This document shows, piece by piece, positions 1-64,000 of a stretch of 64,000 nucleotides of DNA; within the stretch, counting starts at the first letter, position 1; each line of letters starts with the position of its first letter. The position numbers and the translations under genes are program-made. The notes under the pieces are model-generated. The model had not been told where the DNA came from. It was given only the letters and a program-made list of their open reading frames with translations, and searched no databases. This DNA comes from Lachnospiraceae bacterium YSB2008 (GTDB lineage Bacteria > Bacillota > Clostridia > Lachnospirales > Lachnospiraceae), in assembly GCA_000687655.1 (NCBI GenBank), contig JHWR01000013.1, positions 1 through 64,000 of the forward strand. Reading direction: 5' to 3'.

Positions 1-972
<972 letters not shown>

Positions 973-1064
973 AAGTAAGATAGAAGGTTCTTCTGAATCT
1001 GAGTAATGATTAGATGTATTCTGAGTTTTGTGTGAGGTTTTGAAGGTTCATATGGAACTATTAA

Positions 1065-1136
1065 TCCTCGATAGCTCAATGGTAGAGCACGCGGCTGTTA
1101 ACCGCGGGGTTGTAGGTTCGAGCCCTACTCGGGGAG
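1065..1136 (+). tRNA. tRNA-Asn (anticodon GTT)
   Basis: A full cloverleaf folds here: a 7-bp acceptor stem (TCCTCGA/TCGGGGA), the anticodon loop CTGTTAA with GTT at 1097-1099, and the T-loop motif GGTTCGAGCC. No CCA is encoded. It is the first of three tRNAs directly downstream of the 23S gene and probably shares the rRNA transcript. Confidence 0.97.
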
Positions 1137-1143
1137 CTTTTCC

Positions 1144-1215
1144 GGCCCGGTGGTCAAGAGGTTAAGACATCGCCCTTTCACGGCGGTAACACGGGTTCAA
1201 TTCCCGTCCGGGTCA
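1144..1215 (+). tRNA. tRNA-Glu (anticodon TTC)
   Basis: The acceptor stem GGCCCGG/CCGGGTC and the anticodon loop CTTTCAC with TTC at 1177-1179 form a complete cloverleaf. No CCA is encoded. It lies 7 bases after tRNA-Asn, so the two are almost certainly cut from one precursor. Confidence 0.97.
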
Positions 1216-1228
1216 CTACAGGCAGGAT

Positions 1229-1249
1229 CAATTTTGCGAAGCAAAATTG
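1229..1249. repeat. Short perfect hairpin with a GAA triloop between tRNAs
   Basis: CAATTTTGC, loop GAA, GCAAAATTG: a 9-bp perfect stem with a three-base loop between tRNA-Glu and tRNA-Met. No T-run follows, so it is not a classical terminator. It resembles the clustered triloop hairpins at 3568-3661 and 36855-36925. It may be a processing signal in the tRNA precursor or a copy of a small palindromic repeat. Confidence 0.7.
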
Positions 1250-1269
1250 GTGCACCACAGAGAATAAAA

Positions 1270-1343
1270 GGACGCTTAGCTCAGTTGGTTAGAGCATCCG
1301 GCTCATAACCGGACGGTCCTGGGTTCGAGTCCCCGAGCGTCCA
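1270..1343 (+). tRNA. tRNA with CAT anticodon (elongator Met or Ile2)
   Basis: A complete cloverleaf with acceptor stem GGACGCT/AGCGTCC, anticodon loop CTCATAA and CAT at 1304-1306. It is not an initiator tRNA, because the first acceptor pair is a normal G-C and the anticodon stem lacks the three G-C pairs of initiators. The sequence alone does not cleanly separate elongator tRNA-Met from tRNA-Ile2, whose CAT is modified to lysidine. No CCA is encoded. Confidence 0.93.
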
Positions 1344-1348
1344 CTTTC

Positions 1349-1374
1349 CCCAGCATGAATTGCTGGGTTTTTTT
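1349..1374 (+). terminator. Intrinsic terminator of the rRNA/tRNA transcript
   Basis: CCCAGCA, loop TGAAT, TGCTGGG, followed by seven T residues. It lies 5 bases after the tRNA-Met/Ile2 gene and closes the 23S-tRNA transcription unit. Confidence 0.92.
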
Positions 1375-1483
1375 CATTTTAAGATTATGATAAGGCTTAG
1401 TTAAGTAAAATCGGTTGATGAAAACCATAATCCTGAAGTATAATTGAGTCCACGAACCATTTTATTCTATAGCAGGTACGACT

Positions 1484-3424
1484 ATGCTTAATTATTCATT
1501 CAGCATGGGCATTGCTGTTTCGTCTTTGCTCATCTGCATTGTCAACTTAATATATACATTTATTCAGGGGCGTACAGATAAAGCACAGAATAAGTTTTTT
1601 ATCATCATAGTATGTATTCTGGCTACTAACTCTATTACAGGAATTGTTTCAGCTATTGTAACTTCCGGCTATTTGCCTCTTGAACAGTCGATTCCACTCC
1701 ATAAGATTTCCAGGAGTGTATATTTTGCCACGCATACGGCTTTGTGCCCTATGTTTTATTACTATGTCTCGAAGGTAAGTTTTGTTTCTACCCGAATCAG
1801 GAATACAAGAACTCTTCTGAAATCTCTTCCTTTTATCGTGACAGAGATTCTTGCTCTGACTAATTTATTTACAAATTTTGTATGGTATATAGATGAAACC
1901 GGGGACTTCCATCGTGCATGGGGCGAAATGCTCATTTATGTTGCAGCATTGTTTTATTTCATAATGGCATCGATAGTTCTTGCTACATCCTGGTCTGTTA
2001 TTTCAAGCAAAAGAAAATCAGCTATTCTGTTCTTCCTTATACTTGCTGCTGCAGGTGTTATCCTTCAGCTCGTGAACAAGGATCTGAAGGTTGAAGTACT
2101 TGCTGAATCTGTTGGTTTTACAGGCGTTCTTATGGCGGTTGAAAATGAGGATGATCGTATAGATTTCGGTATGGATTTCTATAATCGTGCTGCACTTAAT
2201 CTGGATATTGGTGGATGCCTTAAGCATAATCGCCGCTTGAGTCTGATCATTATTCATGTGACCAACTATGATATTATTAACCGTCTTGCGGGAAATGGTG
2301 ATTCGAATGTACTCTCTGATATAGTTGGTGATTATCTTCGTTCACTGGTAAAGAGATATTATATATATGCTCCTAGTGTCGATACGTTTGTTATTACTAT
2401 TTACAAAAAGATGAACGTTAATGTGGATGAATTGGCTGAGAGCATAGCGGAAAGATTTAGTAAGCCTTGGGATTATAATGATTTCAGGCTTCAGCTGAGT
2501 TCAACTGTTATGGTTGCAGATATTCCGGGAAGTATCAAGTCAACCAAGGATCTTTTCTATATGGTAGATAATCCGGTTGTCGGTTCGAATAATGAAGGCG
2601 TTGTAAAGGGTGAGGATCTTAAGGTTTTCATGCGTCGTCAGGAGGTCGAGGATGCGGTTTCTCATGGATTCGCTGAGAACAGTTATGAGGTTTATTATCA
2701 GCCTACATTCCATTTGGATGGAAGACTTCATGGAGCTGAAGCGCTTATTCGAATGCATGACAGGAAGCTTGGCAATCTGTATCCGGACGAATTCATTCCT
2801 ATTGCGGAGGAAAATGGACTGGTTGATGATATAGATAGTTTTGTTTTGGATGAAGTATGCAGATTCCTTGAATCAGGCACACCTAAACAATATGGAATTG
2901 ATAATATAAATGTGAATCTCTCGGTTACTGAATGCATGAAGCCGGGATTCATTGAGGAGATAAATGAAATTGTAAGCAAATATAAGATAAATAAAAATGA
3001 TATTAATTTTGAAATAACTGAATCTATTGCCGCAAGCGACTATGCTTCTTTGGGAAATATCATTCAAAAGCTTAAAGATCAGGGCTTCCTGTTCTCGATG
3101 GATGATTATGGAACAGGGTATTCAAATGTCAGTGCGGTATTCTCTCTGAATCTTGATGTTGTTAAGATAGATAAGAGCCTTCTCTGGGGGGCATTTGATG
3201 ACGAGCTGGGAATGATCATACTTGAGAATACTATTCGTATGATCAAGCAGATGGGAAAGAAGATATTGGTTGAAGGCGTAGAAACTGCTGAGCATATTGC
3301 ACTTCTGAACAGACTGGGAGTCGATTATCTTCAGGGCTTCTTCTTCTCAAAACCTATACCTAAGGACGAGTTTGTTAAGTATATAACTGATTACCAAAAA
3401 CTGGTTGCAGAAACATTGGAATGA
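1484..3424 (+). CDS. Membrane-bound EAL protein, probable c-di-GMP phosphodiesterase with degenerate GGDEF
   Basis: A 646-residue protein. Residues about 1-220 hold six or seven hydrophobic segments. A GGDEF-like domain follows (about 230-380) in which the signature is replaced by a PSVDTF-type sequence, so cyclase activity is unlikely. The EAL domain occupies about 395-640. Its catalytic set is visible: E-A-L near 418, NVNLS, FEITES, MDDYGTGYSN, the KIDKSL lysine, VEGVET and LQGFFFSKP. By family knowledge, such a domain hydrolyses c-di-GMP to pGpG, and the degenerate GGDEF may serve as a nucleotide-sensing module. The gene stands alone between tRNA clusters. The ribosome binding site is weak. 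The signal sensed is unknown. Confidence 0.9.
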   Translation: MLNYSFSMGIAVSSLLICIVNLIYTFIQGRTDKAQNKFFIIIVCILATNSITGIVSAIVTSGYLPLEQSIPLHKISRSVYFATHTALCPMFYYYVSKVSFVSTRIRNTRTLLKSLPFIVTEILALTNLFTNFVWYIDETGDFHRAWGEMLIYVAALFYFIMASIVLATSWSVISSKRKSAILFFLILAAAGVILQLVNKDLKVEVLAESVGFTGVLMAVENEDDRIDFGMDFYNRAALNLDIGGCLKHNRRLSLIIIHVTNYDIINRLAGNGDSNVLSDIVGDYLRSLVKRYYIYAPSVDTFVITIYKKMNVNVDELAESIAERFSKPWDYNDFRLQLSSTVMVADIPGSIKSTKDLFYMVDNPVVGSNNEGVVKGEDLKVFMRRQEVEDAVSHGFAENSYEVYYQPTFHLDGRLHGAEALIRMHDRKLGNLYPDEFIPIAEENGLVDDIDSFVLDEVCRFLESGTPKQYGIDNINVNLSVTECMKPGFIEEINEIVSKYKINKNDINFEITESIAASDYASLGNIIQKLKDQGFLFSMDDYGTGYSNVSAVFSLNLDVVKIDKSLLWGAFDDELGMIILENTIRMIKQMGKKILVEGVETAEHIALLNRLGVDYLQGFFFSKPIPKDEFVKYITDYQKLVAETLE

Positions 3425-3455
3425 TTATATAATAAACAAGCTGGTTTTAAACCAA

Positions 3456-3529
3456 GGCCCAGTGGCTCAGTTGGTTAGAGCGCCGCCCTGTCACGGCGGA
3501 GGTCGACGGTTCAAGTCCGTTCTGGGTCG
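3456..3529 (+). tRNA. tRNA-Asp (anticodon GTC)
   Basis: Acceptor stem GGCCCAG/CTGGGTC, anticodon loop CTGTCAC with GTC at 3490-3492, and T-arm GGTTCAAGTCC. No CCA is encoded. It starts 31 bases after the EAL gene stop, with no terminator between them. Confidence 0.97.
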
Positions 3530-3542
3530 ATAAGAAGTAGGA

Positions 3543-3661
3543 ACCATGATGCACAGCTATGGTGCCCAAATTCCGCTATGCGGAATTTATTCTGCTACGC
3601 AGAATGATTGCGCTTCGCGCATCGCATCCTCACTTCGTTCGGACATGATTGCTTCGCAATC
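3543..3661. repeat. Cluster of short triloop hairpins between tRNA-Asp and tRNA-Leu
   Basis: Consecutive short palindromes fill the spacer: ACCAT...ATGGT (3543-3562), AAATTCCGC-TAT-GCGGAATTT (3568-3588), ATTCTGC-TAC-GCAGAAT (3589-3605), TGCGC-TTC-GCGCA (3609-3621), a degenerate TCC...TTC...GGA hairpin (near 3627-3643) and GATTGC-TTC-GCAATC (3647-3661). Four perfect stems have exactly three-base loops flanked by GC...GC. No coding potential is seen. They could be RNase processing sites, recombination debris or a small palindromic repeat family. Confidence 0.75.
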
Positions 3662-3669
3662 CTGCCTAG

Positions 3670-3755
3670 GCCGGCATGGCGGAACTGGCAGACGCACGGG
3701 ACTTAAAATCCCGCGAGGCTAACCCCTCGTACCGGTTCGATTCCGGTTGCCGGCA
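3670..3755 (+). tRNA. tRNA-Leu (anticodon TAA)
   Basis: A class II tRNA of 86 bases: acceptor stem GCCGGCA/TGCCGGC, anticodon loop CTTAAAA with TAA at 3704-3706, and a variable arm GAGGCTAACCCCTC. No CCA is encoded. Confidence 0.96.
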
Positions 3756-3763
3756 CTTATCTG

Positions 3764-3796
3764 AAAACTCAAGCAGGGAGATGCTTGAGTTTTTTT
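3764..3796 (+). terminator. Intrinsic terminator after tRNA-Leu
   Basis: ACTCAAGCA, loop GGGAGA, TGCTTGAGT, with a run of T residues from 3790. It ends the tRNA-Asp/tRNA-Leu transcript before the MATE gene. Confidence 0.93.
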
Positions 3797-3841
3797 CTAT
3801 ATTTGATAACAAGGTCATTATATAAATGAGGATATATTAGT

Positions 3842-5239
3842 ATGAATTTCTGTAAGAAATATATAGGCGATGGAGCCTTTTACAAAAAGCTGCTAATAGT
3901 TGCCCTCCCGATAATGATTCAGAATGGACTTACTAATTTTGTAAGTTTTCTTGATAATATTATGGTAGGACAGCTGGGAACACCGGAAATGTCAGGTGTT
4001 GCTATAGTTAATCAGCTCATATTTGTATTTTATCTTTTCATGTTCGGAGGAATCTCCGGAGTTGGTATATTTACAGCTCAGTATTTTGGAAGCAAGGATG
4101 ATGAAGGAATAAGACATACATTTCGATTTAAAATCCTGATGGGCTTTGTCATTGCCCTGGGTATTTTTCTTGTACTGTTTTTTGAAGGGGAAAAACTAAT
4201 AGGGCTTTACCTTAAAAGCTCGAGTGATCCGGGTCAATTAAAAGCAACTCTTGGATATGGAATGGAATATCTGTCGATAATTCTGTTCATGCTTCCGGCT
4301 GTTTATATAGGAATGGTTTATTCAAGTACGCTCAGGGAATGTGGTGAAACAGTTGTTCCGATGATTTCCGGAGTGATAGCTGTACTTACGAATCTTGTTC
4401 TGGATTACGTGCTTATATTTGGAAAGCTCGGGCTGCCTGTTCTTGGTGTTTCGGGAGCAGCTGTGGCAACAGTTATTTCCAGGTATATAGAGATGTCCAT
4501 CGTTCTGATATGGGCGAACAAAAATAAGGATACCCATACATATCTGAAGGGACTGTTCAGGACGCTTCATGTTCCGGGAAATCTGGCAGGGAAGTATTTC
4601 ATAACGGCACTTCCACTTCTCATAAATGAAGGGCTTTGGTCCATAGGTGTTGCCATGCTGAATCAGGCATATTCTCTCAGAGGACTTGAGACTGTAGCAG
4701 GGCAGAATATATCAAGCACTATAAACAATCTCTTCAACATTGCATTCATAGCAATGGGTGATGCGGTTGCAATAATCATAGGACAGCATCTTGGCGCCGG
4801 TGAGATGGAGAAAGCAAAGGATGAGGATAGGAAGATCATTGCTTTTGCTGTGTTCATATCAGTTGTTATAGGTGTTGTGATGTTTGGCTGTTCCGGCCTT
4901 TTTCCAAGGTTATATAAGGTTGAACCGGCCGTCCGCCTTATAGCGACACATTTCATTATGGTACAGGCATTTGCTCTTCCGAAGGATGCTTTTCTGCATA
5001 CGTCATATTTTACGATAAGGGCGGGCGGAAGGACTATCATTACATTTCTCTTCGACAGTGTTTTCATGATACTGGTAAGTGTACCGTTTGCTAATATCCT
5101 GGTGCGTTATACTTCGCTGGGTTCAGCAACAGTATTCGCGCTGGTTCATGCTGCTGATCTGATAAAATGTATCGTGGGCTTTGTTCTCATAAAGAAAGGC
5201 GTCTGGATGCAGAATATAGTTCATGATGATCGGGAATAA
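3842..5239 (+). CDS. MATE-family multidrug/cation antiporter
   Basis: A 465-residue integral membrane protein with about twelve hydrophobic segments in two related halves. It has the typical MATE start (ALPIMIQNGLTNFVSFLDNI, then MVGQLG) and the second-half counterpart LPLLINEGLWSIG. MATE proteins export cationic drugs or metabolites, coupled to Na+ or H+; the substrate cannot be told from sequence. A GAGGA ribosome binding site lies upstream of the ATG. The gene is monocistronic: a tRNA terminator lies before it and a 107-base gap separates it from fprA. Length is normal for the family. Confidence 0.93.
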   Translation: MNFCKKYIGDGAFYKKLLIVALPIMIQNGLTNFVSFLDNIMVGQLGTPEMSGVAIVNQLIFVFYLFMFGGISGVGIFTAQYFGSKDDEGIRHTFRFKILMGFVIALGIFLVLFFEGEKLIGLYLKSSSDPGQLKATLGYGMEYLSIILFMLPAVYIGMVYSSTLRECGETVVPMISGVIAVLTNLVLDYVLIFGKLGLPVLGVSGAAVATVISRYIEMSIVLIWANKNKDTHTYLKGLFRTLHVPGNLAGKYFITALPLLINEGLWSIGVAMLNQAYSLRGLETVAGQNISSTINNLFNIAFIAMGDAVAIIIGQHLGAGEMEKAKDEDRKIIAFAVFISVVIGVVMFGCSGLFPRLYKVEPAVRLIATHFIMVQAFALPKDAFLHTSYFTIRAGGRTIITFLFDSVFMILVSVPFANILVRYTSLGSATVFALVHAADLIKCIVGFVLIKKGVWMQNIVHDDRE

Positions 5240-5346
5240 CTGTTTCTTCTGTACTAAGAAGGAAGCTTTTGTTAATATATAGGTGTGAACAAATAAAGAC
5301 ACAAATAATACTGATTAATGATTTGCTTGAATAGGGAGGGCTACAG

Positions 5347-6498
5347 ATGTTTATAAAAGATGACGTTATCTACGTAGGAGTGAATGATCACGAGATAGAC
5401 CTTTTTGAAGGACAGTACGACGTTCCGGAAGGAATGGCTTACAATTCATATGTCATAATGGACGAGAAGATTGCAGTTATGGATTCTGTGGATCAGAATT
5501 TCGGTGAAAAATGGATTGCTAACATAAAGGAAGCACTTGGAGACAGAACGCCTGATTACCTTGTAGTTCAGCATATGGAGCCGGATCATTCTGCCAATAT
5601 TGACAGATTTGTCAGTGAATTCCCTGATGCAAAGATAGTTGGAAATGCCATGACATTTACAATGATGAAGAAGTATTTCGGAACAAATTATCCGGAAAAG
5701 CAGGTCATGGTTAAAGAAGGGGATACACTTGAACTTGGCAAGCACACCCTTCAGTTTGTATTTGCACCTATGGTTCATTGGCCGGAAGTCATGATGACAT
5801 ATGACAGAACGTCGAAGGTATTCTTCTCAGCAGATGCATTTGGAAAGTTTGGTGCTCTTGATATAGAAGCTGACTGGGCATGTGAAGCAAGAAGATACTA
5901 TTTCGGAATAGTCGGAAAGTTCGGAATGCAGGTTCAGGCTTTGCTTAAGAAGGCAGCCGGACTTGATATAGAAGTGATCTGTCCGCTTCATGGACCTGTA
6001 CTTACAGAAAATCTTGGATATTATCTTGATCTTTACAACACATGGTCATCATACGGAGTTGAGAGTGAAGGAGTTTTCATAGCCTATACATCGGTTTATG
6101 GAAATACAAAGAAGGCAGCAGAGCTGCTTAAAGAAAAACTTGAAGAGAAGGGATGCCCAAAGGTAGCAATCGCAGATCTTGCACGCGAGGATATGGCAGA
6201 GTCAGTTGAGGATGCTTTCCGTTACGGTAAGCTTGTACTTGCAACAACTACCTACAATGCCGATATATTCCCATTCATGAGGGAATTCATTGCTGACCTT
6301 CTGGAGCGAGGCTATCAGAACCGTACTATAGGAATAATAGAAAATGGAACGTGGGCACCTATGGCTGCCAAAGTGATAAAAGCAAAATTCGAAGGCAGCA
6401 AGAACATTTCATTTACGGATACTGTTGTAACTGTACATGCTGCATTGAATGAAGCATCAGAAGCGCAGATTGCAGCACTTGCTGATGAACTCGCATAA
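5347..6498 (+). CDS. fprA: FprA-type flavodiiron protein (O2/NO reductase)
   Basis: A 383-residue two-domain protein. Residues 1-245 are a metallo-beta-lactamase-like diiron domain with the ligand signature HMEPDHSAN, then a downstream histidine region (VHWPEV), FSADAFGKFG, and the CPLHGPVL histidine. Residues about 250-383 are a flavodoxin domain beginning IAYTSVYGNTKKAA. The family reduces O2 to water, or NO to N2O, in anaerobes, receiving electrons from rubredoxin. The partner Hrb (flavin reductase-rubredoxin fusion) is encoded at 15219-15866 in this window. AGGGAGGG precedes the start. The gene ends 6 bases from the convergent lysozyme gene. Confidence 0.95.
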   Translation: MFIKDDVIYVGVNDHEIDLFEGQYDVPEGMAYNSYVIMDEKIAVMDSVDQNFGEKWIANIKEALGDRTPDYLVVQHMEPDHSANIDRFVSEFPDAKIVGNAMTFTMMKKYFGTNYPEKQVMVKEGDTLELGKHTLQFVFAPMVHWPEVMMTYDRTSKVFFSADAFGKFGALDIEADWACEARRYYFGIVGKFGMQVQALLKKAAGLDIEVICPLHGPVLTENLGYYLDLYNTWSSYGVESEGVFIAYTSVYGNTKKAAELLKEKLEEKGCPKVAIADLAREDMAESVEDAFRYGKLVLATTTYNADIFPFMREFIADLLERGYQNRTIGIIENGTWAPMAAKVIKAKFEGSKNISFTDTVVTVHAALNEASEAQIAALADELA

Positions 6499-6504
6499 AT
6501 AGCT

Positions 6505-7251
6505 TTATTCTGAATAGTCAGGATATATAGCTTCATTATAAGCCTGAATGGCACTTTCCTGCCGGGGATCAAGGAACCTTGTTTCATGATTTCCCGGCAT
6601 TTCATATGAACTGAAGAATTCCTCGGCAGCTCTTTTTACTGTATCTTCTTCAGTTTCTCCGGGTTCAGGTTCGATATTTTTATAGCTTTCCCAGAATTCC
6701 TCTTTTCTGTCATAGTGAAGCATGAAGTCCAGCTGGAGCTCAATGGAATTCCAGTCTTTGTTATGAATATGCGGATCAACAGTTTTGTTTTTTCTGTCGT
6801 AATGTATCAGGTTATATGCACGGGGACCCGTGAGCTGCATGACACCGATTCCGGGATAGTATTTTCCGTGTGACATATATGCATCTCTGTTGATGCTGAG
6901 GTTATTTTTCTTATAGTATGGGAAGAGATAGGAAATGCAGTAGTTATTCAAGTCCTTCATTATCATTTCCCGTGATGGGAAATCAGGTAAGTAATCACCC
7001 TCAATAGTTCCCGGGTCACAGTGGGATTCTATAGTCCAGCAACCTATCATGCCGGCTATGGAATAGTCGGAAAAACCTTCCTCCCTGAGATAATCCCATA
7101 TGATATCCTTCGGTTCCGGGGTGACAGTATTTCCGAAGTTGTTTTTAACTCCGGAAATGATCATTCCAACAACACATGATATGAGCAGGATTGCATATAT
7201 CAGGTTTACTGCTTTTATTATACGCTTACGAGATTTTTTCTTAGCTGCCAT
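6505..7251 (-). CDS. Membrane-anchored phage-tail-type lysozyme domain protein
   Basis: A 248-residue protein with a very basic N-terminus (AAKKKSRKR), one hydrophobic segment (about 14-35) and an extracellular domain. The domain matches the phage tail lysozyme type: IWDYLREEGFSDYSIAGMIG, CWTIES (candidate catalytic Glu in the ES pair) and YPGIGVMQLTG. In tailed phages this domain cuts peptidoglycan during DNA entry. Here it is fixed to the membrane with no phage genes nearby, which suggests a host cell-wall remodelling enzyme. It converges with fprA. A divergent promoter region of about 400 bases lies on its 5' side. Catalytic activity is inferred. Confidence 0.75.
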   Translation of the reverse strand: MAAKKKSRKRIIKAVNLIYAILLISCVVGMIISGVKNNFGNTVTPEPKDIIWDYLREEGFSDYSIAGMIGCWTIESHCDPGTIEGDYLPDFPSREMIMKDLNNYCISYLFPYYKKNNLSINRDAYMSHGKYYPGIGVMQLTGPRAYNLIHYDRKNKTVDPHIHNKDWNSIELQLDFMLHYDRKEEFWESYKNIEPEPGETEEDTVKRAAEEFFSSYEMPGNHETRFLDPRQESAIQAYNEAIYPDYSE

Positions 7252-7359
7252 ATGCTTTCCTAAAGTTAGAAATTATGATTTGATATGAAATGAACACCAA
7301 GAGATATAATAGCATATTATTCTGTAATTATTAAGAAATGATTATATTTTCGGGAAATA

Positions 7360-7388
7360 TTGACAGCCGATTTTCCTTATGATAATAT
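7360..7388 (+). promoter_or_regulatory. Sigma-A type promoter for the riboswitch/flotillin transcript
   Basis: TTGACA at 7360-7365, a 17-base spacer, and TAATAT at 7383-7388 (GATAAT at 7381 is an alternative). Predicted transcription start is near 7395, a few bases before the aptamer. Confidence 0.8.
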
Positions 7389-7401
7389 ACGTCTCAATAC
7401 A

Positions 7402-7498
7402 AATATAGGGAGTAGCTGCAGGGGATATTTCCACTGTACACACTTTCGTCATCACGACCTTTTTGGTCCGGAATGTGCATAATCAGCAAGACTGTATT
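7402..7498 (+). promoter_or_regulatory. yybP-ykoY family (Mn2+) riboswitch aptamer
   Basis: The element has the hallmarks of yybP-ykoY. P1 is AATATAG/CTGTATT (7402-7408/7492-7498). The 5' strand carries GGGAGTAGC (7408-7416) and the 3' strand AGCAAGAC (7485-7492). The internal CGTCATCACGACC (7447-7459) and GGTCCGG correspond to the conserved CGUCA and CCGG segments of the metal-binding loops. Family knowledge: Mn2+ docks two helical legs and usually turns expression on. Here AGCAAGAC is shared between P1 and the terminator that follows, which fits a transcriptional ON switch. The controlled gene is a flotillin-like protein rather than a recognised Mn exporter. Confidence 0.85.
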
Positions 7499-7532
7499 GT
7501 AGTTTTAAAACTGCATTACGTCTTGCTTTTTT
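7485..7532 (+). terminator. Riboswitch-controlled terminator (expression platform)
   Basis: AGCAAGAC (7485-7492) pairs with GTCTTGCT (7520-7527). The inner stem TGTAGTTTT/AAAACTGCA extends it to more than 20 bp, and a T-run covers 7527-7532. The 5' arm is the conserved 3' strand of the aptamer, so aptamer folding and termination exclude each other. Confidence 0.85.
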
Positions 7533-7686
7533 ATTTGTCTGATTTTCGTTAGTTTGTAGCTGCAATGGTTGCGGCTCACGGTAATCAGGATCATGGTACT
7601 CTTTAGGAGGTGATGGGACGGGTACTTAAGAAAGGCGTAGCAGTAGACCCGTGAACGATTCATTTTCCAAAAAGGAGGAAAAAACC
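7533..7686 (+). other. Untranslated leader between riboswitch and flotillin start
   Basis: About 150 bases with no clear gene. It holds AGGAGGTGAT at 7605-7614, a ten-base perfect complement of the 16S 3' end, with an ATG at 7613 that is too close to it (possible 13-residue peptide MGRVLKKGVAVDP). An earlier 13-codon frame (MVAAHGNQDHGTL, 7565-7606) has no ribosome binding site. ACGGGT (near 7618) can pair with ACCCGT (near 7646). The role is unknown. Confidence 0.4.
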
Positions 7687-9168
7687 ATGATTAAATACAT
7701 TATTTTAGGAGCAGTTGTAGTTTTCGCTATAGTTATAATCGTTACAAGTTATGTGAAATCACCACCTGATAAGGCATTCATTATCTCCGGACTCAGAAAG
7801 AATCCGAAGATCCTGATAGGTAGAGCAGGACTTAAGCTTCCATTTATTGAAAGAAAAGATGAACTTCTTATCAAGCAGATAAGCATAGATATCAAGACAG
7901 GTGACTATGTACCTACACTTGATTTCATCGGTGTAAATATCGATGCTGTTGCAAAGGTTAAGATCCGTACCGATCCGGAAGGAATTCAGCTTGCTATGAA
8001 GAACTTCCTTAATATGAAAGAGCATCAGATTATGGAAGCACTCGTTGATTCCCTTCAGGGTAATATGCGTGAGATCATTGGTACCATAAGCCTTAAAGAT
8101 CTTTGTAATGACAGAAAGTCATTCGGTGACCAGGTGCAGGAGAAAGCACAGGTTGATATGAACAGACTTGGTATTGAGATTATTTCATGTAATATTCAGC
8201 ATGTTGAAGATCAGAATGACCTTATCATTGCTCTTGGTCAGGACAACATGGCAGCTATTCAGAAGAATGCCAGCATTGCAAAAGCAAATGCAGACAGAGA
8301 CGTAGCTATCGCACAGGCACAAGCTCAGAAGGAAGCAAATGATGCGAGAGTGCTTGCAGAAACCGAAATTGCGATCAAGCAGAATGACCTTTCAATCAAG
8401 AAGGCCGAGCTTAAGACAGTTGAAGATACGAAGAAAGCTGAAGCAGATGCTGCATATCAGATTCAGCAGGAAGCACAGCGTAAGACTATCGAGGTAACAA
8501 AAGCTCAGGCTGATATCGCAAAGCAGGAGCAGGAGATTACCAGAAAGCAGAAGGAAGCTTCCGTAAAGGAGCAGGAGCTCGATGCTCAGATCCGTAAGCA
8601 GGCTGATGCTGATAAATATCGTCAGCAGCAGATGGCAGAGGTAGAACTCTTTAAGAGACAGAAGGATGCTGAAGCTCAGAAATATGAGTTTGAGAAAGAT
8701 GCTGAAGCTAAGAGAATCAAGGCAGAAGCTGACAGATATGCTATGGAGCAGGAAGCACTTGCAATAAAGGCAAAGGCTGAAGCAGAAGCAGCAGCAATCC
8801 AGGCCAAAGGTGAAGCAGAAGCAGCAGCAATCCAGGCAAAGGCTGAAGCAGAAGCTGCAGGTATTGATAAGAAAGCTGAAGCTATGAAGAAATACGGCGA
8901 GGCTGCTATCGTTGAAATGCTCTGCAAGATGTATCCGGAAGTTGCTCGTGCAATCGCAGAGCCTCTCGGAAAGATCGACAAGATCACGATGTACGGCGAT
9001 GGTAATACCGCAAGGCTTACCGAAGACGTTACAAAGTCATTTAAGCAGACAATCGACGGACTTTCAGATTCGATGGGAATCGATCTTAATACAGTAGTTT
9101 CAAACTTCCTCGGAAGTAAAGGAGAAGCAGAGCTGCCGAGTGATTTCAAAGAAGTAACTGAAAGCTAA
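7687..9168 (+). CDS. Flotillin-like SPFH/band-7 protein
   Basis: A 493-residue protein. Residues about 1-22 are a membrane anchor (YIILGAVVVFAIVII). An SPFH/band-7 domain covers about 25-190 (SGLRKNPKILIGRAGLKLPF, then ELLIKQISIDIKTGDYVPT). A long alanine/glutamate/lysine coiled coil covers about 200-410, with repeats of the type AEAEAAAIQAKGEAEAAAIQ, and a C-terminal tail follows. Flotillins scaffold ordered membrane microdomains. The upstream GTG at 7651 was rejected because the ATG at 7687 has AAGGAGG ideally spaced. It is preceded by a Mn2+-type riboswitch and followed by a terminator, so it forms a single-gene unit. It is longer than the short FloA type. Confidence 0.9.
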   Translation: MIKYIILGAVVVFAIVIIVTSYVKSPPDKAFIISGLRKNPKILIGRAGLKLPFIERKDELLIKQISIDIKTGDYVPTLDFIGVNIDAVAKVKIRTDPEGIQLAMKNFLNMKEHQIMEALVDSLQGNMREIIGTISLKDLCNDRKSFGDQVQEKAQVDMNRLGIEIISCNIQHVEDQNDLIIALGQDNMAAIQKNASIAKANADRDVAIAQAQAQKEANDARVLAETEIAIKQNDLSIKKAELKTVEDTKKAEADAAYQIQQEAQRKTIEVTKAQADIAKQEQEITRKQKEASVKEQELDAQIRKQADADKYRQQQMAEVELFKRQKDAEAQKYEFEKDAEAKRIKAEADRYAMEQEALAIKAKAEAEAAAIQAKGEAEAAAIQAKAEAEAAGIDKKAEAMKKYGEAAIVEMLCKMYPEVARAIAEPLGKIDKITMYGDGNTARLTEDVTKSFKQTIDGLSDSMGIDLNTVVSNFLGSKGEAELPSDFKEVTES

Positions 9169-9189
9169 TCATTAGCGGATTTTTAAACG

Positions 9190-9220
9190 GCCCATCCCGG
9201 GTTACCGGGGTGGGCTTTTT
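9190..9220 (+). terminator. Intrinsic terminator after the flotillin gene
   Basis: GCCCATCCCGG, loop GTTA, CCGGGGTGGGC (one G-T pair), followed by TTTTT. Confidence 0.95.
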
Positions 9221-9312
9221 CCTTGCTTGATGTCTTGTAATTTAAAATACTATGATTTACTATGTAGTTGAGTTGATGTTTTTCTGAGAACGATTCATTT
9301 ATGGAGGTAAAT

Positions 9313-10710
9313 ATGGGGATTTTAGCAGGTTTTATGGTGCCTCATCCACCTATGATAGTGCCTGACGTGGGCCGTGGAAGTGAGCGACAGGTTCAGGAGA
9401 CAATAGATGCATATGACAAAGTTGCAAAAGAAATTGCGGAATTAAAACCGGAGACTATCATTATTACAAGCCCGCATACCACTATGTATTCGGATTATTT
9501 TCATATATCTCCGGGTGCCGGTGCAAAGGGTGATTTCGGGGATTTCAGAGCGTCTAAGGTTACATTTGATGAAAAATATGATTATGAATTGGTAAATGAA
9601 TTGATTGACGTTCTTCAGGAGGATGACTTTCCTGCCGGTATTGAAGGAGAGAGAAGGAAACAGCTTGATCATGGAACGATGGTTCCACTGTATTTTATAA
9701 GGAAGTACTATGATGGCGGAAAGATTGTCAGAATAGGACTTTCAGGTTATCCGCTTCCTGATCATTACAGGCTTGGAATGTATATTAAGGAAATTGTCGA
9801 AAAGCTTGGAAGAAAGGCGGTCTTTGTTGCGAGCGGTGATCTTTCACACAAGCTGCAGGACTACGGGCCTTACGGGTTTGCACCGGAAGGACCTGTTTAT
9901 GATGACAGGATCATGGATGTGATGGGCAGAGGTGCTTTCGGCGAACTCTTTGATTTTGATGAGGACTTCTGTGATAAGGCGGCTGAGTGTGGCCATCGCT
10001 CGTTTGTCATAATGGCAGGAGCCTTTGACGGTATGGCAGTTAAGGTAAATAAATATTCCCATCAGGATGTGACAGGTGTAGGATATGGAATCTGCAGCTT
10101 CTATCCTGAAGGAGAGGATTCGGGAAGATATTTCCTTGATAATAAAAAGATTGAGGTCCTTAGAATGAAAGAAGGTTCAGATGGGTATGTAAAGCTTGCA
10201 TGGGCATCCCTGGAAAGCTATATCAGAAGCAGAAAAAGACTGAAGGTACCGAAGGATATTCCGACGGAACTGAAAGATAGTCTTCCTGATGAAATATTCA
10301 GTAAGAGAGCCGGTGCATTTGTATCCATTCATAAAAATGGACGGCTCCGTGGCTGTATCGGGACTATAGCTCCTACCAGGGACAGTATAGCTGAGGAGAT
10401 AATTCAGAATGCCATCAGCGCATCCACCAGAGATCCTCGTTTCGAGCCTATTACAGTGGATGAACTGGATATGCTGGAGGTAAATGTAGATATTCTTGGC
10501 GAGCCTGAGGATATTGAATCCATCGAACAGTTAGATGTAAAAAAATATGGAGTTATAGTCACTTCCGGATATAAGAGGGGACTTCTCCTTCCGGATATCG
10601 AAGGAATAGATGATCCGGAAACTCAGGTTTCCATTGCTATGAATAAGGGTGGGATACGTCCATCTGAAAAGTATTCCCTGCAGAGATTTGAAGTTGTAAG
10701 GCACAAGTAG
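9313..10710 (+). CDS. AmmeMemoRadiSam proteins A+B fusion (MEMO1-like dioxygenase fold + AMMECR1)
   Basis: A 465-residue fusion. Residues about 1-265 resemble class III extradiol dioxygenases/MEMO1 (MVPHPPMIVP, SPHTTMYSDYF, LDHGTMVPLYF, ASGDLSHKL). Residues about 285-465 form an AMMECR1 domain (GAFVSIHKNGRLRGCIGTIA, STRDPRFEPI). Together with the next gene (radical SAM protein) they make the AmmeMemoRadiSam system, whose biochemical role is unsettled. The ATG at 9313 was chosen over 9301 because GGAGG lies five bases before it and overlaps the earlier ATG. The amrS-type gene follows after 32 bases, so the two form an operon. Confidence 0.92.
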   Translation: MGILAGFMVPHPPMIVPDVGRGSERQVQETIDAYDKVAKEIAELKPETIIITSPHTTMYSDYFHISPGAGAKGDFGDFRASKVTFDEKYDYELVNELIDVLQEDDFPAGIEGERRKQLDHGTMVPLYFIRKYYDGGKIVRIGLSGYPLPDHYRLGMYIKEIVEKLGRKAVFVASGDLSHKLQDYGPYGFAPEGPVYDDRIMDVMGRGAFGELFDFDEDFCDKAAECGHRSFVIMAGAFDGMAVKVNKYSHQDVTGVGYGICSFYPEGEDSGRYFLDNKKIEVLRMKEGSDGYVKLAWASLESYIRSRKRLKVPKDIPTELKDSLPDEIFSKRAGAFVSIHKNGRLRGCIGTIAPTRDSIAEEIIQNAISASTRDPRFEPITVDELDMLEVNVDILGEPEDIESIEQLDVKKYGVIVTSGYKRGLLLPDIEGIDDPETQVSIAMNKGGIRPSEKYSLQRFEVVRHK

Positions 10711-10742
10711 TTGAAAACCGGTACGAAGGGAGATACAGATAC

Positions 10743-11600
10743 ATGAAATGTAATGTATGCTTCAGACATTGTGATATAAAAGAAGGCGGACTTGGATTCT
10801 GTGGTGCGAGAACCTGTCAGAATGGGGAAGTCATTCCGTCAAATTATGGCAAGATAACAGGGTTTATGCTTGATCCGATAGAGAAGAAGCCGCTTGCCAG
10901 GTTTTATCCCGGAAGTTATATTCTTTCCGTGGGAAGCTATGGCTGTAATTTGAGGTGCCCATTCTGTCAGAATTATGACATTTCCTGGTCGGTACAGGCT
11001 ATGCAGCTTTCAGAAAAGTGTGAGGAAATCTCGCCGGAAGAACTCGCATTTACAGCACTTTCAGTTAAGGATAAAGGAAACATAGGCGTTGCATTTACTT
11101 ATAATGAGCCGCTTATCGGATATGAATTCGTAAGAGATACTGCAAAGCTGGTTCATGAAAATGGAATGAAAAATGTTCTTGTCTCAAACGGTACTGCTGA
11201 GCTGTCTGTTCTTGAAGAAATCCTGCCGTATATCGATGCCATGAATATAGATCTCAAAGGTTTTACGGACAGATATTATAATGATGTGCTTGGGGGCAGC
11301 AGGAAGATGGTGATGGATTTTATCGAGCGGGCAGTGAAGGACTGTCACGTCGAACTGACCACGCTTGTAATCCCCGGAGAGAATGATTCTGAAGAAGAAA
11401 TAAGAGAAATGACCGGCTGGATAGCGTCGCTGAGGGATGCTTCAGGTAGCTTCATTGGTACAGAAATACCACTTCATATTTCCAGATTCTTCCCAAGGTT
11501 CAAGATGACGGACAGGGATGCAACACCGGTTAAGAAGGTATATCGGCTGGCGGAGGTTGCACGTGAGAGACTAAAGTATGTTTATACAGGAAATTGTTAA
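10743..11600 (+). CDS. amrS: AmmeMemoRadiSam system radical SAM enzyme
   Basis: A 285-residue radical SAM protein. The N-terminal cysteine-rich start (CNVCFRHCDIKEGGLGFCGA) is typical of this family and of the related pyruvate-formate-lyase activases. The Fe4S4-binding motif is CNLRCPFC (about residue 67), followed by QNYDIS. Later SAM-fold elements include TYNEP, VSNGT and DAMNIDLKGF. The protein presumably generates a 5'-deoxyadenosyl radical; its target is unknown but probably linked to the fused protein encoded just upstream. AAGGGAG lies before the start. Length is normal. Confidence 0.93.
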   Translation: MKCNVCFRHCDIKEGGLGFCGARTCQNGEVIPSNYGKITGFMLDPIEKKPLARFYPGSYILSVGSYGCNLRCPFCQNYDISWSVQAMQLSEKCEEISPEELAFTALSVKDKGNIGVAFTYNEPLIGYEFVRDTAKLVHENGMKNVLVSNGTAELSVLEEILPYIDAMNIDLKGFTDRYYNDVLGGSRKMVMDFIERAVKDCHVELTTLVIPGENDSEEEIREMTGWIASLRDASGSFIGTEIPLHISRFFPRFKMTDRDATPVKKVYRLAEVARERLKYVYTGNC

Positions 11601-11678
11601 AAAAGTTCTTATTTTTTAATCTCCTTTTAAGCTTTGCTGTTTATTATAACAGCATAAAGAAGAAAGGAGTTGATCTAT

Positions 11679-13235
11679 ATGAGGAAAAGATTAGGTAGAT
11701 ATAAGAATAGATTAATGGCAATATCAATCGCTGCAGTGATGATGATATCCATAGCCGGATGTGGAAATGCAGAGAACCAGAACGCTGATACAACATCAGA
11801 TACTGAGGTGGTAACTGAAGCTTCTTCGGATGATGAAACGACCGAGGATATTGATGAAGTGGCGGAAAGCAATTCATTTATCAAAAAAACAGATATAACG
11901 ATTGATGAAGAAATAACGAATGATGCAGATGGTGAGCATGCTATAGAGGCTGACGGTGAGGATGCAGAATACAGCAATGTTAAGGTTACTAAGACCGGAG
12001 AAGCTGATGGAGACGAGGCTGATTTCTATGGTGAAAATGCAGCAATCTTTGCTACGAACGGTGCAACCTTAAACCTTGAAGGAATACTGGTTGAGACAAA
12101 TGGTACTCACGCAAATGGAGTTTTTTCATACGGTGAAGGAACCACTGTGAATATCAAAGATTCGTATATAGAAACTACGGGTAACTGTTCCGGTGGACTT
12201 ATGACCACGGGTGGTGGAACCACGAATGCTGAGAATCTTACTATACATACGACAGGAAATTCATCAGCTGCCATTAGATCAGACCGAGGCGGCGGTACAG
12301 TGACCGTATCCAAGGGCAGTTATACAACGGAAGGAACCGGCTCTCCTGTAATATATTCCACCGCAGATATAACTGTAAATGATGCGACACTGACTTCAAC
12401 TGCATCAGAGGGTGTAGTCGTGGAAGGTAAGAATTCTGTTACTCTCAACAATGTTACACTTACCGCAGACAACAACAAGAAGAACAGCGATAAATCTGAT
12501 TGCTACAATGCAGTGATGATATATCAATCAATGTCCGGTGACGCTGCAAACGGCGAGGCTTCATTTACAATGAAGGGCGGAAGTCTCACTAACAAGAACG
12601 GAGACATATTCTTCGTGAATAACACCGTTGCAACTATCTCTCTTGAAGATGCTGATATTGTAAATGAAGACAGTGACGGAGTTTTTCTCAGAGCTGCAGC
12701 AGCAGGATGGGGAAATGAAGGCAGTAACGGTGGTCAGGTAACACTGAACGCTTCTGATCAGACTATAAATGGAGATATGATTGTCGATAGTGTTTCAAAC
12801 CTGAATCTATATCTTAAAGACAGTAGTTCATTTGAAGGTGCAATCAATACAGATGGACAGGAAGGCGAAGTATATGTAGAGCTGGATAGTGATTCAACAT
12901 GGAAGCTTACAGGTGATTCATACATTATATCCCTTACATGCGATGCAGACAGTATAGATCTGAATGGATATAAACTTTACGTAAATGGAAAGGAATATGA
13001 AGAAGGAACTGAAAGTAAGGGTGAAGCCATAGAAGTGACTGTCACTGAAGGAGGCGGCGACATGGGCGACATGCCGGGAGAACCTCCTGAGGGAATGGAT
13101 AACCCTTCGGGTGGAGATGGTAACACTCCTCCAGAACCACCGGAAGGAAAGGACGGAAACCGTCCTGAGAAACCTGGCGAAAAATCAGATGGAAATAGTG
13201 ACGCTCCACCGGAAAAGCCGGATGAAAGTAATTAA
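11679..13235 (+). CDS. Beta-helix lipoprotein with acidic linker and Pro/Glu-rich C-terminal tail
   Basis: A 518-residue secreted lipoprotein. The basic N-terminus and hydrophobic segment end in the lipobox SIAGC. An acidic Thr/Ser/Glu linker follows (about 25-110). The middle (about 110-430) is built of short repeated beta-strand units of the type TLNLEGI.VETNGTHANGVF, GTTVNIKDSYIETTG, characteristic of right-handed beta-helix surface proteins. The last 60 residues are low complexity (PGEPPEGMDN, PPEPPEGKDG, EKPGEKSDG). The ATG at 11679 has AAAGGAG nine bases upstream; the in-frame TTG at 11670 touches the binding site and was rejected. Function is unknown: adhesion, carbohydrate binding or surface display are possible. 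No sortase signal is seen. Confidence 0.75.
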   Translation: MRKRLGRYKNRLMAISIAAVMMISIAGCGNAENQNADTTSDTEVVTEASSDDETTEDIDEVAESNSFIKKTDITIDEEITNDADGEHAIEADGEDAEYSNVKVTKTGEADGDEADFYGENAAIFATNGATLNLEGILVETNGTHANGVFSYGEGTTVNIKDSYIETTGNCSGGLMTTGGGTTNAENLTIHTTGNSSAAIRSDRGGGTVTVSKGSYTTEGTGSPVIYSTADITVNDATLTSTASEGVVVEGKNSVTLNNVTLTADNNKKNSDKSDCYNAVMIYQSMSGDAANGEASFTMKGGSLTNKNGDIFFVNNTVATISLEDADIVNEDSDGVFLRAAAAGWGNEGSNGGQVTLNASDQTINGDMIVDSVSNLNLYLKDSSSFEGAINTDGQEGEVYVELDSDSTWKLTGDSYIISLTCDADSIDLNGYKLYVNGKEYEEGTESKGEAIEVTVTEGGGDMGDMPGEPPEGMDNPSGGDGNTPPEPPEGKDGNRPEKPGEKSDGNSDAPPEKPDESN

Positions 13236-13246
13236 AAATTGAAAGA

Positions 13247-13278
13247 CGAAATGCCCGCTGGATTGCGGGCATTTCTTT
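13247..13278. terminator. Bidirectional terminator between lipoprotein and kinase genes
   Basis: GAAATGCCCGC, loop TGGATT, GCGGGCATTTC, with TTT on the plus side and A-rich sequence on the 5' side. It can therefore serve both convergent genes. Confidence 0.9.
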
Positions 13279-13289
13279 ATCTGATCATA

Positions 13290-15218
13290 TTAATCATAGT
13301 AATCATCATCTTCGAAGGTACTCATATATATAGGAACCTCCTCCAGATCTCCATCCAAAGAACTGGCTGTGAAATCTCTGGTGATATACTTTCTGGTTGC
13401 ATATTCCTGAGTGACGAACCATTCGCCTTCGTAGTAATTCAGGAACATACAGAAGTTGTTTCCACCTGGTGTTTTGAAGTCATATTGTGAGAAGTTTCCG
13501 GCAGGATCTGCAAGACCTGTGTCAGGGGTTCCGCCGAAGTTAATGACTGTCCTGGCCATTCCGTCGTCAAGTGTGTCTGCGACATTGTCACAACGTAATG
13601 CTACAAGCTTATTGTTCTTAAAATAAAAAGCTATTACTTCCGAATGTCCATTTATAGTTTGTAAGCTGTCACAATATTCAAGAGTTTCCAGGCTGTAATC
13701 CCAGTCAACAAGAGCAGGAAGATCGTACATGACTTTAAGATCATCGTAACTCATGCCCAGAAGTGATTCGTCAATCTGAAGCCAGTCATCCACATCATAT
13801 ATTGAAATAGCAGCATCTGCGTCATTACCGTTTGGAGTTTTTATATCTCTATTTTCGGTTGTGGCTTCAGTAGTCTTTTTCTCAGTTGTAGCCTTTGTAG
13901 TGGCCTCAGTAGTTTTCTTCTCAGTAGTCTTCTTTTCAGTCGTGGCTTTGGTAGTAGATTCCTTCTTGGTGGTAGCCTCAGTTTTCTGATTTCCGGAATA
14001 TGCATAATTATCTTTTTTCTTTGAGTTACCTGATTTAACAGCGGCTGCTATTCCTATTATCAGTAACAGAACACCGGCTATTCCTATTATGAGCTTAACC
14101 CGGTTCTTTTTATCAAATATTCCACCATTGCCACCGTATGAATTATTATTTGAGGTTGGTGATGAAGGTGCTTCCTCAATCACTTCGCCAAATCGGTTTT
14201 TCTTTGGTTCGACCGGCTTTGGAGTATCACTAGGTGCAGGCTGAGTTGGTTTAGCGGCAGCAGTAAGATTGTCTGTCGCACCCGGTCGATCTGAACGGGT
14301 CAGATATCCGGTTGCAGCCTTCGCCTCCATGACATCATATTCAACTGAAGAGGTCATGGCATTCTTGAATTCCGTCATGGTCTGGAATCTGTCCTTTGGC
14401 TGTACATTCATGGCATGAAGTATAGCCTGCTCGGCAATCCTGCCCATCTTTACTCCTCGGGCTGAAGGTGGTATAAGTTCATCCTCTTCGAGACGATCTA
14501 TGGAATCAGGAGGCCTTTTGCCGGTAACTGCATAGTAAAATGTTGCACCCAATGAATAAACATCCGTATACGGACCCTGCTTACCGCGCCTTGTGTACTG
14601 TTCCTTTGGTGCAAAACCATGCTTAAGTACGACGTCAAGGCTCTGGCTTCTGTCACCTATGCTGTATCTGGCAGCACCGAAATCAAGAAGCTTAATCTTC
14701 CCGTCATTTGTTATATAGATATTGTCAGGAGTAACATCTCTATGGACTATTCCTTTGCTGTGAACTACAGCGAGTGCATCTATAACAGGACCCAGTATGT
14801 CATAAGCCTCATCAAAGGTTACTTTGCCGCCCTTTTCTTTGATGTATTCGTCGAAGCTTTTTCCTTCGATGTATTCCATAACAAAGTAGGCCGTTCCATT
14901 TTCTTCAAAGTATGAAAAAATACGGACGATGTTTTCATTTCCAATGAACTTGCCGAGAGTTTCAGCTTCCTGGAGGAAGCACTCTTTGCCGTAGCCGTAG
15001 ATTTCACCGCGTTCGCCTGTATATGGAACAACCGTGATACCCTCACGGGTTACCATGGTATCAGGGAAGAATTCTTTAACTGCAACGTAGCCCTTTGTTT
15101 TATGGTCAAGGGCTTTGTAGGTTATTCCGAATCCTCCCTGACCGAGAACTTTTTCTATAACATATTGTCCTGCGAGGACAGTGCCCTTAGGAAGGGCAAC
15201 CGGATATTCTTTTCCCAT
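13290..15218 (-). CDS. Membrane-spanning Ser/Thr protein kinase (Hanks type)
   Basis: A 642-residue protein. Residues about 15-275 form a eukaryotic-type kinase: LGQGGFGITYKA (P-loop), VAVKEFF (Lys), VHRDVTPDNIYI (catalytic loop, with V-T replacing the common L-K), LDFGAARY, and GFAPKEQY (activation segment). A proline-rich linker leads to one membrane span (about 374-394, LIIGIAGVLLLIIGIAA). A Thr/Lys-rich stretch (TTKATTEKKTTEK type) and an unassigned domain of about 180 residues lie outside the membrane. No PASTA repeats are present, so the signal differs from that of PrkC. The start ATG directly abuts the TAA of the upstream hrb gene, and AGGAGG lies inside hrb, which implies translational coupling. 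Confidence 0.92.
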   Translation of the reverse strand: MGKEYPVALPKGTVLAGQYVIEKVLGQGGFGITYKALDHKTKGYVAVKEFFPDTMVTREGITVVPYTGERGEIYGYGKECFLQEAETLGKFIGNENIVRIFSYFEENGTAYFVMEYIEGKSFDEYIKEKGGKVTFDEAYDILGPVIDALAVVHSKGIVHRDVTPDNIYITNDGKIKLLDFGAARYSIGDRSQSLDVVLKHGFAPKEQYTRRGKQGPYTDVYSLGATFYYAVTGKRPPDSIDRLEEDELIPPSARGVKMGRIAEQAILHAMNVQPKDRFQTMTEFKNAMTSSVEYDVMEAKAATGYLTRSDRPGATDNLTAAAKPTQPAPSDTPKPVEPKKNRFGEVIEEAPSSPTSNNNSYGGNGGIFDKKNRVKLIIGIAGVLLLIIGIAAAVKSGNSKKKDNYAYSGNQKTEATTKKESTTKATTEKKTTEKKTTEATTKATTEKKTTEATTENRDIKTPNGNDADAAISIYDVDDWLQIDESLLGMSYDDLKVMYDLPALVDWDYSLETLEYCDSLQTINGHSEVIAFYFKNNKLVALRCDNVADTLDDGMARTVINFGGTPDTGLADPAGNFSQYDFKTPGGNNFCMFLNYYEGEWFVTQEYATRKYITRDFTASSLDGDLEEVPIYMSTFEDDDYYD

Positions 15219-15866
15219 TTAATTCGCCTCCTGAAGCTTAAAGTACTCCTTGCCATGTTTACACCATGGGCAGGTCCAGTCATCAGGAAGCTCCTCAAAT
15301 GGAACGCCCTCAGCGGCTTCATCATATGTATATCCACAGATTTCACATACCCATACTTTGCTTCCACCTTCTGCTTTGGCCGGTGCATCTTTCTTTGGCT
15401 TTACATTTGCGTGATAGAAGGAGTAGCTCATAGGTGAATTCTCAGACAGAACTTCACCGTCATCCACTGAAGCTATGAAGAGTGTATGGGAGCCCAGATC
15501 TATAGACTGTTCAACTGTCATAGATATATAGCCGCAGGTGCCTTTATTGATATATGGCAGTCCATTTGCGGATAAAGCATAATCAGAAAAGCCTGCAAAT
15601 TTATCTACGTCCTTGCCGCTCTGGAATCCGAAGTGCTTGAACAGTGAGAAGTCGGCGCTTTCATCAATGAGAGATGCATTAATCTTTCCGGTTCTCCGAA
15701 TCATTCCTTCAGTATAATTCTGTTTATTTACAGTAACAGAAACTCTGTTCGGTTCAGAAGTCTGCTGCATCACGGTGTTTACGATACAGCCATTCAGCTT
15801 GTCATCCTCTTTTGCTGTGAGGACGAACAGACCATATGTTATCTTAAACATTACATTTTTATCCAT
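15219..15866 (-). CDS. hrb: High-molecular-weight rubredoxin (flavin reductase-rubredoxin fusion)
   Basis: A 215-residue protein. Residues 1-155 form a flavin-reductase/split-barrel FMN-binding domain (ITYGLFVLTA, NGCIVNTVMQQTSEP, and GCGYI-like GTCGYIS). Residues about 170-215 form a rubredoxin domain with both iron-binding pairs (VCEICGYTYD and CPWCKHG). Such fusions (Hrb of Moorella) pass NADH electrons to flavodiiron proteins, here FprA at 5347-6498. The start was moved to the second ATG, because GGAGGG lies seven bases before it and overlaps the first ATG at 15881. The kinase gene follows without any gap. Confidence 0.94.
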   Translation of the reverse strand: MDKNVMFKITYGLFVLTAKEDDKLNGCIVNTVMQQTSEPNRVSVTVNKQNYTEGMIRRTGKINASLIDESADFSLFKHFGFQSGKDVDKFAGFSDYALSANGLPYINKGTCGYISMTVEQSIDLGSHTLFIASVDDGEVLSENSPMSYSFYHANVKPKKDAPAKAEGGSKVWVCEICGYTYDEAAEGVPFEELPDDWTCPWCKHGKEYFKLQEAN

Positions 15867-15964
15867 AACAAAACCCTCCATATTTACAACCCCAATGAGA
15901 CAGGCATGATTGCCGGCCTCAGTACTTCTAATATGAGATTATTTTAGCATAGAGTGGAATGAAA

Positions 15965-15993
15965 TTGTATAAATAAATTGGTTATTGTATAAT
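15965..15993 (+). promoter_or_regulatory. Probable promoter of the thioesterase gene
   Basis: TTGTAT at 15965-15970, a 17-base spacer, and a perfect TATAAT at 15988-15993. The -10 box overlaps the upstream in-frame ATG at 15992, which argues against that ATG as the start. Confidence 0.65.
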
Positions 15994-16030
15994 GGTCACG
16001 AGTTTTAAAATGAAAGAAAAGAGATTTATC

Positions 16031-16507
16031 ATGAGTTACGAAAAAGGAACAAAGAGTGTAGAGGATTCAAAGACTGAAACTATTCACTGCCCTCAGTATG
16101 AAGATATAAATGGATTTGGAAGACTTTTCGGCGGAAGGCTGATGGAATGGATTGATACTGCAGCAGGAGTCTGTGCCATAAGGCATTCGGGCCTTGTTGT
16201 TACAACTGCAGCGGTTGATCATCTTGAATTTAAGAGTGGAGCATACCTCGGAGACATAGTTGTCATAGTTGCCAAGGTCGTGTATGTCGGCCGTTCATCC
16301 ATGGATATCCGAGTTGATACATATGTAGAAGATAAGGAAACCGGCATGCGTCGTCCTATAAACCGCGCATATCTTACAGAGGTCTGCATCGATAAGGATG
16401 GCAAACCTGTTCCGGTCCCTTATGGCATTCAGCTTTCAAATGAATCAGAAAGAGCTGAGTTTGAGATAGCAAAGAAGAGACGAGAAAATAAGAGGAATCA
16501 GATATAG
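16031..16507 (+). CDS. Hotdog-fold acyl-CoA thioesterase (YciA/BACH type)
   Basis: A 158-residue single hotdog domain. HCPQYEDINGFGRLFGGRLM contains the typical N-x-x-G-x-x-F/L-G-G-x-L signature, followed by WIDTAAGVCA. These enzymes hydrolyse acyl-CoA to free acid and CoA in the cytosol. The start at 16031 is preferred to 15992, because the earlier ATG lies inside the predicted -10 box. An AAGAGA-like binding site precedes 16031. The chain-length preference cannot be told. The gene is divergent from hrb. Confidence 0.88.
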   Translation: MSYEKGTKSVEDSKTETIHCPQYEDINGFGRLFGGRLMEWIDTAAGVCAIRHSGLVVTTAAVDHLEFKSGAYLGDIVVIVAKVVYVGRSSMDIRVDTYVEDKETGMRRPINRAYLTEVCIDKDGKPVPVPYGIQLSNESERAEFEIAKKRRENKRNQI

Positions 16508-16528
16508 AGAATATCTTTTGAAATGTTT

Positions 16529-16921
16529 TCAATCATAAAACCTATCCATACCAGACCCGGCCTCGAGCCATTTGACATATTTTTCAGGCTCCTTCTTCAT
16601 GAAAGCCATAGTCATAAATGTATCGAGTGCCAGGGCTTCTTTGTTACAGTCTCCATAATTCTTACCTATGTCCTGTTTGATCTCAACATTTCTCATGTTG
16701 AAAAAGTATAGATCAGTGAGTCCGTATCCGCTTATTTTATATGTATCCCGGAATGTATGATTATCCACGTAATACATGAATTCGTTCATGAGTTCTTCGT
16801 CTGAAACGAGTTCGTTCCAGAGTAAATCAACGAAGGCGTCATCCTTGTTTGCGAAGTTGGCAAGATATTTCAAACATTCGAGGGCTTTTACTTTTCTTGA
16901 ATCAAAGATTATATTTGGCAT
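16529..16921 (-). CDS. Conserved hypothetical protein, unassigned
   Basis: A 130-residue acidic cytosolic protein without membrane spans. It begins MPNIIFDSRKVKALECLKYL and is rich in aromatic and charged residues, probably all-helical in its N-terminal half. I recognise no domain. It is convergent with the thioesterase gene (21 bases apart) and divergent from the reverse transcriptase unit. The ribosome binding site is weak (TAGGAAA). Coding status is supported by its length, lack of overlap and codon use like its neighbours. Confidence 0.65.
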   Translation of the reverse strand: MPNIIFDSRKVKALECLKYLANFANKDDAFVDLLWNELVSDEELMNEFMYYVDNHTFRDTYKISGYGLTDLYFFNMRNVEIKQDIGKNYGDCNKEALALDTFMTMAFMKKEPEKYVKWLEAGSGMDRFYD

Positions 16922-17000
16922 AGTTTTTGTTTTCCTATCATTGATATCAACAGTATATCCTTATGGGATTGCTCTATCAAGGTGGAAGTTAAAGATATAA

Positions 17001-17029
17001 TAGACAGATTTTTTAAATAATAATATAAT
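17001..17029 (+). promoter_or_regulatory. Promoter of the reverse transcriptase leader RNA
   Basis: TAGACA at 17001-17006, a 17-base spacer, and a perfect TATAAT at 17024-17029. The predicted start near 17036 coincides with the beginning of the structured leader. Confidence 0.78.
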
Positions 17030-17035
17030 TGAAAA

Positions 17036-17197
17036 GTCATCAGAATGCCGCATGGCGTCTGCGATGGGGCGAAGCATACAGCGATTTTTCACTTTGCAGG
17101 CAGTGGCTGTATGTTCAGTCTTGTGCAATATACTATTGCTTCAAATAGTTTCTGATGGATATTGTTGTAGAGCATGTCAGATCAGACATGCTCTATT
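17036..17197 (+). ncRNA. Predicted structured RNA upstream of the reverse transcriptase
   Basis: About 160 bases with no reading frame but dense pairing. An 8-bp closing stem CATCAGAA/TTCTGATG (17038-17045/17150-17157) encloses three hairpins: GCC-GCAT-GGC (17047-17056); CATACAGC...GCTGTATG (17075-17113) with an inner CACT/AGTG and a T-rich bulge; and GCAATA-TAC-TATTGC (17125-17139). A fourth, AGAGCATGTC-AGATCA-GACATGCTCT (17169-17194), follows and lacks a U-tract. A promoter just upstream places transcription start at its 5' edge. This layout recalls the small RNAs used by bacterial reverse transcriptases such as retrons, but no known class is recognised. A cis-acting regulatory leader is an alternative. 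Confidence 0.55.
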
Positions 17198-17218
17198 GTA
17201 TATGTAAGTAAGGAAAGT

Positions 17219-18445
17219 ATGGAAATCATTGAAAGACTGTCAACTAAAGAAGCGTGGGAAGCCTTTCTTGCCAGAAAGATTGAACAGGATACCATGACAA
17301 GAAAAGAACTTGCTGACCTCACGGCCTTTGTTACAGCAGAAGAGTATCTTCCTGTTACTTCAGAGATGGCGGAGCGATACGTCTTTCCGCTTCCGACTCT
17401 GAAGGAAATCAACCGCCTCAGTAACGGGAAGAAAAGGGTGGTCTATACATTTCCGAGAACCGAGAATTATATACTTAAACTGATCACATTTCTTCTGCAT
17501 GAATTCGATAGTGAATTCTCACAGAACCTTTATTCTTTCAAGGAACGCACGGGTGTGAAGCAGGCGGTGCAGAGGATTTCCTCCCGTGTCGATATTCGGA
17601 ATTGTTATTCTTATAAAGTAGATATCCATGATTATTTTAATTCAATAGACGTTGGTCTTTTGATGCCGATGTTGAAAAAACAGCTTACAAATGAACCGAA
17701 AACCGTAGACTTTTTCGACCGGCTTCTGAATGAACCGCGTGTTATATGTGGGGATCATACAGAAGAACGCAAGAAGGGTGTTATGGCGGGATTGCCAACA
17801 TCAGGATTCATGGCAAATCTGTATCTCTCAGATATGGATTTCTGGTTTGAAGAACGTAACATTCCTTATATCAGATACTCCGACGATATTATAGTTTTTG
17901 CAGAGACAGCAGAAGAGATAAGGGAGTACGAATCTCGTATCAAGGATTATCTTAATAAGAAGAATCTTACTGTAAATGAATCGAAAGAGGTTAGGACACT
18001 CCCGGGCGAACCTATGGAATTTCTTGGATTCAGGTTCGAAGATGGAAATATAGATGTTTCGCATATTTCACTTCTTAAGATCAAGGGTAAGCTCCGACGT
18101 AAGGCAAGAGCCATATACAGGTGGAAGAATCGAAAAGGGGTAAGTGATGAAAAGGCAATAAAGGTATATATAGATTTTCTGAACAAGAAATTCTATAACA
18201 ATCCGGTGCATGAGGAGATTACCTGGTGCAGGTGGTATTTCCCTGTGCTGACTACTGACCGGAGCCTTAAGCTTATAGATGAATATGCAGTGAGCTGCAT
18301 AAGGTATCTGAAGACCGGCAGGTATGGTAAGACGAACTATCATCTGCGTTATGAGACGATTAAGGAATATGGCTACCGAAGCCTTGTATATAGTTTCTGG
18401 GAAATGAAACGAGGTTTGAAACATTCGAAAAACCAAACTCGATAG
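17219..18445 (+). CDS. Stand-alone reverse transcriptase, unclassified
   Basis: A 408-residue RT with its main motifs intact: motif A YKVDIHDYFNSID (catalytic Asp near 135), motif B GLPTSGFMANLYLSDMD, motif C IRYSDDIIVF (YSDD at about 220-223), motif D NLTVNESK and motif E MEFLGFRF. The N-terminal FSQNLYSFKERTGVKQAVQR segment resembles RTs of the group II intron/DGR side more than retrons. About 120 residues follow the palm (RWYFPVLTTDRSLKLID, YLKTGRYGKTNY). No endonuclease or intron RNA is seen. I prefer the ATG at 17219 (AAGGA upstream) to the ATG at 17174, which lies in a hairpin arm without a binding site. An acyltransferase gene follows after 21 bases. Confidence 0.88.
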   Translation: MEIIERLSTKEAWEAFLARKIEQDTMTRKELADLTAFVTAEEYLPVTSEMAERYVFPLPTLKEINRLSNGKKRVVYTFPRTENYILKLITFLLHEFDSEFSQNLYSFKERTGVKQAVQRISSRVDIRNCYSYKVDIHDYFNSIDVGLLMPMLKKQLTNEPKTVDFFDRLLNEPRVICGDHTEERKKGVMAGLPTSGFMANLYLSDMDFWFEERNIPYIRYSDDIIVFAETAEEIREYESRIKDYLNKKNLTVNESKEVRTLPGEPMEFLGFRFEDGNIDVSHISLLKIKGKLRRKARAIYRWKNRKGVSDEKAIKVYIDFLNKKFYNNPVHEEITWCRWYFPVLTTDRSLKLIDEYAVSCIRYLKTGRYGKTNYHLRYETIKEYGYRSLVYSFWEMKRGLKHSKNQTR

Positions 18446-18466
18446 TTATAACAACGAGGAATTATT

Positions 18467-19747
18467 ATGAATAAAAATAAAAAAGAAGATATGCGTCCGT
18501 TTGATATGACGAGACCGCCAAAGAGGATTCCGTGGTATATACTGCCGCTTATGTGGGGCGGTTCATTTGTTATGACCAGGGCTTCACATCTGAAGATAAA
18601 GAAAGTCGGAGTGAGTGAGATAAAGCCTCCATACCTAGTGATATCTACACATCAGGGCTTTTCAGATTATTATATTGCGCCACTGGCACTGTATCCTTAC
18701 AGAGCGAATTATGTATCTGATATGGAAGGCTTTGCAGCGTTTGGGTATTGGCTTTATCGGAGTATCGGGTGCATAGGCAAGAGACGTTATGTGTCTGATG
18801 TTACTGTGCTCCAGAATATGTATAAATGTATTGAGGCCGGAGATTCTGTAGTATTATTCCCGGAATCGAGACACGCAAATGTGGGAACTACTTCGAAGCT
18901 TCCGAAGAATCTTGGACAGCTGGCGAAGCATTTTGCAAAGAAATATGGCATTCCACTCGTCATACTTTCTGCTCATGGAAGCTATCTTACCAATCCGTTC
19001 TGGGATGAAGAGCATACAAGAAAAGGCAGGATGGAAGCGACTCTGGAGAAACTCTATACTGCAGACGAATTGCTTAATATGGATGCTGAAGAAGTGCAGT
19101 CCGCAATCGAGAAGAAGCTTCAATATGACGAATATGCATGGCAGCAGGAGAATGGCATAGAGTTTATCGGAAAGAATCTCGCAAAGGGTCTGGAGGGACC
19201 TCTCTATCAGTGCATTTCCTGCGGAAAGAAATATGCGATGATTTCAAAGGATGACCGTATTGGGTGTACTTCCTGCAGGAAGGTATGGAAACTGAGTCCG
19301 AGGGGATTTCTTTATGATACCGACGGAAGGAAGTATCAGATTCCTGAATGGTATGAATGGGAAAGGGATAATGCTACGTCGAAGATAGAACCGAAGAGAT
19401 TTAAAGTCAGAATAGAGGCACTTCCAAATGAACATGGTTTTGTAAATCTGGGAGAAGGTCGTCTTGTTATGAATGATATTTCATTTACATTACATTTCAA
19501 AGCGAAGAAAAAGTATAACTATATTCCTAAAGACTGGAAGATAGCAAAGACTGAGGACGGGGATGAGGTCCGTATTGAATTTCCACATGAGTACAGAGAG
19601 TCACTCCAGACAGAATATAACTATAAGGGAAATGGAATGGCGATAGTTCTTTCAAATCAGGATGCAACGTATTACATTTATTCAGATGATAAGCACTTTA
19701 ATCCTACAGAGCTTCAGTTTATCGCTGAAGCATTAACCAGGTGCTGA
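18467..19747 (+). CDS. PlsC-type acyltransferase with C-terminal zinc ribbon
   Basis: A 426-residue protein. Residues about 30-230 form an acyltransferase domain: the catalytic H-x4-D is in STHQGFSDYYIAP, and VVLFPESRH replaces the common FPEG block. About residues 245-275 contain two CxxC pairs (CISCGKKY and CTSCRKVW), a zinc ribbon, followed by a domain of about 150 residues that I do not recognise. The family transfers acyl chains to lysophospholipids. No clear membrane span is present except a weak one near residues 26-40. The RBS is ACGAGGAA. The gene is probably co-transcribed with the reverse transcriptase (21-base gap). Confidence 0.82.
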   Translation: MNKNKKEDMRPFDMTRPPKRIPWYILPLMWGGSFVMTRASHLKIKKVGVSEIKPPYLVISTHQGFSDYYIAPLALYPYRANYVSDMEGFAAFGYWLYRSIGCIGKRRYVSDVTVLQNMYKCIEAGDSVVLFPESRHANVGTTSKLPKNLGQLAKHFAKKYGIPLVILSAHGSYLTNPFWDEEHTRKGRMEATLEKLYTADELLNMDAEEVQSAIEKKLQYDEYAWQQENGIEFIGKNLAKGLEGPLYQCISCGKKYAMISKDDRIGCTSCRKVWKLSPRGFLYDTDGRKYQIPEWYEWERDNATSKIEPKRFKVRIEALPNEHGFVNLGEGRLVMNDISFTLHFKAKKKYNYIPKDWKIAKTEDGDEVRIEFPHEYRESLQTEYNYKGNGMAIVLSNQDATYYIYSDDKHFNPTELQFIAEALTRC

Positions 19748-19852
19748 ATAACAGACGGTTAGGATGATTTTCCAGTGAACTGTGGCATAATGGACAGATA
19801 ACACTACGGATGATATAATTCCTTATAACATTCAAAAATATGAGGTTCAAAT

Positions 19853-20557
19853 ATGAGCGAAAGAAAGAAACTCGGAATTCTGGGTGGAATGGGCCCCGAA
19901 GCTACAGAGGTTTTTTATAAGAAAATAATTGATGGAACGGTTGTGTCAAATGACAGGGATCATCTGGATATTCTCATATATTCGCATGCGTCCATTCCGG
20001 ACAGAACTGAATGCATTATGTGCGGAAAGAGCGATGAACTCTGGGCGATTCTTGAAGAAGATGTCAGAATGCTGAAATCATGCGGATGCGATTATCTCGC
20101 AATTCCATGTAATACCTGCCATTATTTTGCTGAGAAGTTTGACAGTCTTATGGACGGGCATTTCATTAACATGATCGAAGAAACTGCAGATTATGTGGCA
20201 AAGCGAAATTATAAAAAAGTCGGAATCATGGCCACTGACGGAACTGTCAGAAATAATATGTATGGTGATGCTCTGGAGAAGCATGGAATAGAAGCTGTTT
20301 ATCCGAGCGAAGAGAATCAGAAAAAGGTTATGTCTATAATCTATGATGAGATAAAAGCCGGAGAAAAGGGCGATAAGCATAAGTTCATGGAGGTAGCATC
20401 GGCACTCCGTGAAGAAGGGTGCGAGGCAGTTGTACTTGCCTGCACTGAGCTTTCGGTATTCAACAATAATTATGACTTAAACAGTGATTTCTACATAGAC
20501 GCACTTGAAGTTGTTACGACTGCCTGCATAGAGAAGTGCGGAGGACAGGCGTATTAA
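19853..20557 (+). CDS. Aspartate/glutamate racemase family protein
   Basis: A 234-residue enzyme beginning GILGGMGPEATEVFYKKI, the signature of aspartate racemases. The two catalytic cysteines are visible in IPCNTCHYF and LACTELSVF. The reaction interconverts L- and D-Asp (or Glu) without cofactor. D-Asp could feed a D-Asp ligase; the ATP-grasp protein at 27392-28621 belongs to a fold that includes such ligases, but the two genes are far apart. The gene overlaps the last 4 bases of the convergent small gene. Confidence 0.9.
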   Translation: MSERKKLGILGGMGPEATEVFYKKIIDGTVVSNDRDHLDILIYSHASIPDRTECIMCGKSDELWAILEEDVRMLKSCGCDYLAIPCNTCHYFAEKFDSLMDGHFINMIEETADYVAKRNYKKVGIMATDGTVRNNMYGDALEKHGIEAVYPSEENQKKVMSIIYDEIKAGEKGDKHKFMEVASALREEGCEAVVLACTELSVFNNNYDLNSDFYIDALEVVTTACIEKCGGQAY

Positions 20558-20781
20558 TATGTTCTCTTGAAATTCTTTACATCATTTTCAAAATCAGAAA
20601 GTATGCTTCGGTATGCTGCAAGGTCTTTTTCCTTCAGCTTGCCGGAGTTTTCTTTTTCAAGAAGAGTTTCTCTGAGTTTCTTGATTCCGAGAACAGCGTT
20701 GTCTTTATAATTATTGGAGAGATCGACTTTGATTTCCTCTATGATCTTTTCAAGTTCTTTATCTTTCTTATTCCAGAACAT
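20554..20781 (-). CDS. Small charged helical protein, unassigned
   Basis: A 75-residue, Lys/Glu-rich, probably all-helical protein (DKELEKIIEEIKVDLSNNY). GAAGGAGA lies 8 bases before the ATG, and the gene starts 3 bases after the stop of the SGNH hydrolase gene, so it looks like a real second cistron. It has no membrane span and no recognised domain. Confidence 0.7.
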   Translation of the reverse strand: MFWNKKDKELEKIIEEIKVDLSNNYKDNAVLGIKKLRETLLEKENSGKLKEKDLAAYRSILSDFENDVKNFKRTY

Positions 20782-20784
20782 AAT

Positions 20785-21774
20785 CTACTTCTCCTTCTTT
20801 TCAAGATTATCCTCGATTCTGTCCAGTATAGCTTCTCCGAGAACTCTGTATCCGGTGCTGTTGAAATGGAGTCCGTCCGACAGAAGACTTGGTGGGGTCA
20901 TTCCATTTTCCATATATGACTTGTCCTCATCGGTTGGTTCTATGCCTGCCTTTTTCAGGCCCTCGGTTGACATGTATTCTCTCAGGTTGAGGAATCTGTC
21001 ACCATATTCTTTTTCGAGAGCTTCTTCGACGTCTTTTCTATCTTCACGGGTTCCGGTATGGAGACCGACTATGAGATAGTCAGTTCCGTTTCCATACTTT
21101 GACAGAATCTGCTTCTGAAGATATATAAGATCTTCCGGTGAATCCCATCCGCCGTTCTGGCCTATGAAAATGACCGGATAATAAGTCTCATAATTTTTAT
21201 ATGTATCATATAGTTTTAAATGAATTGCTGTTCCTGCAGCAACAGTGCCGGACGTTCCGGGTTCATTTCGCCTGAATGTATAGTGAAATTCAGCTGCCTC
21301 CGGGGCTTCCTGTTCGACACGCAGTATACCCGGAATGGTTGTTCCGCTTTTATCTGTGATAGTTACTTCCCATTCATTTCCAGGATATCTTCTGAGAGGG
21401 TTTACCGGATGACCGTCTTCGGCAGATATAGAAATATCGACAGGCTCAGTACCTTCAGGGATCGTGACATCTTCGGTAATCACAAATTTCATTCCGCCGC
21501 TTCTGCATACTATAGTTGGAGCGTTTTCGGCGCCGACCCCGCAGTTGGCAACGACGAATTTTCTGCCCCTTATCATTCCCTGGATTGTTTTCGGGTAGGT
21601 CACACCATCACCCTTTGTGCCTTCTGTCAGACTGTCACCCCAGCAGACTATTCCGTCAAATTCTTTTGCAACCTGTCTGTTAGGGCTCTGCAGAGCTATT
21701 ATTACAAAGACTGAGAGCAGTATTATTATGATGGGTGCAAGCAATGCTATAATTTTTTTAGATTTATCTTTCAT
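20785..21774 (-). CDS. Membrane-anchored SGNH/GDSL hydrolase
   Basis: A 329-residue protein with an N-terminal membrane anchor (ALLAPIIIILLSVFVIIAL). The extracytoplasmic SGNH hydrolase shows block I CWGDSLTEGTKGDG, block II VANCGVGAEN, an N in IFIGQNGGWD and the C-terminal catalytic pair in DGLHFNSTGY. It is probably an esterase/deacetylase acting on cell-surface sugars or lipids. The start at 21774 (GAGGAATTAATG) replaces the upstream ATG at 21831, which has no binding site and lies within the promoter region of the divergent traX-like gene. About 100 residues between blocks II and III form an insert. Confidence 0.87.
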   Translation of the reverse strand: MKDKSKKIIALLAPIIIILLSVFVIIALQSPNRQVAKEFDGIVCWGDSLTEGTKGDGVTYPKTIQGMIRGRKFVVANCGVGAENAPTIVCRSGGMKFVITEDVTIPEGTEPVDISISAEDGHPVNPLRRYPGNEWEVTITDKSGTTIPGILRVEQEAPEAAEFHYTFRRNEPGTSGTVAAGTAIHLKLYDTYKNYETYYPVIFIGQNGGWDSPEDLIYLQKQILSKYGNGTDYLIVGLHTGTREDRKDVEEALEKEYGDRFLNLREYMSTEGLKKAGIEPTDEDKSYMENGMTPPSLLSDGLHFNSTGYRVLGEAILDRIEDNLEKKEK

Positions 21775-21830
21775 TAATTCCTCGATTGTCCTATTAAGAT
21801 TACTGTTGCATAGTATTATAATATCCCGCA

Positions 21831-21860
21831 TTGGAAAATGCTACCATATAGTGTTATAAT
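21831..21860 (+). promoter_or_regulatory. Promoter of the TraX-family gene
   Basis: TTGGAA at 21831-21836, an 18-base spacer, and TATAAT at 21855-21860 preceded by GTGT. The predicted start near 21867 lies after the upstream in-frame ATG at 21838, which supports ATG 21886. Confidence 0.7.
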
Positions 21861-21885
21861 CACTCCGTATGAGAGGAAGTTTAAA

Positions 21886-22668
21886 ATGGGGAAAGAAATA
21901 ACTGAAACAAAAAAAGGTTTGTCTGCCTGTACACTTAAAATAATCGCATGTATAACCATGTTTATAGATCATTTCGGTTCCGCTGTATTGGAGAAGGGAT
22001 ATCTGAATCCATCCATAAGCGGAATACCTGAATCAAGCAGTCTCTACAACAGTCTTCTGATCCTCAATACAGTCTGCAGATCTGTCGGACGACTTGCTAT
22101 GCCGATATTCTATTTCCTGATGGTTGAAGGTTTCATTCATACAAGGAACAGATGGAAGTATCTCATAAACATGCTGATATTCGGTGTTATATCAGAAGTA
22201 CCTTTTGATATTGCCTTCTTCCATGAATCGTTCCATCCGATGTACCAGAACATTTATTTTAATCTTGCCTTCAGTCTTCTTATGCTGATCGCATGGGATA
22301 AGTTCGTTGGCGAAAGCTATAGCTCTGCATCGGCCGCACAGAAGACGAAAGCAATATTGTCGGTGATAGGCATATGCATTGCCGCATCTTTAACCTTTAC
22401 GGATTACTATATGATCGGCCCTGTGATAGCACTGATTTTCTATCTGAATCATGATAAAGAGAAGGACAGAAACATAGAATCAGGAATCGTATTTTTCGCA
22501 GTAAGTGCATTTGGTATGGGAGAATTCCTGGCATGTTTCGACTTCATTCTTTTCCATTTCTATAATGGCAAGAGGGGACGCCAGCTGAAATACTTATTCT
22601 ACGCTTTTTACCCCGGTCATATACTGATATTGATTTTAATCAGATATTTATTGTTCAAAACGATATAA
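21886..22668 (+). CDS. TraX family integral membrane protein
   Basis: A 260-residue membrane protein with about seven hydrophobic segments. The family signature is clear: LSACTLKIIACITMFIDHFG, AMPIFYFLMVEGFIHTRNRW and GVISEVPFDI. TraX of F plasmids acetylates pilin. Chromosomal homologues are common in Firmicutes, where the role is not settled but acyl transfer to surface molecules is plausible. The start at 21886 has GAGAGGAAG upstream and lies downstream of the predicted promoter. Confidence 0.88.
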   Translation: MGKEITETKKGLSACTLKIIACITMFIDHFGSAVLEKGYLNPSISGIPESSSLYNSLLILNTVCRSVGRLAMPIFYFLMVEGFIHTRNRWKYLINMLIFGVISEVPFDIAFFHESFHPMYQNIYFNLAFSLLMLIAWDKFVGESYSSASAAQKTKAILSVIGICIAASLTFTDYYMIGPVIALIFYLNHDKEKDRNIESGIVFFAVSAFGMGEFLACFDFILFHFYNGKRGRQLKYLFYAFYPGHILILILIRYLLFKTI

Positions 22669-22727
22669 TGTAAAAATGTAACGAGCTGACAAAAGCTACT
22701 GGTTTTATTCATTTGGAGGAACCGAGA

Positions 22728-23576
22728 TTGATAACAATCAGGGACATTAAAAAAAGCTTCGGTGCAAATAATGTTCTTCGCGGACTGAACTGCACCATAG
22801 ATGAAGGAAGCATATATGGACTTATAGGCAAGAATGGCGCAGGTAAGACTACGCTCATGAACATCATGGCGGGTCTTTCAAAAGCTGACAGTGGAGAGGT
22901 TGAATATAACAAGGGTTCGAAAGTGGGTTACCTTCCTGACCTTCCGAATTTCTTTGATTATCTCACGACAGATGAGTACCTGGACTTTCTGCTTATGGAT
23001 AAGAATCCGGCAAGAAGAGATGAGCTTCTTAAAACAGTTGGACTTCCAAAAGGCGCCAAGGTTAAGACTATGTCAAGAGGTATGAAGCAGAGACTCGGAA
23101 TTGCAGCAGTGCTTGTAAATGATCCGGATGTCATACTTCTTGATGAGCCTACATCTGCGCTTGATCCATCAGGACGAAATGATGTTAAGGATATACTTCT
23201 GGGACTTAAGGCCAAGGGAAAGACAGTTATTCTTTCTACACATATATTGGCAGACATGGACAGTATATGTGACAAAGCAGGCTTCTTAAGTCAGGGAGTC
23301 ATCGCAAGAGAAGTGAACGTCAAGGAAGAGAGTCAGATCAAAAAAGAGATGGTCATTTCATTTACGACTGAGCCTGATTTAAAGACTCTTTATAACTATA
23401 CCCAGAAGATTATAGTTGTTGATCCAAAAACGATAAGGATAGTTCTCGATGAGGAAGACAAAGCTGCCAGCCAGAAGAAGGTATTCGAAGGACTGACGAA
23501 GCTTCCTCAGGAGGTAAGTTATATAAGTACAGTAACACTTTCACTGGACAACATTTTCAGGGAGGTGTGCATATGA
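22728..23576 (+). CDS. ABC transporter ATP-binding protein
   Basis: A 282-residue ATPase: Walker A GKNGAGKTT, signature MSRGMKQRLGIA, Walker B VILLDEPTSALD, and the H-loop STHIL. The C-terminal 70 residues are a variable extension. A TTG start at 22728 fits GGAGG at 22715-22719 (8 bases), which would make the protein begin (M)ITIRDIKKSF. The longer frame from TTG 22713 overlaps the binding site. The permease gene overlaps its stop (ATGA), so the two form one transporter, probably an exporter of the two-component ABC-2 type. Confidence 0.9.
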   Translation: MITIRDIKKSFGANNVLRGLNCTIDEGSIYGLIGKNGAGKTTLMNIMAGLSKADSGEVEYNKGSKVGYLPDLPNFFDYLTTDEYLDFLLMDKNPARRDELLKTVGLPKGAKVKTMSRGMKQRLGIAAVLVNDPDVILLDEPTSALDPSGRNDVKDILLGLKAKGKTVILSTHILADMDSICDKAGFLSQGVIAREVNVKEESQIKKEMVISFTTEPDLKTLYNYTQKIIVVDPKTIRIVLDEEDKAASQKKVFEGLTKLPQEVSYISTVTLSLDNIFREVCI

Positions 23577-24370
23577 TGACAGGACTTAAATGCTGTATAA
23601 AAAAAGATATAAAAGAAGTGCTCCGAACAGGTAAAGTTATACTCTTTGCTGCGATGGTACTTGGAATAGCCGTTATGATAATGGGATTCACCATGATCTT
23701 TACAGATATTCCGGATGCATTGACCGAACAGCTTCCGGGTTTTGATATTTCAGCTCTCGAGAGTATGATGGTAACCCTGTATCCGAAACGTGTTGCAGGC
23801 AGTGTGGGTGTGTATTCTTATTACATTGGAGTGTTTTTATCACTTGTTGCTATACTTGTTATACATTCCCTTCTTCCGAAAGAAATCAGGAACGGCAAGT
23901 GGGTTCTTCCTCTGGAACAGGGCTATTCAAAGAGGGTACTTATTACTTCAAAATGTATCGTTTACGGACTTCTTGCATTCGTATTTGTATTTATCGGATA
24001 CATGCTTTATTTCTCGGTGGCAAAGACATTCATGCTTAATGACTTAAGTGCAGGAAATGCTGTATTCCTCGCGATGATCCACGGGCTCAATCTGTTCTTT
24101 ATCATTACATTTACATTGTTACTCTCAGTATGTTTCAAAAGCAGTGTGTGGGCGGCTATATCCATGATAGGAACTATTCTTGTGGCTCCGGATATATTTG
24201 GAATGCTTCCTTTTGGAAAGTATCTTCCGACATACATGCTGACTATAGTTTATGATACGATAACAGACCACAGCAGGGTTGTTGGGCCGCTTATGCTGAA
24301 TATACTCCTGCTTGCATTTACATATATCATTGCAGTGAACAGGGTAGAGAAACTCTCTGTATCACGATGA
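23573..24370 (+). CDS. ABC transporter permease
   Basis: A 265-residue membrane protein with six predicted spans, paired with the ATPase just upstream (their stop and start overlap). A large extracytoplasmic loop follows the first span (about 45-85). The organisation fits ABC-2 type exporters. GGAGG lies 7 bases before ATG 23573; the next codon is also ATG. The substrate is unknown. Confidence 0.85.
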   Translation: MMTGLKCCIKKDIKEVLRTGKVILFAAMVLGIAVMIMGFTMIFTDIPDALTEQLPGFDISALESMMVTLYPKRVAGSVGVYSYYIGVFLSLVAILVIHSLLPKEIRNGKWVLPLEQGYSKRVLITSKCIVYGLLAFVFVFIGYMLYFSVAKTFMLNDLSAGNAVFLAMIHGLNLFFIITFTLLLSVCFKSSVWAAISMIGTILVAPDIFGMLPFGKYLPTYMLTIVYDTITDHSRVVGPLMLNILLLAFTYIIAVNRVEKLSVSR

Positions 24371-24395
24371 TATTATTCAGGATTAAACAGACATC

Positions 24396-25067
24396 ATGTT
24401 AGAGACTTTTTTTAAAAATATAAATTCAGTTGATTTCTGGTGGGAACTCCTTCAGAAATTCAGGCTTCTTGGCCCGATAGCACCGATGATTATGGCTTTT
24501 ATAGAGTCTATCATTCCGCCTCTCCCCATGGTTGCGATTGTAACCATAAATGTAGCAGCGCACGGTCCATTTCTCGGATTCCTTTACAGCTGGGTAGGAA
24601 GCTGCCTTGGATGTACAGTGGTATTTCTTTTCTTCAGGCACGTTTTTCAACGCCTTTTTGCCAAGAGTGCTGAGAATCATCCGAAAATGAAAAGGGCCAG
24701 AGAATGGGTCAGCAATATAAATGTACCGACCCTTTTTCTTATAATCCTGCTTCCGTTTACACCGTCAGCTTTTATGAATTTTGCATTTGGAGTTTCAAAC
24801 TATTCGAGACGTAAATACCTTCTAACGTTATACACAAGTAAGCTGATTATGATAGCCCTTCTGGCTGTAATAGGGCAGAGTGCTGTTTCTGCACTCAATA
24901 AACCTCAGTATATTATTATTTCAATAGCTGTTCTGGTCATCACCTACGTGCTTTCGAAATGGGTTACCAATAAGGTTAAGCTTGGATCAAAGGCTAAGGA
25001 TAATACAGATGAAAAATCAGATGAAGTATCGGCCGAAGAATCTGATAATGGAGTGAAAGATGTATAA
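24396..25067 (+). CDS. VTT-domain (DedA/TVP38-like) membrane protein
   Basis: A 223-residue protein with about five hydrophobic segments. The VTT-type signature is present: FIESIIPPLP early, then YSWVGSCLGCTVVFLF, and the later PFTPSAFMNFAFGVS motif. The C-terminus is charged and soluble. DedA-like proteins are linked to lipid flipping and proton-motive-force homeostasis; the specific role here is unknown. It overlaps the HAD gene by 8 bases and follows the ABC permease by 25 bases, so a four-gene operon (22728-25779) is likely. Confidence 0.83.
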   Translation: MLETFFKNINSVDFWWELLQKFRLLGPIAPMIMAFIESIIPPLPMVAIVTINVAAHGPFLGFLYSWVGSCLGCTVVFLFFRHVFQRLFAKSAENHPKMKRAREWVSNINVPTLFLIILLPFTPSAFMNFAFGVSNYSRRKYLLTLYTSKLIMIALLAVIGQSAVSALNKPQYIIISIAVLVITYVLSKWVTNKVKLGSKAKDNTDEKSDEVSAEESDNGVKDV

Positions 25068-25779
25068 ATATATATACTTTGATCTTGATGGAACCCTGAC
25101 TCAGTCGCATTTCGGGATTTTTGCCTCGGCTGAATATGCCTTATCAAAGTTCGGTATAGTTGAAAATGATAAGGAGAGACAGAGACTCTTCATGGGACCG
25201 CCGCTTACGGTTTCGTTCAGAGATCTGTATGGCCTTAAGGGCGATGATATCGGGGCTGCAATAAAGTATTACAGAGAGTATTATCAGGGCGGGGCATATA
25301 AGGATGCACCACTTTATGATGGGATAGAAGAAATGCTTAAGTCTCTTAAGGACGCAGGATACACTCTTATGGTAGTGACATCTAAACCCAGATATCTTGC
25401 AATAAAAGTAGTCGAGCATTTTGGGATAGATAAGTACTTTTATAAGATTGTCGGACCGGATGAGGAGAAGACTTCAGCGGGGAAGGAAGAACTCATCGAA
25501 GAGGCTTCAAGAGAAATACTGGAGCTTGTAAAGAATCAGAGCAGACTCCCGGGAAAAGACATTTCTGAAATGAAATTGGAAGATATATATTCTGAAGCAG
25601 TAATGGTAGGCGACAGAAAGTTTGATATGGAAGCTGCCGGAAAACTTGGGGTAAAATCCATAGGTGCTCTATATGGATACGGTACGATGGAGGAACTCAC
25701 GGAAACAGGTGCTGATTATATAGCTGAGACACCTTTAGACGTTGTCCGAATATTATCAGAAATACAAAACTACAATTAA
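25060..25779 (+). CDS. HAD-superfamily phosphatase (phosphoglycolate phosphatase-like)
   Basis: A 239-residue HAD hydrolase: motif I FDLDGTLTQS, motif II VVTSKP, the Lys of motif III around residue 135, and motif IV VMVGDRKFDMEAA. An insert of about 30 residues (EASREILELVKNQSR region) sits between motifs II and IV, which is unusual for Gph. It probably dephosphorylates a small phosphorylated metabolite. It is the last gene of the operon, followed by a terminator. Confidence 0.88.
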   Translation: MYKYIYFDLDGTLTQSHFGIFASAEYALSKFGIVENDKERQRLFMGPPLTVSFRDLYGLKGDDIGAAIKYYREYYQGGAYKDAPLYDGIEEMLKSLKDAGYTLMVVTSKPRYLAIKVVEHFGIDKYFYKIVGPDEEKTSAGKEELIEEASREILELVKNQSRLPGKDISEMKLEDIYSEAVMVGDRKFDMEAAGKLGVKSIGALYGYGTMEELTETGADYIAETPLDVVRILSEIQNYN

Positions 25780-25802
25780 TATATTTTCATAGTTGAGATA
25801 AA

Positions 25803-25836
25803 AAAGAGATGACAGGCGGTTGACTGTCATCTCTTT
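25803..25836. terminator. Bidirectional terminator between HAD and DUF4349 genes
   Basis: AAAGAGATGACAG, loop GCGGTTGA, CTGTCATCTCTTT: a 13-bp perfect stem with A-rich and T-rich flanks, serving both convergent genes. Confidence 0.93.
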
Positions 25837-25865
25837 ATATTTAACATTCCGGAATGCTTTTACCT

Positions 25866-27191
25866 TTAATTCTTGTTATTCTTTTTATCGTCTTTTTTCT
25901 CTTCAGGCTTAACCTCATCCTTTTTTGCATCTTCAGCCTTAGCTTCTGCTTTGTCATCAGCTTTAGTTTCTTCAGTCTTATCTGCAGCTGGTTTAGCATT
26001 AGCAGGATTTGCAGCAGCCGGCTGAGCATTAGCAGGAGCAGCAGGTGCGTTTGCTACAGGAGCCTGAACAGGATATGCAGGATATGGATATCCCGGACGG
26101 TATGGGTTAGCAGCACGTTTTTCTTCTCTTGCCTTCTTGTTTGCCTTTGCCTTCTTGATGATTCTCTTTATGATGAGCTTCCATGCTCCGAAGCCTATAA
26201 GGAAGAGAATTATAAGTGTAGGAAGGGATGATACGAACCAGATTGCGAAGTTCTGAAGTCCGTAGAAGAATTTCTTCCAAGCTGACTTAACTTCTCTTGT
26301 GAATCTTGTTCCAAATGTATCTTCCGGTTCAGGATCAGTTACGTATTCCTTTACTTCTTTGATTGATACATCAACATAGCTGTATGCTACATCATTATCT
26401 ATTCCATTAAGTCTTGTCTTGATCTGAGCAACCTGAATATCTATGTCTGTGATCTTGTCTGTGATGATGAGGATATTGTCCATGTCATCAAGATCCTTAG
26501 CCTGCTTAAGCATCTCTACGTAACTTGCTCTTTCTGCTGCAAGAACATCGAGCTGAACTGAGAGGTCTGAATATTCCTGAGACATATTGGTGACATTCTG
26601 AGTTTTGCTTATGATCTCGCCAAGTCCGTCGGATTTGCTTACGAACTCTTCGTATTTGTCTGAAGGGATTCGAACGGTAGCTGTGTATGTATGAAGTTTC
26701 TCTTCATTGTAATATGACTTGTTGTTGATATATGAATTCTCAGCTTCAAGGAATCCGTTGCAATCCTTTAAAAATGTTTTGAAATCAGAAACTGTCTTGT
26801 CATATTCAAGTGTCTGTATCTGGAGATTGCAGCGATATACAAGCTTCTCGGTATCAATCTTGTTGGTAGACTGTTCCTTATCAGTTCCTGTTGAACCGCC
26901 CTTATCGCCCGGCTCATCATAGTTTTCTTCATAATCAGCAGCTTCGTCGTACGCAGGCTCATAATCTACATCATCTGAACCATAAGCTGCTTCATACGCA
27001 GCATCATAATCTCCGTCATATGTGAGACCGTTTTTATAATCTGCAGCGGTTGTGGATTCATAATACATCTCGGAGTATTCGTCCCTCTTGTTAGTGGAAG
27101 CAGCCTTATCTCCGCATCCGGCAAGAAGAGTCATACCGAGGAGTGCTGAAACTATCAATATGCTGACTTTTTTTGTTCTTATCTTTCTCAT
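25866..27191 (-). CDS. DUF4349 lipoprotein with C-terminal membrane span
   Basis: A 441-residue protein. The signal peptide ends in the lipobox LLAGC. An acidic Tyr/Asp/Glu-rich linker (about 30-105) precedes the DUF4349 domain (about 110-305: LVYRCNLQIQTLEYDKTV, then a coiled-coil region LDVLAAERASYVEMLKQA). A transmembrane span (about 315-340) and a cytoplasmic low-complexity tail follow: proline/alanine rich (YRPGYPYPAYPVQ) then Lys/Glu/Asp rich. DUF4349 proteins are common in Gram-positives and uncharacterised. The RBS is AAGGAG. Confidence 0.88.
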   Translation of the reverse strand: MRKIRTKKVSILIVSALLGMTLLAGCGDKAASTNKRDEYSEMYYESTTAADYKNGLTYDGDYDAAYEAAYGSDDVDYEPAYDEAADYEENYDEPGDKGGSTGTDKEQSTNKIDTEKLVYRCNLQIQTLEYDKTVSDFKTFLKDCNGFLEAENSYINNKSYYNEEKLHTYTATVRIPSDKYEEFVSKSDGLGEIISKTQNVTNMSQEYSDLSVQLDVLAAERASYVEMLKQAKDLDDMDNILIITDKITDIDIQVAQIKTRLNGIDNDVAYSYVDVSIKEVKEYVTDPEPEDTFGTRFTREVKSAWKKFFYGLQNFAIWFVSSLPTLIILFLIGFGAWKLIIKRIIKKAKANKKAREEKRAANPYRPGYPYPAYPVQAPVANAPAAPANAQPAAANPANAKPAADKTEETKADDKAEAKAEDAKKDEVKPEEKKDDKKNNKN

Positions 27192-27335
27192 ATTGTTTTC
27201 TCCTTTTTCTTATCCTATGGCGCTGTGAACGCTGCCATATTTTTTCTTGTTTATATGCATAATACCGGCATACAATAAAAAAGGTTTCAAAAAAATTTTA
27301 ACATTTTATTATGCGGATGCCAACAGTTAAAAATT

Positions 27336-27345
27336 GTGTTATAAT
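27336..27345 (+). promoter_or_regulatory. Extended -10 promoter element of the ATP-grasp gene
   Basis: GTGTTATAAT, a TG-extended perfect -10 box, 47 bases before the ATP-grasp start. No convincing -35 box is seen. The same GTGTTATAAT string occurs before traX, murA and the histidine kinase. Confidence 0.55.
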
Positions 27346-27391
27346 AGGCGGGATTTACGGAGTTTATTTCCAGATAAAGAGGCGATAGTTT

Positions 27392-28621
27392 ATGACATTT
27401 AAAGAAGCTGAATTCGTGCCAATGCTTTTTGGCGGAGACATTAATACCTACAGTGTGGCACGTGCATTTTATGAACAGTATCAGGTACAGTCACATGTTT
27501 TTGGTAAATATGCAAATGGACCGAGCTGCGGAAGCAAGATAACCATATACCATGCAAATGAAAAGATAGATACTGATGAAATATTCATGAAGGCAGTAAG
27601 AACCTTCTGTAAGAGAAACAGTGACAAGAAAGTTCTGACTATAGGCTGCGGTGATTCTTATGTAGCACTTATCAGTAAGCATAAGGATGAATTTCCTGAG
27701 AATGCCATTGCACCATATATAGATTTTGAGCTTATGGACAGTCTCCAGCAGAAGGAACTTTTCTATTCGCTTTGTGATAAGCATGGGATAGATTATCCTG
27801 ATACATACATTTACCATAAAGAAGATTATCCTGCAGACGGAAATGTAACGGCGCCGGTTCTTGAATTCTCTTATCCTGTAATCCTTAAGCCTTCAAACGG
27901 CATAAATTATTGGGAACATGAATTTCCTACACAGGAAAAGGTTTATCTGATTCCTGATGAAAAGAAGATGAGAGAAGTCATAAAAGATATATATGAAGCA
28001 GGCTACGAAGACAGTCTCATCATTCAGGATACAATCCCAGGAAATGATGAGTACATGAGAGTGCTTACTTCCTATTCAGACAGAAATGGAAAGGTTAAGA
28101 TGATGTGCCTCGGACATGTTCTTCTTGAGGAGCATACTCCTCACGGAAAGGGCAATCATGCGGTTATCATTACCGAGCCACAGGAAGAGCTTATGGAAAA
28201 GGTGAAGGCACTCCTTGAAGATCTTCATTATATAGGATTTTCTAATTTTGATATCAAATATGACAGCCGTGATGGCAAATATAAATTCTTTGAAATAAAT
28301 ACCAGACAGGGCAGATCAAATTACTATGTTACCGGATCAGGTTTCAATGTTGCCAAGTACTTCGTTGAGGAGTATATTCATGGTGTTGACCTTCCATATG
28401 AAACAGCGAAGGAAGAACATCTCTGGCTGGTAGTTCCGAAAGCGGTTGCTTTAAAGTATGTGCATGATCCGCTTAATAAGGAAAAACTAGAAAGACTTCT
28501 TAAGGAAGGCAAGTACGTGAACCCGCTCTTCATGAAGGGTGAGGACAGTCCGGTAAGAAATCTCAGAATGCTTAAGCAGCATTACAGCCATTACAATAAA
28601 TATAAGAAGTATTACGAATAG
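27392..28621 (+). CDS. ATP-grasp carboxylate-amine ligase, substrate unknown
   Basis: A 409-residue protein. The N-terminal half carries a Rossmann-like start (VPMLFGGDINTYSVARAF). The ATP-grasp fold follows: YPVILKPSNGINYW (ATP-binding Lys), LIIQDTIPGNDEY, HAVIITEP, and the Mg-binding KFFEINTRQGRSNYY. The family (COG3919-like) includes D-aspartate ligases that build peptidoglycan side branches. The adjacent gene (20 bases downstream) encodes a MurE-like ligase, which strengthens a role in amide-bond formation on a wall precursor. The substrate is inferred, not shown. Confidence 0.82.
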   Translation: MTFKEAEFVPMLFGGDINTYSVARAFYEQYQVQSHVFGKYANGPSCGSKITIYHANEKIDTDEIFMKAVRTFCKRNSDKKVLTIGCGDSYVALISKHKDEFPENAIAPYIDFELMDSLQQKELFYSLCDKHGIDYPDTYIYHKEDYPADGNVTAPVLEFSYPVILKPSNGINYWEHEFPTQEKVYLIPDEKKMREVIKDIYEAGYEDSLIIQDTIPGNDEYMRVLTSYSDRNGKVKMMCLGHVLLEEHTPHGKGNHAVIITEPQEELMEKVKALLEDLHYIGFSNFDIKYDSRDGKYKFFEINTRQGRSNYYVTGSGFNVAKYFVEEYIHGVDLPYETAKEEHLWLVVPKAVALKYVHDPLNKEKLERLLKEGKYVNPLFMKGEDSPVRNLRMLKQHYSHYNKYKKYYE

Positions 28622-28641
28622 AGTGATATTTTCTGTTACAC

Positions 28642-30252
28642 ATGGAGAAAGATGTGAATATCAGTATAAAAAGATTATGTGATTACAAGAAGCTACTTCA
28701 GGATGCAGGGCTTCTTACAGAATCAAATATAGAAGACGGGGATGAGACTTCGGTTAAAGGACTTACTTATAATTCCAAAGAGGCAGCGGATGGTACCCTG
28801 TTTGTTTGTAAGGGTGCGCATTTCAAGTCACAGTATCTTGCTGACTCAGCGGAAAGCGGCGCTGTAGCATACGTTGCTGAAAAGAGATTCGATATTTCTG
28901 AAACAGGCGAAAATGTAGTCAGCATTCCTTATATAATAGTAAGTGATATAAGAAAGGCTATGCCTTATCTGTCGGATTTCTTTTACGATTCTCCTTCTGA
29001 GAAGCTTCGCCTTACAGGAATAACCGGTACAAAGGGAAAGTCGACAACTGCTTATTACGTAAAGAATATACTTGATCTTTATGAAGAGAGTAAAGGCGGC
29101 AAAGTAACAGCCATTACCTCATCCATAGACTTATATGACGGAGTGGAGGAGTTTGAATCTCATATAACTACTCCTGAGAATATGGAGCTTCAGTATCATT
29201 TCAGAAATGCTGTTGATTCCGGAATAGATTACTTTACCATGGAGGTTTCCTCACAGGCTCTGAAGTATGACAGAGTTGATAAGATAAGATTCGATGTCGG
29301 AATCTTCATGAATATATCAGAGGATCATATCAGTGATATAGAACATCCGACCTTCGAGGATTATTTTGAGTCGAAGCTCAGGATTTTTGCTCAGTCAGAG
29401 ACATCAGTGATCAATCTTGGAGCAGACGAAGCAGACAGGATAATGGATGCAGCGAAAAAAGCATATGATTCCGGGCTGACAAAAAAGATCGTTACATTTA
29501 AGATATATGACGGAAAAGATGCTTCATTAGCGGATGCCGAATCCGGTTCGGGCATAATTCCGGATATTATAGGTTATGACATAGAGAAGAAAACGGATGG
29601 AATTCATTTCAAAGTAAAATGCGATAGGTTCGACAGAGAATTCATGCTGACCATGCCGGGACTTTTCAATGTTGAAAATGCACTTGCGGCCATTGCAACT
29701 GCAAATGAATATAATATCCCTGAAGAGTTCATATATGAAGGGCTTAAGACTGCAAGATCAAAGGGACGTATGGAGCTTTTTTCATCCAAGGATGGAAAGG
29801 TTGTTGCCATAGTAGATTACGCCCACAATAAGCTGTCTTTTGAGAAACTGTATGAGTCGACGCTTTCCGAATATCCGGGATTTAAAATTGAAACCATATT
29901 CGGCTGTCCGGGGTATAAAGCATATCAGAGAAGAGAACATCTCGGTACGCTGTCAGGCAGATATTCAGATAAGGTTTATCTGGTTGCAGAGGATCCGGGT
30001 GAAGAACCTGTGGAACAGATTTCCAGGGATATAGCACAGTACGTCGAACGCGAGGGCTGTCCTTACGAGATGATAGAGGACAGGGGAGAAGCTATTCATA
30101 AAGCTATTATGGAAGTGACAGAACCAACAGTCATACTCATCACCGGAAAAGGTGATGAGACCCGTCAGAAATACGGCCGTGAATACCTTGACTGCCCATC
30201 CGACGCCGACTACACCCGCCGCTACATCGCCGAATACGATACACTTCACTGA
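28642..30252 (+). CDS. MurE-like Mur ligase with atypical substrate motif
   Basis: A 536-residue Mur ligase. It shows GLTYNSKEAADGTLFVC (UDP-MurNAc-binding domain), the P-loop GTKGKSTTAYY, TTPENMELQ, MEVSSQAL, the carbamylated-Lys region YFESKLRIF, VDYAHNKLSFE and ITGKGDETRQKYG. The position where DAP-adding MurE enzymes read DNPR here reads AEDPGEEP, so the recognition arginine is missing and the amino acid added is uncertain. This may be a paralogue rather than the essential MurE. Start: ATG 28642 has little binding site; GTG 28654 behind GGAGA is an alternative. The last 25 or so codons are strikingly C-ending compared with the rest. Confidence 0.85.
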   Translation: MEKDVNISIKRLCDYKKLLQDAGLLTESNIEDGDETSVKGLTYNSKEAADGTLFVCKGAHFKSQYLADSAESGAVAYVAEKRFDISETGENVVSIPYIIVSDIRKAMPYLSDFFYDSPSEKLRLTGITGTKGKSTTAYYVKNILDLYEESKGGKVTAITSSIDLYDGVEEFESHITTPENMELQYHFRNAVDSGIDYFTMEVSSQALKYDRVDKIRFDVGIFMNISEDHISDIEHPTFEDYFESKLRIFAQSETSVINLGADEADRIMDAAKKAYDSGLTKKIVTFKIYDGKDASLADAESGSGIIPDIIGYDIEKKTDGIHFKVKCDRFDREFMLTMPGLFNVENALAAIATANEYNIPEEFIYEGLKTARSKGRMELFSSKDGKVVAIVDYAHNKLSFEKLYESTLSEYPGFKIETIFGCPGYKAYQRREHLGTLSGRYSDKVYLVAEDPGEEPVEQISRDIAQYVEREGCPYEMIEDRGEAIHKAIMEVTEPTVILITGKGDETRQKYGREYLDCPSDADYTRRYIAEYDTLH

Positions 30253-30321
30253 TAAGGTAATTCGCCGTGCATGTCACGATTCATGGACATTTGAATAAAC
30301 ATATATTATTTTAGTTGACAG

Positions 30322-30394
30322 ATTATGCCGTATTATTGCCCGAGAAAACCCTTGACGACAGCCGCGTTTTCGAGGGGATATAATACGGAATAAT
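30322..30394. repeat. Long imperfect hairpin upstream of the moxR gene
   Basis: Outer arms ATTATGCCGTATTAT (30322-30336) and ATAATACGGAATAAT (30380-30394) match at 14 of 15 positions. Inside them CCC/GGG and GAAAAC/GTTTTC continue the stem around a loop of about 16 bases. No T-run follows, so it is not a simple terminator for the MurE-like gene. It sits 29 bases before the MoxR start and may act on that operon's expression. Confidence 0.7.
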
Positions 30395-30422
30395 CGTCTG
30401 AATCATAACTATGGAGGATCAC

Positions 30423-31415
30423 ATGGAACAGAAGAGTAACATAACACAAGAAGAATTTGATTACGCACAGGACGTAGTCACCAAACTTTCCAAATACTAT
30501 GACAGCAAGGTCGTAGGTCAGCAGGGGCTTAAGCTCAGTCTTATAGCAGGTGTTCTTGCAGATGGACATATACTTGTTGAGTCCGTTCCGGGACTTGCTA
30601 AAACAACTGCAGCAAAGGCAATATCTGATGCTGTAAACGGAAAGTTCTCCCGTATTCAGTGTACACCGGACCTTCTTCCGAGTGATATCATAGGAACTCA
30701 GGTTTACAATCAGGTAACAGGTCAGTTCGAAACTCAGAAGGGCCCTGTTTTTGCAAACTTCGTACTTCTTGATGAGATAAACCGTTCAAGTGCAAAAACA
30801 CAGAGTGCCATGCTTGAGGCCATGCAGGAAAGACAGGTTACTATAGGTGGTGTTACTTACAACATGCCAGATGACGTATTCATCGTTATAGCTACTCAGA
30901 ACCCTATAGAGCAGGAAGGTACATACCTTCTTTCAGAGGCACAGACAGACCGTTTCATTATCAAAGAGAAGATTACATATCCTACTCCTGAAGAGGAAAC
31001 TGAAATCCTCAACCGTATAGAGCAGGGTGCATTCGTAAGAACAGAACCTACTCTTCTTGTTAAGGACATTGATAATGTTCAGCAGATAACCAGAAAGGTA
31101 TATGTAGATAATTCCGTAAAGCAGTACATTTCATTTATTGTAAATGCAACACGAAACACAGAGAAGGTTCTGTCAGAGGATTACAGCAGATATGTAAGAA
31201 TGGGTGCCAGCCCACGTGCTTCCATAGCATTCCTTAATATCGCAAAGGCAGTAGCTCTTATATACGGAAGAACATATGTTACTCCGGATGATGTAAAGCT
31301 TATGCGTCACCAGATACTCCGTCACAGAATAGAGCTCAATTACGCTGCAATAGCTGACAGCATTGAGGTTGAGACTATTATAGATAAGATTGTAGGAGCT
31401 ATACCTACTCCGTAA
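30423..31415 (+). CDS. MoxR-family AAA+ ATPase
   Basis: A 330-residue ATPase: a Walker A-like VESVPGLAKTTAAKA, Walker B VLLDEINRSSAKTQSAML, sensor IATQNPIEQEGTYLLSEAQ, and an arginine finger region. MoxR proteins act as chaperones with VWA-domain partners, all of which follow here. The start at 30423 was chosen because GGAGG lies six bases upstream, inside the longer frame from 30411. It is the first gene of a six-gene operon (moxR, DUF58, membrane protein, two VWA proteins, TPR protein). Confidence 0.93.
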   Translation: MEQKSNITQEEFDYAQDVVTKLSKYYDSKVVGQQGLKLSLIAGVLADGHILVESVPGLAKTTAAKAISDAVNGKFSRIQCTPDLLPSDIIGTQVYNQVTGQFETQKGPVFANFVLLDEINRSSAKTQSAMLEAMQERQVTIGGVTYNMPDDVFIVIATQNPIEQEGTYLLSEAQTDRFIIKEKITYPTPEEETEILNRIEQGAFVRTEPTLLVKDIDNVQQITRKVYVDNSVKQYISFIVNATRNTEKVLSEDYSRYVRMGASPRASIAFLNIAKAVALIYGRTYVTPDDVKLMRHQILRHRIELNYAAIADSIEVETIIDKIVGAIPTP

Positions 31416-31427
31416 TGAGGACATCGT

Positions 31428-32303
31428 ATGAATTATGATTATCTTACAAAAATAAGATCTCAGGTTGCGCTTTATTCAAGCAAGAAGTCTTCCAACCTCC
31501 TGTCGGGCGAGTTTCGTTCCATTTACAGGGGAAGAAGTCTTGATTTTGATGACCTCAGAGAATATGCATATGGCGACAATGTCAAGGACATAGACTGGAA
31601 GGCATCCTCTAAAACCGGAAAGATGCTTATAAGACGTTATATAGCTGAGAAGAAGCATAACATTCTTTTTGTCTGTGATGGAGGAAGCAGGATGCTGGCC
31701 GATACGTCAGTCGGTGCTTCGAAGATGGATATCGCGATAACTACTCTGGGTACCATCGCTTTCCTGATCGACCGTCATGGTGATGACTTTGCGCTGATAC
31801 ACAGTATCGATAAGGGATATGATTATACATATTTCCGTTCGGGAAATGTTCATTTTGAAAATGTAATGAACCGATATGCAGAGACCATCAAGAAGGAACC
31901 AAAGTACAGTATTGCGCAGGTTCTTGATTACGTGACTGAGAATATAAGAAGAAATATGGTGGTCTTCGTTATTACGGACATGGCCGGAGTCAGGGGACTT
32001 GATGAGAAGCTCCTGAAGAAGCTTACGTATAATAACGATGTAATGATCATCAATATCGACGATGCATATCTTCATGGTGAAAATGTATTTGATGTCGAGG
32101 CAGGACGATATGCGGATTCCATGTTCCTTCACAGCAATCTTCTTTTTAAAGCAGAGAAGAGAAACAGGGACCGCCATAATGCTGAGATGGAAGAGATTTT
32201 CAAGAGATATAAAGTTGGCATGACGACTATTAAAAATGAAGATGAGATAATTGACAATATTGTCGAGCTTTTTGAAAGGCATAGATATGAAAACATCGGT
32301 TAG
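31428..32303 (+). CDS. DUF58 domain protein
   Basis: A 291-residue protein with the DUF58 signature GRSLDFDDLREYAYGDNVKD, then IDWKASSKTGKMLIRRY, and a VWA-like core (NILFVCDGGSRM, with D-G-G-S in place of a full MIDAS). Standard partner of MoxR ATPases and Bat proteins. It starts 12 bases after moxR and overlaps the next gene by 17 bases. Confidence 0.9.
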   Translation: MNYDYLTKIRSQVALYSSKKSSNLLSGEFRSIYRGRSLDFDDLREYAYGDNVKDIDWKASSKTGKMLIRRYIAEKKHNILFVCDGGSRMLADTSVGASKMDIAITTLGTIAFLIDRHGDDFALIHSIDKGYDYTYFRSGNVHFENVMNRYAETIKKEPKYSIAQVLDYVTENIRRNMVVFVITDMAGVRGLDEKLLKKLTYNNDVMIINIDDAYLHGENVFDVEAGRYADSMFLHSNLLFKAEKRNRDRHNAEMEEIFKRYKVGMTTIKNEDEIIDNIVELFERHRYENIG

Positions 32304-32769
32304 TCTTCAGGATCCATATGCATTTATGTTCTGGTGGCTGATAGTTGCGGCTGTTGCAGTAGTCGCAGCTGTAATAATTCATATTCTTGTAAAGAGGAAG
32401 CTGAAACCGCTTTTCAACAAGAAGGATGAGAAGAAGCCTAAGATCATGAAGCCGAAGGGTGCGGATCTTGTAACTATTAAAAGAAAATATATGGCTCAGC
32501 TGGACAAGGTTGAGTATGATGTCGTAAACAGCAGGACTACTGTGCGACATGGTTATCAGAAGATGAGCCGTATCATCAGGATGTTCGTATATGAGGTAAC
32601 GAAACTTAAGGTTCAGGATTATACGCTTTCTGAGATATCCGAGCTCGGCCTTCCATCACTTACCCTGCTTGTTACTGAATATTATGAACCTGAGTTTGCA
32701 AAATATACACAGGCAGACATCATGGCGTCTATGAGAAGAACCAGAGAGGTGATCAGTACATGGTATTAA
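32287..32769 (+). CDS. Small membrane protein of the MoxR/Bat operon
   Basis: A 160-residue protein with one N-terminal span (FWWLIVAAVAVVAAVIIHIL) and a soluble charged part. It sits where a BatD/DUF4381-like subunit is often found in such operons, but I do not see a definite domain. The start at 32287 (GAAAGG upstream) replaces the longer frame at 32251. It overlaps both neighbours (17 and 10 bases). Confidence 0.78.
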   Translation: MKTSVSLQDPYAFMFWWLIVAAVAVVAAVIIHILVKRKLKPLFNKKDEKKPKIMKPKGADLVTIKRKYMAQLDKVEYDVVNSRTTVRHGYQKMSRIIRMFVYEVTKLKVQDYTLSEISELGLPSLTLLVTEYYEPEFAKYTQADIMASMRRTREVISTWY

Positions 32770-33863
32770 GATATCCTCTGTTCCTTTCTATAGGTATTCC
32801 GATAGTTGTTCTGGGTGTCGCAGCATTACACATTATAAGAAGTAAGAAGGCTTATAAGGGCGGCATAAAGGCAGCGAATACCAGTATAGTCAAGGAACTT
32901 CCTGAATACAAAAAAATAAAGATCATAAGACTTGTTATTACGGTAATTATGGAGCTGGCTCTCGGGATGTCACTTCTGTCATCCCTCTATCTTATGGCCA
33001 GACCTTCAAAGATTGAGACCATGAATAACGGTGTAAAGAAGAGGGACATCTTCCTCTGCATGGATGTGTCTTATTCTATCTTTGCGTTAAATGAATCGCT
33101 CGTTGACAATCTTGAAGACGTTGTCAGAGGACTGGACGGAGACAGGTTCGGAATAGCAATCTTCAATACTTCAACGGTTCTTTATGTTCCGATGACTGAT
33201 GATTATGATTTCGTTATTCAGAAGCTTGAAGACATCAAAGAATATTTCGAACTTCAGAAGGAATTCATGTCTTACTTCGGAGACTACCAGTATGTAAGTG
33301 AGATTCCGGATGATCAGTATGACAGATATCTTGAGCTGAGTGAAGAGCTTGAGTATTATGACGCGGGAACTGTTGTAAATAATATTACAAAGGGAAGCAG
33401 TCTTATAGGTGAGGGACTTGCATCCTGTCTTTACAGCTTTCCTCATATTGATGATGCTGAGAGGACCAGAATCATAATCATGTCTACTGATAATGACCAG
33501 CAGGAAAGGGCAAAACCTCTCCTGGAGGTTGATGAGGCTGCAGATCTCTGCAAGAAGAATCATGTAGTTGTATTTGGAATCTTTCCGAATAAAGAGTCCT
33601 TCGACAGCGGCTCAAACATAGGTGATTACGAGACAGAGCTGAACGAATTCAAGAAGGCTGTTGAGAGTACAAATGGCAAGTTCTATAAAGAAAGCGAGAC
33701 TCTTACAGTCAAGGATATCGTACAGGATATTCAGCAGGAAGAGGCTATGGAGGTTGATGAGATAATTGTCCGTAAACCTATAGATCAGCCGAAGACTCCG
33801 GCTATAGTACTATTCATTTCACTTGTAATATTCTTTACATTGGGAGTTGCACTTGTAATATGA
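32760..33863 (+). CDS. BatA-like VWA domain membrane protein
   Basis: A 367-residue protein: a span at the N-terminus (LFLSIGIPIVVLGVAAL), another near 62-82, a VWA domain with the MIDAS motif LCMDVSYSIF (DxSxS), and a C-terminal span (VLFISLVIFFTLGVALVI). VWA proteins bind metal-dependent partners; Bat operons are linked to stress tolerance and envelope integrity. It overlaps the following VWA gene by 4 bases. Confidence 0.9.
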   Translation: MVLRYPLFLSIGIPIVVLGVAALHIIRSKKAYKGGIKAANTSIVKELPEYKKIKIIRLVITVIMELALGMSLLSSLYLMARPSKIETMNNGVKKRDIFLCMDVSYSIFALNESLVDNLEDVVRGLDGDRFGIAIFNTSTVLYVPMTDDYDFVIQKLEDIKEYFELQKEFMSYFGDYQYVSEIPDDQYDRYLELSEELEYYDAGTVVNNITKGSSLIGEGLASCLYSFPHIDDAERTRIIIMSTDNDQQERAKPLLEVDEAADLCKKNHVVVFGIFPNKESFDSGSNIGDYETELNEFKKAVESTNGKFYKESETLTVKDIVQDIQQEEAMEVDEIIVRKPIDQPKTPAIVLFISLVIFFTLGVALVI

Positions 33864-34810
33864 TAACTAATCCTATACTTCCTGAGATTCTTGTGGGAAC
33901 AGTGCTTTTCATAATATATGCGCTGCTTGCTTTCGGAGTTATCAGGAGAAAAACCAAATTCATATATAAAGTGTCTATGATGCTCAGGATACTGGCTATA
34001 TTTGTGCTTGTATTTATTATCAATGCCAGACCTATGCGTAAGGATTACAATGCAGATGTCGAGATGAAGAATCTTGATGTTCTGTTTGTTGTTGACACAA
34101 CTATAAGTATGTGGGCTGATGATGTGAACAGTAAGCCGAGAATGGATGCTGTCATGAGAGATACTCAGCATATAATCGATCAGCTTGACGGAAGTAATTT
34201 TGCACTTATCAGATTTGATAACCGTTCACAGGTACTGGCTCCATTTACGCAGGACAGTTCAAATGTACTCGATGCATTTTCAACTATATCCTCGCCGAGC
34301 AGATACTACGCTAAAGGAAGTAATCTGAACGTCATGGAGAAAGACATGATGGATCTTCTTGTTTCTTCATCCAAAAAGGACGGAAGAATGACGGTTGTTT
34401 TCTTCATAAGTGACGGCGAGATTACTGATGATTCGCAGCTTATGTCATTTGCAGATTATGAGAAGTATGTCGATGGTGGTGCTGTCATGGGATACGGCAC
34501 TGAAAAAGGCGGCAGGATGAAGGATAGCTATAGTTATATCAAGGATCCTACTACCTATCAGGATGCTTATTCTAAGATAGACGAGAAAAACCTTCAGTCC
34601 ATAGCGGATGACATGCAGATAGACTATGTTCATATGGAGAGAATGAATAATATAGATTATGTTCTCAGCAGTATTTTGGCTTCAACCAAGTCCATAGTGG
34701 ATGAGGGAAAGGGCGTAACCTATGAGGATACATACTATTTTTATGTTTTTCCACTTATACTGCTTTTGATGTTTGAGTTCGTATTATATATCCGTAAGGG
34801 AAGACTGTAA
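33860..34810 (+). CDS. BatB-like VWA domain membrane protein
   Basis: A 316-residue protein with N-terminal spans (VLFIIYALLAFGVI and LRILAIFVLVFIINA), a VWA domain whose MIDAS reads VVDTTISMW (DxTxS), the later FISDGE loop, and a C-terminal span near 297-312. It is a paralogue of the preceding VWA protein and likely forms a complex with it. ATGA overlap with the upstream gene indicates coupled translation. Confidence 0.9.
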   Translation: MITNPILPEILVGTVLFIIYALLAFGVIRRKTKFIYKVSMMLRILAIFVLVFIINARPMRKDYNADVEMKNLDVLFVVDTTISMWADDVNSKPRMDAVMRDTQHIIDQLDGSNFALIRFDNRSQVLAPFTQDSSNVLDAFSTISSPSRYYAKGSNLNVMEKDMMDLLVSSSKKDGRMTVVFFISDGEITDDSQLMSFADYEKYVDGGAVMGYGTEKGGRMKDSYSYIKDPTTYQDAYSKIDEKNLQSIADDMQIDYVHMERMNNIDYVLSSILASTKSIVDEGKGVTYEDTYYFYVFPLILLLMFEFVLYIRKGRL

Positions 34811-34837
34811 TCATACGGACATTTAAGGAAATGGATT

Positions 34838-35716
34838 ATGGCAGATAAAGATACAAAGAAAAAAGTGAATAAGAAAGAAGAAGATGAGGACAGAGTATTT
34901 GGGTTTATAGATACCCGCAGCGAAGCAAGGAATGCTATGCTTGTTACTGATATAGCATGTCTTGTTATAATTGTTCTCGCTGTTATGATAGTTGCCAGAT
35001 TCTTCATGAATGCTGTATTCCTCTCGGAATATAATAAGGGTATTTTTAATGGCGGCATTCCGGATATTCTTAAGGTCGGAAATATAAACGAAGGATATCT
35101 TCCTTACTACAACTCAGGAAACGTTCATTACCAGAAGGGTGAGTACGATGAGGCGATAGTAGATTATAATAAGGCGCTCAATCACTACATACCTGAGGGT
35201 AAAGAATGTGATATCAGGGTTAATCTTGCGTTGGCCATGCTTCAGAAGATAGATTTTGATCATATTGATCATGAGAATCAGAAGGAAGTCAAGAAGGTTA
35301 TAAGCCAGCTGCTTGCAGCAAGAGAAGTTCTGACTGAACAGGGATGTGCTGATCCTAAGGGCACTGACGGACATGACCCGGAAGCTGAACAGCTGAAGCA
35401 GGATATAGACAAGATGATTCAGGAACTCATGCAGGATCTGGATGATGAAGATCAGGATGACCAGGATCAGAATCAGGATGATCAGAATGATCAGGACCAG
35501 GATCAGGATCAGAATCAGGACGGCAACAGTGGCGGATCTAACAGTCGCGAGAAGGAAATTCAGGAACAGCTGAATGATCAGAAACGCGAAAATATGCAGG
35601 AAAGAAATGATACTCAGAATGAGATGAACGAACAGAGAGGCAACAACGACGATGGCGGCGGTGGCGAAGATCAGGGCGGCAGCGGCGGCAATCAGTGGAA
35701 CGGAAAGACTTGGTAG
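34838..35716 (+). CDS. BatC-like TPR protein with Asp/Gln-rich tail
   Basis: A 292-residue protein: a cytoplasmic basic start, one span (about 33-53), TPR-like repeats (about 88-130, YNSGNVHYQKGEYDEAIVDY), then a long acidic Asp/Gln/Asn region of D-Q repeats and a Gly-rich end. TPR proteins close Bat operons and mediate assembly. The long antisense frame over the D/Q repeats (35114-35728) is an artefact of its composition. Confidence 0.88.
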   Translation: MADKDTKKKVNKKEEDEDRVFGFIDTRSEARNAMLVTDIACLVIIVLAVMIVARFFMNAVFLSEYNKGIFNGGIPDILKVGNINEGYLPYYNSGNVHYQKGEYDEAIVDYNKALNHYIPEGKECDIRVNLALAMLQKIDFDHIDHENQKEVKKVISQLLAAREVLTEQGCADPKGTDGHDPEAEQLKQDIDKMIQELMQDLDDEDQDDQDQNQDDQNDQDQDQDQNQDGNSGGSNSREKEIQEQLNDQKRENMQERNDTQNEMNEQRGNNDDGGGGEDQGGSGGNQWNGKTW

Positions 35717-35732
35717 TTTTCGATACATTTTC

Positions 35733-35762
35733 TTGCAAATGATGTGATATATATATTATAAT
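35733..35762 (+). promoter_or_regulatory. Promoter of the DUF975 gene
   Basis: TTGCAA at 35733-35738, an 18-base spacer, and TATAAT at 35757-35762. The predicted start is near 35769, giving a leader of about 54 bases. Confidence 0.72.
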
Positions 35763-35822
35763 GTTCATGGCTGTTTCGAAAGAAACAATCAAATATGGAA
35801 AGAGGTTAAGAGGAGGTATTTC

Positions 35823-36812
35823 ATGAACAGAGCTTACCTTAAAGACAGGGCAAAAGCCGCATTTAAGAATAATTACTGGATGTGCGTGCTTGTTGCTTTC
35901 ATTACAGGAATTGTAGCAGGAGGATCATCAGGCGGTACTTCGGGATTTTCCAGCAATACTCAACAGTATCAGAACGGAGACATTGATTCTTCAGTCCTTA
36001 TAGCTATTCTTATAGCAGTGCTTATTGCGATGCTTATAGGTATTGCATTATCAATCTTTGTATTTAATCCACTCCTTGTTGGATGTAGAAGATTCTTCGC
36101 ACTTAATTCACTCACAAAAGCTGAGATTAAAGAAGTAGGTTTCGTATTTAAGAGCGGATCATATGGTAATGTAGTTAAGACTATGTTCCTTAAGAATCTT
36201 TTCATATTCCTGTGGTCACTCCTTTTCATAATTCCTGGTATCATCAAGAGTTATGAGTATTACATGATAGATTATCTTCTTACAGAGAATCCGGGTATGG
36301 ATTATAAAGAGGCATTTGAGCGCAGTAAGCAGATGATGGATGGTAACAAGTTCGATACATTTATACTTGAGCTTTCATTCATAGGATGGGCACTTCTTTC
36401 GGCACTTACCTGCGGAATCCTTGCATTGTTCTATGTAAATCCATATATATATCAGACATACGCTGAGCTGTTCCACAGCTTAAGAGGTCCTGGATACGGC
36501 GGTGGCAATGTTATCATGAACGGACCTTCCGGTTTCAACAATGATCCTAGATATGGATTCAATCCTGATCAGCCGGTTCAGCCTGCACAGCCAGCTGGAT
36601 ATTATGATCCTGCAACAGGCGAAAGAGTTTCAGTTACACCTCAGCAGCCTCAGAATCAGGGCTATTATGATCCAAATGCCGGCGGACAGGGATATTATGA
36701 CCCTAACCAGCAGATGAATCAGGGCTACTATGATCCTAATCAGCAGAATATGAATCAGGGATATTATGACCCTAATCAGGGTGGCGGATATAATCCAAAT
36801 AACCCTTATTAA
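35823..36812 (+). CDS. DUF975 membrane protein with GYYDPN-repeat tail
   Basis: A 329-residue protein. About 220 residues hold four or five spans typical of DUF975 (ALAFKNNYW-like start, FVFNPLLVGCRRFF, LWSLLFIIPGIIKSYEYYMI, DGNKFDTFILELSFIGW). The tail (about 240-329) is soluble and has at least four Gly-Tyr-Tyr-Asp-Pro-Asn repeats separated by Gln/Asn-rich spacers. Such Tyr/Pro/Gln tails may mediate self-association. AGAGG and AGGAGG elements precede the ATG. The function of the family is unknown. Confidence 0.87.
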   Translation: MNRAYLKDRAKAAFKNNYWMCVLVAFITGIVAGGSSGGTSGFSSNTQQYQNGDIDSSVLIAILIAVLIAMLIGIALSIFVFNPLLVGCRRFFALNSLTKAEIKEVGFVFKSGSYGNVVKTMFLKNLFIFLWSLLFIIPGIIKSYEYYMIDYLLTENPGMDYKEAFERSKQMMDGNKFDTFILELSFIGWALLSALTCGILALFYVNPYIYQTYAELFHSLRGPGYGGGNVIMNGPSGFNNDPRYGFNPDQPVQPAQPAGYYDPATGERVSVTPQQPQNQGYYDPNAGGQGYYDPNQQMNQGYYDPNQQNMNQGYYDPNQGGGYNPNNPY

Positions 36813-36815
36813 AAT

Positions 36816-36925
36816 AATAGGAAACTGCGTTTCCTATTAAGCCCTCCGGGGGATGCGCACTCGCGCGGATAGGAACGTTGCTGCGCAACTCGCGCTCGGC
36901 GCGTCGCATGTCGCTCGCGACATGC
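36816..36925. repeat. Hairpin cluster between DUF975 and ppa
   Basis: AATAGGAAA-CTGCG-TTTCCTATT (36816-36838) may terminate the DUF975 transcript. It is followed by GC-rich short palindromes: GCGC-ACTC-GCGC (36855-36866), GTTGC-TGC-GCAAC (36877-36889), CGCGC-TCG-GCGCG (36891-36903) and GCATGTCGC-TC-GCGACATGC (36906-36925). Two have exact triloops, as in the tRNA spacer cluster at 3568-3661. The base composition is much richer in G+C than the flanks. Confidence 0.78.
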
Positions 36926-36943
36926 TTGATATTATAATCATTG

Positions 36944-36971
36944 GCGGCAGGTATTAAAACCTGCCGCTTTT
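36944..36971 (+). terminator. Intrinsic terminator upstream of ppa
   Basis: GCGGCAGGT, loop ATTAAA, ACCTGCCGC, followed by TTTTCTT. It lies 22 bases before the ppa start, so it either ends the upstream transcript or attenuates ppa-pyrBI. Confidence 0.88.
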
Positions 36972-36992
36972 CTTAGAAAATAGGAGGCTCAT

Positions 36993-37547
36993 ATGAATAT
37001 ATGGCATGATATTGATGATAAAAGAATATTTCCTACGGACTTTGTATCGGTTATTGAGATAAGCAGGGGCAGTAATATGAAGTATGAGTTGGACAAAGAA
37101 ACAGGAATGCTCATGCTGGACAGAGTGCTTTACACAGCTACTCATTATCCTGCGAATTATGGATTTATACCTAAAACTCTTGGCGATGACCATGACCCAC
37201 TGGATGTGCTTGTTCTCTGTACCGAAAATATACAGCCTCTTACTCTGGTAAGGACTTATCCGATCGGAGTTATGAAGATGCTTGACAGCGGACTTGGTGA
37301 TGAGAAGATCATAGCAGTCCCTTATGGCGATCCTACATACAACTGTTATACAGATATCAAGGAACTGCCAAGGCATGTATTTGATGAAATACAGCATTTC
37401 TTCACTGTTTATAAGAATCTTGAAGGTAAAGAGACAAGAGTTGATGAAGTTCAGGATGCTGTTGAAGCTATTCGTATAATAGAACACTGTATCGATAATT
37501 ATAAAAAGAAGTACGGTGGAAATGTAGTCAATCCTGACGCTGAATAA
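36993..37547 (+). CDS. ppa: Inorganic pyrophosphatase (family I, soluble)
   Basis: A 184-residue enzyme that splits pyrophosphate to two phosphates. Catalytic features: EISRGSNMKYELDKETG (active-site Lys/Glu), ANYGFIPKTL, the metal-binding DDHDPLDVLVL and GDEKIIAVP. AGGAGG precedes the ATG. It is followed after 20 bases by pyrB, consistent with one operon. Confidence 0.95.
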   Translation: MNIWHDIDDKRIFPTDFVSVIEISRGSNMKYELDKETGMLMLDRVLYTATHYPANYGFIPKTLGDDHDPLDVLVLCTENIQPLTLVRTYPIGVMKMLDSGLGDEKIIAVPYGDPTYNCYTDIKELPRHVFDEIQHFFTVYKNLEGKETRVDEVQDAVEAIRIIEHCIDNYKKKYGGNVVNPDAE

Positions 37548-37567
37548 TACTTGGAGGTTTTTAAAAT

Positions 37568-38482
37568 ATGAAACATCTTATAGATCCCATGGATCTTTCC
37601 GTTGAAGAGCTGGATGAGATACTTACTCTTGCTCAGGACATAATCAAGGACAGAGATGCGTATGCAGAAAAATGTAAGCGCAAAAAGATAGCGACTCTTT
37701 TCTATGAGCCGAGCACAAGAACAAGGCTCAGTTTTGAATCGGCTATGCTGGAGCTCGGCGGCTCAGTTGTAGGTTTTTCAGAAGCCTCTTCTTCTTCAGT
37801 GAGTAAGGGCGAAAGTATTGAAGATACAGTAAGAGTGGTTGGCTGTTTTGCAGATATAATAGCAATGCGTCATCCGAATGAAGGTGCACCGCTTCTTGCA
37901 TCAATGTATTCGCCGGTTCCCATCATAAATGCAGGAGATGGTGGACACAATCATCCTACTCAGACACTTACGGATCTTCTGACTATTCAGAGAGAAAAAG
38001 GAAGACTTTCCGATATGACGGTAGGTCTCTGCGGAGATCTTAAGTTCGGAAGAACGGTACATTCACTTGTAAAAGCAATGTCACGTTATAAGGGAATCAA
38101 GTTTGTGTTTATCTCACCAAAGGAGCTTAAGATTCCTGACTACATTATATCAGAGGTTGTTGAACCTGCAGGTATTCCGTATGAGGAAGTGACGAGCCTT
38201 GAAGATGCAATGCCAAATCTTGATATGCTCTATATGACCAGAGTTCAGAGAGAGAGATTCTTCAACGAGGCTGATTATGTAAGACTCAAGGATACTTACA
38301 TACTCGATGAGAAGAAGCTTGTACCTGCTAAAAAGGACATGGTCATACTTCATCCGCTTCCTCGTGTAAATGAGATAAGTGTAAATGTGGATAAGGACCC
38401 GAGAGCAGCATACTTCCGACAGGTCATGAACGGAAAGTTCGTCCGCATGGCACTGATACTGAAACTGTTGCAGATACAGTAA
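37568..38482 (+). CDS. pyrB: Aspartate carbamoyltransferase catalytic subunit
   Basis: A 304-residue enzyme of pyrimidine synthesis: carbamoyl phosphate + L-Asp to carbamoyl-Asp. Carbamoyl-phosphate loop [59 protein letters not shown], the Asp-binding TRVQRERF and HPLPRVNEI. Good RBS (GGAGG). Its regulatory partner pyrI is encoded next, so the holoenzyme is likely of the E. coli allosteric type. Confidence 0.97.
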
Positions 38483-38584
38483 CCACTGGGTTGGTTCTCC
38501 TGGTTGCAGATTATAGTTTATTGAACAGATGGCTAAATGCAGTTTACATTGTGTAAGCATAATAATAGAGAAGAGAGATAAAAT

Positions 38585-38998
38585 ATGAAGATAGATAGCA
38601 TACAGAACGGTATAGTGCTGGACCATATAACAGCGGGAAAGGCAATGCAGATTTATAAGGATCTGGGCCTTGGCGAACTTGACTGCAGCGTTGCATTAAT
38701 CCAGAACGTAAAATCACAGAAGATGGGCAAGAAGGATATCATAAAGATAGATATGTCATATGATATCAATCTTGATGTTATAGGATATATTGATCCTGAT
38801 GTAACGGTCAGCATAATCAAGGATGGAGAGACTATTGAAAAGAAGAAGGTCGATCTTCCGAGAGAGCTTGTAAATATCAAGAAATGCAGAAATCCGAGAT
38901 GCATCACGGCCATCGAACCTGGAATACCTCATATATTCAAACTGACTGATGAGAAAAACAGAGTCTACAGATGCATTTACTGTGAAGCTGATAAATAG
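38585..38998 (+). CDS. pyrI: Aspartate carbamoyltransferase regulatory subunit
   Basis: A 137-residue subunit that binds allosteric nucleotides (N-terminal domain: IQNGIVLDHITAGKA) and contacts PyrB through a zinc domain. The four zinc cysteines are visible (CRNPRC and, 25 residues later, CIYC). A 102-base gap with no gene separates it from pyrB. A GAGAGA element precedes the start. Confidence 0.95.
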   Translation: MKIDSIQNGIVLDHITAGKAMQIYKDLGLGELDCSVALIQNVKSQKMGKKDIIKIDMSYDINLDVIGYIDPDVTVSIIKDGETIEKKKVDLPRELVNIKKCRNPRCITAIEPGIPHIFKLTDEKNRVYRCIYCEADK

Positions 38999-39044
38999 TC
39001 AGGTGCATAGACATTTTTTCAAGTCAATGAGGAGGCGTATTTTT

Positions 39045-39086
39045 ATGAATAAATGTGGTTTACTCTGGAATTTTTTTGTGTTATAA
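39045..39086 (+). CDS. Possible 13-residue leader peptide upstream of murA
   Basis: MNKCGLLWNFFVL with a perfect AGGAGG nine bases before the ATG. The frame overlaps the -35 and -10 boxes of the murA promoter, so it would belong to the pyrBI transcript rather than that of murA. Too short to judge by composition; reported because of the excellent ribosome binding site. Confidence 0.3.
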   Translation: MNKCGLLWNFFVL

Positions 39087-39087
39087 T
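39059..39087 (+). promoter_or_regulatory. Promoter of murA
   Basis: TTTACT at 39059-39064, a 17-base spacer and TATAAT at 39082-39087, with an extended GTGT before the -10. Predicted start near 39094. Confidence 0.7.
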
Positions 39088-39155
39088 TCAACGGATTACG
39101 TAGGTTTGAAAAACAGATAGGGGTTTTCAGACCGAGATTAGGAGCATTTGTTTAG

Positions 39156-40460
39156 ATGGAACAGTATGTGATTAAGGGCGGTAAGCCACTTGAGGGAGAA
39201 GTGGTCATCGCCGGCGCTAAGAATGCCGCACTTGGCATACTTGCTGCTACAGTCATGACAGATGATGTATGTATCATCGAAAATGTACCTTTCGTAAGCG
39301 ATACTAGGACACTTCTTAAAGCAATCGAGAATATCGGTGCTACTGTTGAGTATATTGACAGGCATACAGTCAGAATATGTGCCAAGGGTATACTTTCAGA
39401 TGAGAATCTTTCTGTTGATGACGAATATATAAGAAGAATAAGAGCATCATACTATCTTATTGGTGCGCTGCTCGGTAAATATAGATACGCTGATGTTGCC
39501 CTTCCGGGTGGTTGTGATATAGGTGCAAGACCTATAGATCTCCATATCAAGGGATTTGAGAAGCTTGGTGCTGACGTAAGCATCATAAGCGGCGGTAAGA
39601 TCGTTGCAAGAGCTGAGAAGCTCATAGGTTCTCATATATACCTTGATACCGTTTCCGTAGGAGCAACTATCAATATCATGCTTGCGGCTGTTCTTGCTGA
39701 AGGCAAGACAACTATCGAGAATGCTGCGAAGGAACCGCACATAGTTGATGTGGCTAACTTCCTTAACTCGATGGGTGCGAACATCAAGGGCGCAGGTACA
39801 GATGTCATTCGTATCAGAGGAGTCCAGAGACTTCATGGTTCTGAATACTCCATAATACCGGATCAGATCGAGGCCGGTACATTTATGGCTATGTCTGTTG
39901 CTACACGAGGCAACATACTTATTAAGAACGTAATTCCGAAGCACCTTGAATCCATTTCATCCAAGTTCACTGAAATGGGAGCAAAGGTTATAGAATATGA
40001 TGACAGTGTAAGAGTCATGGCGGACGGTGACCTTAAGTCCACTCATATCAAGACTCTTCCTTATCCGGGATTCCCGACAGATATGCAGGCTCAGATGGCA
40101 GTGACGCTTTCACTTGCAACAGGAACCAGCATAGTTACTGAAAGCATATTTGAGAATCGTTTCAGATATGTTTCCGAGCTCAATAAGATGGGAGCTAACA
40201 TAAGGGTTGAAGGAAATACTGCCATCATAAGCGGTGTTCCAAGATTCACGGGAGCCATGCTTACTGCATCCGACCTCAGGGCAGGAGCGGCACTTGTTAT
40301 AGCAGGACTTGCAGCCGACGGATATTCATACATAGATGAGATAAAGTATGTACTCCGTGGTTATGAGGATTTCGATGAGAAGATACGAAATCTCGGCGGT
40401 GAGATTGAGATTGCTGAATCAGAAGAAGATATAACACGTTTCAAACTTAAAGTAGTATAG
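39156..40460 (+). CDS. murA: UDP-N-acetylglucosamine 1-carboxyvinyltransferase
   Basis: A 434-residue enzyme for the first committed step of peptidoglycan synthesis (enolpyruvyl transfer from PEP to UDP-GlcNAc). GAKNAALGILAATVMTDD carries the PEP-binding Lys/Asn. The catalytic cysteine, which is the fosfomycin target, is present in LPGGCDIGARPIDLH. DQIEAGTFM and YPGFPTDMQAQ are conserved. Length is typical. The RBS GGAG is somewhat far (about 11 bases). Firmicutes often have two MurA copies; this may be either. Confidence 0.95.
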   Translation: MEQYVIKGGKPLEGEVVIAGAKNAALGILAATVMTDDVCIIENVPFVSDTRTLLKAIENIGATVEYIDRHTVRICAKGILSDENLSVDDEYIRRIRASYYLIGALLGKYRYADVALPGGCDIGARPIDLHIKGFEKLGADVSIISGGKIVARAEKLIGSHIYLDTVSVGATINIMLAAVLAEGKTTIENAAKEPHIVDVANFLNSMGANIKGAGTDVIRIRGVQRLHGSEYSIIPDQIEAGTFMAMSVATRGNILIKNVIPKHLESISSKFTEMGAKVIEYDDSVRVMADGDLKSTHIKTLPYPGFPTDMQAQMAVTLSLATGTSIVTESIFENRFRYVSELNKMGANIRVEGNTAIISGVPRFTGAMLTASDLRAGAALVIAGLAADGYSYIDEIKYVLRGYEDFDEKIRNLGGEIEIAESEEDITRFKLKVV

Positions 40461-40497
40461 TAATACTGACATTGAAGCGTATTAATTAATGAAGATA

Positions 40498-40526
40498 AAA
40501 CCCACCTGCATATCGGGTGGGTTTAA
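40498..40526 (+). terminator. Hairpin terminator between murA and metG
   Basis: AAACCCACC, loop TGCATATCG, GGTGGGTTT, followed by AATC. The T-run is only three bases, so termination may be partial. It lies 35 bases before metG. Confidence 0.7.
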
Positions 40527-40560
40527 TCAATAAAGGGGTTAAAAGAAAGGGGACAGAAGT

Positions 40561-42552
40561 ATGGCAAAGAGACCTTACTACATTACAACTGCGATCGCGT
40601 ATGCATCCGGTAAGCCTCATATAGGCAATACCTACGAGATCGTTCTTGCGGACAGTATAGCAAGATATAAGAGATTCACGGGCTTTGATGTACGTTTCAT
40701 GACAGGTACAGATGAGCACGGTCAGAAGATTGAAACAAAGGCTTTCGAGAATCTTTCTACTCCTAAGGAGTATGTTGATGAAATAGCCGGCGAAATAAAG
40801 AGAATATGGGATCTCATGAATACTTCTTATGATCGTTTTATCAGAACTACTGATGCAGATCACGAAAAACAGGTTCAGAAGATATTCAGAAAGCTCTATG
40901 AAAAGGGCGATATATATAAGGGAAAGTATTCAGGACTTTATTGCACTCCTTGTGAGTCATTCTGGACTGAAAGTCAGCTTGTTGATGGAAAGTGCCCTGA
41001 CTGTGGTCGTGAAGTAAAACCGGCCGAGGAGGAAGCTTATTTCTTCAAGATGAGCAAGTATGCTCCAAGACTTATCAAGTACATCGAAGATCATCCTGAA
41101 TTCATACAGCCAGAGGCAAGAAAAAATGAAATGATCAATACATTTCTTAAGCCGGGTCTTCAGGATCTCTGCGTTTCAAGAACATCATTTAAGTGGGGTA
41201 TACCTGTAGACTTTGATCCTAAGCACGTTGTATATGTTTGGATAGATGCGCTTTCAAACTATATCACAGGTCTTGGATATGACGTTGACGGAGCAAGCGA
41301 TGAGCTCTTCAAGAAGTACTGGCCTGCAGATCTTCACCTTATAGGTAAGGACATACTTCGTTTCCATACTATTTACTGGCCGATTATGCTCATGGCACTC
41401 GACCTTCCGCTCCCAAAGCAGGTGTTCGGTCATCCATGGCTCATTCAGAGTGATGGAAAGATGAGTAAGTCCAGAGGAAATGTACTCTATGCTGATGATA
41501 TGGTAGCTGAGTTCGGAGTGGATGCTGTACGTTACTTCGTGCTTCATGAGATGCCTTTCGAAAATGATGGCGTTGTATCATGGGAGCTCCTCATAGAGAG
41601 AATCAATTCTGATCTTGCAAATACACTTGGAAATCTTGTAAACAGAACAGTTTCAATGGTTAATAAGTATTTCGACGGTGTTGTAATGAACAAGGGCGTA
41701 AATGCTGATGTTGATGAAGACCTGAAGAAGACTGTAATGGATGCACGTATCAAGGTTAATCAGTGCATGGATAAACTCAGAGTTGCTGATGCTATAACAG
41801 AGGTATTCAATCTCTTTAAGAGATGCAATAAATATATAGATGAGACTATGCCTTGGGCTCTTGCAAAGGAAGAGGGCGAGCAGGACAGACTTGCAACTGT
41901 TCTCTACAATCTTGTTGAGAGTATAACCATAGGCGCTTCACTTCTTGAGCCGTTCATGCCTGAGACATCAGACAGAATAGTTAAGCAGCTTTCAACAGAG
42001 AAGAGAAAGGTTACAGAGCTCGGTACATTTGGACTTTATCCTTCAGGTAACAGAGTAACTGATGCTCCTGAGATTCTTTTCGCAAGAATAGACGTAGAGA
42101 AGAAGCTTGAAGAACTTGCTATAAAGTTCCCTGCACCGGAACCTGAACCTGAAGTAGAGAAGAAGCCTAAGAAGGAAGAAGAGAAACCGGCAGTAATCCC
42201 TTCACTTGATAACATCAAGAAGCAGGAGATTACTATAGAGGAATTCGATAAGATGCAGCTTCAGATAGGTGAAATCATTTCATGTGAAGAGGTTGCAAAC
42301 TCAAACAAGCTTATCTGTTCACAGGTTCAGATAGCCGGAAGAGTTCTTCAGATAGTATCCGGAATCAAAAAATACTATCCGCCTGAGGTTATGAAGGGCA
42401 AGAAGGTAGTTGTTATAACAAACCTTAAGCCTGTCAAGCTTGCAGGAGTTCTTTCAGAAGGAATGCTTCTCTGCGCAGAAGACAGTAACGGTGGGCTTTC
42501 ACTTCTTACTGTTGAGGATCAGAGCATTGAAGCCGGTTCGATGATCAGTTAA
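40561..42552 (+). CDS. metG: Methionyl-tRNA synthetase
   Basis: A 663-residue class I aminoacyl-tRNA synthetase. The HIGH-like motif is KPHIGNTYE and the KMSKS motif SDGKMSKSRGN. One zinc knuckle shows CTPCESFW and CPDCGREV. The C-terminal domain (about 555-663, EFDKMQLQIGEIISCEEV) is a Trbp111-like tRNA-binding module, joined by a charged Glu/Pro/Lys linker (about 520-545). The RBS is AAAGGGG. No T-box leader is seen upstream. Confidence 0.97.
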   Translation: MAKRPYYITTAIAYASGKPHIGNTYEIVLADSIARYKRFTGFDVRFMTGTDEHGQKIETKAFENLSTPKEYVDEIAGEIKRIWDLMNTSYDRFIRTTDADHEKQVQKIFRKLYEKGDIYKGKYSGLYCTPCESFWTESQLVDGKCPDCGREVKPAEEEAYFFKMSKYAPRLIKYIEDHPEFIQPEARKNEMINTFLKPGLQDLCVSRTSFKWGIPVDFDPKHVVYVWIDALSNYITGLGYDVDGASDELFKKYWPADLHLIGKDILRFHTIYWPIMLMALDLPLPKQVFGHPWLIQSDGKMSKSRGNVLYADDMVAEFGVDAVRYFVLHEMPFENDGVVSWELLIERINSDLANTLGNLVNRTVSMVNKYFDGVVMNKGVNADVDEDLKKTVMDARIKVNQCMDKLRVADAITEVFNLFKRCNKYIDETMPWALAKEEGEQDRLATVLYNLVESITIGASLLEPFMPETSDRIVKQLSTEKRKVTELGTFGLYPSGNRVTDAPEILFARIDVEKKLEELAIKFPAPEPEPEVEKKPKKEEEKPAVIPSLDNIKKQEITIEEFDKMQLQIGEIISCEEVANSNKLICSQVQIAGRVLQIVSGIKKYYPPEVMKGKKVVVITNLKPVKLAGVLSEGMLLCAEDSNGGLSLLTVEDQSIEAGSMIS

Positions 42553-42594
42553 ATGATCAGTTATATGATAAGTTAAGAATCCTGAAAAATAATT

Positions 42595-42748
42595 AACGGC
42601 TGTATTATAGACTATATACACTCGAAACACGCCTCTCGGCTCCGCTTCGTCACGCAGCGGTACTAAATTCGTAGACACTATGTGCCTACTCATTAAGTAC
42701 CGGCGGCCTCAGAGGGTTTCTCGTGTACATGTCTGTAATACAGCCGTT
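42595..42748. repeat. Large cruciform element between metG and tex
   Basis: Outer arms AACGGCTGTATTATAGAC (42595-42612) and GTCTGTAATACAGCCGTT (42731-42748) match at 17 of 18 positions. Pairing continues imperfectly inward (TATACACTCGAAACACGCCTCT against AGAGGGTTTCTCGTGTACA, written as two arms). The centre has its own hairpins, CCGCT...AGCGG (about 42641-42660) and GGTACT...GTAG-CAC-TAT-GTG-CTAC...AAGTACC. The right arm ends in TTTTTT just 3 bases from the tex stop. It can work as a terminator for metG, but its size and branched core exceed a normal terminator. Confidence 0.78.
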
Positions 42749-42755
42749 TTTTGTA

Positions 42756-44894
42756 TTACAGTATCATAGAAAGCGATATACGCTTCTTCTTTTCATCTAC
42801 TGAAAGTATCTTTACTTCTACGATATCTCCAACGCTGACAACATCGAGTGGGTGCTTTACGAATTTCTTCTTCGTGAGCTGAGATATATGTACGAGGCCG
42901 TCCTGGTGAACGCCTATATCTACGAAAGCTCCGAAATCTATAACATTGCGGACGGTTCCCTTGAGTATCATACCTTCCTGAAGGTCTTTCATCTCAAGGA
43001 CGTCGCTTCTGAGAACTACAGGTGGGAGGTCTTCTCTTGGGTCACGGCCCGGTGAGGAGATCTCTTTTACTATGTCACGGAGTGTAGGCTCACCTACTCC
43101 AAGCTTTTCAGCCATCTTCTTATAATCCTGTACGAATACTACAGCGCCTTCCTTAACAGAATTCATATCTACATTACATTCTTTCAGGAGGCTCATTGCT
43201 GCCGTATAACTCTCCGGATGAACTCCTGTATTATCAAGAGGATTCTTTCCACCGGAGATTCTCATGAATCCCGCGCACTGCTCGTAAGCTTTCGGTCCAA
43301 GCTTAGGTACTTTCAGAAGATCCTTTCTTTCCTTGAAGCTTCCGTTCTCTTCACGATAGGTAACTATATTCTTTGCTATAGTTTTGTTTATTCCTGATAT
43401 GTACTCCATTAGTGGTGCGGAAGCTGTATTAAGGTCTACACCTACACTGTTAACGCAGTCTTCAACTACACCTGAAAGTGCATCTCCGAGTTTCTTCTGA
43501 TTCATGTCATGCTGATACTGGCCTACACCTATGGACTTAGGATCAATCTTTACAAGTTCTGCAAGTGGGTCCTGTACTCGTCTTGCTATGGAAGCGGCAC
43601 TACGCTGACCTACGTCGAAATTAGGGAATTCCTCTGTTGCCAGCTTGCTGGCTGAGTAAACAGAAGCACCTGCTTCATTTGTTATGACATAGCTTACCTT
43701 TTCAGGAATTTCTTTCAGGAGTTCGGCTACGATAAGCTCGGATTCACGGCTGGCCGTTCCATTTCCTATGGATATAAGTGTTATGCCATATTTCTTTATA
43801 AGCTGCTTTACCTTTTCCTTTGCAGCTTTTATCTTCATTTCATTTGTAGGAGCAGTAGGGAAGACAACTGCTGTATCAAGCACCTTGCCTGTAGGATCAA
43901 CTACGGCAAGCTTACATCCTGTTCTGAAGGCAGGATCCCAGCCAAGTACCGTATGACCGGCAACCGGCGATTGCATAAGAAGCTGGTGAAGATTCTTGCC
44001 GAATACCGTTATAGCACTGTCCTCAGCTCTTTCAGTAAGCGCGGAACGTATCTCACGCTCTATGGACGGGGCTATGAGTCTGGAATATGAGTCTTCAATC
44101 GCTTCCATGAGATATGGAGTTGTGAATTCATTATCACTTGTTATTGTGTTGTTCTTAAGATATCTGATTATATCTTCTTCAGGTGCTTCCAGCTTAACTG
44201 TCAGGAATTTCTCCTTTTCACCACGATTGAGAGCGAGGATCTGATAATCTGTCAGCTTGTCTACAGGCTGCTTGAAATCATAATAATTCTCGTAAACCGA
44301 TTCAGCCTCTGCATCCTTTGCTTTGGATGATATGAAACCGTTCTTCTCGGTAATCTTTCTTATTATGGTTCTGTAATCTGCCTCATCGGAAATTCCTTCG
44401 GCAATGATGTCTTTAGCTCCGGCTATAGCAGCATCGACATCAGCAACACCTTTTTCTTCATCTATAAAGCTTTCTGCATCCTTCCTTATGTCGTGATCTG
44501 TCATCTGAAGAAGGATGATATTTGAAAGACCCTCGAGCCCCTTTTCACGTGCTATGTCAGCTCTGGTCTTTTTTCTCTGCTTATATGGTCTGTAGAGGTC
44601 TTCAACAGTAACAAGAGCTTCAGCCTTCAGGATTTTATCCTTCAGTTCGTCCGTCAGCTTGCCCTGCTCCTCTATAGAAGCTATAACCTGCTCTTTTCTT
44701 TCCTCAAGATTTCTTAAATAAGTAAGCCTTTCATTTAAGGTACGGAGCTGCTCGTCGTTAAGTACACCTGTTTTTTCTTTACGGTAACGAGCGATAAACG
44801 GAATGGTATTTCCCTCGTCTATAAGCTGAACTGCAGCCTCAACCTGCCATACCTCAACCTTAAGTTCACTTGCTATCTTTGCTTCAATATTCAT
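42756..44894 (-). CDS. tex: Tex family S1 RNA-binding protein
   Basis: A 712-residue protein. Tex N-terminal helical region (IEAKIASELKVEVWQVEAAV, FIARYRKEKTGVLNDEQLR), YqgF/RuvC-like domain (VLGWDPAFRTGCKLAVVDPT), helix-hairpin-helix elements (NIVTYREENGSFKERKDLL) and a C-terminal S1 domain (LKGTVRNVIDFGAFVDIGVH). Tex acts on nucleic acids and transcription; the exact function is debated. The start at 44894 has GGAGG five bases upstream and replaces the longer frame at 44924. Confidence 0.95.
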   Translation of the reverse strand: MNIEAKIASELKVEVWQVEAAVQLIDEGNTIPFIARYRKEKTGVLNDEQLRTLNERLTYLRNLEERKEQVIASIEEQGKLTDELKDKILKAEALVTVEDLYRPYKQRKKTRADIAREKGLEGLSNIILLQMTDHDIRKDAESFIDEEKGVADVDAAIAGAKDIIAEGISDEADYRTIIRKITEKNGFISSKAKDAEAESVYENYYDFKQPVDKLTDYQILALNRGEKEKFLTVKLEAPEEDIIRYLKNNTITSDNEFTTPYLMEAIEDSYSRLIAPSIEREIRSALTERAEDSAITVFGKNLHQLLMQSPVAGHTVLGWDPAFRTGCKLAVVDPTGKVLDTAVVFPTAPTNEMKIKAAKEKVKQLIKKYGITLISIGNGTASRESELIVAELLKEIPEKVSYVITNEAGASVYSASKLATEEFPNFDVGQRSAASIARRVQDPLAELVKIDPKSIGVGQYQHDMNQKKLGDALSGVVEDCVNSVGVDLNTASAPLMEYISGINKTIAKNIVTYREENGSFKERKDLLKVPKLGPKAYEQCAGFMRISGGKNPLDNTGVHPESYTAAMSLLKECNVDMNSVKEGAVVFVQDYKKMAEKLGVGEPTLRDIVKEISSPGRDPREDLPPVVLRSDVLEMKDLQEGMILKGTVRNVIDFGAFVDIGVHQDGLVHISQLTKKKFVKHPLDVVSVGDIVEVKILSVDEKKKRISLSMIL

Positions 44895-44984
44895 ATGTGC
44901 CTCCGAATGTATCTCGCTGGGCAAAAACCCGCCTCGGATACGGTATCACAAAAAGGTGAAGTAGTCAAATTCGTTGATGCTTTA

Positions 44985-45015
44985 TTTACAAACTGCGGAG
45001 ACATTGTGTTATAAT
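44985..45015 (+). promoter_or_regulatory. Promoter of the LytS-like kinase gene, possibly leaderless
   Basis: TTTACA at 44985-44990, a 19-base spacer, and TATAAT at 45010-45015 with upstream GTGT. The expected start near 45022 coincides with the A of the best ATG, and no ribosome binding site lies between them. Confidence 0.6.
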
Positions 45016-45021
45016 TGCCGT

Positions 45022-46308
45022 ATGAAAGTAATACTTGACTATATTTTTACTAATTACATAACGCTGATTATCCTTGCGACGATTATTCTAATGACATGTG
45101 TCAGCAAGAAAAATGATATCAAGGGCACATGGTACATTCATTTGCTTGTCTTGGTAGTATTCATTCTGTCTGTTGTGGAATATGTCGAGATCTGGGCAGA
45201 TATGTATAACAAGAGTTATAGAATACTCTATTACAAAACGACTCTGGTTTACTGGCTTTATCCATTGCTGGCTTTGCTTCTTCTATATATTACAGGTGAA
45301 GTAAAGCGCAAAGGTCTTGTTACAATTCCATTGATCATTAATATGGTCATTACTGCTATTGATCTGGCAGAAACCGGAATCGTTTATCGGTTTACCGAGG
45401 ATCACCACTACAGAGGAGGACCGCTGTCTTATCTCCCTATTTATGTTGAGATTTTTTACGTTGTTCTTCTGGCAATATATTCAGTCCGTTGTCTCAGCGA
45501 AAAGCAGAAACAGAAGGGTATCGTAGTGCTTTTTATGGCAGTGATAGTTTTCATTACACAGACTATGGGTGCGCTTGGCATGGAGAGTAAATACATGCCT
45601 ACAATCGCTGCCATAGAAGTCCTGACTTACTATTACTACCTTTCAGCAGTTGAACATGGGGAGACTCTGGAGGCACTGGCTGAGAACCGGATAAAGCTGG
45701 AGCAGAACAAGAATAATCTTCTGCTTGCACAGATAAGACCACATTTCATTAACAGTAATCTCGCTGTTATAAGAAGTCTCTGCTACGAGGAACCGGAAAA
45801 GGCTGTTGAAATGATAGACCATTTTTCTGAATATCTCAGGGAGAATATTAAGCAGATTGATGACAGCAGGCTGGTGCCTTTTAAAGATGAAATGGAGTCA
45901 GTGGAGAATTATCTTTATCTGGAAATGCAACGCTTCCAGGACAGGGTAAGCATAGAAGAAGATCTGCAGGTTACAGATTTTTATGTTCCGCCGCTTTCGA
46001 TACAGACTATAGTGGAAAATGCTGTAAGACACGGTATAAGCATGACCGGCGTTAAAGGTACGATATGGATAAGTACCAGAAAAGAAGAAAATGAAACTCT
46101 GGTTATTGTAAAGGATAATGGAAAAGGCTTTGATCCGGAGCAGATTGATTTCGATGGAGCGAACCATGTCGGAGTCAAAAATGTAAAGGACAGATATCAG
46201 AGACTGCTTGGAGGTCATGTAGATATAGAGAGTAAAGTTGGAGAGGGGACTGTCGTTACATTTCATATCCCTGATGAAAACAATGAATCAGCCTTAGAGG
46301 AGTGGTAA
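45022..46308 (+). CDS. LytS/YehU-type membrane sensor histidine kinase
   Basis: A 428-residue kinase. Six or so spans occupy about 1-200. The kinase core begins near residue 225 with the phosphoacceptor block AQIRPHFINSNLAVIRSL (His near 240), followed by IVENAVRHGI (N box), VKDNGKGFDP (G1) and GEGTVVTFHIP (G2). This is the HisKA-less (His_kinase) type found in LytS. The response regulator gene follows after 3 bases. The ATG at 45022 is preferred to 44974, because the latter lies upstream of the predicted promoter. The transcript may be leaderless. Confidence 0.92.
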   Translation: MKVILDYIFTNYITLIILATIILMTCVSKKNDIKGTWYIHLLVLVVFILSVVEYVEIWADMYNKSYRILYYKTTLVYWLYPLLALLLLYITGEVKRKGLVTIPLIINMVITAIDLAETGIVYRFTEDHHYRGGPLSYLPIYVEIFYVVLLAIYSVRCLSEKQKQKGIVVLFMAVIVFITQTMGALGMESKYMPTIAAIEVLTYYYYLSAVEHGETLEALAENRIKLEQNKNNLLLAQIRPHFINSNLAVIRSLCYEEPEKAVEMIDHFSEYLRENIKQIDDSRLVPFKDEMESVENYLYLEMQRFQDRVSIEEDLQVTDFYVPPLSIQTIVENAVRHGISMTGVKGTIWISTRKEENETLVIVKDNGKGFDPEQIDFDGANHVGVKNVKDRYQRLLGGHVDIESKVGEGTVVTFHIPDENNESALEEW

Positions 46309-46311
46309 ATT

Positions 46312-47067
46312 ATGAAGTGTCTGATAGCGGATGATGAAATACTCATACTTCGAGATATAAAAAGAACGGCAATAAAAGTACTTGGCGAGAATACGGAGAT
46401 TTTTGAAGCTTCAAACTCAGATGAGGCTCTTGAGATAATCAAAAGTAATGATATACCGATTGCATTTCTTGATATTGACATGCCATTTATCAGTGGACTT
46501 GAAGTGGCTAAGAAGATACAGGAAATGAAGCCAAAGACTAATATCATATTTGTTACCGGATATGAACAATATGCTCTTGAAGCGCTTGAATTGTATGTAA
46601 GTGGGTTCATCATGAAGCCTGTAAATGAAAATAACATGCGTAAAGCTATTGATAATCTCAGATTTCCGATTGCTGAGCTTACGGTAAAGTGTTTCGGTAA
46701 ATTTGAAGTTTTCTATGATGGAAGACCTGTTAATTTTAAGAGATCGAAATGCAAGGAAGTATTTGCGTATCTGATAGATAAAAGGGGAGCTTTCGTTTCC
46801 GAGGATGAACTTAGATTCCTTCTTTGGTCAGAGGATGAGGACACGGACAAAAAAAGACGTTATGTCAGAAATATTATAAGCGATATCAGAGTTACACTAA
46901 AAGAATGTGGAAAAGATGATGTGATCATCAATGACAACAAATCCTCTTATGCGGTAAAAATGGACAGTATAAGTTGTGATCTGTATGATTATCTCGATAG
47001 AAAGTCAGATAAAGGTAAGGCTGATAAGGACAGATATATGGCCCAATATGAATGGGCAATATTGTAA
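46312..47067 (+). CDS. Response regulator with OmpR/SARP-like winged-helix domain
   Basis: A 251-residue regulator. Receiver domain residues 1-118 with acidic pocket DDE (LIADDEILIL), phospho-acceptor Asp54 in FLDIDMPF, Thr in VTGYEQY, and Lys in FIMKPV. The C-terminal half (about 122-251) begins VKCFGKFEVFYDGRPVNF and resembles the winged-helix N-terminus of SARP-type activators (KCKEVFAYLIDKRGAFVSED). LytS-type kinases normally pair with LytTR regulators, so the pairing is unusual. Its likely target includes the small gene downstream. Confidence 0.88.
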   Translation: MKCLIADDEILILRDIKRTAIKVLGENTEIFEASNSDEALEIIKSNDIPIAFLDIDMPFISGLEVAKKIQEMKPKTNIIFVTGYEQYALEALELYVSGFIMKPVNENNMRKAIDNLRFPIAELTVKCFGKFEVFYDGRPVNFKRSKCKEVFAYLIDKRGAFVSEDELRFLLWSEDEDTDKKRRYVRNIISDIRVTLKECGKDDVIINDNKSSYAVKMDSISCDLYDYLDRKSDKGKADKDRYMAQYEWAIL

Positions 47068-47153
47068 TTGAATTCTCAGTGGCAGATTTGTGGCACCCAT
47101 GTGATATACTCTTAAGGTGAAATGTAAATGTGTCTTTTAAAGAGGTTAAGAGT

Positions 47154-47380
47154 ATGAAACATAATCTGAGAGAAAGAAAGAATTTACTTAATGCGTTATT
47201 AATGACAGCTCTTGCTGGAATCTAGTATTTGGTACATGGATAGATTCATATGCTATGCAGAACGCCGTGCAGACAGAAAGTGGTAAGTCAACTCATGTAG
47301 TCGTTGTTGCACTTATTGTACTTTTAACTGCGACAGGAGTCGGGCTTTTGATCAGAAAAATAAGGAATAAATCCAGATAA
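47154..47380 (+). pseudogene. Small membrane protein gene with a frameshift
   Basis: The frame starting at 47154 (AGAGG upstream) encodes MKHNLRERKNLLNALLMTAL-AGI and stops at TAG 47223-47225. Shifting frame there, it continues as LVFGTWIDSYAMQN... and ends with a second membrane span (VVVVALIVLLTATGVGLLIR) and IRKIRNKSR, stop at 47378-47380. The two parts together would make a plausible protein of about 75 residues with a signal anchor, a short external loop and a C-terminal span. A single lost base explains the break. A sequencing error or programmed frameshift is also possible. It follows the two-component system by 86 bases. Confidence 0.6.
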
Positions 47381-47394
47381 ACAAATATATATAT

Positions 47395-47449
47395 CTAATG
47401 GGGGACGGGATCCTTTGGCTAAAAACCAAAGGAACCTGTCCCTCATTAG
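47395..47449. repeat. REP-like long hairpin upstream of glmS
   Basis: CTAATGGGGGACGGG-A-TCCTTTGG, loop CTAAAAA, CCAAAGGA-A-CCTGTCCCTCATTAG. The 8-bp inner stem is perfect and the 15-bp outer stem pairs at 13 positions. GGGACGGG...CCTTTGG...CCTGTCCC palindromes are recurrent intergenic elements in several clostridia. No strong T-run follows. It lies 36 bases before the glmS -35 box. Confidence 0.75.
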
Positions 47450-47484
47450 TTTGTAAATTAATCAACTGTTAAACAACCCTTAAT

Positions 47485-47513
47485 TTGCTTAAAACCTATC
47501 TTTATGGTACAAT
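47485..47513 (+). promoter_or_regulatory. Promoter of the glmS ribozyme/glmS transcript
   Basis: TTGCTT at 47485-47490, a 17-base spacer, and TACAAT at 47508-47513. The predicted start is near 47520, about 46 bases before the ribozyme cleavage site. Confidence 0.78.
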
Positions 47514-47565
47514 TTACGCGGTTATGTAAGAAAGGAGACATGGCTTTCGAAAGGTTAAGAACCTT

Positions 47566-47716
47566 AGCGCCAGACTGAAATGATAATAATAAAAAAGCAT
47601 TTCAGTTGACGAGGTGAAGGGTTATCGAAATATTCGGCGGGTGCCCTTCCGTACCACACATGCGTTAGTGCTGTTACAAACCTATCGGGTGACCGGGAGA
47701 CAAAGGACAGTACAGT
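47566..47716 (+). promoter_or_regulatory. glmS glucosamine-6-phosphate ribozyme/riboswitch
   Basis: The conserved core is present: AGCGCCAGA just after the cleavage site (between A47566 and G47567), GACGAGG, GGGTTATCGAAATATTCGGC, and the downstream GGGTGACCGGGAGACAAAGGACAG. Family knowledge: glucosamine-6-phosphate acts as cofactor for self-cleavage, and the cleaved mRNA is degraded, closing a feedback loop on GlmS. The 3' boundary is approximate. Confidence 0.96.
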
Positions 47717-47744
47717 GTAAATATAATAAAAAAGGAGAAATAAT

Positions 47745-49562
47745 ATGTGTGGTATTATTGGTTTTACGGGAAATGAACCTGTAAAGGATATTCTTATTGA
47801 TGGACTTGCGCAGCTTGAGTACAGAGGCTATGACAGCGCAGGTATAGCGATGATGGACAAGAAGGACGGTATCGTCCTTATGAAGAAGACCGGTAAAGTA
47901 GCTGAGCTTAAAGAAGCAGCAGGAGATCTTAAATGTGATGCGACCTGCGGTATAGGTCATACAAGATGGGCTACTCACGGTGGAGTAACAGATACAAATG
48001 CTCATCCTCACCAGGTTGGCAAGGTTGTTATTATACATAACGGTATCATCGAGAATTATCGTGAACTCATATCAGAGTATGGTCTTAAGAACAGTCTTAA
48101 GTCTGAGACAGATACTGAAGTAGTCGCAGCACTTCTTGACAAATTCTATGAAGGAAATCCTAAGAAGACAATTAAAGAAGTAGTAAGCAAGCTTGCCGGC
48201 TCATTTGCTCTCTGCATTATGTTTGAGGATGTACCGGAGAAGATATATGCAATCAGAAATGTAAGTCCTATGGTTGCTGCAGAAAGTGAGCAGGGTTCGG
48301 TTATAGCATCAGACCTTACAGCGCTCATTCCATTTTCAAGAAGGTACTTTGTAGTTCCTGAGTATCATATCCTTACTATGTACAAGGATTCGATAAAGGT
48401 TGAGGATCTCAAAGGCAATCGTGTTGAGCCTGAATTCCTGGAGGTTAACTGGGATATTAACTCAGCACAGAAGGGCGGATATCCATACTTTATGCTGAAG
48501 GAGATTCATGAACAGCCTGAAGCACTTGAGAGAACGGTTGCTCCGAGAGTAAAGGACGGTCTTCCTTATCTTCTTGATGACGGAATCGATGACGAGGTAT
48601 TTAAGAATATAACAGGAATTACTGTAGTTGCCTGTGGAACGGCTATGCACGCAGGACTTGTAGGAAAGTACGCTATAGAGAGTAAGCTTCGCATACCTGT
48701 AAATGTAGAGATAGCTTCTGAATTCAGATACAAGGATCCGATAATAGATGAGAAGACACTGACTATCGTGCTTTCACAGTCAGGTGAGACCATAGATACA
48801 CTTGAGGCTCTGAAGCTTGCAAAGAGGAAGGGTTCAAAGGTTCTCTCAATCGTAAATGTAAAGGGATCAACCATTGCCCGTGAGAGTGACTATGTTCTGT
48901 ATACTCATGCAGGTCCTGAGATTGCGGTTGCAAGTACAAAAGCATATACGGTTCAGATTTCTGCAATGTATCTCCTGCTCTGCAAGATAGGTCTTGTTAA
49001 GGGAATCATGGCAGAGGATGAAGCTAAGGCATTCATAAGTAATCTTGAAGGTGCAGGCGAGATAATACAGCAGACTCTGGATATGGGAAATAATATCGAG
49101 AAGATTGCAAATCATATCAAGAATTCACCTGATCTCTTCTATATCGGACGTGGCATAGATTACACCATGAGTCTTGAAGCTTCACTCAAGCTTAAGGAAA
49201 TTTCATATATTCACGCTGAGGCTTATGCGGCAGGTGAGCTTAAACATGGTACTATAGCACTTATATCTGAAAATGTACCGGTCATTGCTATTGCAACCGA
49301 GAAGGATGTGTACGGCAAGGTCATTTCCAATGTTAAAGAGGTTAAGTCAAGAGGGGCTTATGTAATACTTGTAAGCACGGATGATCAGATTGATGACAAA
49401 TCCATCTGTGACAGACAGATAAGAATTCCTGAGACAGAGAAGTATTTCTCAGTATTTGCTACAGCGGTTGTTCTTCAGCTCATAGCTTATTACACATCTG
49501 ATGCCAAGGGACTTGATGTGGATAAGCCAAGAAATCTTGCAAAGTCTGTTACTGTTGAATAA
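47745..49562 (+). CDS. glmS: Glutamine-fructose-6-phosphate aminotransferase
   Basis: A 605-residue enzyme making glucosamine-6-phosphate from fructose-6-phosphate and glutamine, the entry to wall amino sugars. The N-terminal glutaminase nucleophile is Cys2 (MCGIIGFTG), with HTRWATHGGVTD nearby. Two SIS domains follow (VACGTAMHAGLVGKY, LSQSGETIDTLEALK, ASTKAYTVQI) and the C-terminus ends NLAKSVTVE. AAAGGAG lies seven bases before the start. It is controlled by the ribozyme upstream. Confidence 0.98.
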   Translation: MCGIIGFTGNEPVKDILIDGLAQLEYRGYDSAGIAMMDKKDGIVLMKKTGKVAELKEAAGDLKCDATCGIGHTRWATHGGVTDTNAHPHQVGKVVIIHNGIIENYRELISEYGLKNSLKSETDTEVVAALLDKFYEGNPKKTIKEVVSKLAGSFALCIMFEDVPEKIYAIRNVSPMVAAESEQGSVIASDLTALIPFSRRYFVVPEYHILTMYKDSIKVEDLKGNRVEPEFLEVNWDINSAQKGGYPYFMLKEIHEQPEALERTVAPRVKDGLPYLLDDGIDDEVFKNITGITVVACGTAMHAGLVGKYAIESKLRIPVNVEIASEFRYKDPIIDEKTLTIVLSQSGETIDTLEALKLAKRKGSKVLSIVNVKGSTIARESDYVLYTHAGPEIAVASTKAYTVQISAMYLLLCKIGLVKGIMAEDEAKAFISNLEGAGEIIQQTLDMGNNIEKIANHIKNSPDLFYIGRGIDYTMSLEASLKLKEISYIHAEAYAAGELKHGTIALISENVPVIAIATEKDVYGKVISNVKEVKSRGAYVILVSTDDQIDDKSICDRQIRIPETEKYFSVFATAVVLQLIAYYTSDAKGLDVDKPRNLAKSVTVE

Positions 49563-49579
49563 GCACCGGGTTTGCATGC

Positions 49580-49608
49580 TTGACGTAACGAATAATAAAA
49601 ACTATAAT
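49580..49608 (+). promoter_or_regulatory. Promoter of tRNA-Ser
   Basis: TTGACG at 49580-49585, a 17-base spacer, and a perfect TATAAT at 49603-49608. It is one of the strongest promoters in the window. The predicted start is near 49615. Confidence 0.85.
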
Positions 49609-49613
49609 ACACC

Positions 49614-49639
49614 GTGGTTTCGGATGAATCCGGAGCCAC
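49614..49639 (+). other. Hairpin in the 5' leader of the tRNA-Ser precursor
   Basis: GTGGTTTCGGAT and ATCCGGAGCCAC pair over 12 positions (with G-T pairs) around a two-to-four base loop. It begins at the predicted transcription start and is followed by ATTTT, six bases before the tRNA. It could protect the precursor 5' end or terminate glmS read-through. Confidence 0.65.
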
Positions 49640-49644
49640 ATTTT

Positions 49645-49730
49645 GGAGACGTATCGAAGTGGTCATAACGGGGCGCACTCGAAATGCGTTAGCCCTCCGG
49701 GGCACGAGGGTTCGAATCCCTCCGTCTCCG
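49645..49730 (+). tRNA. tRNA-Ser (anticodon CGA)
   Basis: An 86-base class II tRNA: acceptor GGAGACG/CGTCTCC, anticodon loop CTCGAAA with CGA at 49680-49682, and a long variable arm (CCCTCCGGGGCACGAGGG region). No CCA is encoded. It is transcribed alone. Confidence 0.97.
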
Positions 49731-49738
49731 CTCACAGT

Positions 49739-49767
49739 AAAAGGATGCCGAAGTGCATCCTTTTTTT
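49739..49767 (+). terminator. Intrinsic terminator after tRNA-Ser
   Basis: AAAAGGATGC, loop CGAAGT, GCATCCTTTT, inside a run of seven T residues. Confidence 0.95.
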
Positions 49768-49890
49768 GTCTTTGCATTTTTAGAAAAAAGTTTGCTAAAA
49801 ACAGGTCTGTGAAGTAAAATGAATCTGTTAGCAGTTTATCCGTGATTATTGGGTAAAATCAATATATAGAAGAAACGAGGAGGGTTACAT

Positions 49891-50277
49891 ATGGCTTGTT
49901 TTCTGGTATCGGCTGCTGAAGCAGTAGTTACAGAAGTTGCAGTTAAGGCTGTAGAGAAGAAAGAACAGAAGGACGGTGTTTCGAAAGAAACTACAGGACA
50001 CATAACTTTTTCCAAAAAGCTTTCATGGCTCAGGAATATGCTTCTTGGTGGCTCGGCACTTCTTATGTTTGAACACATCTGGCATGGAGAGGTTGTTCCT
50101 TGGTTCCCATTCCTGACGGCGGCAGAGAATCCGGAGGATCTCCTGGAGATGTTCCATGAGATGGCAACGGTTGGTGTTACAATGGCACTTCTGGTTACAG
50201 CTGTATGGGCTGTCATAGTCACAGTTGTTTCCATTATTGAAAAAAGATCAGAAGCTGCGGCTCCGGCAGAAAAATAG
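49891..50277 (+). CDS. Small membrane protein, unassigned (first of a pair)
   Basis: A 128-residue protein starting MACFLVSAAEAVVTEVAVK, with a weakly hydrophobic start, one span near 47-63 (LRNMLLGGSALLMFEHIWH, containing two His) and a C-terminal span (TMALLVTAVWAVIVTVVSI). The ribosome binding site is excellent (GAGGAGGG). I do not recognise the family. The second gene starts 11 bases downstream, so they are co-transcribed and probably act together. Confidence 0.72.
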   Translation: MACFLVSAAEAVVTEVAVKAVEKKEQKDGVSKETTGHITFSKKLSWLRNMLLGGSALLMFEHIWHGEVVPWFPFLTAAENPEDLLEMFHEMATVGVTMALLVTAVWAVIVTVVSIIEKRSEAAAPAEK

Positions 50278-50288
50278 GAGGTGCGGTC

Positions 50289-50606
50289 ATGACTTTGATA
50301 TGTTCTACTTTTGCGGCTATAGTTTGTACGATCATCTGGTATAAATCATTGCCTAAGAATGAACTCAGAATTGATATTCTCTGCTGGATGTACTGGGGTG
50401 CATCTATTATGTGGTTTGTTGATGCTATATTTGAGTATGTTGAGTTGAAAGATGCTTATTTCACACCTGCACCGGCTGATATGCTGAATGATTTCTTCCT
50501 TGGCATTTCGGTTGTGGCACTTGGGCTTATCATATGGCTCATAATACTTCTTATAAAGGATCCAAGAGGAGTGCTCAAAAAAGCGTTATTAAAAAAAGAA
50601 CAGTAA
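50289..50606 (+). CDS. Small membrane protein, unassigned (second of a pair)
   Basis: A 105-residue protein with three hydrophobic segments: CSTFAAIVCTIIWY, DILCWMYWGASIMWFVDAIF and FFLGISVVALGLIIWLIILL. Its C-terminus is basic (KKALLKKEQ). GGAGGTG precedes the ATG. It is unusually rich in Trp and Cys. No family is recognised. The pair ends at an intrinsic terminator. Confidence 0.72.
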   Translation: MTLICSTFAAIVCTIIWYKSLPKNELRIDILCWMYWGASIMWFVDAIFEYVELKDAYFTPAPADMLNDFFLGISVVALGLIIWLIILLIKDPRGVLKKALLKKEQ

Positions 50607-50617
50607 GAAAAATGCGG

Positions 50618-50647
50618 CGGCTCTGTTAATTAGGCAGAGCCGTTTTT
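50618..50647 (+). terminator. Intrinsic terminator after the small membrane pair
   Basis: CGGCTCTG, loop TTAATTAGG, CAGAGCCG, followed by TTTTT. Confidence 0.93.
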
Positions 50648-50683
50648 GAAAAAAGAAATTTGAAAAACAGAACGGGAGTAGAT

Positions 50684-51472
50684 ATGAATACAGAAATTAA
50701 AAACCTTCTCCAGGATGTAAAAGAAGGAAAAGTATCCGTAGATGACGCACTTCTCAGTCTCAAAGAAAAACCTTACGAGGACATTGGGTTTGCCAAAGTG
50801 GATCTCCATAGAAAGATAAGACAGGGGATGGCTGAGGTAATATATGGAGAAGGTAAAACTGTAAATCAGATAGTCCGTATAATGGGAACTATGCTCGAAA
50901 ATGGACAGAGCCGTATTTTGGTAACACGTCTCAATGAAGATGCATCAAAGGAACTGTCTGAGAGACTTCCTGAAGTCTATAAGCCGGTCGGAGGCAACAG
51001 GGAAGCACTTATATACAGATATTTTCCGGATGCCAGGATGGGATTTGTGGGGGATGTTCCCAAAGCTGACGGTATAGGACGTATAGTGGTTGTAACCGGT
51101 GGTACAAGCGATATTCCTGTAGCTGAAGAAGCTGCACTTACGGCGGAGCTGTACGGAAATGAAGTTATAAAGATATTTGATGTCGGAGTTGCCGGAATTC
51201 ACAGACTTCTTGCACATAAGGAAGAGATAATGAGTGCAACAGTCATCATTGCCATTGCTGGCATGGAAGGCGCTCTTGCAAGTGTTGTAGGTGGACTTGC
51301 TGACTGCCCTGTCATAGCAGTTCCGACAAGTGTAGGCTACGGAGCTTCTTTCGATGGACTTTCAGCTCTGCTTTCTATGCTGAATTCATGTGCAAGCGGA
51401 GTTTCCGTGGTTAATATTGATAACGGATTCGGCGCAGGATATCTGGCAAGTATGATCAATCATGTGCAATAG
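50684..51472 (+). CDS. larB: LarB, nickel pincer cofactor biosynthesis carboxylase/hydrolase
   Basis: A 262-residue protein. The C-terminal PurE-like domain reads VVVTGGTSDIPVAEEAALTA, VGVAGIHRLLAH, IAIAGMEGALASVVGGLADC and VGYGASFDGLSALLSMLNS, as in LarB. LarB carboxylates the pyridinium ring of nicotinic acid adenine dinucleotide and cleaves the phosphoanhydride. The start at 50684 (GGGAG seven bases upstream) replaces the frame at 50660. larC follows; larA and larE are not in the window. Confidence 0.93.
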   Translation: MNTEIKNLLQDVKEGKVSVDDALLSLKEKPYEDIGFAKVDLHRKIRQGMAEVIYGEGKTVNQIVRIMGTMLENGQSRILVTRLNEDASKELSERLPEVYKPVGGNREALIYRYFPDARMGFVGDVPKADGIGRIVVVTGGTSDIPVAEEAALTAELYGNEVIKIFDVGVAGIHRLLAHKEEIMSATVIIAIAGMEGALASVVGGLADCPVIAVPTSVGYGASFDGLSALLSMLNSCASGVSVVNIDNGFGAGYLASMINHVQ

Positions 51473-51519
51473 TATCATAACCTGTTTTTGACTCTTGCAT
51501 CATTAATATGGAGGCGTAT

Positions 51520-52782
51520 ATGAAAACACTGTATTTGGATTGTGGTATGGGTGCTGCGGGGGATATGCTTACAGCGGCACTGCTTGAGCTTATTCCTGAT
51601 CAGGATGCATTTATCGCTAAACTGAATTCACTCGGGATACCGGGTGTTGAATATAAGAAAGATGTATCGGAAAAATGTGGCGTTGTCGGAACACGTGTGA
51701 CGGTAACTGTTGACGGGATTGAGGAATCATCTGAGATGTTCAATCATCATGACCACGATCACGACCACCATCATGACCATGAGCATCACGACCACGAGCA
51801 TGTCCATGAACATGAACACACTCATCATCATGGAACTATGCATGAAATAGAACACCTGGTGCGTGATCACATGAATGTTCCTGTAAACGTGGCAGATAAT
51901 ATACTTGCTGTATATGACATCATCGCAAAAGCAGAGAGCGAGGTTCATGGAGTTCCTGTGACAGACATACATTTCCACGAGGTAGGAACGAAGGATGCGC
52001 TGGCAGATGTATCAGCGGTATGCCTCCTTATGGATGAAATAGCTCCGGATGAGGTCGTAGTGTCTCCTGTACATGTCGGATGCGGAAAGGTGCAATGCGC
52101 TCATGGAATACTTCCTGTTCCTGCACCTGCAACTGCCAATATCCTGAAGGGTGTTCCTATATATGGCGGAAAGGTCGAGGGTGAGCTGTGTACGCCTACA
52201 GGTGCGGCACTTCTCAAATTCTTTGCCACACGGTTTGGAAACATGCCTGTCATGACTGTATCAGGTATAGGCTATGGTATGGGAAAGAGAGACTTTCCTG
52301 TAGCTAACACGGTAAGGGCACTTCTCGGAGAAAATGAGTACGCATCCACTGCTGAAACGGATGAGATTATAGAACTTTCATGTAATGTTGACGATATGAC
52401 CGGAGAGGATATCGGGTTTGCAATCGATATGCTTCTTGAAGATGGAGCAAGGGAAGCCTTTACCGTTCCGGTATATATGAAGAAGGGGCGTCCGGGTGTT
52501 CTTATAAAAGTTCTTTGTCTTGCAGAGGACGAGGACAGGATGGTGCGTCTTTTGTTTAAACACACCTCAACAATCGGTATCAGAAAAACAGTTGCTTCCA
52601 GGTATGTGCTCAGCAGAAATCAGGAAATCTTCAATACTGAGCTGGGAAGCGTACGAATTAAAACATCTGAGGGATACGGCGTTACAAGGACAAAATATGA
52701 ATCAGATGACATATGCCGTATAGCAAGGGAACAGGACATGAGTCCGGCAGAAGTGAGAGCAGTTCTGGATACCCTGCAGTAA
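51520..52782 (+). CDS. larC: LarC, nickel insertion protein for the pincer cofactor
   Basis: A 420-residue protein. N-terminal LYLDCGMGAAGDMLTAALLE, a very His/Asp-rich loop at about 75-110 (HDHDHDHHHDHEHHDHEH pattern) likely to bind nickel, the HFHEVGTKDALADVSAVCLL motif, and the C-terminal domain (CNVDDMTGEDIGFAIDMLLE, KGRPGVLIKVLC). In Lactiplantibacillus the protein needs a ribosomal frameshift; here it is a single continuous frame. The start at 51520 has GGAGG six bases upstream. Confidence 0.93.
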   Translation: MKTLYLDCGMGAAGDMLTAALLELIPDQDAFIAKLNSLGIPGVEYKKDVSEKCGVVGTRVTVTVDGIEESSEMFNHHDHDHDHHHDHEHHDHEHVHEHEHTHHHGTMHEIEHLVRDHMNVPVNVADNILAVYDIIAKAESEVHGVPVTDIHFHEVGTKDALADVSAVCLLMDEIAPDEVVVSPVHVGCGKVQCAHGILPVPAPATANILKGVPIYGGKVEGELCTPTGAALLKFFATRFGNMPVMTVSGIGYGMGKRDFPVANTVRALLGENEYASTAETDEIIELSCNVDDMTGEDIGFAIDMLLEDGAREAFTVPVYMKKGRPGVLIKVLCLAEDEDRMVRLLFKHTSTIGIRKTVASRYVLSRNQEIFNTELGSVRIKTSEGYGVTRTKYESDDICRIAREQDMSPAEVRAVLDTLQ

Positions 52783-52794
52783 GTGATATTTCGC

Positions 52795-52823
52795 TTGAAA
52801 ATGAAACGTTCATGTAATAAAAT
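52795..52823 (+). promoter_or_regulatory. Promoter of the nfnAB operon
   Basis: TTGAAA at 52795-52800, a 17-base spacer, TAAAAT at 52818-52823. Start near 52830, leader of about 56 bases. Confidence 0.72.
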
Positions 52824-52885
52824 TATAAGCTGAACGCGTGTATAGTTTTACTGAAAATATCGGTACTGTATAGAAAGGATAAGCA

Positions 52886-53728
52886 ATGTATAAGATTGTA
52901 AAAAAGAAGGAACTTAACCCTACGGTTACCCTTATGACGATTGAGGCTCCACTGGTTGCCAGAAAGGCTGAACCCGGACAGTTCATAATCGTTCGTCCGT
53001 TTAGTGACAGTGAGAGAATTCCACTCACAATAGCAGGGTATGACAGAGAACAGGGAACTATAGATATAATCTTTCAGATAGTTGGTGGAACAACACAGAG
53101 TCTGAATACTCTTAATGAAGGAGATTTCGTTCAGGATTTTGTGGGCCCGCTCGGAAAGGCTACAGAGACCGAAGGATTAAAGAAGGTTGCAGTAGTCGGC
53201 GGTGGTGTTGGCTGTGCCATAGCTTATCCTGTTGCAAAGAAGCTTCATGAAGTAGGCGTTGAGGTTCACTCAATAGTCGGATTCAGAAGCGAAGATCTGA
53301 TAATACTTGAAGATGAGTTCAAGGCTTGCAGCGACAAGTATGTGCTCATGACAGATGATGGTTCCAAGGGAACCAAGGGTCTTGTTACAAATGCTCTTGA
53401 GGAGCTTATCAAGGCCGGCGAGGAATATGATGAAGTTATCACCATAGGACCGCTCATTATGATGAAGTTCGTTGTACAGCTTACAAAGAAGTACGACGTT
53501 AAGACCATAGTCAGCATGAATCCTGTCATGGTTGACGGAACAGGAATGTGCGGTGGATGCAGACTTACCGTTGGTGGCAAGACTATGTTCGCATGCGTAG
53601 ACGGACCTGACTTCGATGGTTTCTTAGTTGATTTCGATGAGGCTATGGCAAGGTCTGCTACATACAGACCGTTCGAGCAGGAAAAGAGAGAGAAGAACTG
53701 CAGACTTATGAATCAGGAGGTAAAGTAA
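52886..53728 (+). CDS. nfnA: NfnA-type ferredoxin-NADP+ oxidoreductase small subunit
   Basis: A 280-residue flavoprotein. FAD-binding barrel (ARKAEPGQFIIVRPF, RIPLTIAGYD), NAD-binding domain (VAVVGGGVGCAIAYPVAKKL) and C-terminal iron-sulfur cysteines (GTGMCGGCRLTVGG, MFACVDGPDFDG). With NfnB it forms the bifurcating NADH-dependent ferredoxin:NADP+ reductase. It is also annotated as a sulfide dehydrogenase or glutamate synthase partner. The RBS is AAAGGAT. It is adjacent to the gltA-like gene (1-base gap). Confidence 0.9.
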   Translation: MYKIVKKKELNPTVTLMTIEAPLVARKAEPGQFIIVRPFSDSERIPLTIAGYDREQGTIDIIFQIVGGTTQSLNTLNEGDFVQDFVGPLGKATETEGLKKVAVVGGGVGCAIAYPVAKKLHEVGVEVHSIVGFRSEDLIILEDEFKACSDKYVLMTDDGSKGTKGLVTNALEELIKAGEEYDEVITIGPLIMMKFVVQLTKKYDVKTIVSMNPVMVDGTGMCGGCRLTVGGKTMFACVDGPDFDGFLVDFDEAMARSATYRPFEQEKREKNCRLMNQEVK

Positions 53729-53729
53729 T

Positions 53730-55112
53730 ATGCCGAATATGAGAATGGACAAGAATCCTATGCCGGTGCAGGATCCTGATGTAAGAAATAAGAACTTCTC
53801 GGAAGTTGCACTCGGATATACAGAGGAGCAGGCTATAGATGAGGCAGGTCGCTGCCTTAACTGTAAGAACAGACCTTGTGTCGGCGGCTGCCCAGTAAGT
53901 ATAGATATTCCGGAATTCATCGCAAAGGTTGCAGCAGGTGAATTCGAGGAAGCATATAAGATAATAACAAAGAACAGCTCACTTCCTGCTGTCTGCGGAC
54001 GTGTATGTCCACAGGAAACACAGTGTGAGTCAAAGTGTGTAAGAGGTATCAAGGGTGAGCCTGTTGCTATAGGACGTCTCGAGAGATTCGTGGCTGACTG
54101 GCATATGGCTAACGTTAAGGAAGATCCTGAGAAGCCAGCTTCAAACGGACATAAGGTTGCAGTTATAGGTTCAGGTCCTTCAGGACTTGCATGTGCGGGA
54201 GACCTTGCTAAGAAAGGCTATGATGTTACTATCTATGAAGCTCTTCACCTTGCAGGTGGTGTTCTGGTATATGGTATTCCTGAGTTCCGTCTTCCTAAGG
54301 CTATAGTTCAGAAGGAGATTGAAGGTCTTAAAGCCCTTGGCGTTAAGGTTGAGACCAATGTCGTTGTTGGTAAGACCATATCTATAGATGAGCTTAAGGA
54401 AGAGTTTGGATATGAAGCAGTATTCATAGGTTCAGGTGCAGGACTTCCTAGATTCATGAATATACCGGGTGAGAACCTCAACGGCGTTTATTCTGCAAAT
54501 GAATTCCTCACACGAATCAACCTCATGAAGGCATATAATGATGAGTCAGAGACACCTATCATGCATCCTAAGAAGGCTGTAATAGTAGGTGGCGGAAATG
54601 TAGCAATGGATGCAGCAAGATGTGCAAAGCGTCTCGGTGCAGATGTTACGATAGTATATAGAAGAACCAAGGCTGAGCTTCCTGCAAGAGCAGAAGAAGT
54701 TGAGCATGCAGAGGAAGAAGGAATCAAATTCGCATTCCTTAACAACCCTGTTGAAGTTGTAGGAGAAAATGGCTGGGTTAAGTCAGTTAAATGTCAGGTT
54801 ATGGAGCTTTCAGATCCTGATGAGTCAGGAAGAAGGAAGCCGGTTCCTGTAGAAGGAAAGTTCAATGATATTGAAGCTGACTGTATGATAATGTCCATAG
54901 GTACATCACCTAATCCTCTCATCAAGTCAACAACTGCAGGACTTGATACAGAGAAGTGGGGCGGAATCATTGCCGATGAATCCGGACTTACCTCAAGAGA
55001 GGGAGTTTATGCCGGTGGTGATGCAGTTACAGGAGCAGCAACCGTTATACTTGCGATGGGCGCAGGACGTGCAGCAGCCGCAGGTATTGATGAATATATT
55101 TCTAATAAATAA
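53730..55112 (+). CDS. nfnB: NfnB-type large subunit (GltA/glutamate synthase small-subunit family)
   Basis: A 460-residue protein. N-terminal Fe-S domain with CLNCKNRPCVGGCPVSIDIP and CGRVCPQETQCESKCVRG, then FAD-binding VAVIGSGPSGLACAGDLAKK and NADPH-binding VIVGGGNVAMDAARCAKRLG domains, ending YAGGDAVTGAATVILAMGAG. In NfnAB the large subunit bifurcates electrons from NADPH to ferredoxin and NAD+ (or the reverse). AGGAGG precedes its ATG within nfnA. The bifurcating role is inferred from the paired genes. Confidence 0.9.
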   Translation: MPNMRMDKNPMPVQDPDVRNKNFSEVALGYTEEQAIDEAGRCLNCKNRPCVGGCPVSIDIPEFIAKVAAGEFEEAYKIITKNSSLPAVCGRVCPQETQCESKCVRGIKGEPVAIGRLERFVADWHMANVKEDPEKPASNGHKVAVIGSGPSGLACAGDLAKKGYDVTIYEALHLAGGVLVYGIPEFRLPKAIVQKEIEGLKALGVKVETNVVVGKTISIDELKEEFGYEAVFIGSGAGLPRFMNIPGENLNGVYSANEFLTRINLMKAYNDESETPIMHPKKAVIVGGGNVAMDAARCAKRLGADVTIVYRRTKAELPARAEEVEHAEEEGIKFAFLNNPVEVVGENGWVKSVKCQVMELSDPDESGRRKPVPVEGKFNDIEADCMIMSIGTSPNPLIKSTTAGLDTEKWGGIIADESGLTSREGVYAGGDAVTGAATVILAMGAGRAAAAGIDEYISNK

Positions 55113-55166
55113 CTTGAATAAGGCGGTACATTTTAACTGTAAATGTAACGCACGGAAAGAAGTATA

Positions 55167-56747
55167 ATGTCTATAAAAGAAAAGAAGACCGCCGACTCAG
55201 TAATGAAGTCGGCGGGCATTTTAGTTTTTACAACTCTTATATCGAGCCTTCTCGGCTATGCAAGAAATATCATCATTCCGGCTCTTTTTGGAAAGGGTAT
55301 AGAGAGTGATGCTTATTTTGCTGCATTTACTATTCCTGATTATGTTTATACTCTGCTTGTAGGAGGGGCGCTCAGCGCTGCATTTATACCTGTATTCAGT
55401 AGTTATCTGGCTAAGAATGAGGATAAAGAAGGACATAGGATGGCAAGCACTATTATAACGCTTGTGTCCCTGATTGCAGCGGCTCTCTGTGCTGCAGGAA
55501 TTATATTTACGCCTGAGCTTGTACGACTTCTTGTTAAGTTCGAGGAGGAGGCATTTGATCTTACTGTAATGCTTACCCGTATCATGTTTGGACAGTGCTT
55601 CTTTATGTGCCTTACCGGTCTTTCTCAGGGTATACTCCAGTCATACAAGAGATTCACTCCACCGGCCATAGGTGGAATATGCTATAACCTCTGCATTATC
55701 TTCGGAGGTGTTCTGATATCACAGGTTCTGGGGCTTGGAATAGCCGGATTCTCACTGGCAGTAGTTCTCGGTGCGGTTGTAAATCTTTTTATTCAGGTTC
55801 CGTTTGTTATCAGGCAGGGATTCAAATTCAAACCTGTTCTGGACATGAAGCATGAGGGTGTAAAGAAATTTTTCCGACTCCTGGTTCCGGTTCTCATCGG
55901 TCAGTCGGTTATGGAGATAAATCTTATAGTAAATCAGCGTTTTGCTTCCGGACTTGAGGAAGGAACCGTAACTCTTATGAAGCAGGCGCAGACAGTTATC
56001 CAGCTTCCGATAAGAATATTTGCTATGCAGATTGCTCTTTCAGTATTTCCGACTCTTACAGGGTTTTTTGCAAATGAAAAGAAAAAAGAGTTTGTCGATA
56101 CATTTTCAGGTTGTCTGAGAACAGTGCTCTTTATCATAATTCCTATTGCGGCAGGTATGATATCACTTCGTGTTCCGCTTATAAGAGTTATGTATAAGAC
56201 CGGAAAGTTTGGTGAAGAGGATGTGCAGGCGCTGGCATATCTCCTTATGATCTACACTATAGGAATCACGGCATATTCTGTCCGTGAGGTAATGATCAGA
56301 GGTTTCTATGCAACAAAGAATACTGACACGCCTGTTGCCATTAATATATTTATTATGCTTCTGAATTCACTGCTTTCGTTCCTGCTTGTTAAACCACTGG
56401 GAGTTACCGGGCTTGCACTGGCTTACGTTATAGCCGGCTTCACGAGTATGACGCTGCTTACAGTTTTCTTCAGAAGAAGCGTGGGAAGCATACAGGGAAG
56501 GAGAATACTTCAGTCTCTTTTCAAGACAGGAATATCAGCGGCGGTAATGTCCCTGGTGCTTATGGCGTTGACACCGCTCTTTGAAGGTATATTCAGAGAT
56601 GGAAGTAAGGTTGCTCAGCTCATAGAGCTTATGATTCTCTTTATTGCCGGTGTTTCAGTTTATTTTGTTATGGCGTATCTTCTGAAGACGCCTGAACTTA
56701 CGGATTTCGTTGCATTTATTAAAAAGAAATTCTTAAAAAGGAGTTAG
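55167..56747 (+). CDS. murJ: MurJ-type lipid II flippase
   Basis: A 526-residue MVF-family membrane protein with about 14 spans. Typical start SAGILVFTTLISSLLGYARN and SDAYFAAFTIPDYVYTLLVG, with the central arginines of the cavity (around residue 24) retained. It moves the undecaprenyl-linked lipid II to the outer face of the membrane. It directly precedes the DUF815 gene (3-base gap). AAAGAAG RBS. Confidence 0.93.
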   Translation: MSIKEKKTADSVMKSAGILVFTTLISSLLGYARNIIIPALFGKGIESDAYFAAFTIPDYVYTLLVGGALSAAFIPVFSSYLAKNEDKEGHRMASTIITLVSLIAAALCAAGIIFTPELVRLLVKFEEEAFDLTVMLTRIMFGQCFFMCLTGLSQGILQSYKRFTPPAIGGICYNLCIIFGGVLISQVLGLGIAGFSLAVVLGAVVNLFIQVPFVIRQGFKFKPVLDMKHEGVKKFFRLLVPVLIGQSVMEINLIVNQRFASGLEEGTVTLMKQAQTVIQLPIRIFAMQIALSVFPTLTGFFANEKKKEFVDTFSGCLRTVLFIIIPIAAGMISLRVPLIRVMYKTGKFGEEDVQALAYLLMIYTIGITAYSVREVMIRGFYATKNTDTPVAINIFIMLLNSLLSFLLVKPLGVTGLALAYVIAGFTSMTLLTVFFRRSVGSIQGRRILQSLFKTGISAAVMSLVLMALTPLFEGIFRDGSKVAQLIELMILFIAGVSVYFVMAYLLKTPELTDFVAFIKKKFLKRS

Positions 56748-56750
56748 GAA

Positions 56751-58064
56751 ATGTATAGACTTCTTTCACAACTGGTAATGTACAGGATAGATGATCCTGA
56801 CAGTATAATAGTAAAAATATCAGATATCATAAGAGATTTTGATGAGATGAGGGGCGAGTTCGGTGACAGGGAAGTGCTGAAGGATCGGATTTACACCGAG
56901 ATAAGGAGGCTTCTGGAGCTGGCGACTTCATATGCTTTTGATAAGAATCTCTGGCAGGATTATCTGGCGTTCATTATTATGATGCAGGAGAATCCTTATG
57001 CTCTTACCTGTGAAAGAAAGCAACGTGCATTTGGCAGCGCTGAGAGATTCGCGCTTTCGGACATGAAAGTTTTTCATGAACTGTTTCACTACGATTTCAG
57101 CAGGATAGAAAAGGAACTCGGCATCGATTCATTTTCTATTATTACTGACTACAAAGCTATATCCAAGAGAGAACAGCTTTTCAACAGAAATGTAAGTGAA
57201 AAGGTAAGACTTCTTTCAAAGGAGCTTTCAGAAGCTGAAGATGCTGAGACTATGCTGAATGCAGTTACTGAATTCTATGAGAACTATGGCGTTGGTATGT
57301 TCGGCATGAACAGAGCTTTCCGCATCAGACATGACGAGGGAAAGGATATAGAGTTTATCCCTATAAGAAATACAGATCATGTATATTTGGATGATCTTGT
57401 AGGTTATGAGATTCAGAAGCAGAAGCTTCGTGATAATACAGAAGCCTTTGTTTCAGGAAGGCCTGCGAATAACTGCCTTCTTTTCGGTGACAGCGGTACG
57501 GGTAAATCAACCAGTATCAAAGCTATCATCAACGAATATTACCCTAAGGGACTTCGTATGATAGAGCTTTATAAGCATGAGATGAGAGACCTTGCATCAG
57601 TCATTTCACTTGTAAAGAACAGGAATTACAGGTTCATCATTTACATGGATGATCTTTCCTTTGAAGATTTTGAGGTAGAATATAAATACCTCAAGGCCGT
57701 CATAGAAGGCGGACTTGAGGCTAAACCTGACAATGTTCTTATATATGCGACCAGCAACCGCCGTCATCTGATCCGTGAGACCTGGACAGATAACAATGAT
57801 GTTGATCTTGATAAACATAGTTCTGACACTCTTCAGGAGAAGATGTCACTAGTGAACCGTTTCGGTATAACTATAGGTTACATGAATCCTAACAAGAAGG
57901 AATATGAACGAATAGTTTCTGTGCTGGCTGAAAAGCATCCTGAGATAAAAATGGACAGAGATGAGCTTCTTCTGGAAGCAAACAAATGGGAAGTATCCCA
58001 TGGTGGTTTCTCAGGAAGAACAGCTAAGCAGTTTATAGATTATATACTTGGACAGGCTCTATAA
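56751..58064 (+). CDS. DUF815 AAA+ ATPase
   Basis: A 437-residue protein. A helical N-terminal half (about 1-210) is followed by an AAA domain: GYEIQKQKLRDNTEAFVSG, Walker A LLFGDSGTGKSTSIKAII, Walker B IIYMDDLSFEDFE, sensor 1 IYATSNRRHLIRE. DUF815 proteins are poorly characterised ATPases. AAGGAG precedes the ATG. It is probably co-transcribed with murJ. Its end overlaps the convergent EAL gene by 6 bases. Confidence 0.9.
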   Translation: MYRLLSQLVMYRIDDPDSIIVKISDIIRDFDEMRGEFGDREVLKDRIYTEIRRLLELATSYAFDKNLWQDYLAFIIMMQENPYALTCERKQRAFGSAERFALSDMKVFHELFHYDFSRIEKELGIDSFSIITDYKAISKREQLFNRNVSEKVRLLSKELSEAEDAETMLNAVTEFYENYGVGMFGMNRAFRIRHDEGKDIEFIPIRNTDHVYLDDLVGYEIQKQKLRDNTEAFVSGRPANNCLLFGDSGTGKSTSIKAIINEYYPKGLRMIELYKHEMRDLASVISLVKNRNYRFIIYMDDLSFEDFEVEYKYLKAVIEGGLEAKPDNVLIYATSNRRHLIRETWTDNNDVDLDKHSSDTLQEKMSLVNRFGITIGYMNPNKKEYERIVSVLAEKHPEIKMDRDELLLEANKWEVSHGGFSGRTAKQFIDYILGQAL

Positions 58065-61000
58065 TTCTTTCAAAGTAGTCTTGTTCCTTCCATTTGCCTC
58101 CGAGATATTCTCTTCGGGGGCTTTTGTTATTAATCCGTTTGAGTTTGTCATATCAATATTAACATCTGTATTGTTGATACTGATTCTTGTATTATTATTA
58201 CCGCCATACACAAGGGCATTCATTCCCCTTCCGACATAGCTCAGTGCTGCGGTATTGATGGAAAAGGTTGTTGTACCATATAGACTGCCGACAGCTACAG
58301 AGTAGTCAGACTGGACATTTATGTGGCAGGACATATCATGCAGCATAACATTGGCATGGCTTCCGGTAAGACTTCCAAGTACACAGATTCTGCCGCCGCC
58401 TCCTTCGCTTCGAAGGAGTGCACGCCATACCTCTATATCTGTATCACCGCGGAGACTGCCTGCTCCTACGCCTTCATAGACATTATTGATGAGAAGTATG
58501 TCAGTATCATGTATTTTGAGTGGGAGACTTCCTTCATGGGATCCTATGCAGACACCGGTATCTCCGCTCAGACGTATTATGTATTTACCTTTATTGATGG
58601 CTATCTGGCCGCCCAGACCTGAACCTATGCCGGTCAGGGTCTGCCCATTTGCTTCTATGACTATCTCGCCATCCTGATAGAATCCTATAGAACCATGAGC
58701 CTCTTTCTTTGAATTGCCTATTCCATATGCATCGGATCCGGAAGTGTTTATTTTAAGATTTCCGTCACCCTTCAGAGTAAGAGAAGATGACTCGGGCACT
58801 CGGATTCCATTTCCTTTTAATATATTCTCGCCTTCGAAATCTATGAGAACATTGGAATTCTCGCCTATACTTATACAAGGTCTCTGCTTCTTGTTTGAAA
58901 GACAAACACTGTCCAGAACCAGATGGCCTTCGAAATCATCGAGTATCTCTATGTGCATTCCGGTATCCAGATTCGGAGTGCCGGTTATAGTGAGATCACG
59001 GAAGGTTGCTTTACTGTCGCCTATAACTATTGTTGTTATTTTGTCTTTAACAAGACTGTTCAGAGATATTCTGTTTGTTTTGCCTGCTACGAAAACTTCA
59101 TCAGCAGTTCCGTCTTCACGTTCCTGATGGAAATGATTGATTTCCATTTTAACGCCGGAATCTATGGAAGTGATGATCTTTTCAGCCGGTCGGGCGATAT
59201 AATAACCTTGTATGAGATCGGCACCGAGCCTTATAACTTCATGAAGCTCGTCTCTGGTCTCAACGCCTTCTGCAAGAGCCTTGATACCGTTTGTGTGACA
59301 GAAGTCGATTATTTCACGAACGAAATGCTGTTTTTGTGAACTGTCCTGAATATCAGTCAGAAGTGCCCTGTCTATCTTGACATAGTTAGGCATATATCTG
59401 AGCAGATTGCTGACATTTGAATAGCCTGTTCCGTAATCATCTATGGCGAGATCTATCCCCATGCTTCTGTATTCGGTCTTGATGCTCTCTAGCTGATCGT
59501 CAGACAGTTCTGATTCTTCGGTCAGTTCAACGACTGCAGAGCCGGATTTGCTAAGGAGAGATTCCTTTATGGCTGCCATGTCAGAATCTTTAAGCTTCGT
59601 GCCAGGTATACTGTTTATGAAAACCTTTCGTGTTTCAAATATATCAGGTCTTTCATCAACTATCTTAAGTACATTTTTAAAAGTGGCATTTTCTACATCA
59701 TCAAGTCTGTTCAGCATATCTGCATACTTAATGATGAGAAGAGGAGGTATCTTCATATCTGTATTTGAACGCATAAGGGCTTCGTAAGAGAAGATTTCTC
59801 CGTCTTCGGCTTTGACTATAGGCTGGAAGAAGTATTTGAGGAGGTTTTTGTCCAGGATTCTGGCGACCTCTTTCATTTCCTTCTTCTCTTCGGGACTGAG
59901 CTTAGTTCTTGTGTTCTGAGCGGAATCTATGGCATCACGCATATTTGAATGAATCTGATCTATTCTGTCTTTATAAAGCTCAAGAACCAGATTCCTTCTG
60001 AAGGCTTCCAGACCTCTTGCAACGGCGTAGAGCCACAGTCTGGCAACGCTTTCGTAGGAAACAGCCTTATTTCCGAAGTTCAGCATGACATAACCAAAAT
60101 TCTTGTCTTCAAAAAAGAGCGGCAGGAAGAAAGCTCCCTTGTTTACTCCGGTCTTGGAGTAAGGAAGGATTTCATTTGTATTAAAGGCCTTCTCCAGACT
60201 GATTCTTGACTCGGCAGGTCTTTCTGCGTCATATGTCAGTACATTTATCATTGTATCCGGATAACCCTTGGTATAGAAAGGATTTCCTATGAGACTTTCC
60301 GGATCAAGCCAGCTTCTGTCCAGGCAGATTTCTATCCTCTTTATTCCACGTATATAGAAAATGGAATCGTATACTATACGGAAGAAGTCTTCCAGATTGC
60401 CGGCAAGCAGCATATTCTCCATCATATAGTTATGTATGGACTCAAAGCCTTCTTCGGAATTCTTGGTCATCCAGGTATCCCGAATTTGTCTTTCTTCAGT
60501 ATGATCAACAGTACACCCGCAGCTTTCTCCTATGAAGAGTGAAGCGTCCGGTTCCGGGTCTTTTGGAGGTTCTCCGTTCATCTGTCTCATAAGAGCTTCA
60601 ACGGCAAATGAACCGTAGTATTCTCCGGGTATGTTTGTGGATGTAAGTGCCTTTGGACTGGTCTGACCTTCATGAGAGGTGCCGTATCCTGCTATAGCGA
60701 TATCTTCAGGTACTTTTATGCCGTGCTTATCCATTCCGATAGCAAAGCCTATAGCCATGGGATCATTAGCACATATCATTGCTTCAGGAATATCGCCGCG
60801 TCTTATTATATCTTCAGCGCAGTTTGTTCCACTGTAGTACCAGAAATCACCGTAGAAGATTCTGTCTTCACGTACAGGAAGACCATGATCTTTCATAGCG
60901 TCTTTATATGCTTCAAGTCGTCGCTGTGAATGAACGTGGCTCTTTCTTCCGGTAAGATATGCAATATCCTTATATCCATGTACTTCTATGAAATGGGAAA

Positions 61001-61391
61001 CGGTAGCATAGACTGCCGGGTATCCGTCGGTCCAGAAGCTGTAGAAATATTTGCTTTCTGCATCCACACAAACAACAGGCCCATCAAATTCTTCATGAAC
61101 CCTTTCTTCGATTTGATCAACTACGCCGGGAGTCTGAATGATATCAGAATGAATTATGACTGCATCAAAAAGATCATAATTGATAAGATTATAGATGTTG
61201 GATTCGCCCTTCTCACGGTCTTTGTTATTCTGGTACTTTATGTACATGGAAAAAACAGAGACATCATAACCATAGGAGAAGGCTGTCTTCATGACACCTT
61301 CTATGAATTCGGTCTGATATGCCTCGTCCGCCTGTGCTGTAAGTAAGGCTATTCGTTTATTACGAATTATATCTTTAGTACTGCGCCCCAT
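58059..61391 (-). CDS. Soluble LacI-like sensor + EAL + beta-helix protein
   Basis: A 1110-residue protein with no signal peptide and no span, so cytosolic. Residues about 10-310 form a periplasmic-binding-protein-like/LacI-type sensor (RIALLTAQADEAYQTEFIEG, AMICANDPMAIGFAIGM). About 320-520 is GAF-like or an unassigned linker. The EAL domain (about 520-770) keeps SYEALMRS, VFINSIPG, VVELTEES, IDDYGTGYSNVS, KIDRALL, AEGVET and IQGYYIARP, so phosphodiesterase activity is likely. About 790-1090 is built of short repeated beta-strand units as in right-handed beta-helices. The start was placed at 61391 (GGAGGGG upstream) instead of 61454. Confidence 0.88.
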   Translation of the reverse strand: MGRSTKDIIRNKRIALLTAQADEAYQTEFIEGVMKTAFSYGYDVSVFSMYIKYQNNKDREKGESNIYNLINYDLFDAVIIHSDIIQTPGVVDQIEERVHEEFDGPVVCVDAESKYFYSFWTDGYPAVYATVSHFIEVHGYKDIAYLTGRKSHVHSQRRLEAYKDAMKDHGLPVREDRIFYGDFWYYSGTNCAEDIIRRGDIPEAMICANDPMAIGFAIGMDKHGIKVPEDIAIAGYGTSHEGQTSPKALTSTNIPGEYYGSFAVEALMRQMNGEPPKDPEPDASLFIGESCGCTVDHTEERQIRDTWMTKNSEEGFESIHNYMMENMLLAGNLEDFFRIVYDSIFYIRGIKRIEICLDRSWLDPESLIGNPFYTKGYPDTMINVLTYDAERPAESRISLEKAFNTNEILPYSKTGVNKGAFFLPLFFEDKNFGYVMLNFGNKAVSYESVARLWLYAVARGLEAFRRNLVLELYKDRIDQIHSNMRDAIDSAQNTRTKLSPEEKKEMKEVARILDKNLLKYFFQPIVKAEDGEIFSYEALMRSNTDMKIPPLLIIKYADMLNRLDDVENATFKNVLKIVDERPDIFETRKVFINSIPGTKLKDSDMAAIKESLLSKSGSAVVELTEESELSDDQLESIKTEYRSMGIDLAIDDYGTGYSNVSNLLRYMPNYVKIDRALLTDIQDSSQKQHFVREIIDFCHTNGIKALAEGVETRDELHEVIRLGADLIQGYYIARPAEKIITSIDSGVKMEINHFHQEREDGTADEVFVAGKTNRISLNSLVKDKITTIVIGDSKATFRDLTITGTPNLDTGMHIEILDDFEGHLVLDSVCLSNKKQRPCISIGENSNVLIDFEGENILKGNGIRVPESSSLTLKGDGNLKINTSGSDAYGIGNSKKEAHGSIGFYQDGEIVIEANGQTLTGIGSGLGGQIAINKGKYIIRLSGDTGVCIGSHEGSLPLKIHDTDILLINNVYEGVGAGSLRGDTDIEVWRALLRSEGGGGRICVLGSLTGSHANVMLHDMSCHINVQSDYSVAVGSLYGTTTFSINTAALSYVGRGMNALVYGGNNNTRISINNTDVNIDMTNSNGLITKAPEENISEANGRNKTTLKEL

Positions 61392-61539
61392 GTGTACCCC
61401 TCCAACATAATTACTATACCACAATAACAGAATAAGATACAGTATCTTTGACATTATTTCTCAAAGAATGTAAACTGACAAAGATGAATGAAAAACATGG
61501 ATTAAGTATGGATAATAAGTAAATGAATTGGGGAATAAT

Positions 61540-62169
61540 ATGACTAAAAAAGAACGTGCATTGGAAGTGGTCAAAAGACTGGGAGAAGAATACGGAACAG
61601 AACTTCACTGTTACCTGGAATATGAATATCCGTGGCAGCTTCTTTTTGCGACTATACTCTCTGCGCAGTGTACAGATGCAAGAGTAAATATGGTGACGAA
61701 GGATCTATTCAGGAAGTACAAAACTGTCGAAGATTTTGCCAACGCAGAGCTTTCTGAAATGGAACAGGATATAAGAAGCACAGGTTTCTATCATAATAAG
61801 GCAAAGAATATCATAGGCTGTGCAAATGCACTTATTGATCGCTTTGGTGGTGAAGTCCCGGACAACATAGATGATCTCATAACGCTTCCGGGCGTAGGCA
61901 GAAAAACTGCAAACGTACTGCTCGGTGATTATTACGGAAAACCGTGTATAGTTGTGGATACTCATGTGAAGAGAGTCTCTAAATTGCTCGGTCTTACAAA
62001 AGAGACTGATCCTGTTAAGGTTGAATTCGATCTGATGAGGATCCTGCCAAAAGAAGCGTGGATACTGTACAATTTTCAGGTTATTGCTCATGGCAGAAGT
62101 ACCTGCATATCAGGAAGACCGAAGTGCGGAAATTGTATACTTCGTGACTGCTGTAAATCTGCCAAATAG
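61540..62169 (+). CDS. nth: Endonuclease III
   Basis: A 209-residue DNA glycosylase/AP lyase that removes oxidised pyrimidines. The HhH motif is LPGVGRKTANVLLGDYY with the catalytic Lys; the catalytic Asp is in VVDTHVKRVS. A [4Fe-4S] cluster follows the spacing CISGRPKC-GN-C-ILRDC-C. ILSAQCTDARVN is typical. The start at 61540 replaces the TTG frame at 61528. The binding site (GGGGAA) is modest. It is divergent from the large EAL gene. Confidence 0.96.
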   Translation: MTKKERALEVVKRLGEEYGTELHCYLEYEYPWQLLFATILSAQCTDARVNMVTKDLFRKYKTVEDFANAELSEMEQDIRSTGFYHNKAKNIIGCANALIDRFGGEVPDNIDDLITLPGVGRKTANVLLGDYYGKPCIVVDTHVKRVSKLLGLTKETDPVKVEFDLMRILPKEAWILYNFQVIAHGRSTCISGRPKCGNCILRDCCKSAK

Positions 62170-62221
62170 TTCAAAACCTACGAAATAAGTATGAATTTGC
62201 CGTGATGACTTAAGTAAATCA

Positions 62222-62249
62222 TTGACTCATAGGATTATTGTGGTAGAAT
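62222..62249 (+). promoter_or_regulatory. Promoter of the small membrane protein/VanW unit
   Basis: TTGACT at 62222-62227, a 16-base spacer, and TAGAAT at 62244-62249 preceded by TGG. Start near 62256. Confidence 0.7.
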
Positions 62250-62297
62250 ACTTACGTCAACCATTAGGTGTTATATATTTATCAGGAGGAATCCCAG

Positions 62298-62405
62298 ATG
62301 ATAGATTTCAGTAAAAGAAATAAGAAACTCAGAATTGTTGCAGGAATTATATGCATTCTTATTGTAGCAGGTATGGTAATCGGACTTCTTGTTTCTGCTA
62401 TATAG
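62298..62405 (+). CDS. 35-residue single-span membrane protein
   Basis: A short gene behind a strong AGGAGG. A charged start (MIDFSKRNKKL) is followed by one span (VAGIICILIVAGMVIGLLV). It lies 31 bases before the VanW gene under the same promoter, which supports coding. Small hydrophobic proteins of this type often modulate a neighbour; the function is unknown. Confidence 0.7.
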   Translation: MIDFSKRNKKLRIVAGIICILIVAGMVIGLLVSAI

Positions 62406-62436
62406 ATTTAGTATTTCACCAGGCAGGAGATATGAA

Positions 62437-64000
62437 ATGAAAAGGATTTTAAGCCTTATTCTTGCATTTGTCATGGCTCTTGTGCTTATTAACGTGCCGA
62501 ACATGAAAGCGATTGCAGATGAAGCAACGCCGGACGACGCAAGCGCAGCTGATTATTATGACAGCAGGGATATTAAAATTAAGAATAATATTTCAATAGA
62601 CGGGGTAGATGTTTCCGGTCTCAGTTTCGGTGAAGCTGTTGAGAAGATCAATTCTGTTTCTGACGGTTACAAGTCTGCAAATGTAACACTGAACTGTGAT
62701 CTCGGTAATATATCTACAAACCTCGATAATCTTGGATTTTTCAGTGATACCGACGGAGCTGTAAAAGAAGCCATAGCCTGTGGTAACAGCGGAAATATCC
62801 TCAAGAGATATAAGGAAACCAAGCAGGTTGAGGCAGAAGGCAAGGATGTTTCACTTGTTTCTTCAGTGAATGAGAATAAGCTTTCTGAGATCATAGAAGG
62901 TGAACTCGGAAGTAAGATACATGTCGGAAATGAATATGAGCTGTCAAAAGCAGAAGATGGCACAGTTTCGGTAAAGATTCTGGGTGCTACTCAGTCAGTG
63001 GATGTTGAAGCTACACTGGCAGGAATCAATTCACATCTTTCTGATAACTGGCATGGTGATGCTTTCAGTTCCGATATAATCATAAATGACGGTACAGGAA
63101 AGAAACAGCAGGAACTTGATTCAATCAAGGATCTGCTTGGAGAATTCTCAACAAATTACAGCAGCGCTTCGGGAAGAATGAAGAATGTTGAGAGAGCAAC
63201 CTCGTTCCTCAACGGTAAGGTTCTCTTCCCTGGACAGGGCCTTTCCGTATATGACACGATAAGCCCTATAACAGCCGCAAACGGATACTATGATGCACCT
63301 GTTTTTTCAGGTAATACTACAAAGCCGGGTATAGGCGGCGGAGTATGTCAGGTTTCAACAACCTTATACAATGCACTGCTTCTGGCTGAGGTTTCTATAA
63401 CAAGACGTGACAATCACGGTATGACAGTTCACTATGTGGACCTTGCAAGAGATGCAGCCATATCAGGTCACGTACAGAATCTTGAATTCGTAAATAACTT
63501 TGATACGCCTATATACATCGAAGGGTTCTGCTATGGCGGATATGTTACATTCAGGATATACGGTAAGGAAACAAGGCCGGCCAACAGAAAGATAGAACTT
63601 GTGTCAAAGACCATAAAAGTAATCTCACCACCTGACGGAGAGGAGATTACAGAGGATCCGGAACTTCCTCCGGGAACTAAGGTAACTACCCATTCTGCAA
63701 GAACAGGATATGTTGCAGAGCTTTGGAAGAATGTTTATGTTGATGGTGTCCTGACTGATTCTATCAAGATCAATTCAAGTACCTACGTAGCTACCCCTAA
63801 ACAGGTTTCTGTAAGCCCTGGTTATCAGGAAGGGGACGAGGACGAAGATACTGATACTGAGCAGACGACTACGGAAGCTACAGAAGCACCTACCGAGGCA
63901 CCGACAGAAGCACCAACGGAAGCTACAGAAGCACCAACGGAAGCTACAGAGGCACCATCAGAGCCGACTGTTGATCCGGATACCGGTGACTATGATAATT
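62437..64000 (+). CDS. VanW/G5-type secreted protein, 3' end outside window
   Basis: At least 521 residues. The signal peptide (MKRILSLILAFVMALVLI, then NVPNMKAIA) is followed by a region of YkuD/PG-binding-like repeats (about 50-215, NNISIDGVDVSGLSFGEAV). The VanW domain covers about 220-390 (RATSFLNGKVLFPGQGLSVY, GGGVCQVSTTLYNALLLAEV), with its diagnostic Cys in GGVCQVS. A G5-like domain comes next and then a Thr/Glu/Ala/Pro repeat tail (EAPTEAPTEAPTEATEAP) that is still running at 64000. VanW proteins are widespread wall-associated proteins of uncertain function. CAGGAGA lies seven bases before the ATG. Confidence 0.9.
   Translation, partial: MKRILSLILAFVMALVLINVPNMKAIADEATPDDASAADYYDSRDIKIKNNISIDGVDVSGLSFGEAVEKINSVSDGYKSANVTLNCDLGNISTNLDNLGFFSDTDGAVKEAIACGNSGNILKRYKETKQVEAEGKDVSLVSSVNENKLSEIIEGELGSKIHVGNEYELSKAEDGTVSVKILGATQSVDVEATLAGINSHLSDNWHGDAFSSDIIINDGTGKKQQELDSIKDLLGEFSTNYSSASGRMKNVERATSFLNGKVLFPGQGLSVYDTISPITAANGYYDAPVFSGNTTKPGIGGGVCQVSTTLYNALLLAEVSITRRDNHGMTVHYVDLARDAAISGHVQNLEFVNNFDTPIYIEGFCYGGYVTFRIYGKETRPANRKIELVSKTIKVISPPDGEEITEDPELPPGTKVTTHSARTGYVAELWKNVYVDGVLTDSIKINSSTYVATPKQVSVSPGYQEGDEDEDTDTEQTTTEATEAPTEAPTEAPTEATEAPTEATEAPSEPTVDPDTGDYDN

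What the first reader, a model, noticed from the sequence alone, without database searches (positions are those of the whole stretch)
17001..18445. Lone reverse transcriptase with its own promoter and compact multi-hairpin leader RNA
A sigma-A promoter (17001-17029) starts a transcript at a roughly 120-base module closed by CATCAGAA/TTCTGATG, holding three hairpins and followed by a fourth 10-bp hairpin, then an RT with YSDD at its active site. Bacterial RTs with a dedicated structured RNA include retrons, DGRs and several defence systems. This one lacks retron-typical YADD, DGR template/variable repeats, an Avd gene, a maturase/endonuclease domain and group II intron RNA, so it may be a new class of RT-RNA pair. 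The association is seen in sequence; the mechanism is inference.
Basis: partly seen in the sequence, partly recalled or inferred. Interest (0 to 1): 0.82.

Follow-up and report, generated by a model that had tools for sequence, protein, structure and literature searches.

The report
UG26 reverse transcriptase with pseudoknotted RNA
A bacterium carries a small two-part unit, a reverse transcriptase and its own knotted RNA, of a catalogued but uncharacterised family whose closest studied relatives defend bacteria against viruses by copying a short piece of their RNA into DNA.

Summary
In detail: a sigma-A-type promoter (17001-17029), a compact structured RNA (17038-17157) and a YSDD reverse transcriptase (start probably 17219, not 17174). 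Neither part is a new class: the RNA is Rfam RF03026 'RT-5' (74.6 bits, cut-off 45.7) and the RT is PADLOC UG26 (527 bits), whose next UG profile is UG17 (DRT10). The comparison adds: (i) a tight pair: a model built here finds the RNA in 92 of 95 loci, the three misses holding about 100 bases or less upstream; (ii) a closing helix and an H-type pseudoknot absent from the nested RT-5 structure printed by cmscan; the pseudoknot pairs in 539 of 552 cells, all six pairs with two-sided changes; (iii) an upstream nuclease-fold gene (PADLOC RTasCOG2852) in 75 of 95 RT loci, not found in this genome; (iv) a promoter abutting the RNA in loci without that gene. Most likely it is a Class 2 UG/DRT-type ribonucleoprotein that copies part of its RNA into DNA for phage defence. 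The favoured template is a conserved 10-nt segment after the last hairpin (17140-17149). DRT10-type A-B-A' repeats were tested and not supported. Template, primer and defence are inference.

The parts
17001..17029 (+). sigma-A-type promoter, TAGACA-17 bp-TATAAT; start of transcription expected near 17036 (inference)
   Evidence: 11 of 12 consensus letters; promoter box next to P1 in 10 of 16 rows without a detected partner gene, 2.2 expected
17038..17157 (+). RT-5-type structured RNA, whole module
   Evidence: RF03026 74.6 bits over 17053-17153; own model R1 95.9 bits over 17038-17157 (the window is a seed of R1)
17038..17045 (+). P1 closing helix, 5' strand (pairs with 17150-17157); outside the Rfam RT-5 match
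   Evidence: 90.9% of cells paired, 8 of 8 pairs with two-sided changes
17150..17157 (+). P1 closing helix, 3' strand
   Evidence: as above
17047..17056 (+). P2 hairpin GCC-GCAT-GGC
   Evidence: 95.1% of cells paired, 3 of 3 counted pairs with two-sided changes
17057..17062 (+). pseudoknot 5' arm GTCTGC (pairs with 17096-17101)
   Evidence: 99.0% of cells paired, 6 of 6 pairs with two-sided changes; 246 of 258 cells in the 43 rows not used as seeds, at least four of which repeat a seed
17096..17101 (+). pseudoknot 3' arm GCAGGC, in the loop of hairpin P5
17067..17121 (+). P4/P3/P5 domain: P4 17067-17070/17118-17121, P3 17076-17081/17107-17112 plus C17082-G17106 (read from sequence), P5 17090-17093/17102-17105
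   Evidence: P4 95.2%, P3 96.6%, P5 94.0% of cells paired, every counted pair with two-sided changes
17083..17089 (+). loop GATTTTT between P3 and P5: free in sequence; less likely template candidate
   Evidence: information 0.06-0.29 bits per position; aligned stretch 6-9 nt in 64 of 92 rows, a hairpin-forming insert in 6 of 92
17125..17139 (+). P6 hairpin GCAATA-TAC-TATTGC, last hairpin of the module
   Evidence: folding of this stretch in 92 rows gives a hairpin here in most, with varying register; not counted for covariation
17140..17149 (+). J6/1 single strand TTCAAATAGT: 10 nt between model columns in 87 of 92 rows, core UUNAA conserved; favoured template candidate (inference)
17168..17195 (+). 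11-bp hairpin between RNA module and RT gene; no T-run
   Evidence: sequence; many relatives with a long spacer also fold strongly here
17219..18445 (+). UG26 reverse transcriptase, 408 aa, YSDD
   Evidence: PADLOC RT_UG26 527 bits, E 6e-159; AlphaFold2 pLDDT 93.6

Best explanation
This is a two-component ribonucleoprotein of the UG/DRT kind: a UG26 reverse transcriptase and its cis-encoded RT-5 RNA. Supported by comparison: the RNA has its own promoter here, folds into a closed module with a pseudoknot, and is a constant partner of this RT family. Inferred: the RT binds the folded RNA and repeatedly copies a short single-stranded stretch of it into DNA. The favoured stretch is J6/1 (17140-17149), between the last hairpin P6 (as template boundary) and the closing helix, the place that the DRT9 and DRT10 templates appear to take relative to their stem-loops. 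Inferred from relatives: the DNA serves phage defence, probably by abortive infection. In most relatives a nuclease-fold protein encoded just upstream is added; this strain has no such gene by the searches made.
Confidence: 0.57

Rival explanations
1. The RNA is a scaffold or activator only. The RT makes DNA without an RNA template, as the Class 1 UG RTs studied do, and the conserved J6/1 letters hold the RNA in the protein.
For: No A-B-A' signal. Other invariant single-stranded letters (17074-17075, 17113-17114, 17123-17124) look like protein-binding sites, and J6/1 could be one more.
Against: The nearest UG profile and the better NCBIfam scores are Class 2, and Class 2 members studied so far are RNA-templated.
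Confidence: 0.18
2. DRT10-like: the variable loop between P3 and P5 (17083-17089), 3' of a stem and 5' of a pseudoknot arm as in telomerase RNA and DRT2, is a freely evolving template.
For: The position matches the telomerase/DRT2 order (PMC12039810, passages). Sequence is free but the stretch is 6-9 nt in 64 of 92 rows. DRT10 templates are also poorly conserved.
Against: No repeat enrichment: 6 of 70 unique loops of 5-14 nt hold a repeat of 3 or more against 8.8 in shuffles (longer loops were left out). In 6 of 92 rows the loop is an insert that folds into a hairpin of -3.5 kcal/mol or better.
Confidence: 0.1
3. The RNA is a cis-regulatory leader (attenuator or riboswitch) of the RT gene.
For: It lies upstream of the RT in nearly all loci, with further hairpins before the start codon in many.
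Against: In L085 a gene separates RNA and RT, and in L043 the RNA match lies downstream of the RT. In partner-gene loci it follows that gene without a promoter box of its own (6 of 75 against 5.3 expected). Conserved single-stranded letters and the tie to one RT family fit a cofactor better.
Confidence: 0.1
4. A retron-like element making msDNA.
For: An RT with an upstream structured RNA.
Against: The only retron profile in the NCBIfam list, St85, scores 58 bits against a cut-off of 235. The RNA is RT-5 and no other RNA family matched there above its cut-off. YSDD instead of the YADD usual in retrons (recalled).
Confidence: 0.03

Closest known systems
Rfam RF03026, RT-5 RNA
   Same: The window matches it end to end at 74.6 bits.
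   Different: The nested structure printed for the model starts inside P2 and shows neither the closing helix P1 nor the pseudoknot found here; whether Rfam notes them elsewhere was not checked.
UG26 reverse transcriptases (PADLOC RT_UG26, with RTasCOG2852)
   Same: 527 bits over 16-412 of the 423-aa ORF; most relatives carry the RTasCOG2852-type gene upstream.
   Different: No RTasCOG2852 gene was found in this genome (best PADLOC hit E 0.07 with stops): a two-component version.
DRT10 (UG17), PMC12632851
   Same: Next best UG profile; small cis-encoded RNA described as a large central stem-loop with four smaller ones.
   Different: DRT10 needs a SLATT protein; RNA of 137 nt; A-B-A' template. 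No SLATT match among the neighbours scanned and no A-B-A' signal.
DRT9 (UG28), PMC12483538 and PMC12489045
   Different: DRT9 has a conserved poly-U template and C-terminal tyrosines; here J6/1 is UUNAA-centred and no conserved tyrosine tail is seen.
DRT2 and telomerase RNA
   Same: A pseudoknot in an RT-bound RNA, with a single-stranded stretch between a stem and the pseudoknot (PMC12039810, passages).
   Different: DRT2 has a 120-nt template; RT-5 is a 120-nt module in all. Likeness of topology, not shown homology.

Membership tests
Rfam RT-5 RNA (RF03026) | score above the curated gathering cut-off | tested here: met
   74.6 against 45.7 bits, full model 1-104
UG26 RTs | best match to the UG26 profile over the whole protein | tested here: met
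   527 bits, profile 1-396 of 398; next RT profile 114
UG26 RTs | RT-associated COG2852 gene (frequent companion, not known to be required) | tested here: not met
   75 of 95 loci have it; not found in this genome with profile A5, which rings in 3 of 3 genomes known to have it; PADLOC profile only E 0.07 with stops
Class 2 UG/DRT systems | nearest other UG profile is a Class 2 member | tested here: met
   UG17/DRT10 next; Drt3a and Drt2 above AbiA, Drt4, Drt5, Drt3b. Classes of UG17, Drt2, Drt3a, Drt3b and Drt9 from PMC12632851, PMC13174585, PMC12489045; of Drt4, Drt5 and AbiA recalled. No tree against other UG groups was built
Class 2 UG/DRT systems | cis-encoded structured RNA bound by the RT | tested here: inconclusive
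   RNA present in 92 of 95 loci and tied to the RT; binding not testable here
Class 2 UG/DRT systems | RNA-templated DNA synthesis and phage defence | not testable with these tools
   needs cDNA sequencing and plaque assays
DRT10 | A-B-A' pattern in the template loop | tested here: not met
   no enrichment or coupling in either candidate loop; one confounded test positive
DRT10 | SLATT partner | tested here: not met
   no SLATT match among 13 neighbouring proteins in Pfam and 10 in PADLOC
Retron | retron RT profile above cut-off | tested here: not met
   St85 58.2 against 235, the only retron profile listed
Group II intron | maturase profile above cut-off and intron RNA | tested here: not met
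   102.6 against 300; only RVT_1 in Pfam; no intron RNA above gathering
Diversity-generating retroelement | template and variable repeats near the RT | tested here: inconclusive
   no repeat of 40 or more bases in 12000-24000; shorter families of 24-39 nt look like chance or a low-complexity linker; repeats under about 65% alike would be missed

The most novel reading that the evidence does not exclude
UG26-RT-5 is an undescribed type of RNA-templated defence RT: a 120-nt pseudoknotted RNA presents a conserved template of near-constant length, 10 nt (UUNAA core), between hairpin P6 and the closing helix, and the RT spools it into repetitive DNA. The lone form in this window, without the nuclease-fold partner, would be a minimal two-part member of the telomerase-like group.
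Probability: 0.3. Interest if true: 0.75.

Novelty: new member of a known kind. Interest (0 to 1): 0.5.

Why it matters
Class 2 UG reverse transcriptases have lately yielded de novo genes, DNA homopolymers and telomerase-like repeats. UG26 is a catalogued branch that, in the library searched, turned up in one paper, in passing. Tying it to RT-5, with a pseudoknot, a closing helix, a partner gene and a specific 10-nt template candidate, makes it directly testable.

Tried and rejected
A-B-A' template in the P3/P5 loop: hand-picked examples looked striking (note), but 70 unique loops of 5-14 nt show no enrichment (mean longest repeat 1.69 against 1.77 in shuffles). A-B-A' in J6/1: one shuffle test positive, the permutation test negative, so not claimed.

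A shared neighbour gene in 14 loci without the partner gene: no match at E 1e-6 between open stretches of 70 aa or more within 2.6 kb, or within the 1.5 kb held for many of them. A mobile carrier: no relative in viral contigs by six exact peptide patterns; the 30 of 1005 plasmid rows listed are 21-27% identical, mostly annotated as group II RTs; the 15 of 33 phage records listed are 21-28% identical over part of the RT. UG17 in 291 genomes of the class: none at E 1e-60, and no control rang, so this says nothing. GA-cis RNA match below its cut-off (22.4 against 34.7): set aside. Three RTs (G334, G362, G639; 297-382 bits; 27-31% identical to the window RT) have no RT-5 match at E up to 1 with filters off.

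Rows dropped: the 51 seeds of A2 were chosen from loci with a clear pseudoknot and closing helix by my own finder, so the counts lean towards the structure. Searches use a model without the pseudoknot over all 95 sources given. Loci L049, L058, L060, L063, L065 and L089 were left out there as duplicates; some systems remain twice (L001/L066, L036/L037), and of the 43 non-seed rows L037, L066, L091 and L093 repeat a seed system. Identical rows are counted once. L070 is misaligned at the pseudoknot by an insert and counts as unpaired.

Full report
WHAT IS THERE. The described features are real. A promoter at 17001-17029 (TAGACA-17-TATAAT, 11 of 12 letters) precedes a module that starts and ends with CATCAGAA/TTCTGATG (17038-17045/17150-17157), followed by an 11-bp hairpin and an RT ORF. 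The ORF listing begins at 17174, but the UG26 profile begins at residue 16 of that ORF, which is the ATG at 17219 with taaggaaag before it; I take 17219-18445, 408 aa.

IDENTITY. cmscan gives Rfam RF03026 (RT-5) at 17053-17153, 74.6 bits against a gathering score of 45.7. PADLOC gives RT_UG26, 527 bits, E 6e-159. The next entries are a generic RT (114), UG17 (110.5), UG4 (92), UG27 (90), a Cas1 fusion (84.5), Drt9 (82) and Drt3a (79). The NCBIfam families listed all fall below their cut-offs: group II maturase 102.6 of 300, Drt3a 72 of 200, Drt2 66 of 390, retron St85 58 of 235. Pfam gives RVT_1 only at E up to 0.01.

RELATIVES. One scan of genome contigs gave 48 loci, 33-50% identical in the best segment, labelled mainly Erysipelotrichaceae, Lachnospiraceae and Bacteroidales, plus one archaeal MAG. 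RF03026 occurs in 22 of 392 genomes of the order and UG26 at E up to 1e-40 in 41 of 397 genomes of the family, the window's own counted in both. A covariance model made here (R1, 51 seeds, no pseudoknot) finds the RNA in 92 of 95 sources; L031, L044 and L078 hold about 100 bases or less upstream of the RT. In the family draw, R1 finds 35 RNA places in 33 genomes. All 33 are among the 41 RT genomes (the handles listed agree). Of 35 RT places at 400 bits or more, 34 have an RNA (one, G463, on another contig), and the last (G635 = L097) was found. Of the other 8 RT genomes, with a best match under 400 bits, G588 (266 bits, partial RT) has the RNA; G334, G362 and G639 were fetched and have no match with filters off; G459, G551, G597 and G613 match weakly (about 140 bits) and were not fetched.

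ARCHITECTURE. On the 92-row alignment (89 distinct rows) 94.9% of 2732 cells pair against 74.0% in shuffles and 43-46% when partners are slid; all 31 pairs have two-sided changes, 637 cells against 164.5 in shuffles. The helices are P1 (closing), P2, P4, P3, P5 and the pseudoknot. The pseudoknot pairs 17057-17062 with the loop of P5 (17096-17101). Counted on rows aligned by a model that does not know it, it forms in 539 of 552 cells, and in 246 of 258 in the 43 rows not used as seeds, at least four of which repeat a seed system. Examples of compensated arms: GCCTGC/GCAGGC, GTCCGC/GCGGAC, GCTCGC/GCGAGC, ACCTGC/GCAGGT. The RT-5 structure line printed shows both arms unpaired and lacks P1. A best closing helix scored on average 29.5 against 17.0 with the 3' part shuffled, in 86 loci; 58 of the 86 exceed the best shuffled one. 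A P6 hairpin appears in most of the 92 rows when the stretch is folded alone, in differing registers, so it was not counted for covariation.

SINGLE STRANDS. Weighted conservation (effective 57 sequences): GC 17074-17075, GU 17113-17114, GU 17123-17124 and A17144 are invariant, U17141 95%. The P3/P5 loop 17083-17089 is nearly random (0.06-0.29 bits). J6/1 (17140-17149) is 10 nt between model columns in 87 of 92 rows, with core UUNAA; in some rows its first base may belong to P6.

CONTEXT. The unit lies between a thioesterase gene and a small unknown gene on one side and an acyltransferase gene on the other. Two genomes of the genus that keep a 65-66% identical acyltransferase (G1014, G1017) show no RT in the 8-8.5 kb fetched, and in G1014 the order of neighbours differs: the unit is accessory. 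Neighbouring proteins gave no clear defence gene: 10 scanned in PADLOC, where a Ser/Thr kinase matches PD-T4-6 profiles and a radical-SAM protein matches viperin profiles weakly, and 13 in Pfam.

NOVELTY. 'UG26' with 'reverse transcriptase' occurs in one paper of the library, as a viral RT class; 'RF03026', 'RT-5 RNA' and 'UG26 RT' in none. The classification and RT-motif papers were not held, so an earlier UG26-RT-5 link may be in print there. I rate it a new member of a known kind, with architecture not shown by the catalogued model line that I saw.

Noticed in passing
L100:1956-2036: The loop between P3 and P5 of this RT-5 RNA appears to carry a long insert with 2.3 copies of a 35-nt tandem repeat, and the RT match of this genome has one in-frame stop.
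   Followed up: partly
L043:7354-7488 (RT from 6001): In a contig labelled Methanomassiliicoccaceae the only R1 match (42.6 bits) lies downstream of the RT, with 4 of 6 pseudoknot pairs.
   Followed up: partly
L085:736-1472: A COG2852-like gene sits between the RT-5 RNA and the RT instead of upstream of the RNA.
   Followed up: partly
L007:3479-4012 and 49 relatives: The RT-associated COG2852-like proteins have a Vsr-like fold but no conserved acidic catalytic pair was seen; Tyr169 and Arg173 are invariant in 50.
   Followed up: partly
window 15219-19744 and L111: Order and orientation of rubredoxin-domain, thioesterase and acyltransferase genes differ between the window and a genome of the same genus (G1014), beside the RT insertion point.
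   Followed up: no
window 16529-16921 (-): A 130-aa protein without Pfam or PADLOC match lies next to the RT unit and was not found in the two genus relatives' fetched regions.
   Followed up: no
window 13290-15218 (-): A Ser/Thr kinase with a repetitive lysine/threonine/glutamate linker (DNA repeat at 13858-13950) matches PD-T4-6 kinase profiles.
   Followed up: no
L119, L120, L121: RTs 27-31% identical to the window RT, scoring 297-382 bits with UG26, lack any RT-5 match; they may mark a separate branch with a different RNA or none.
   Followed up: partly
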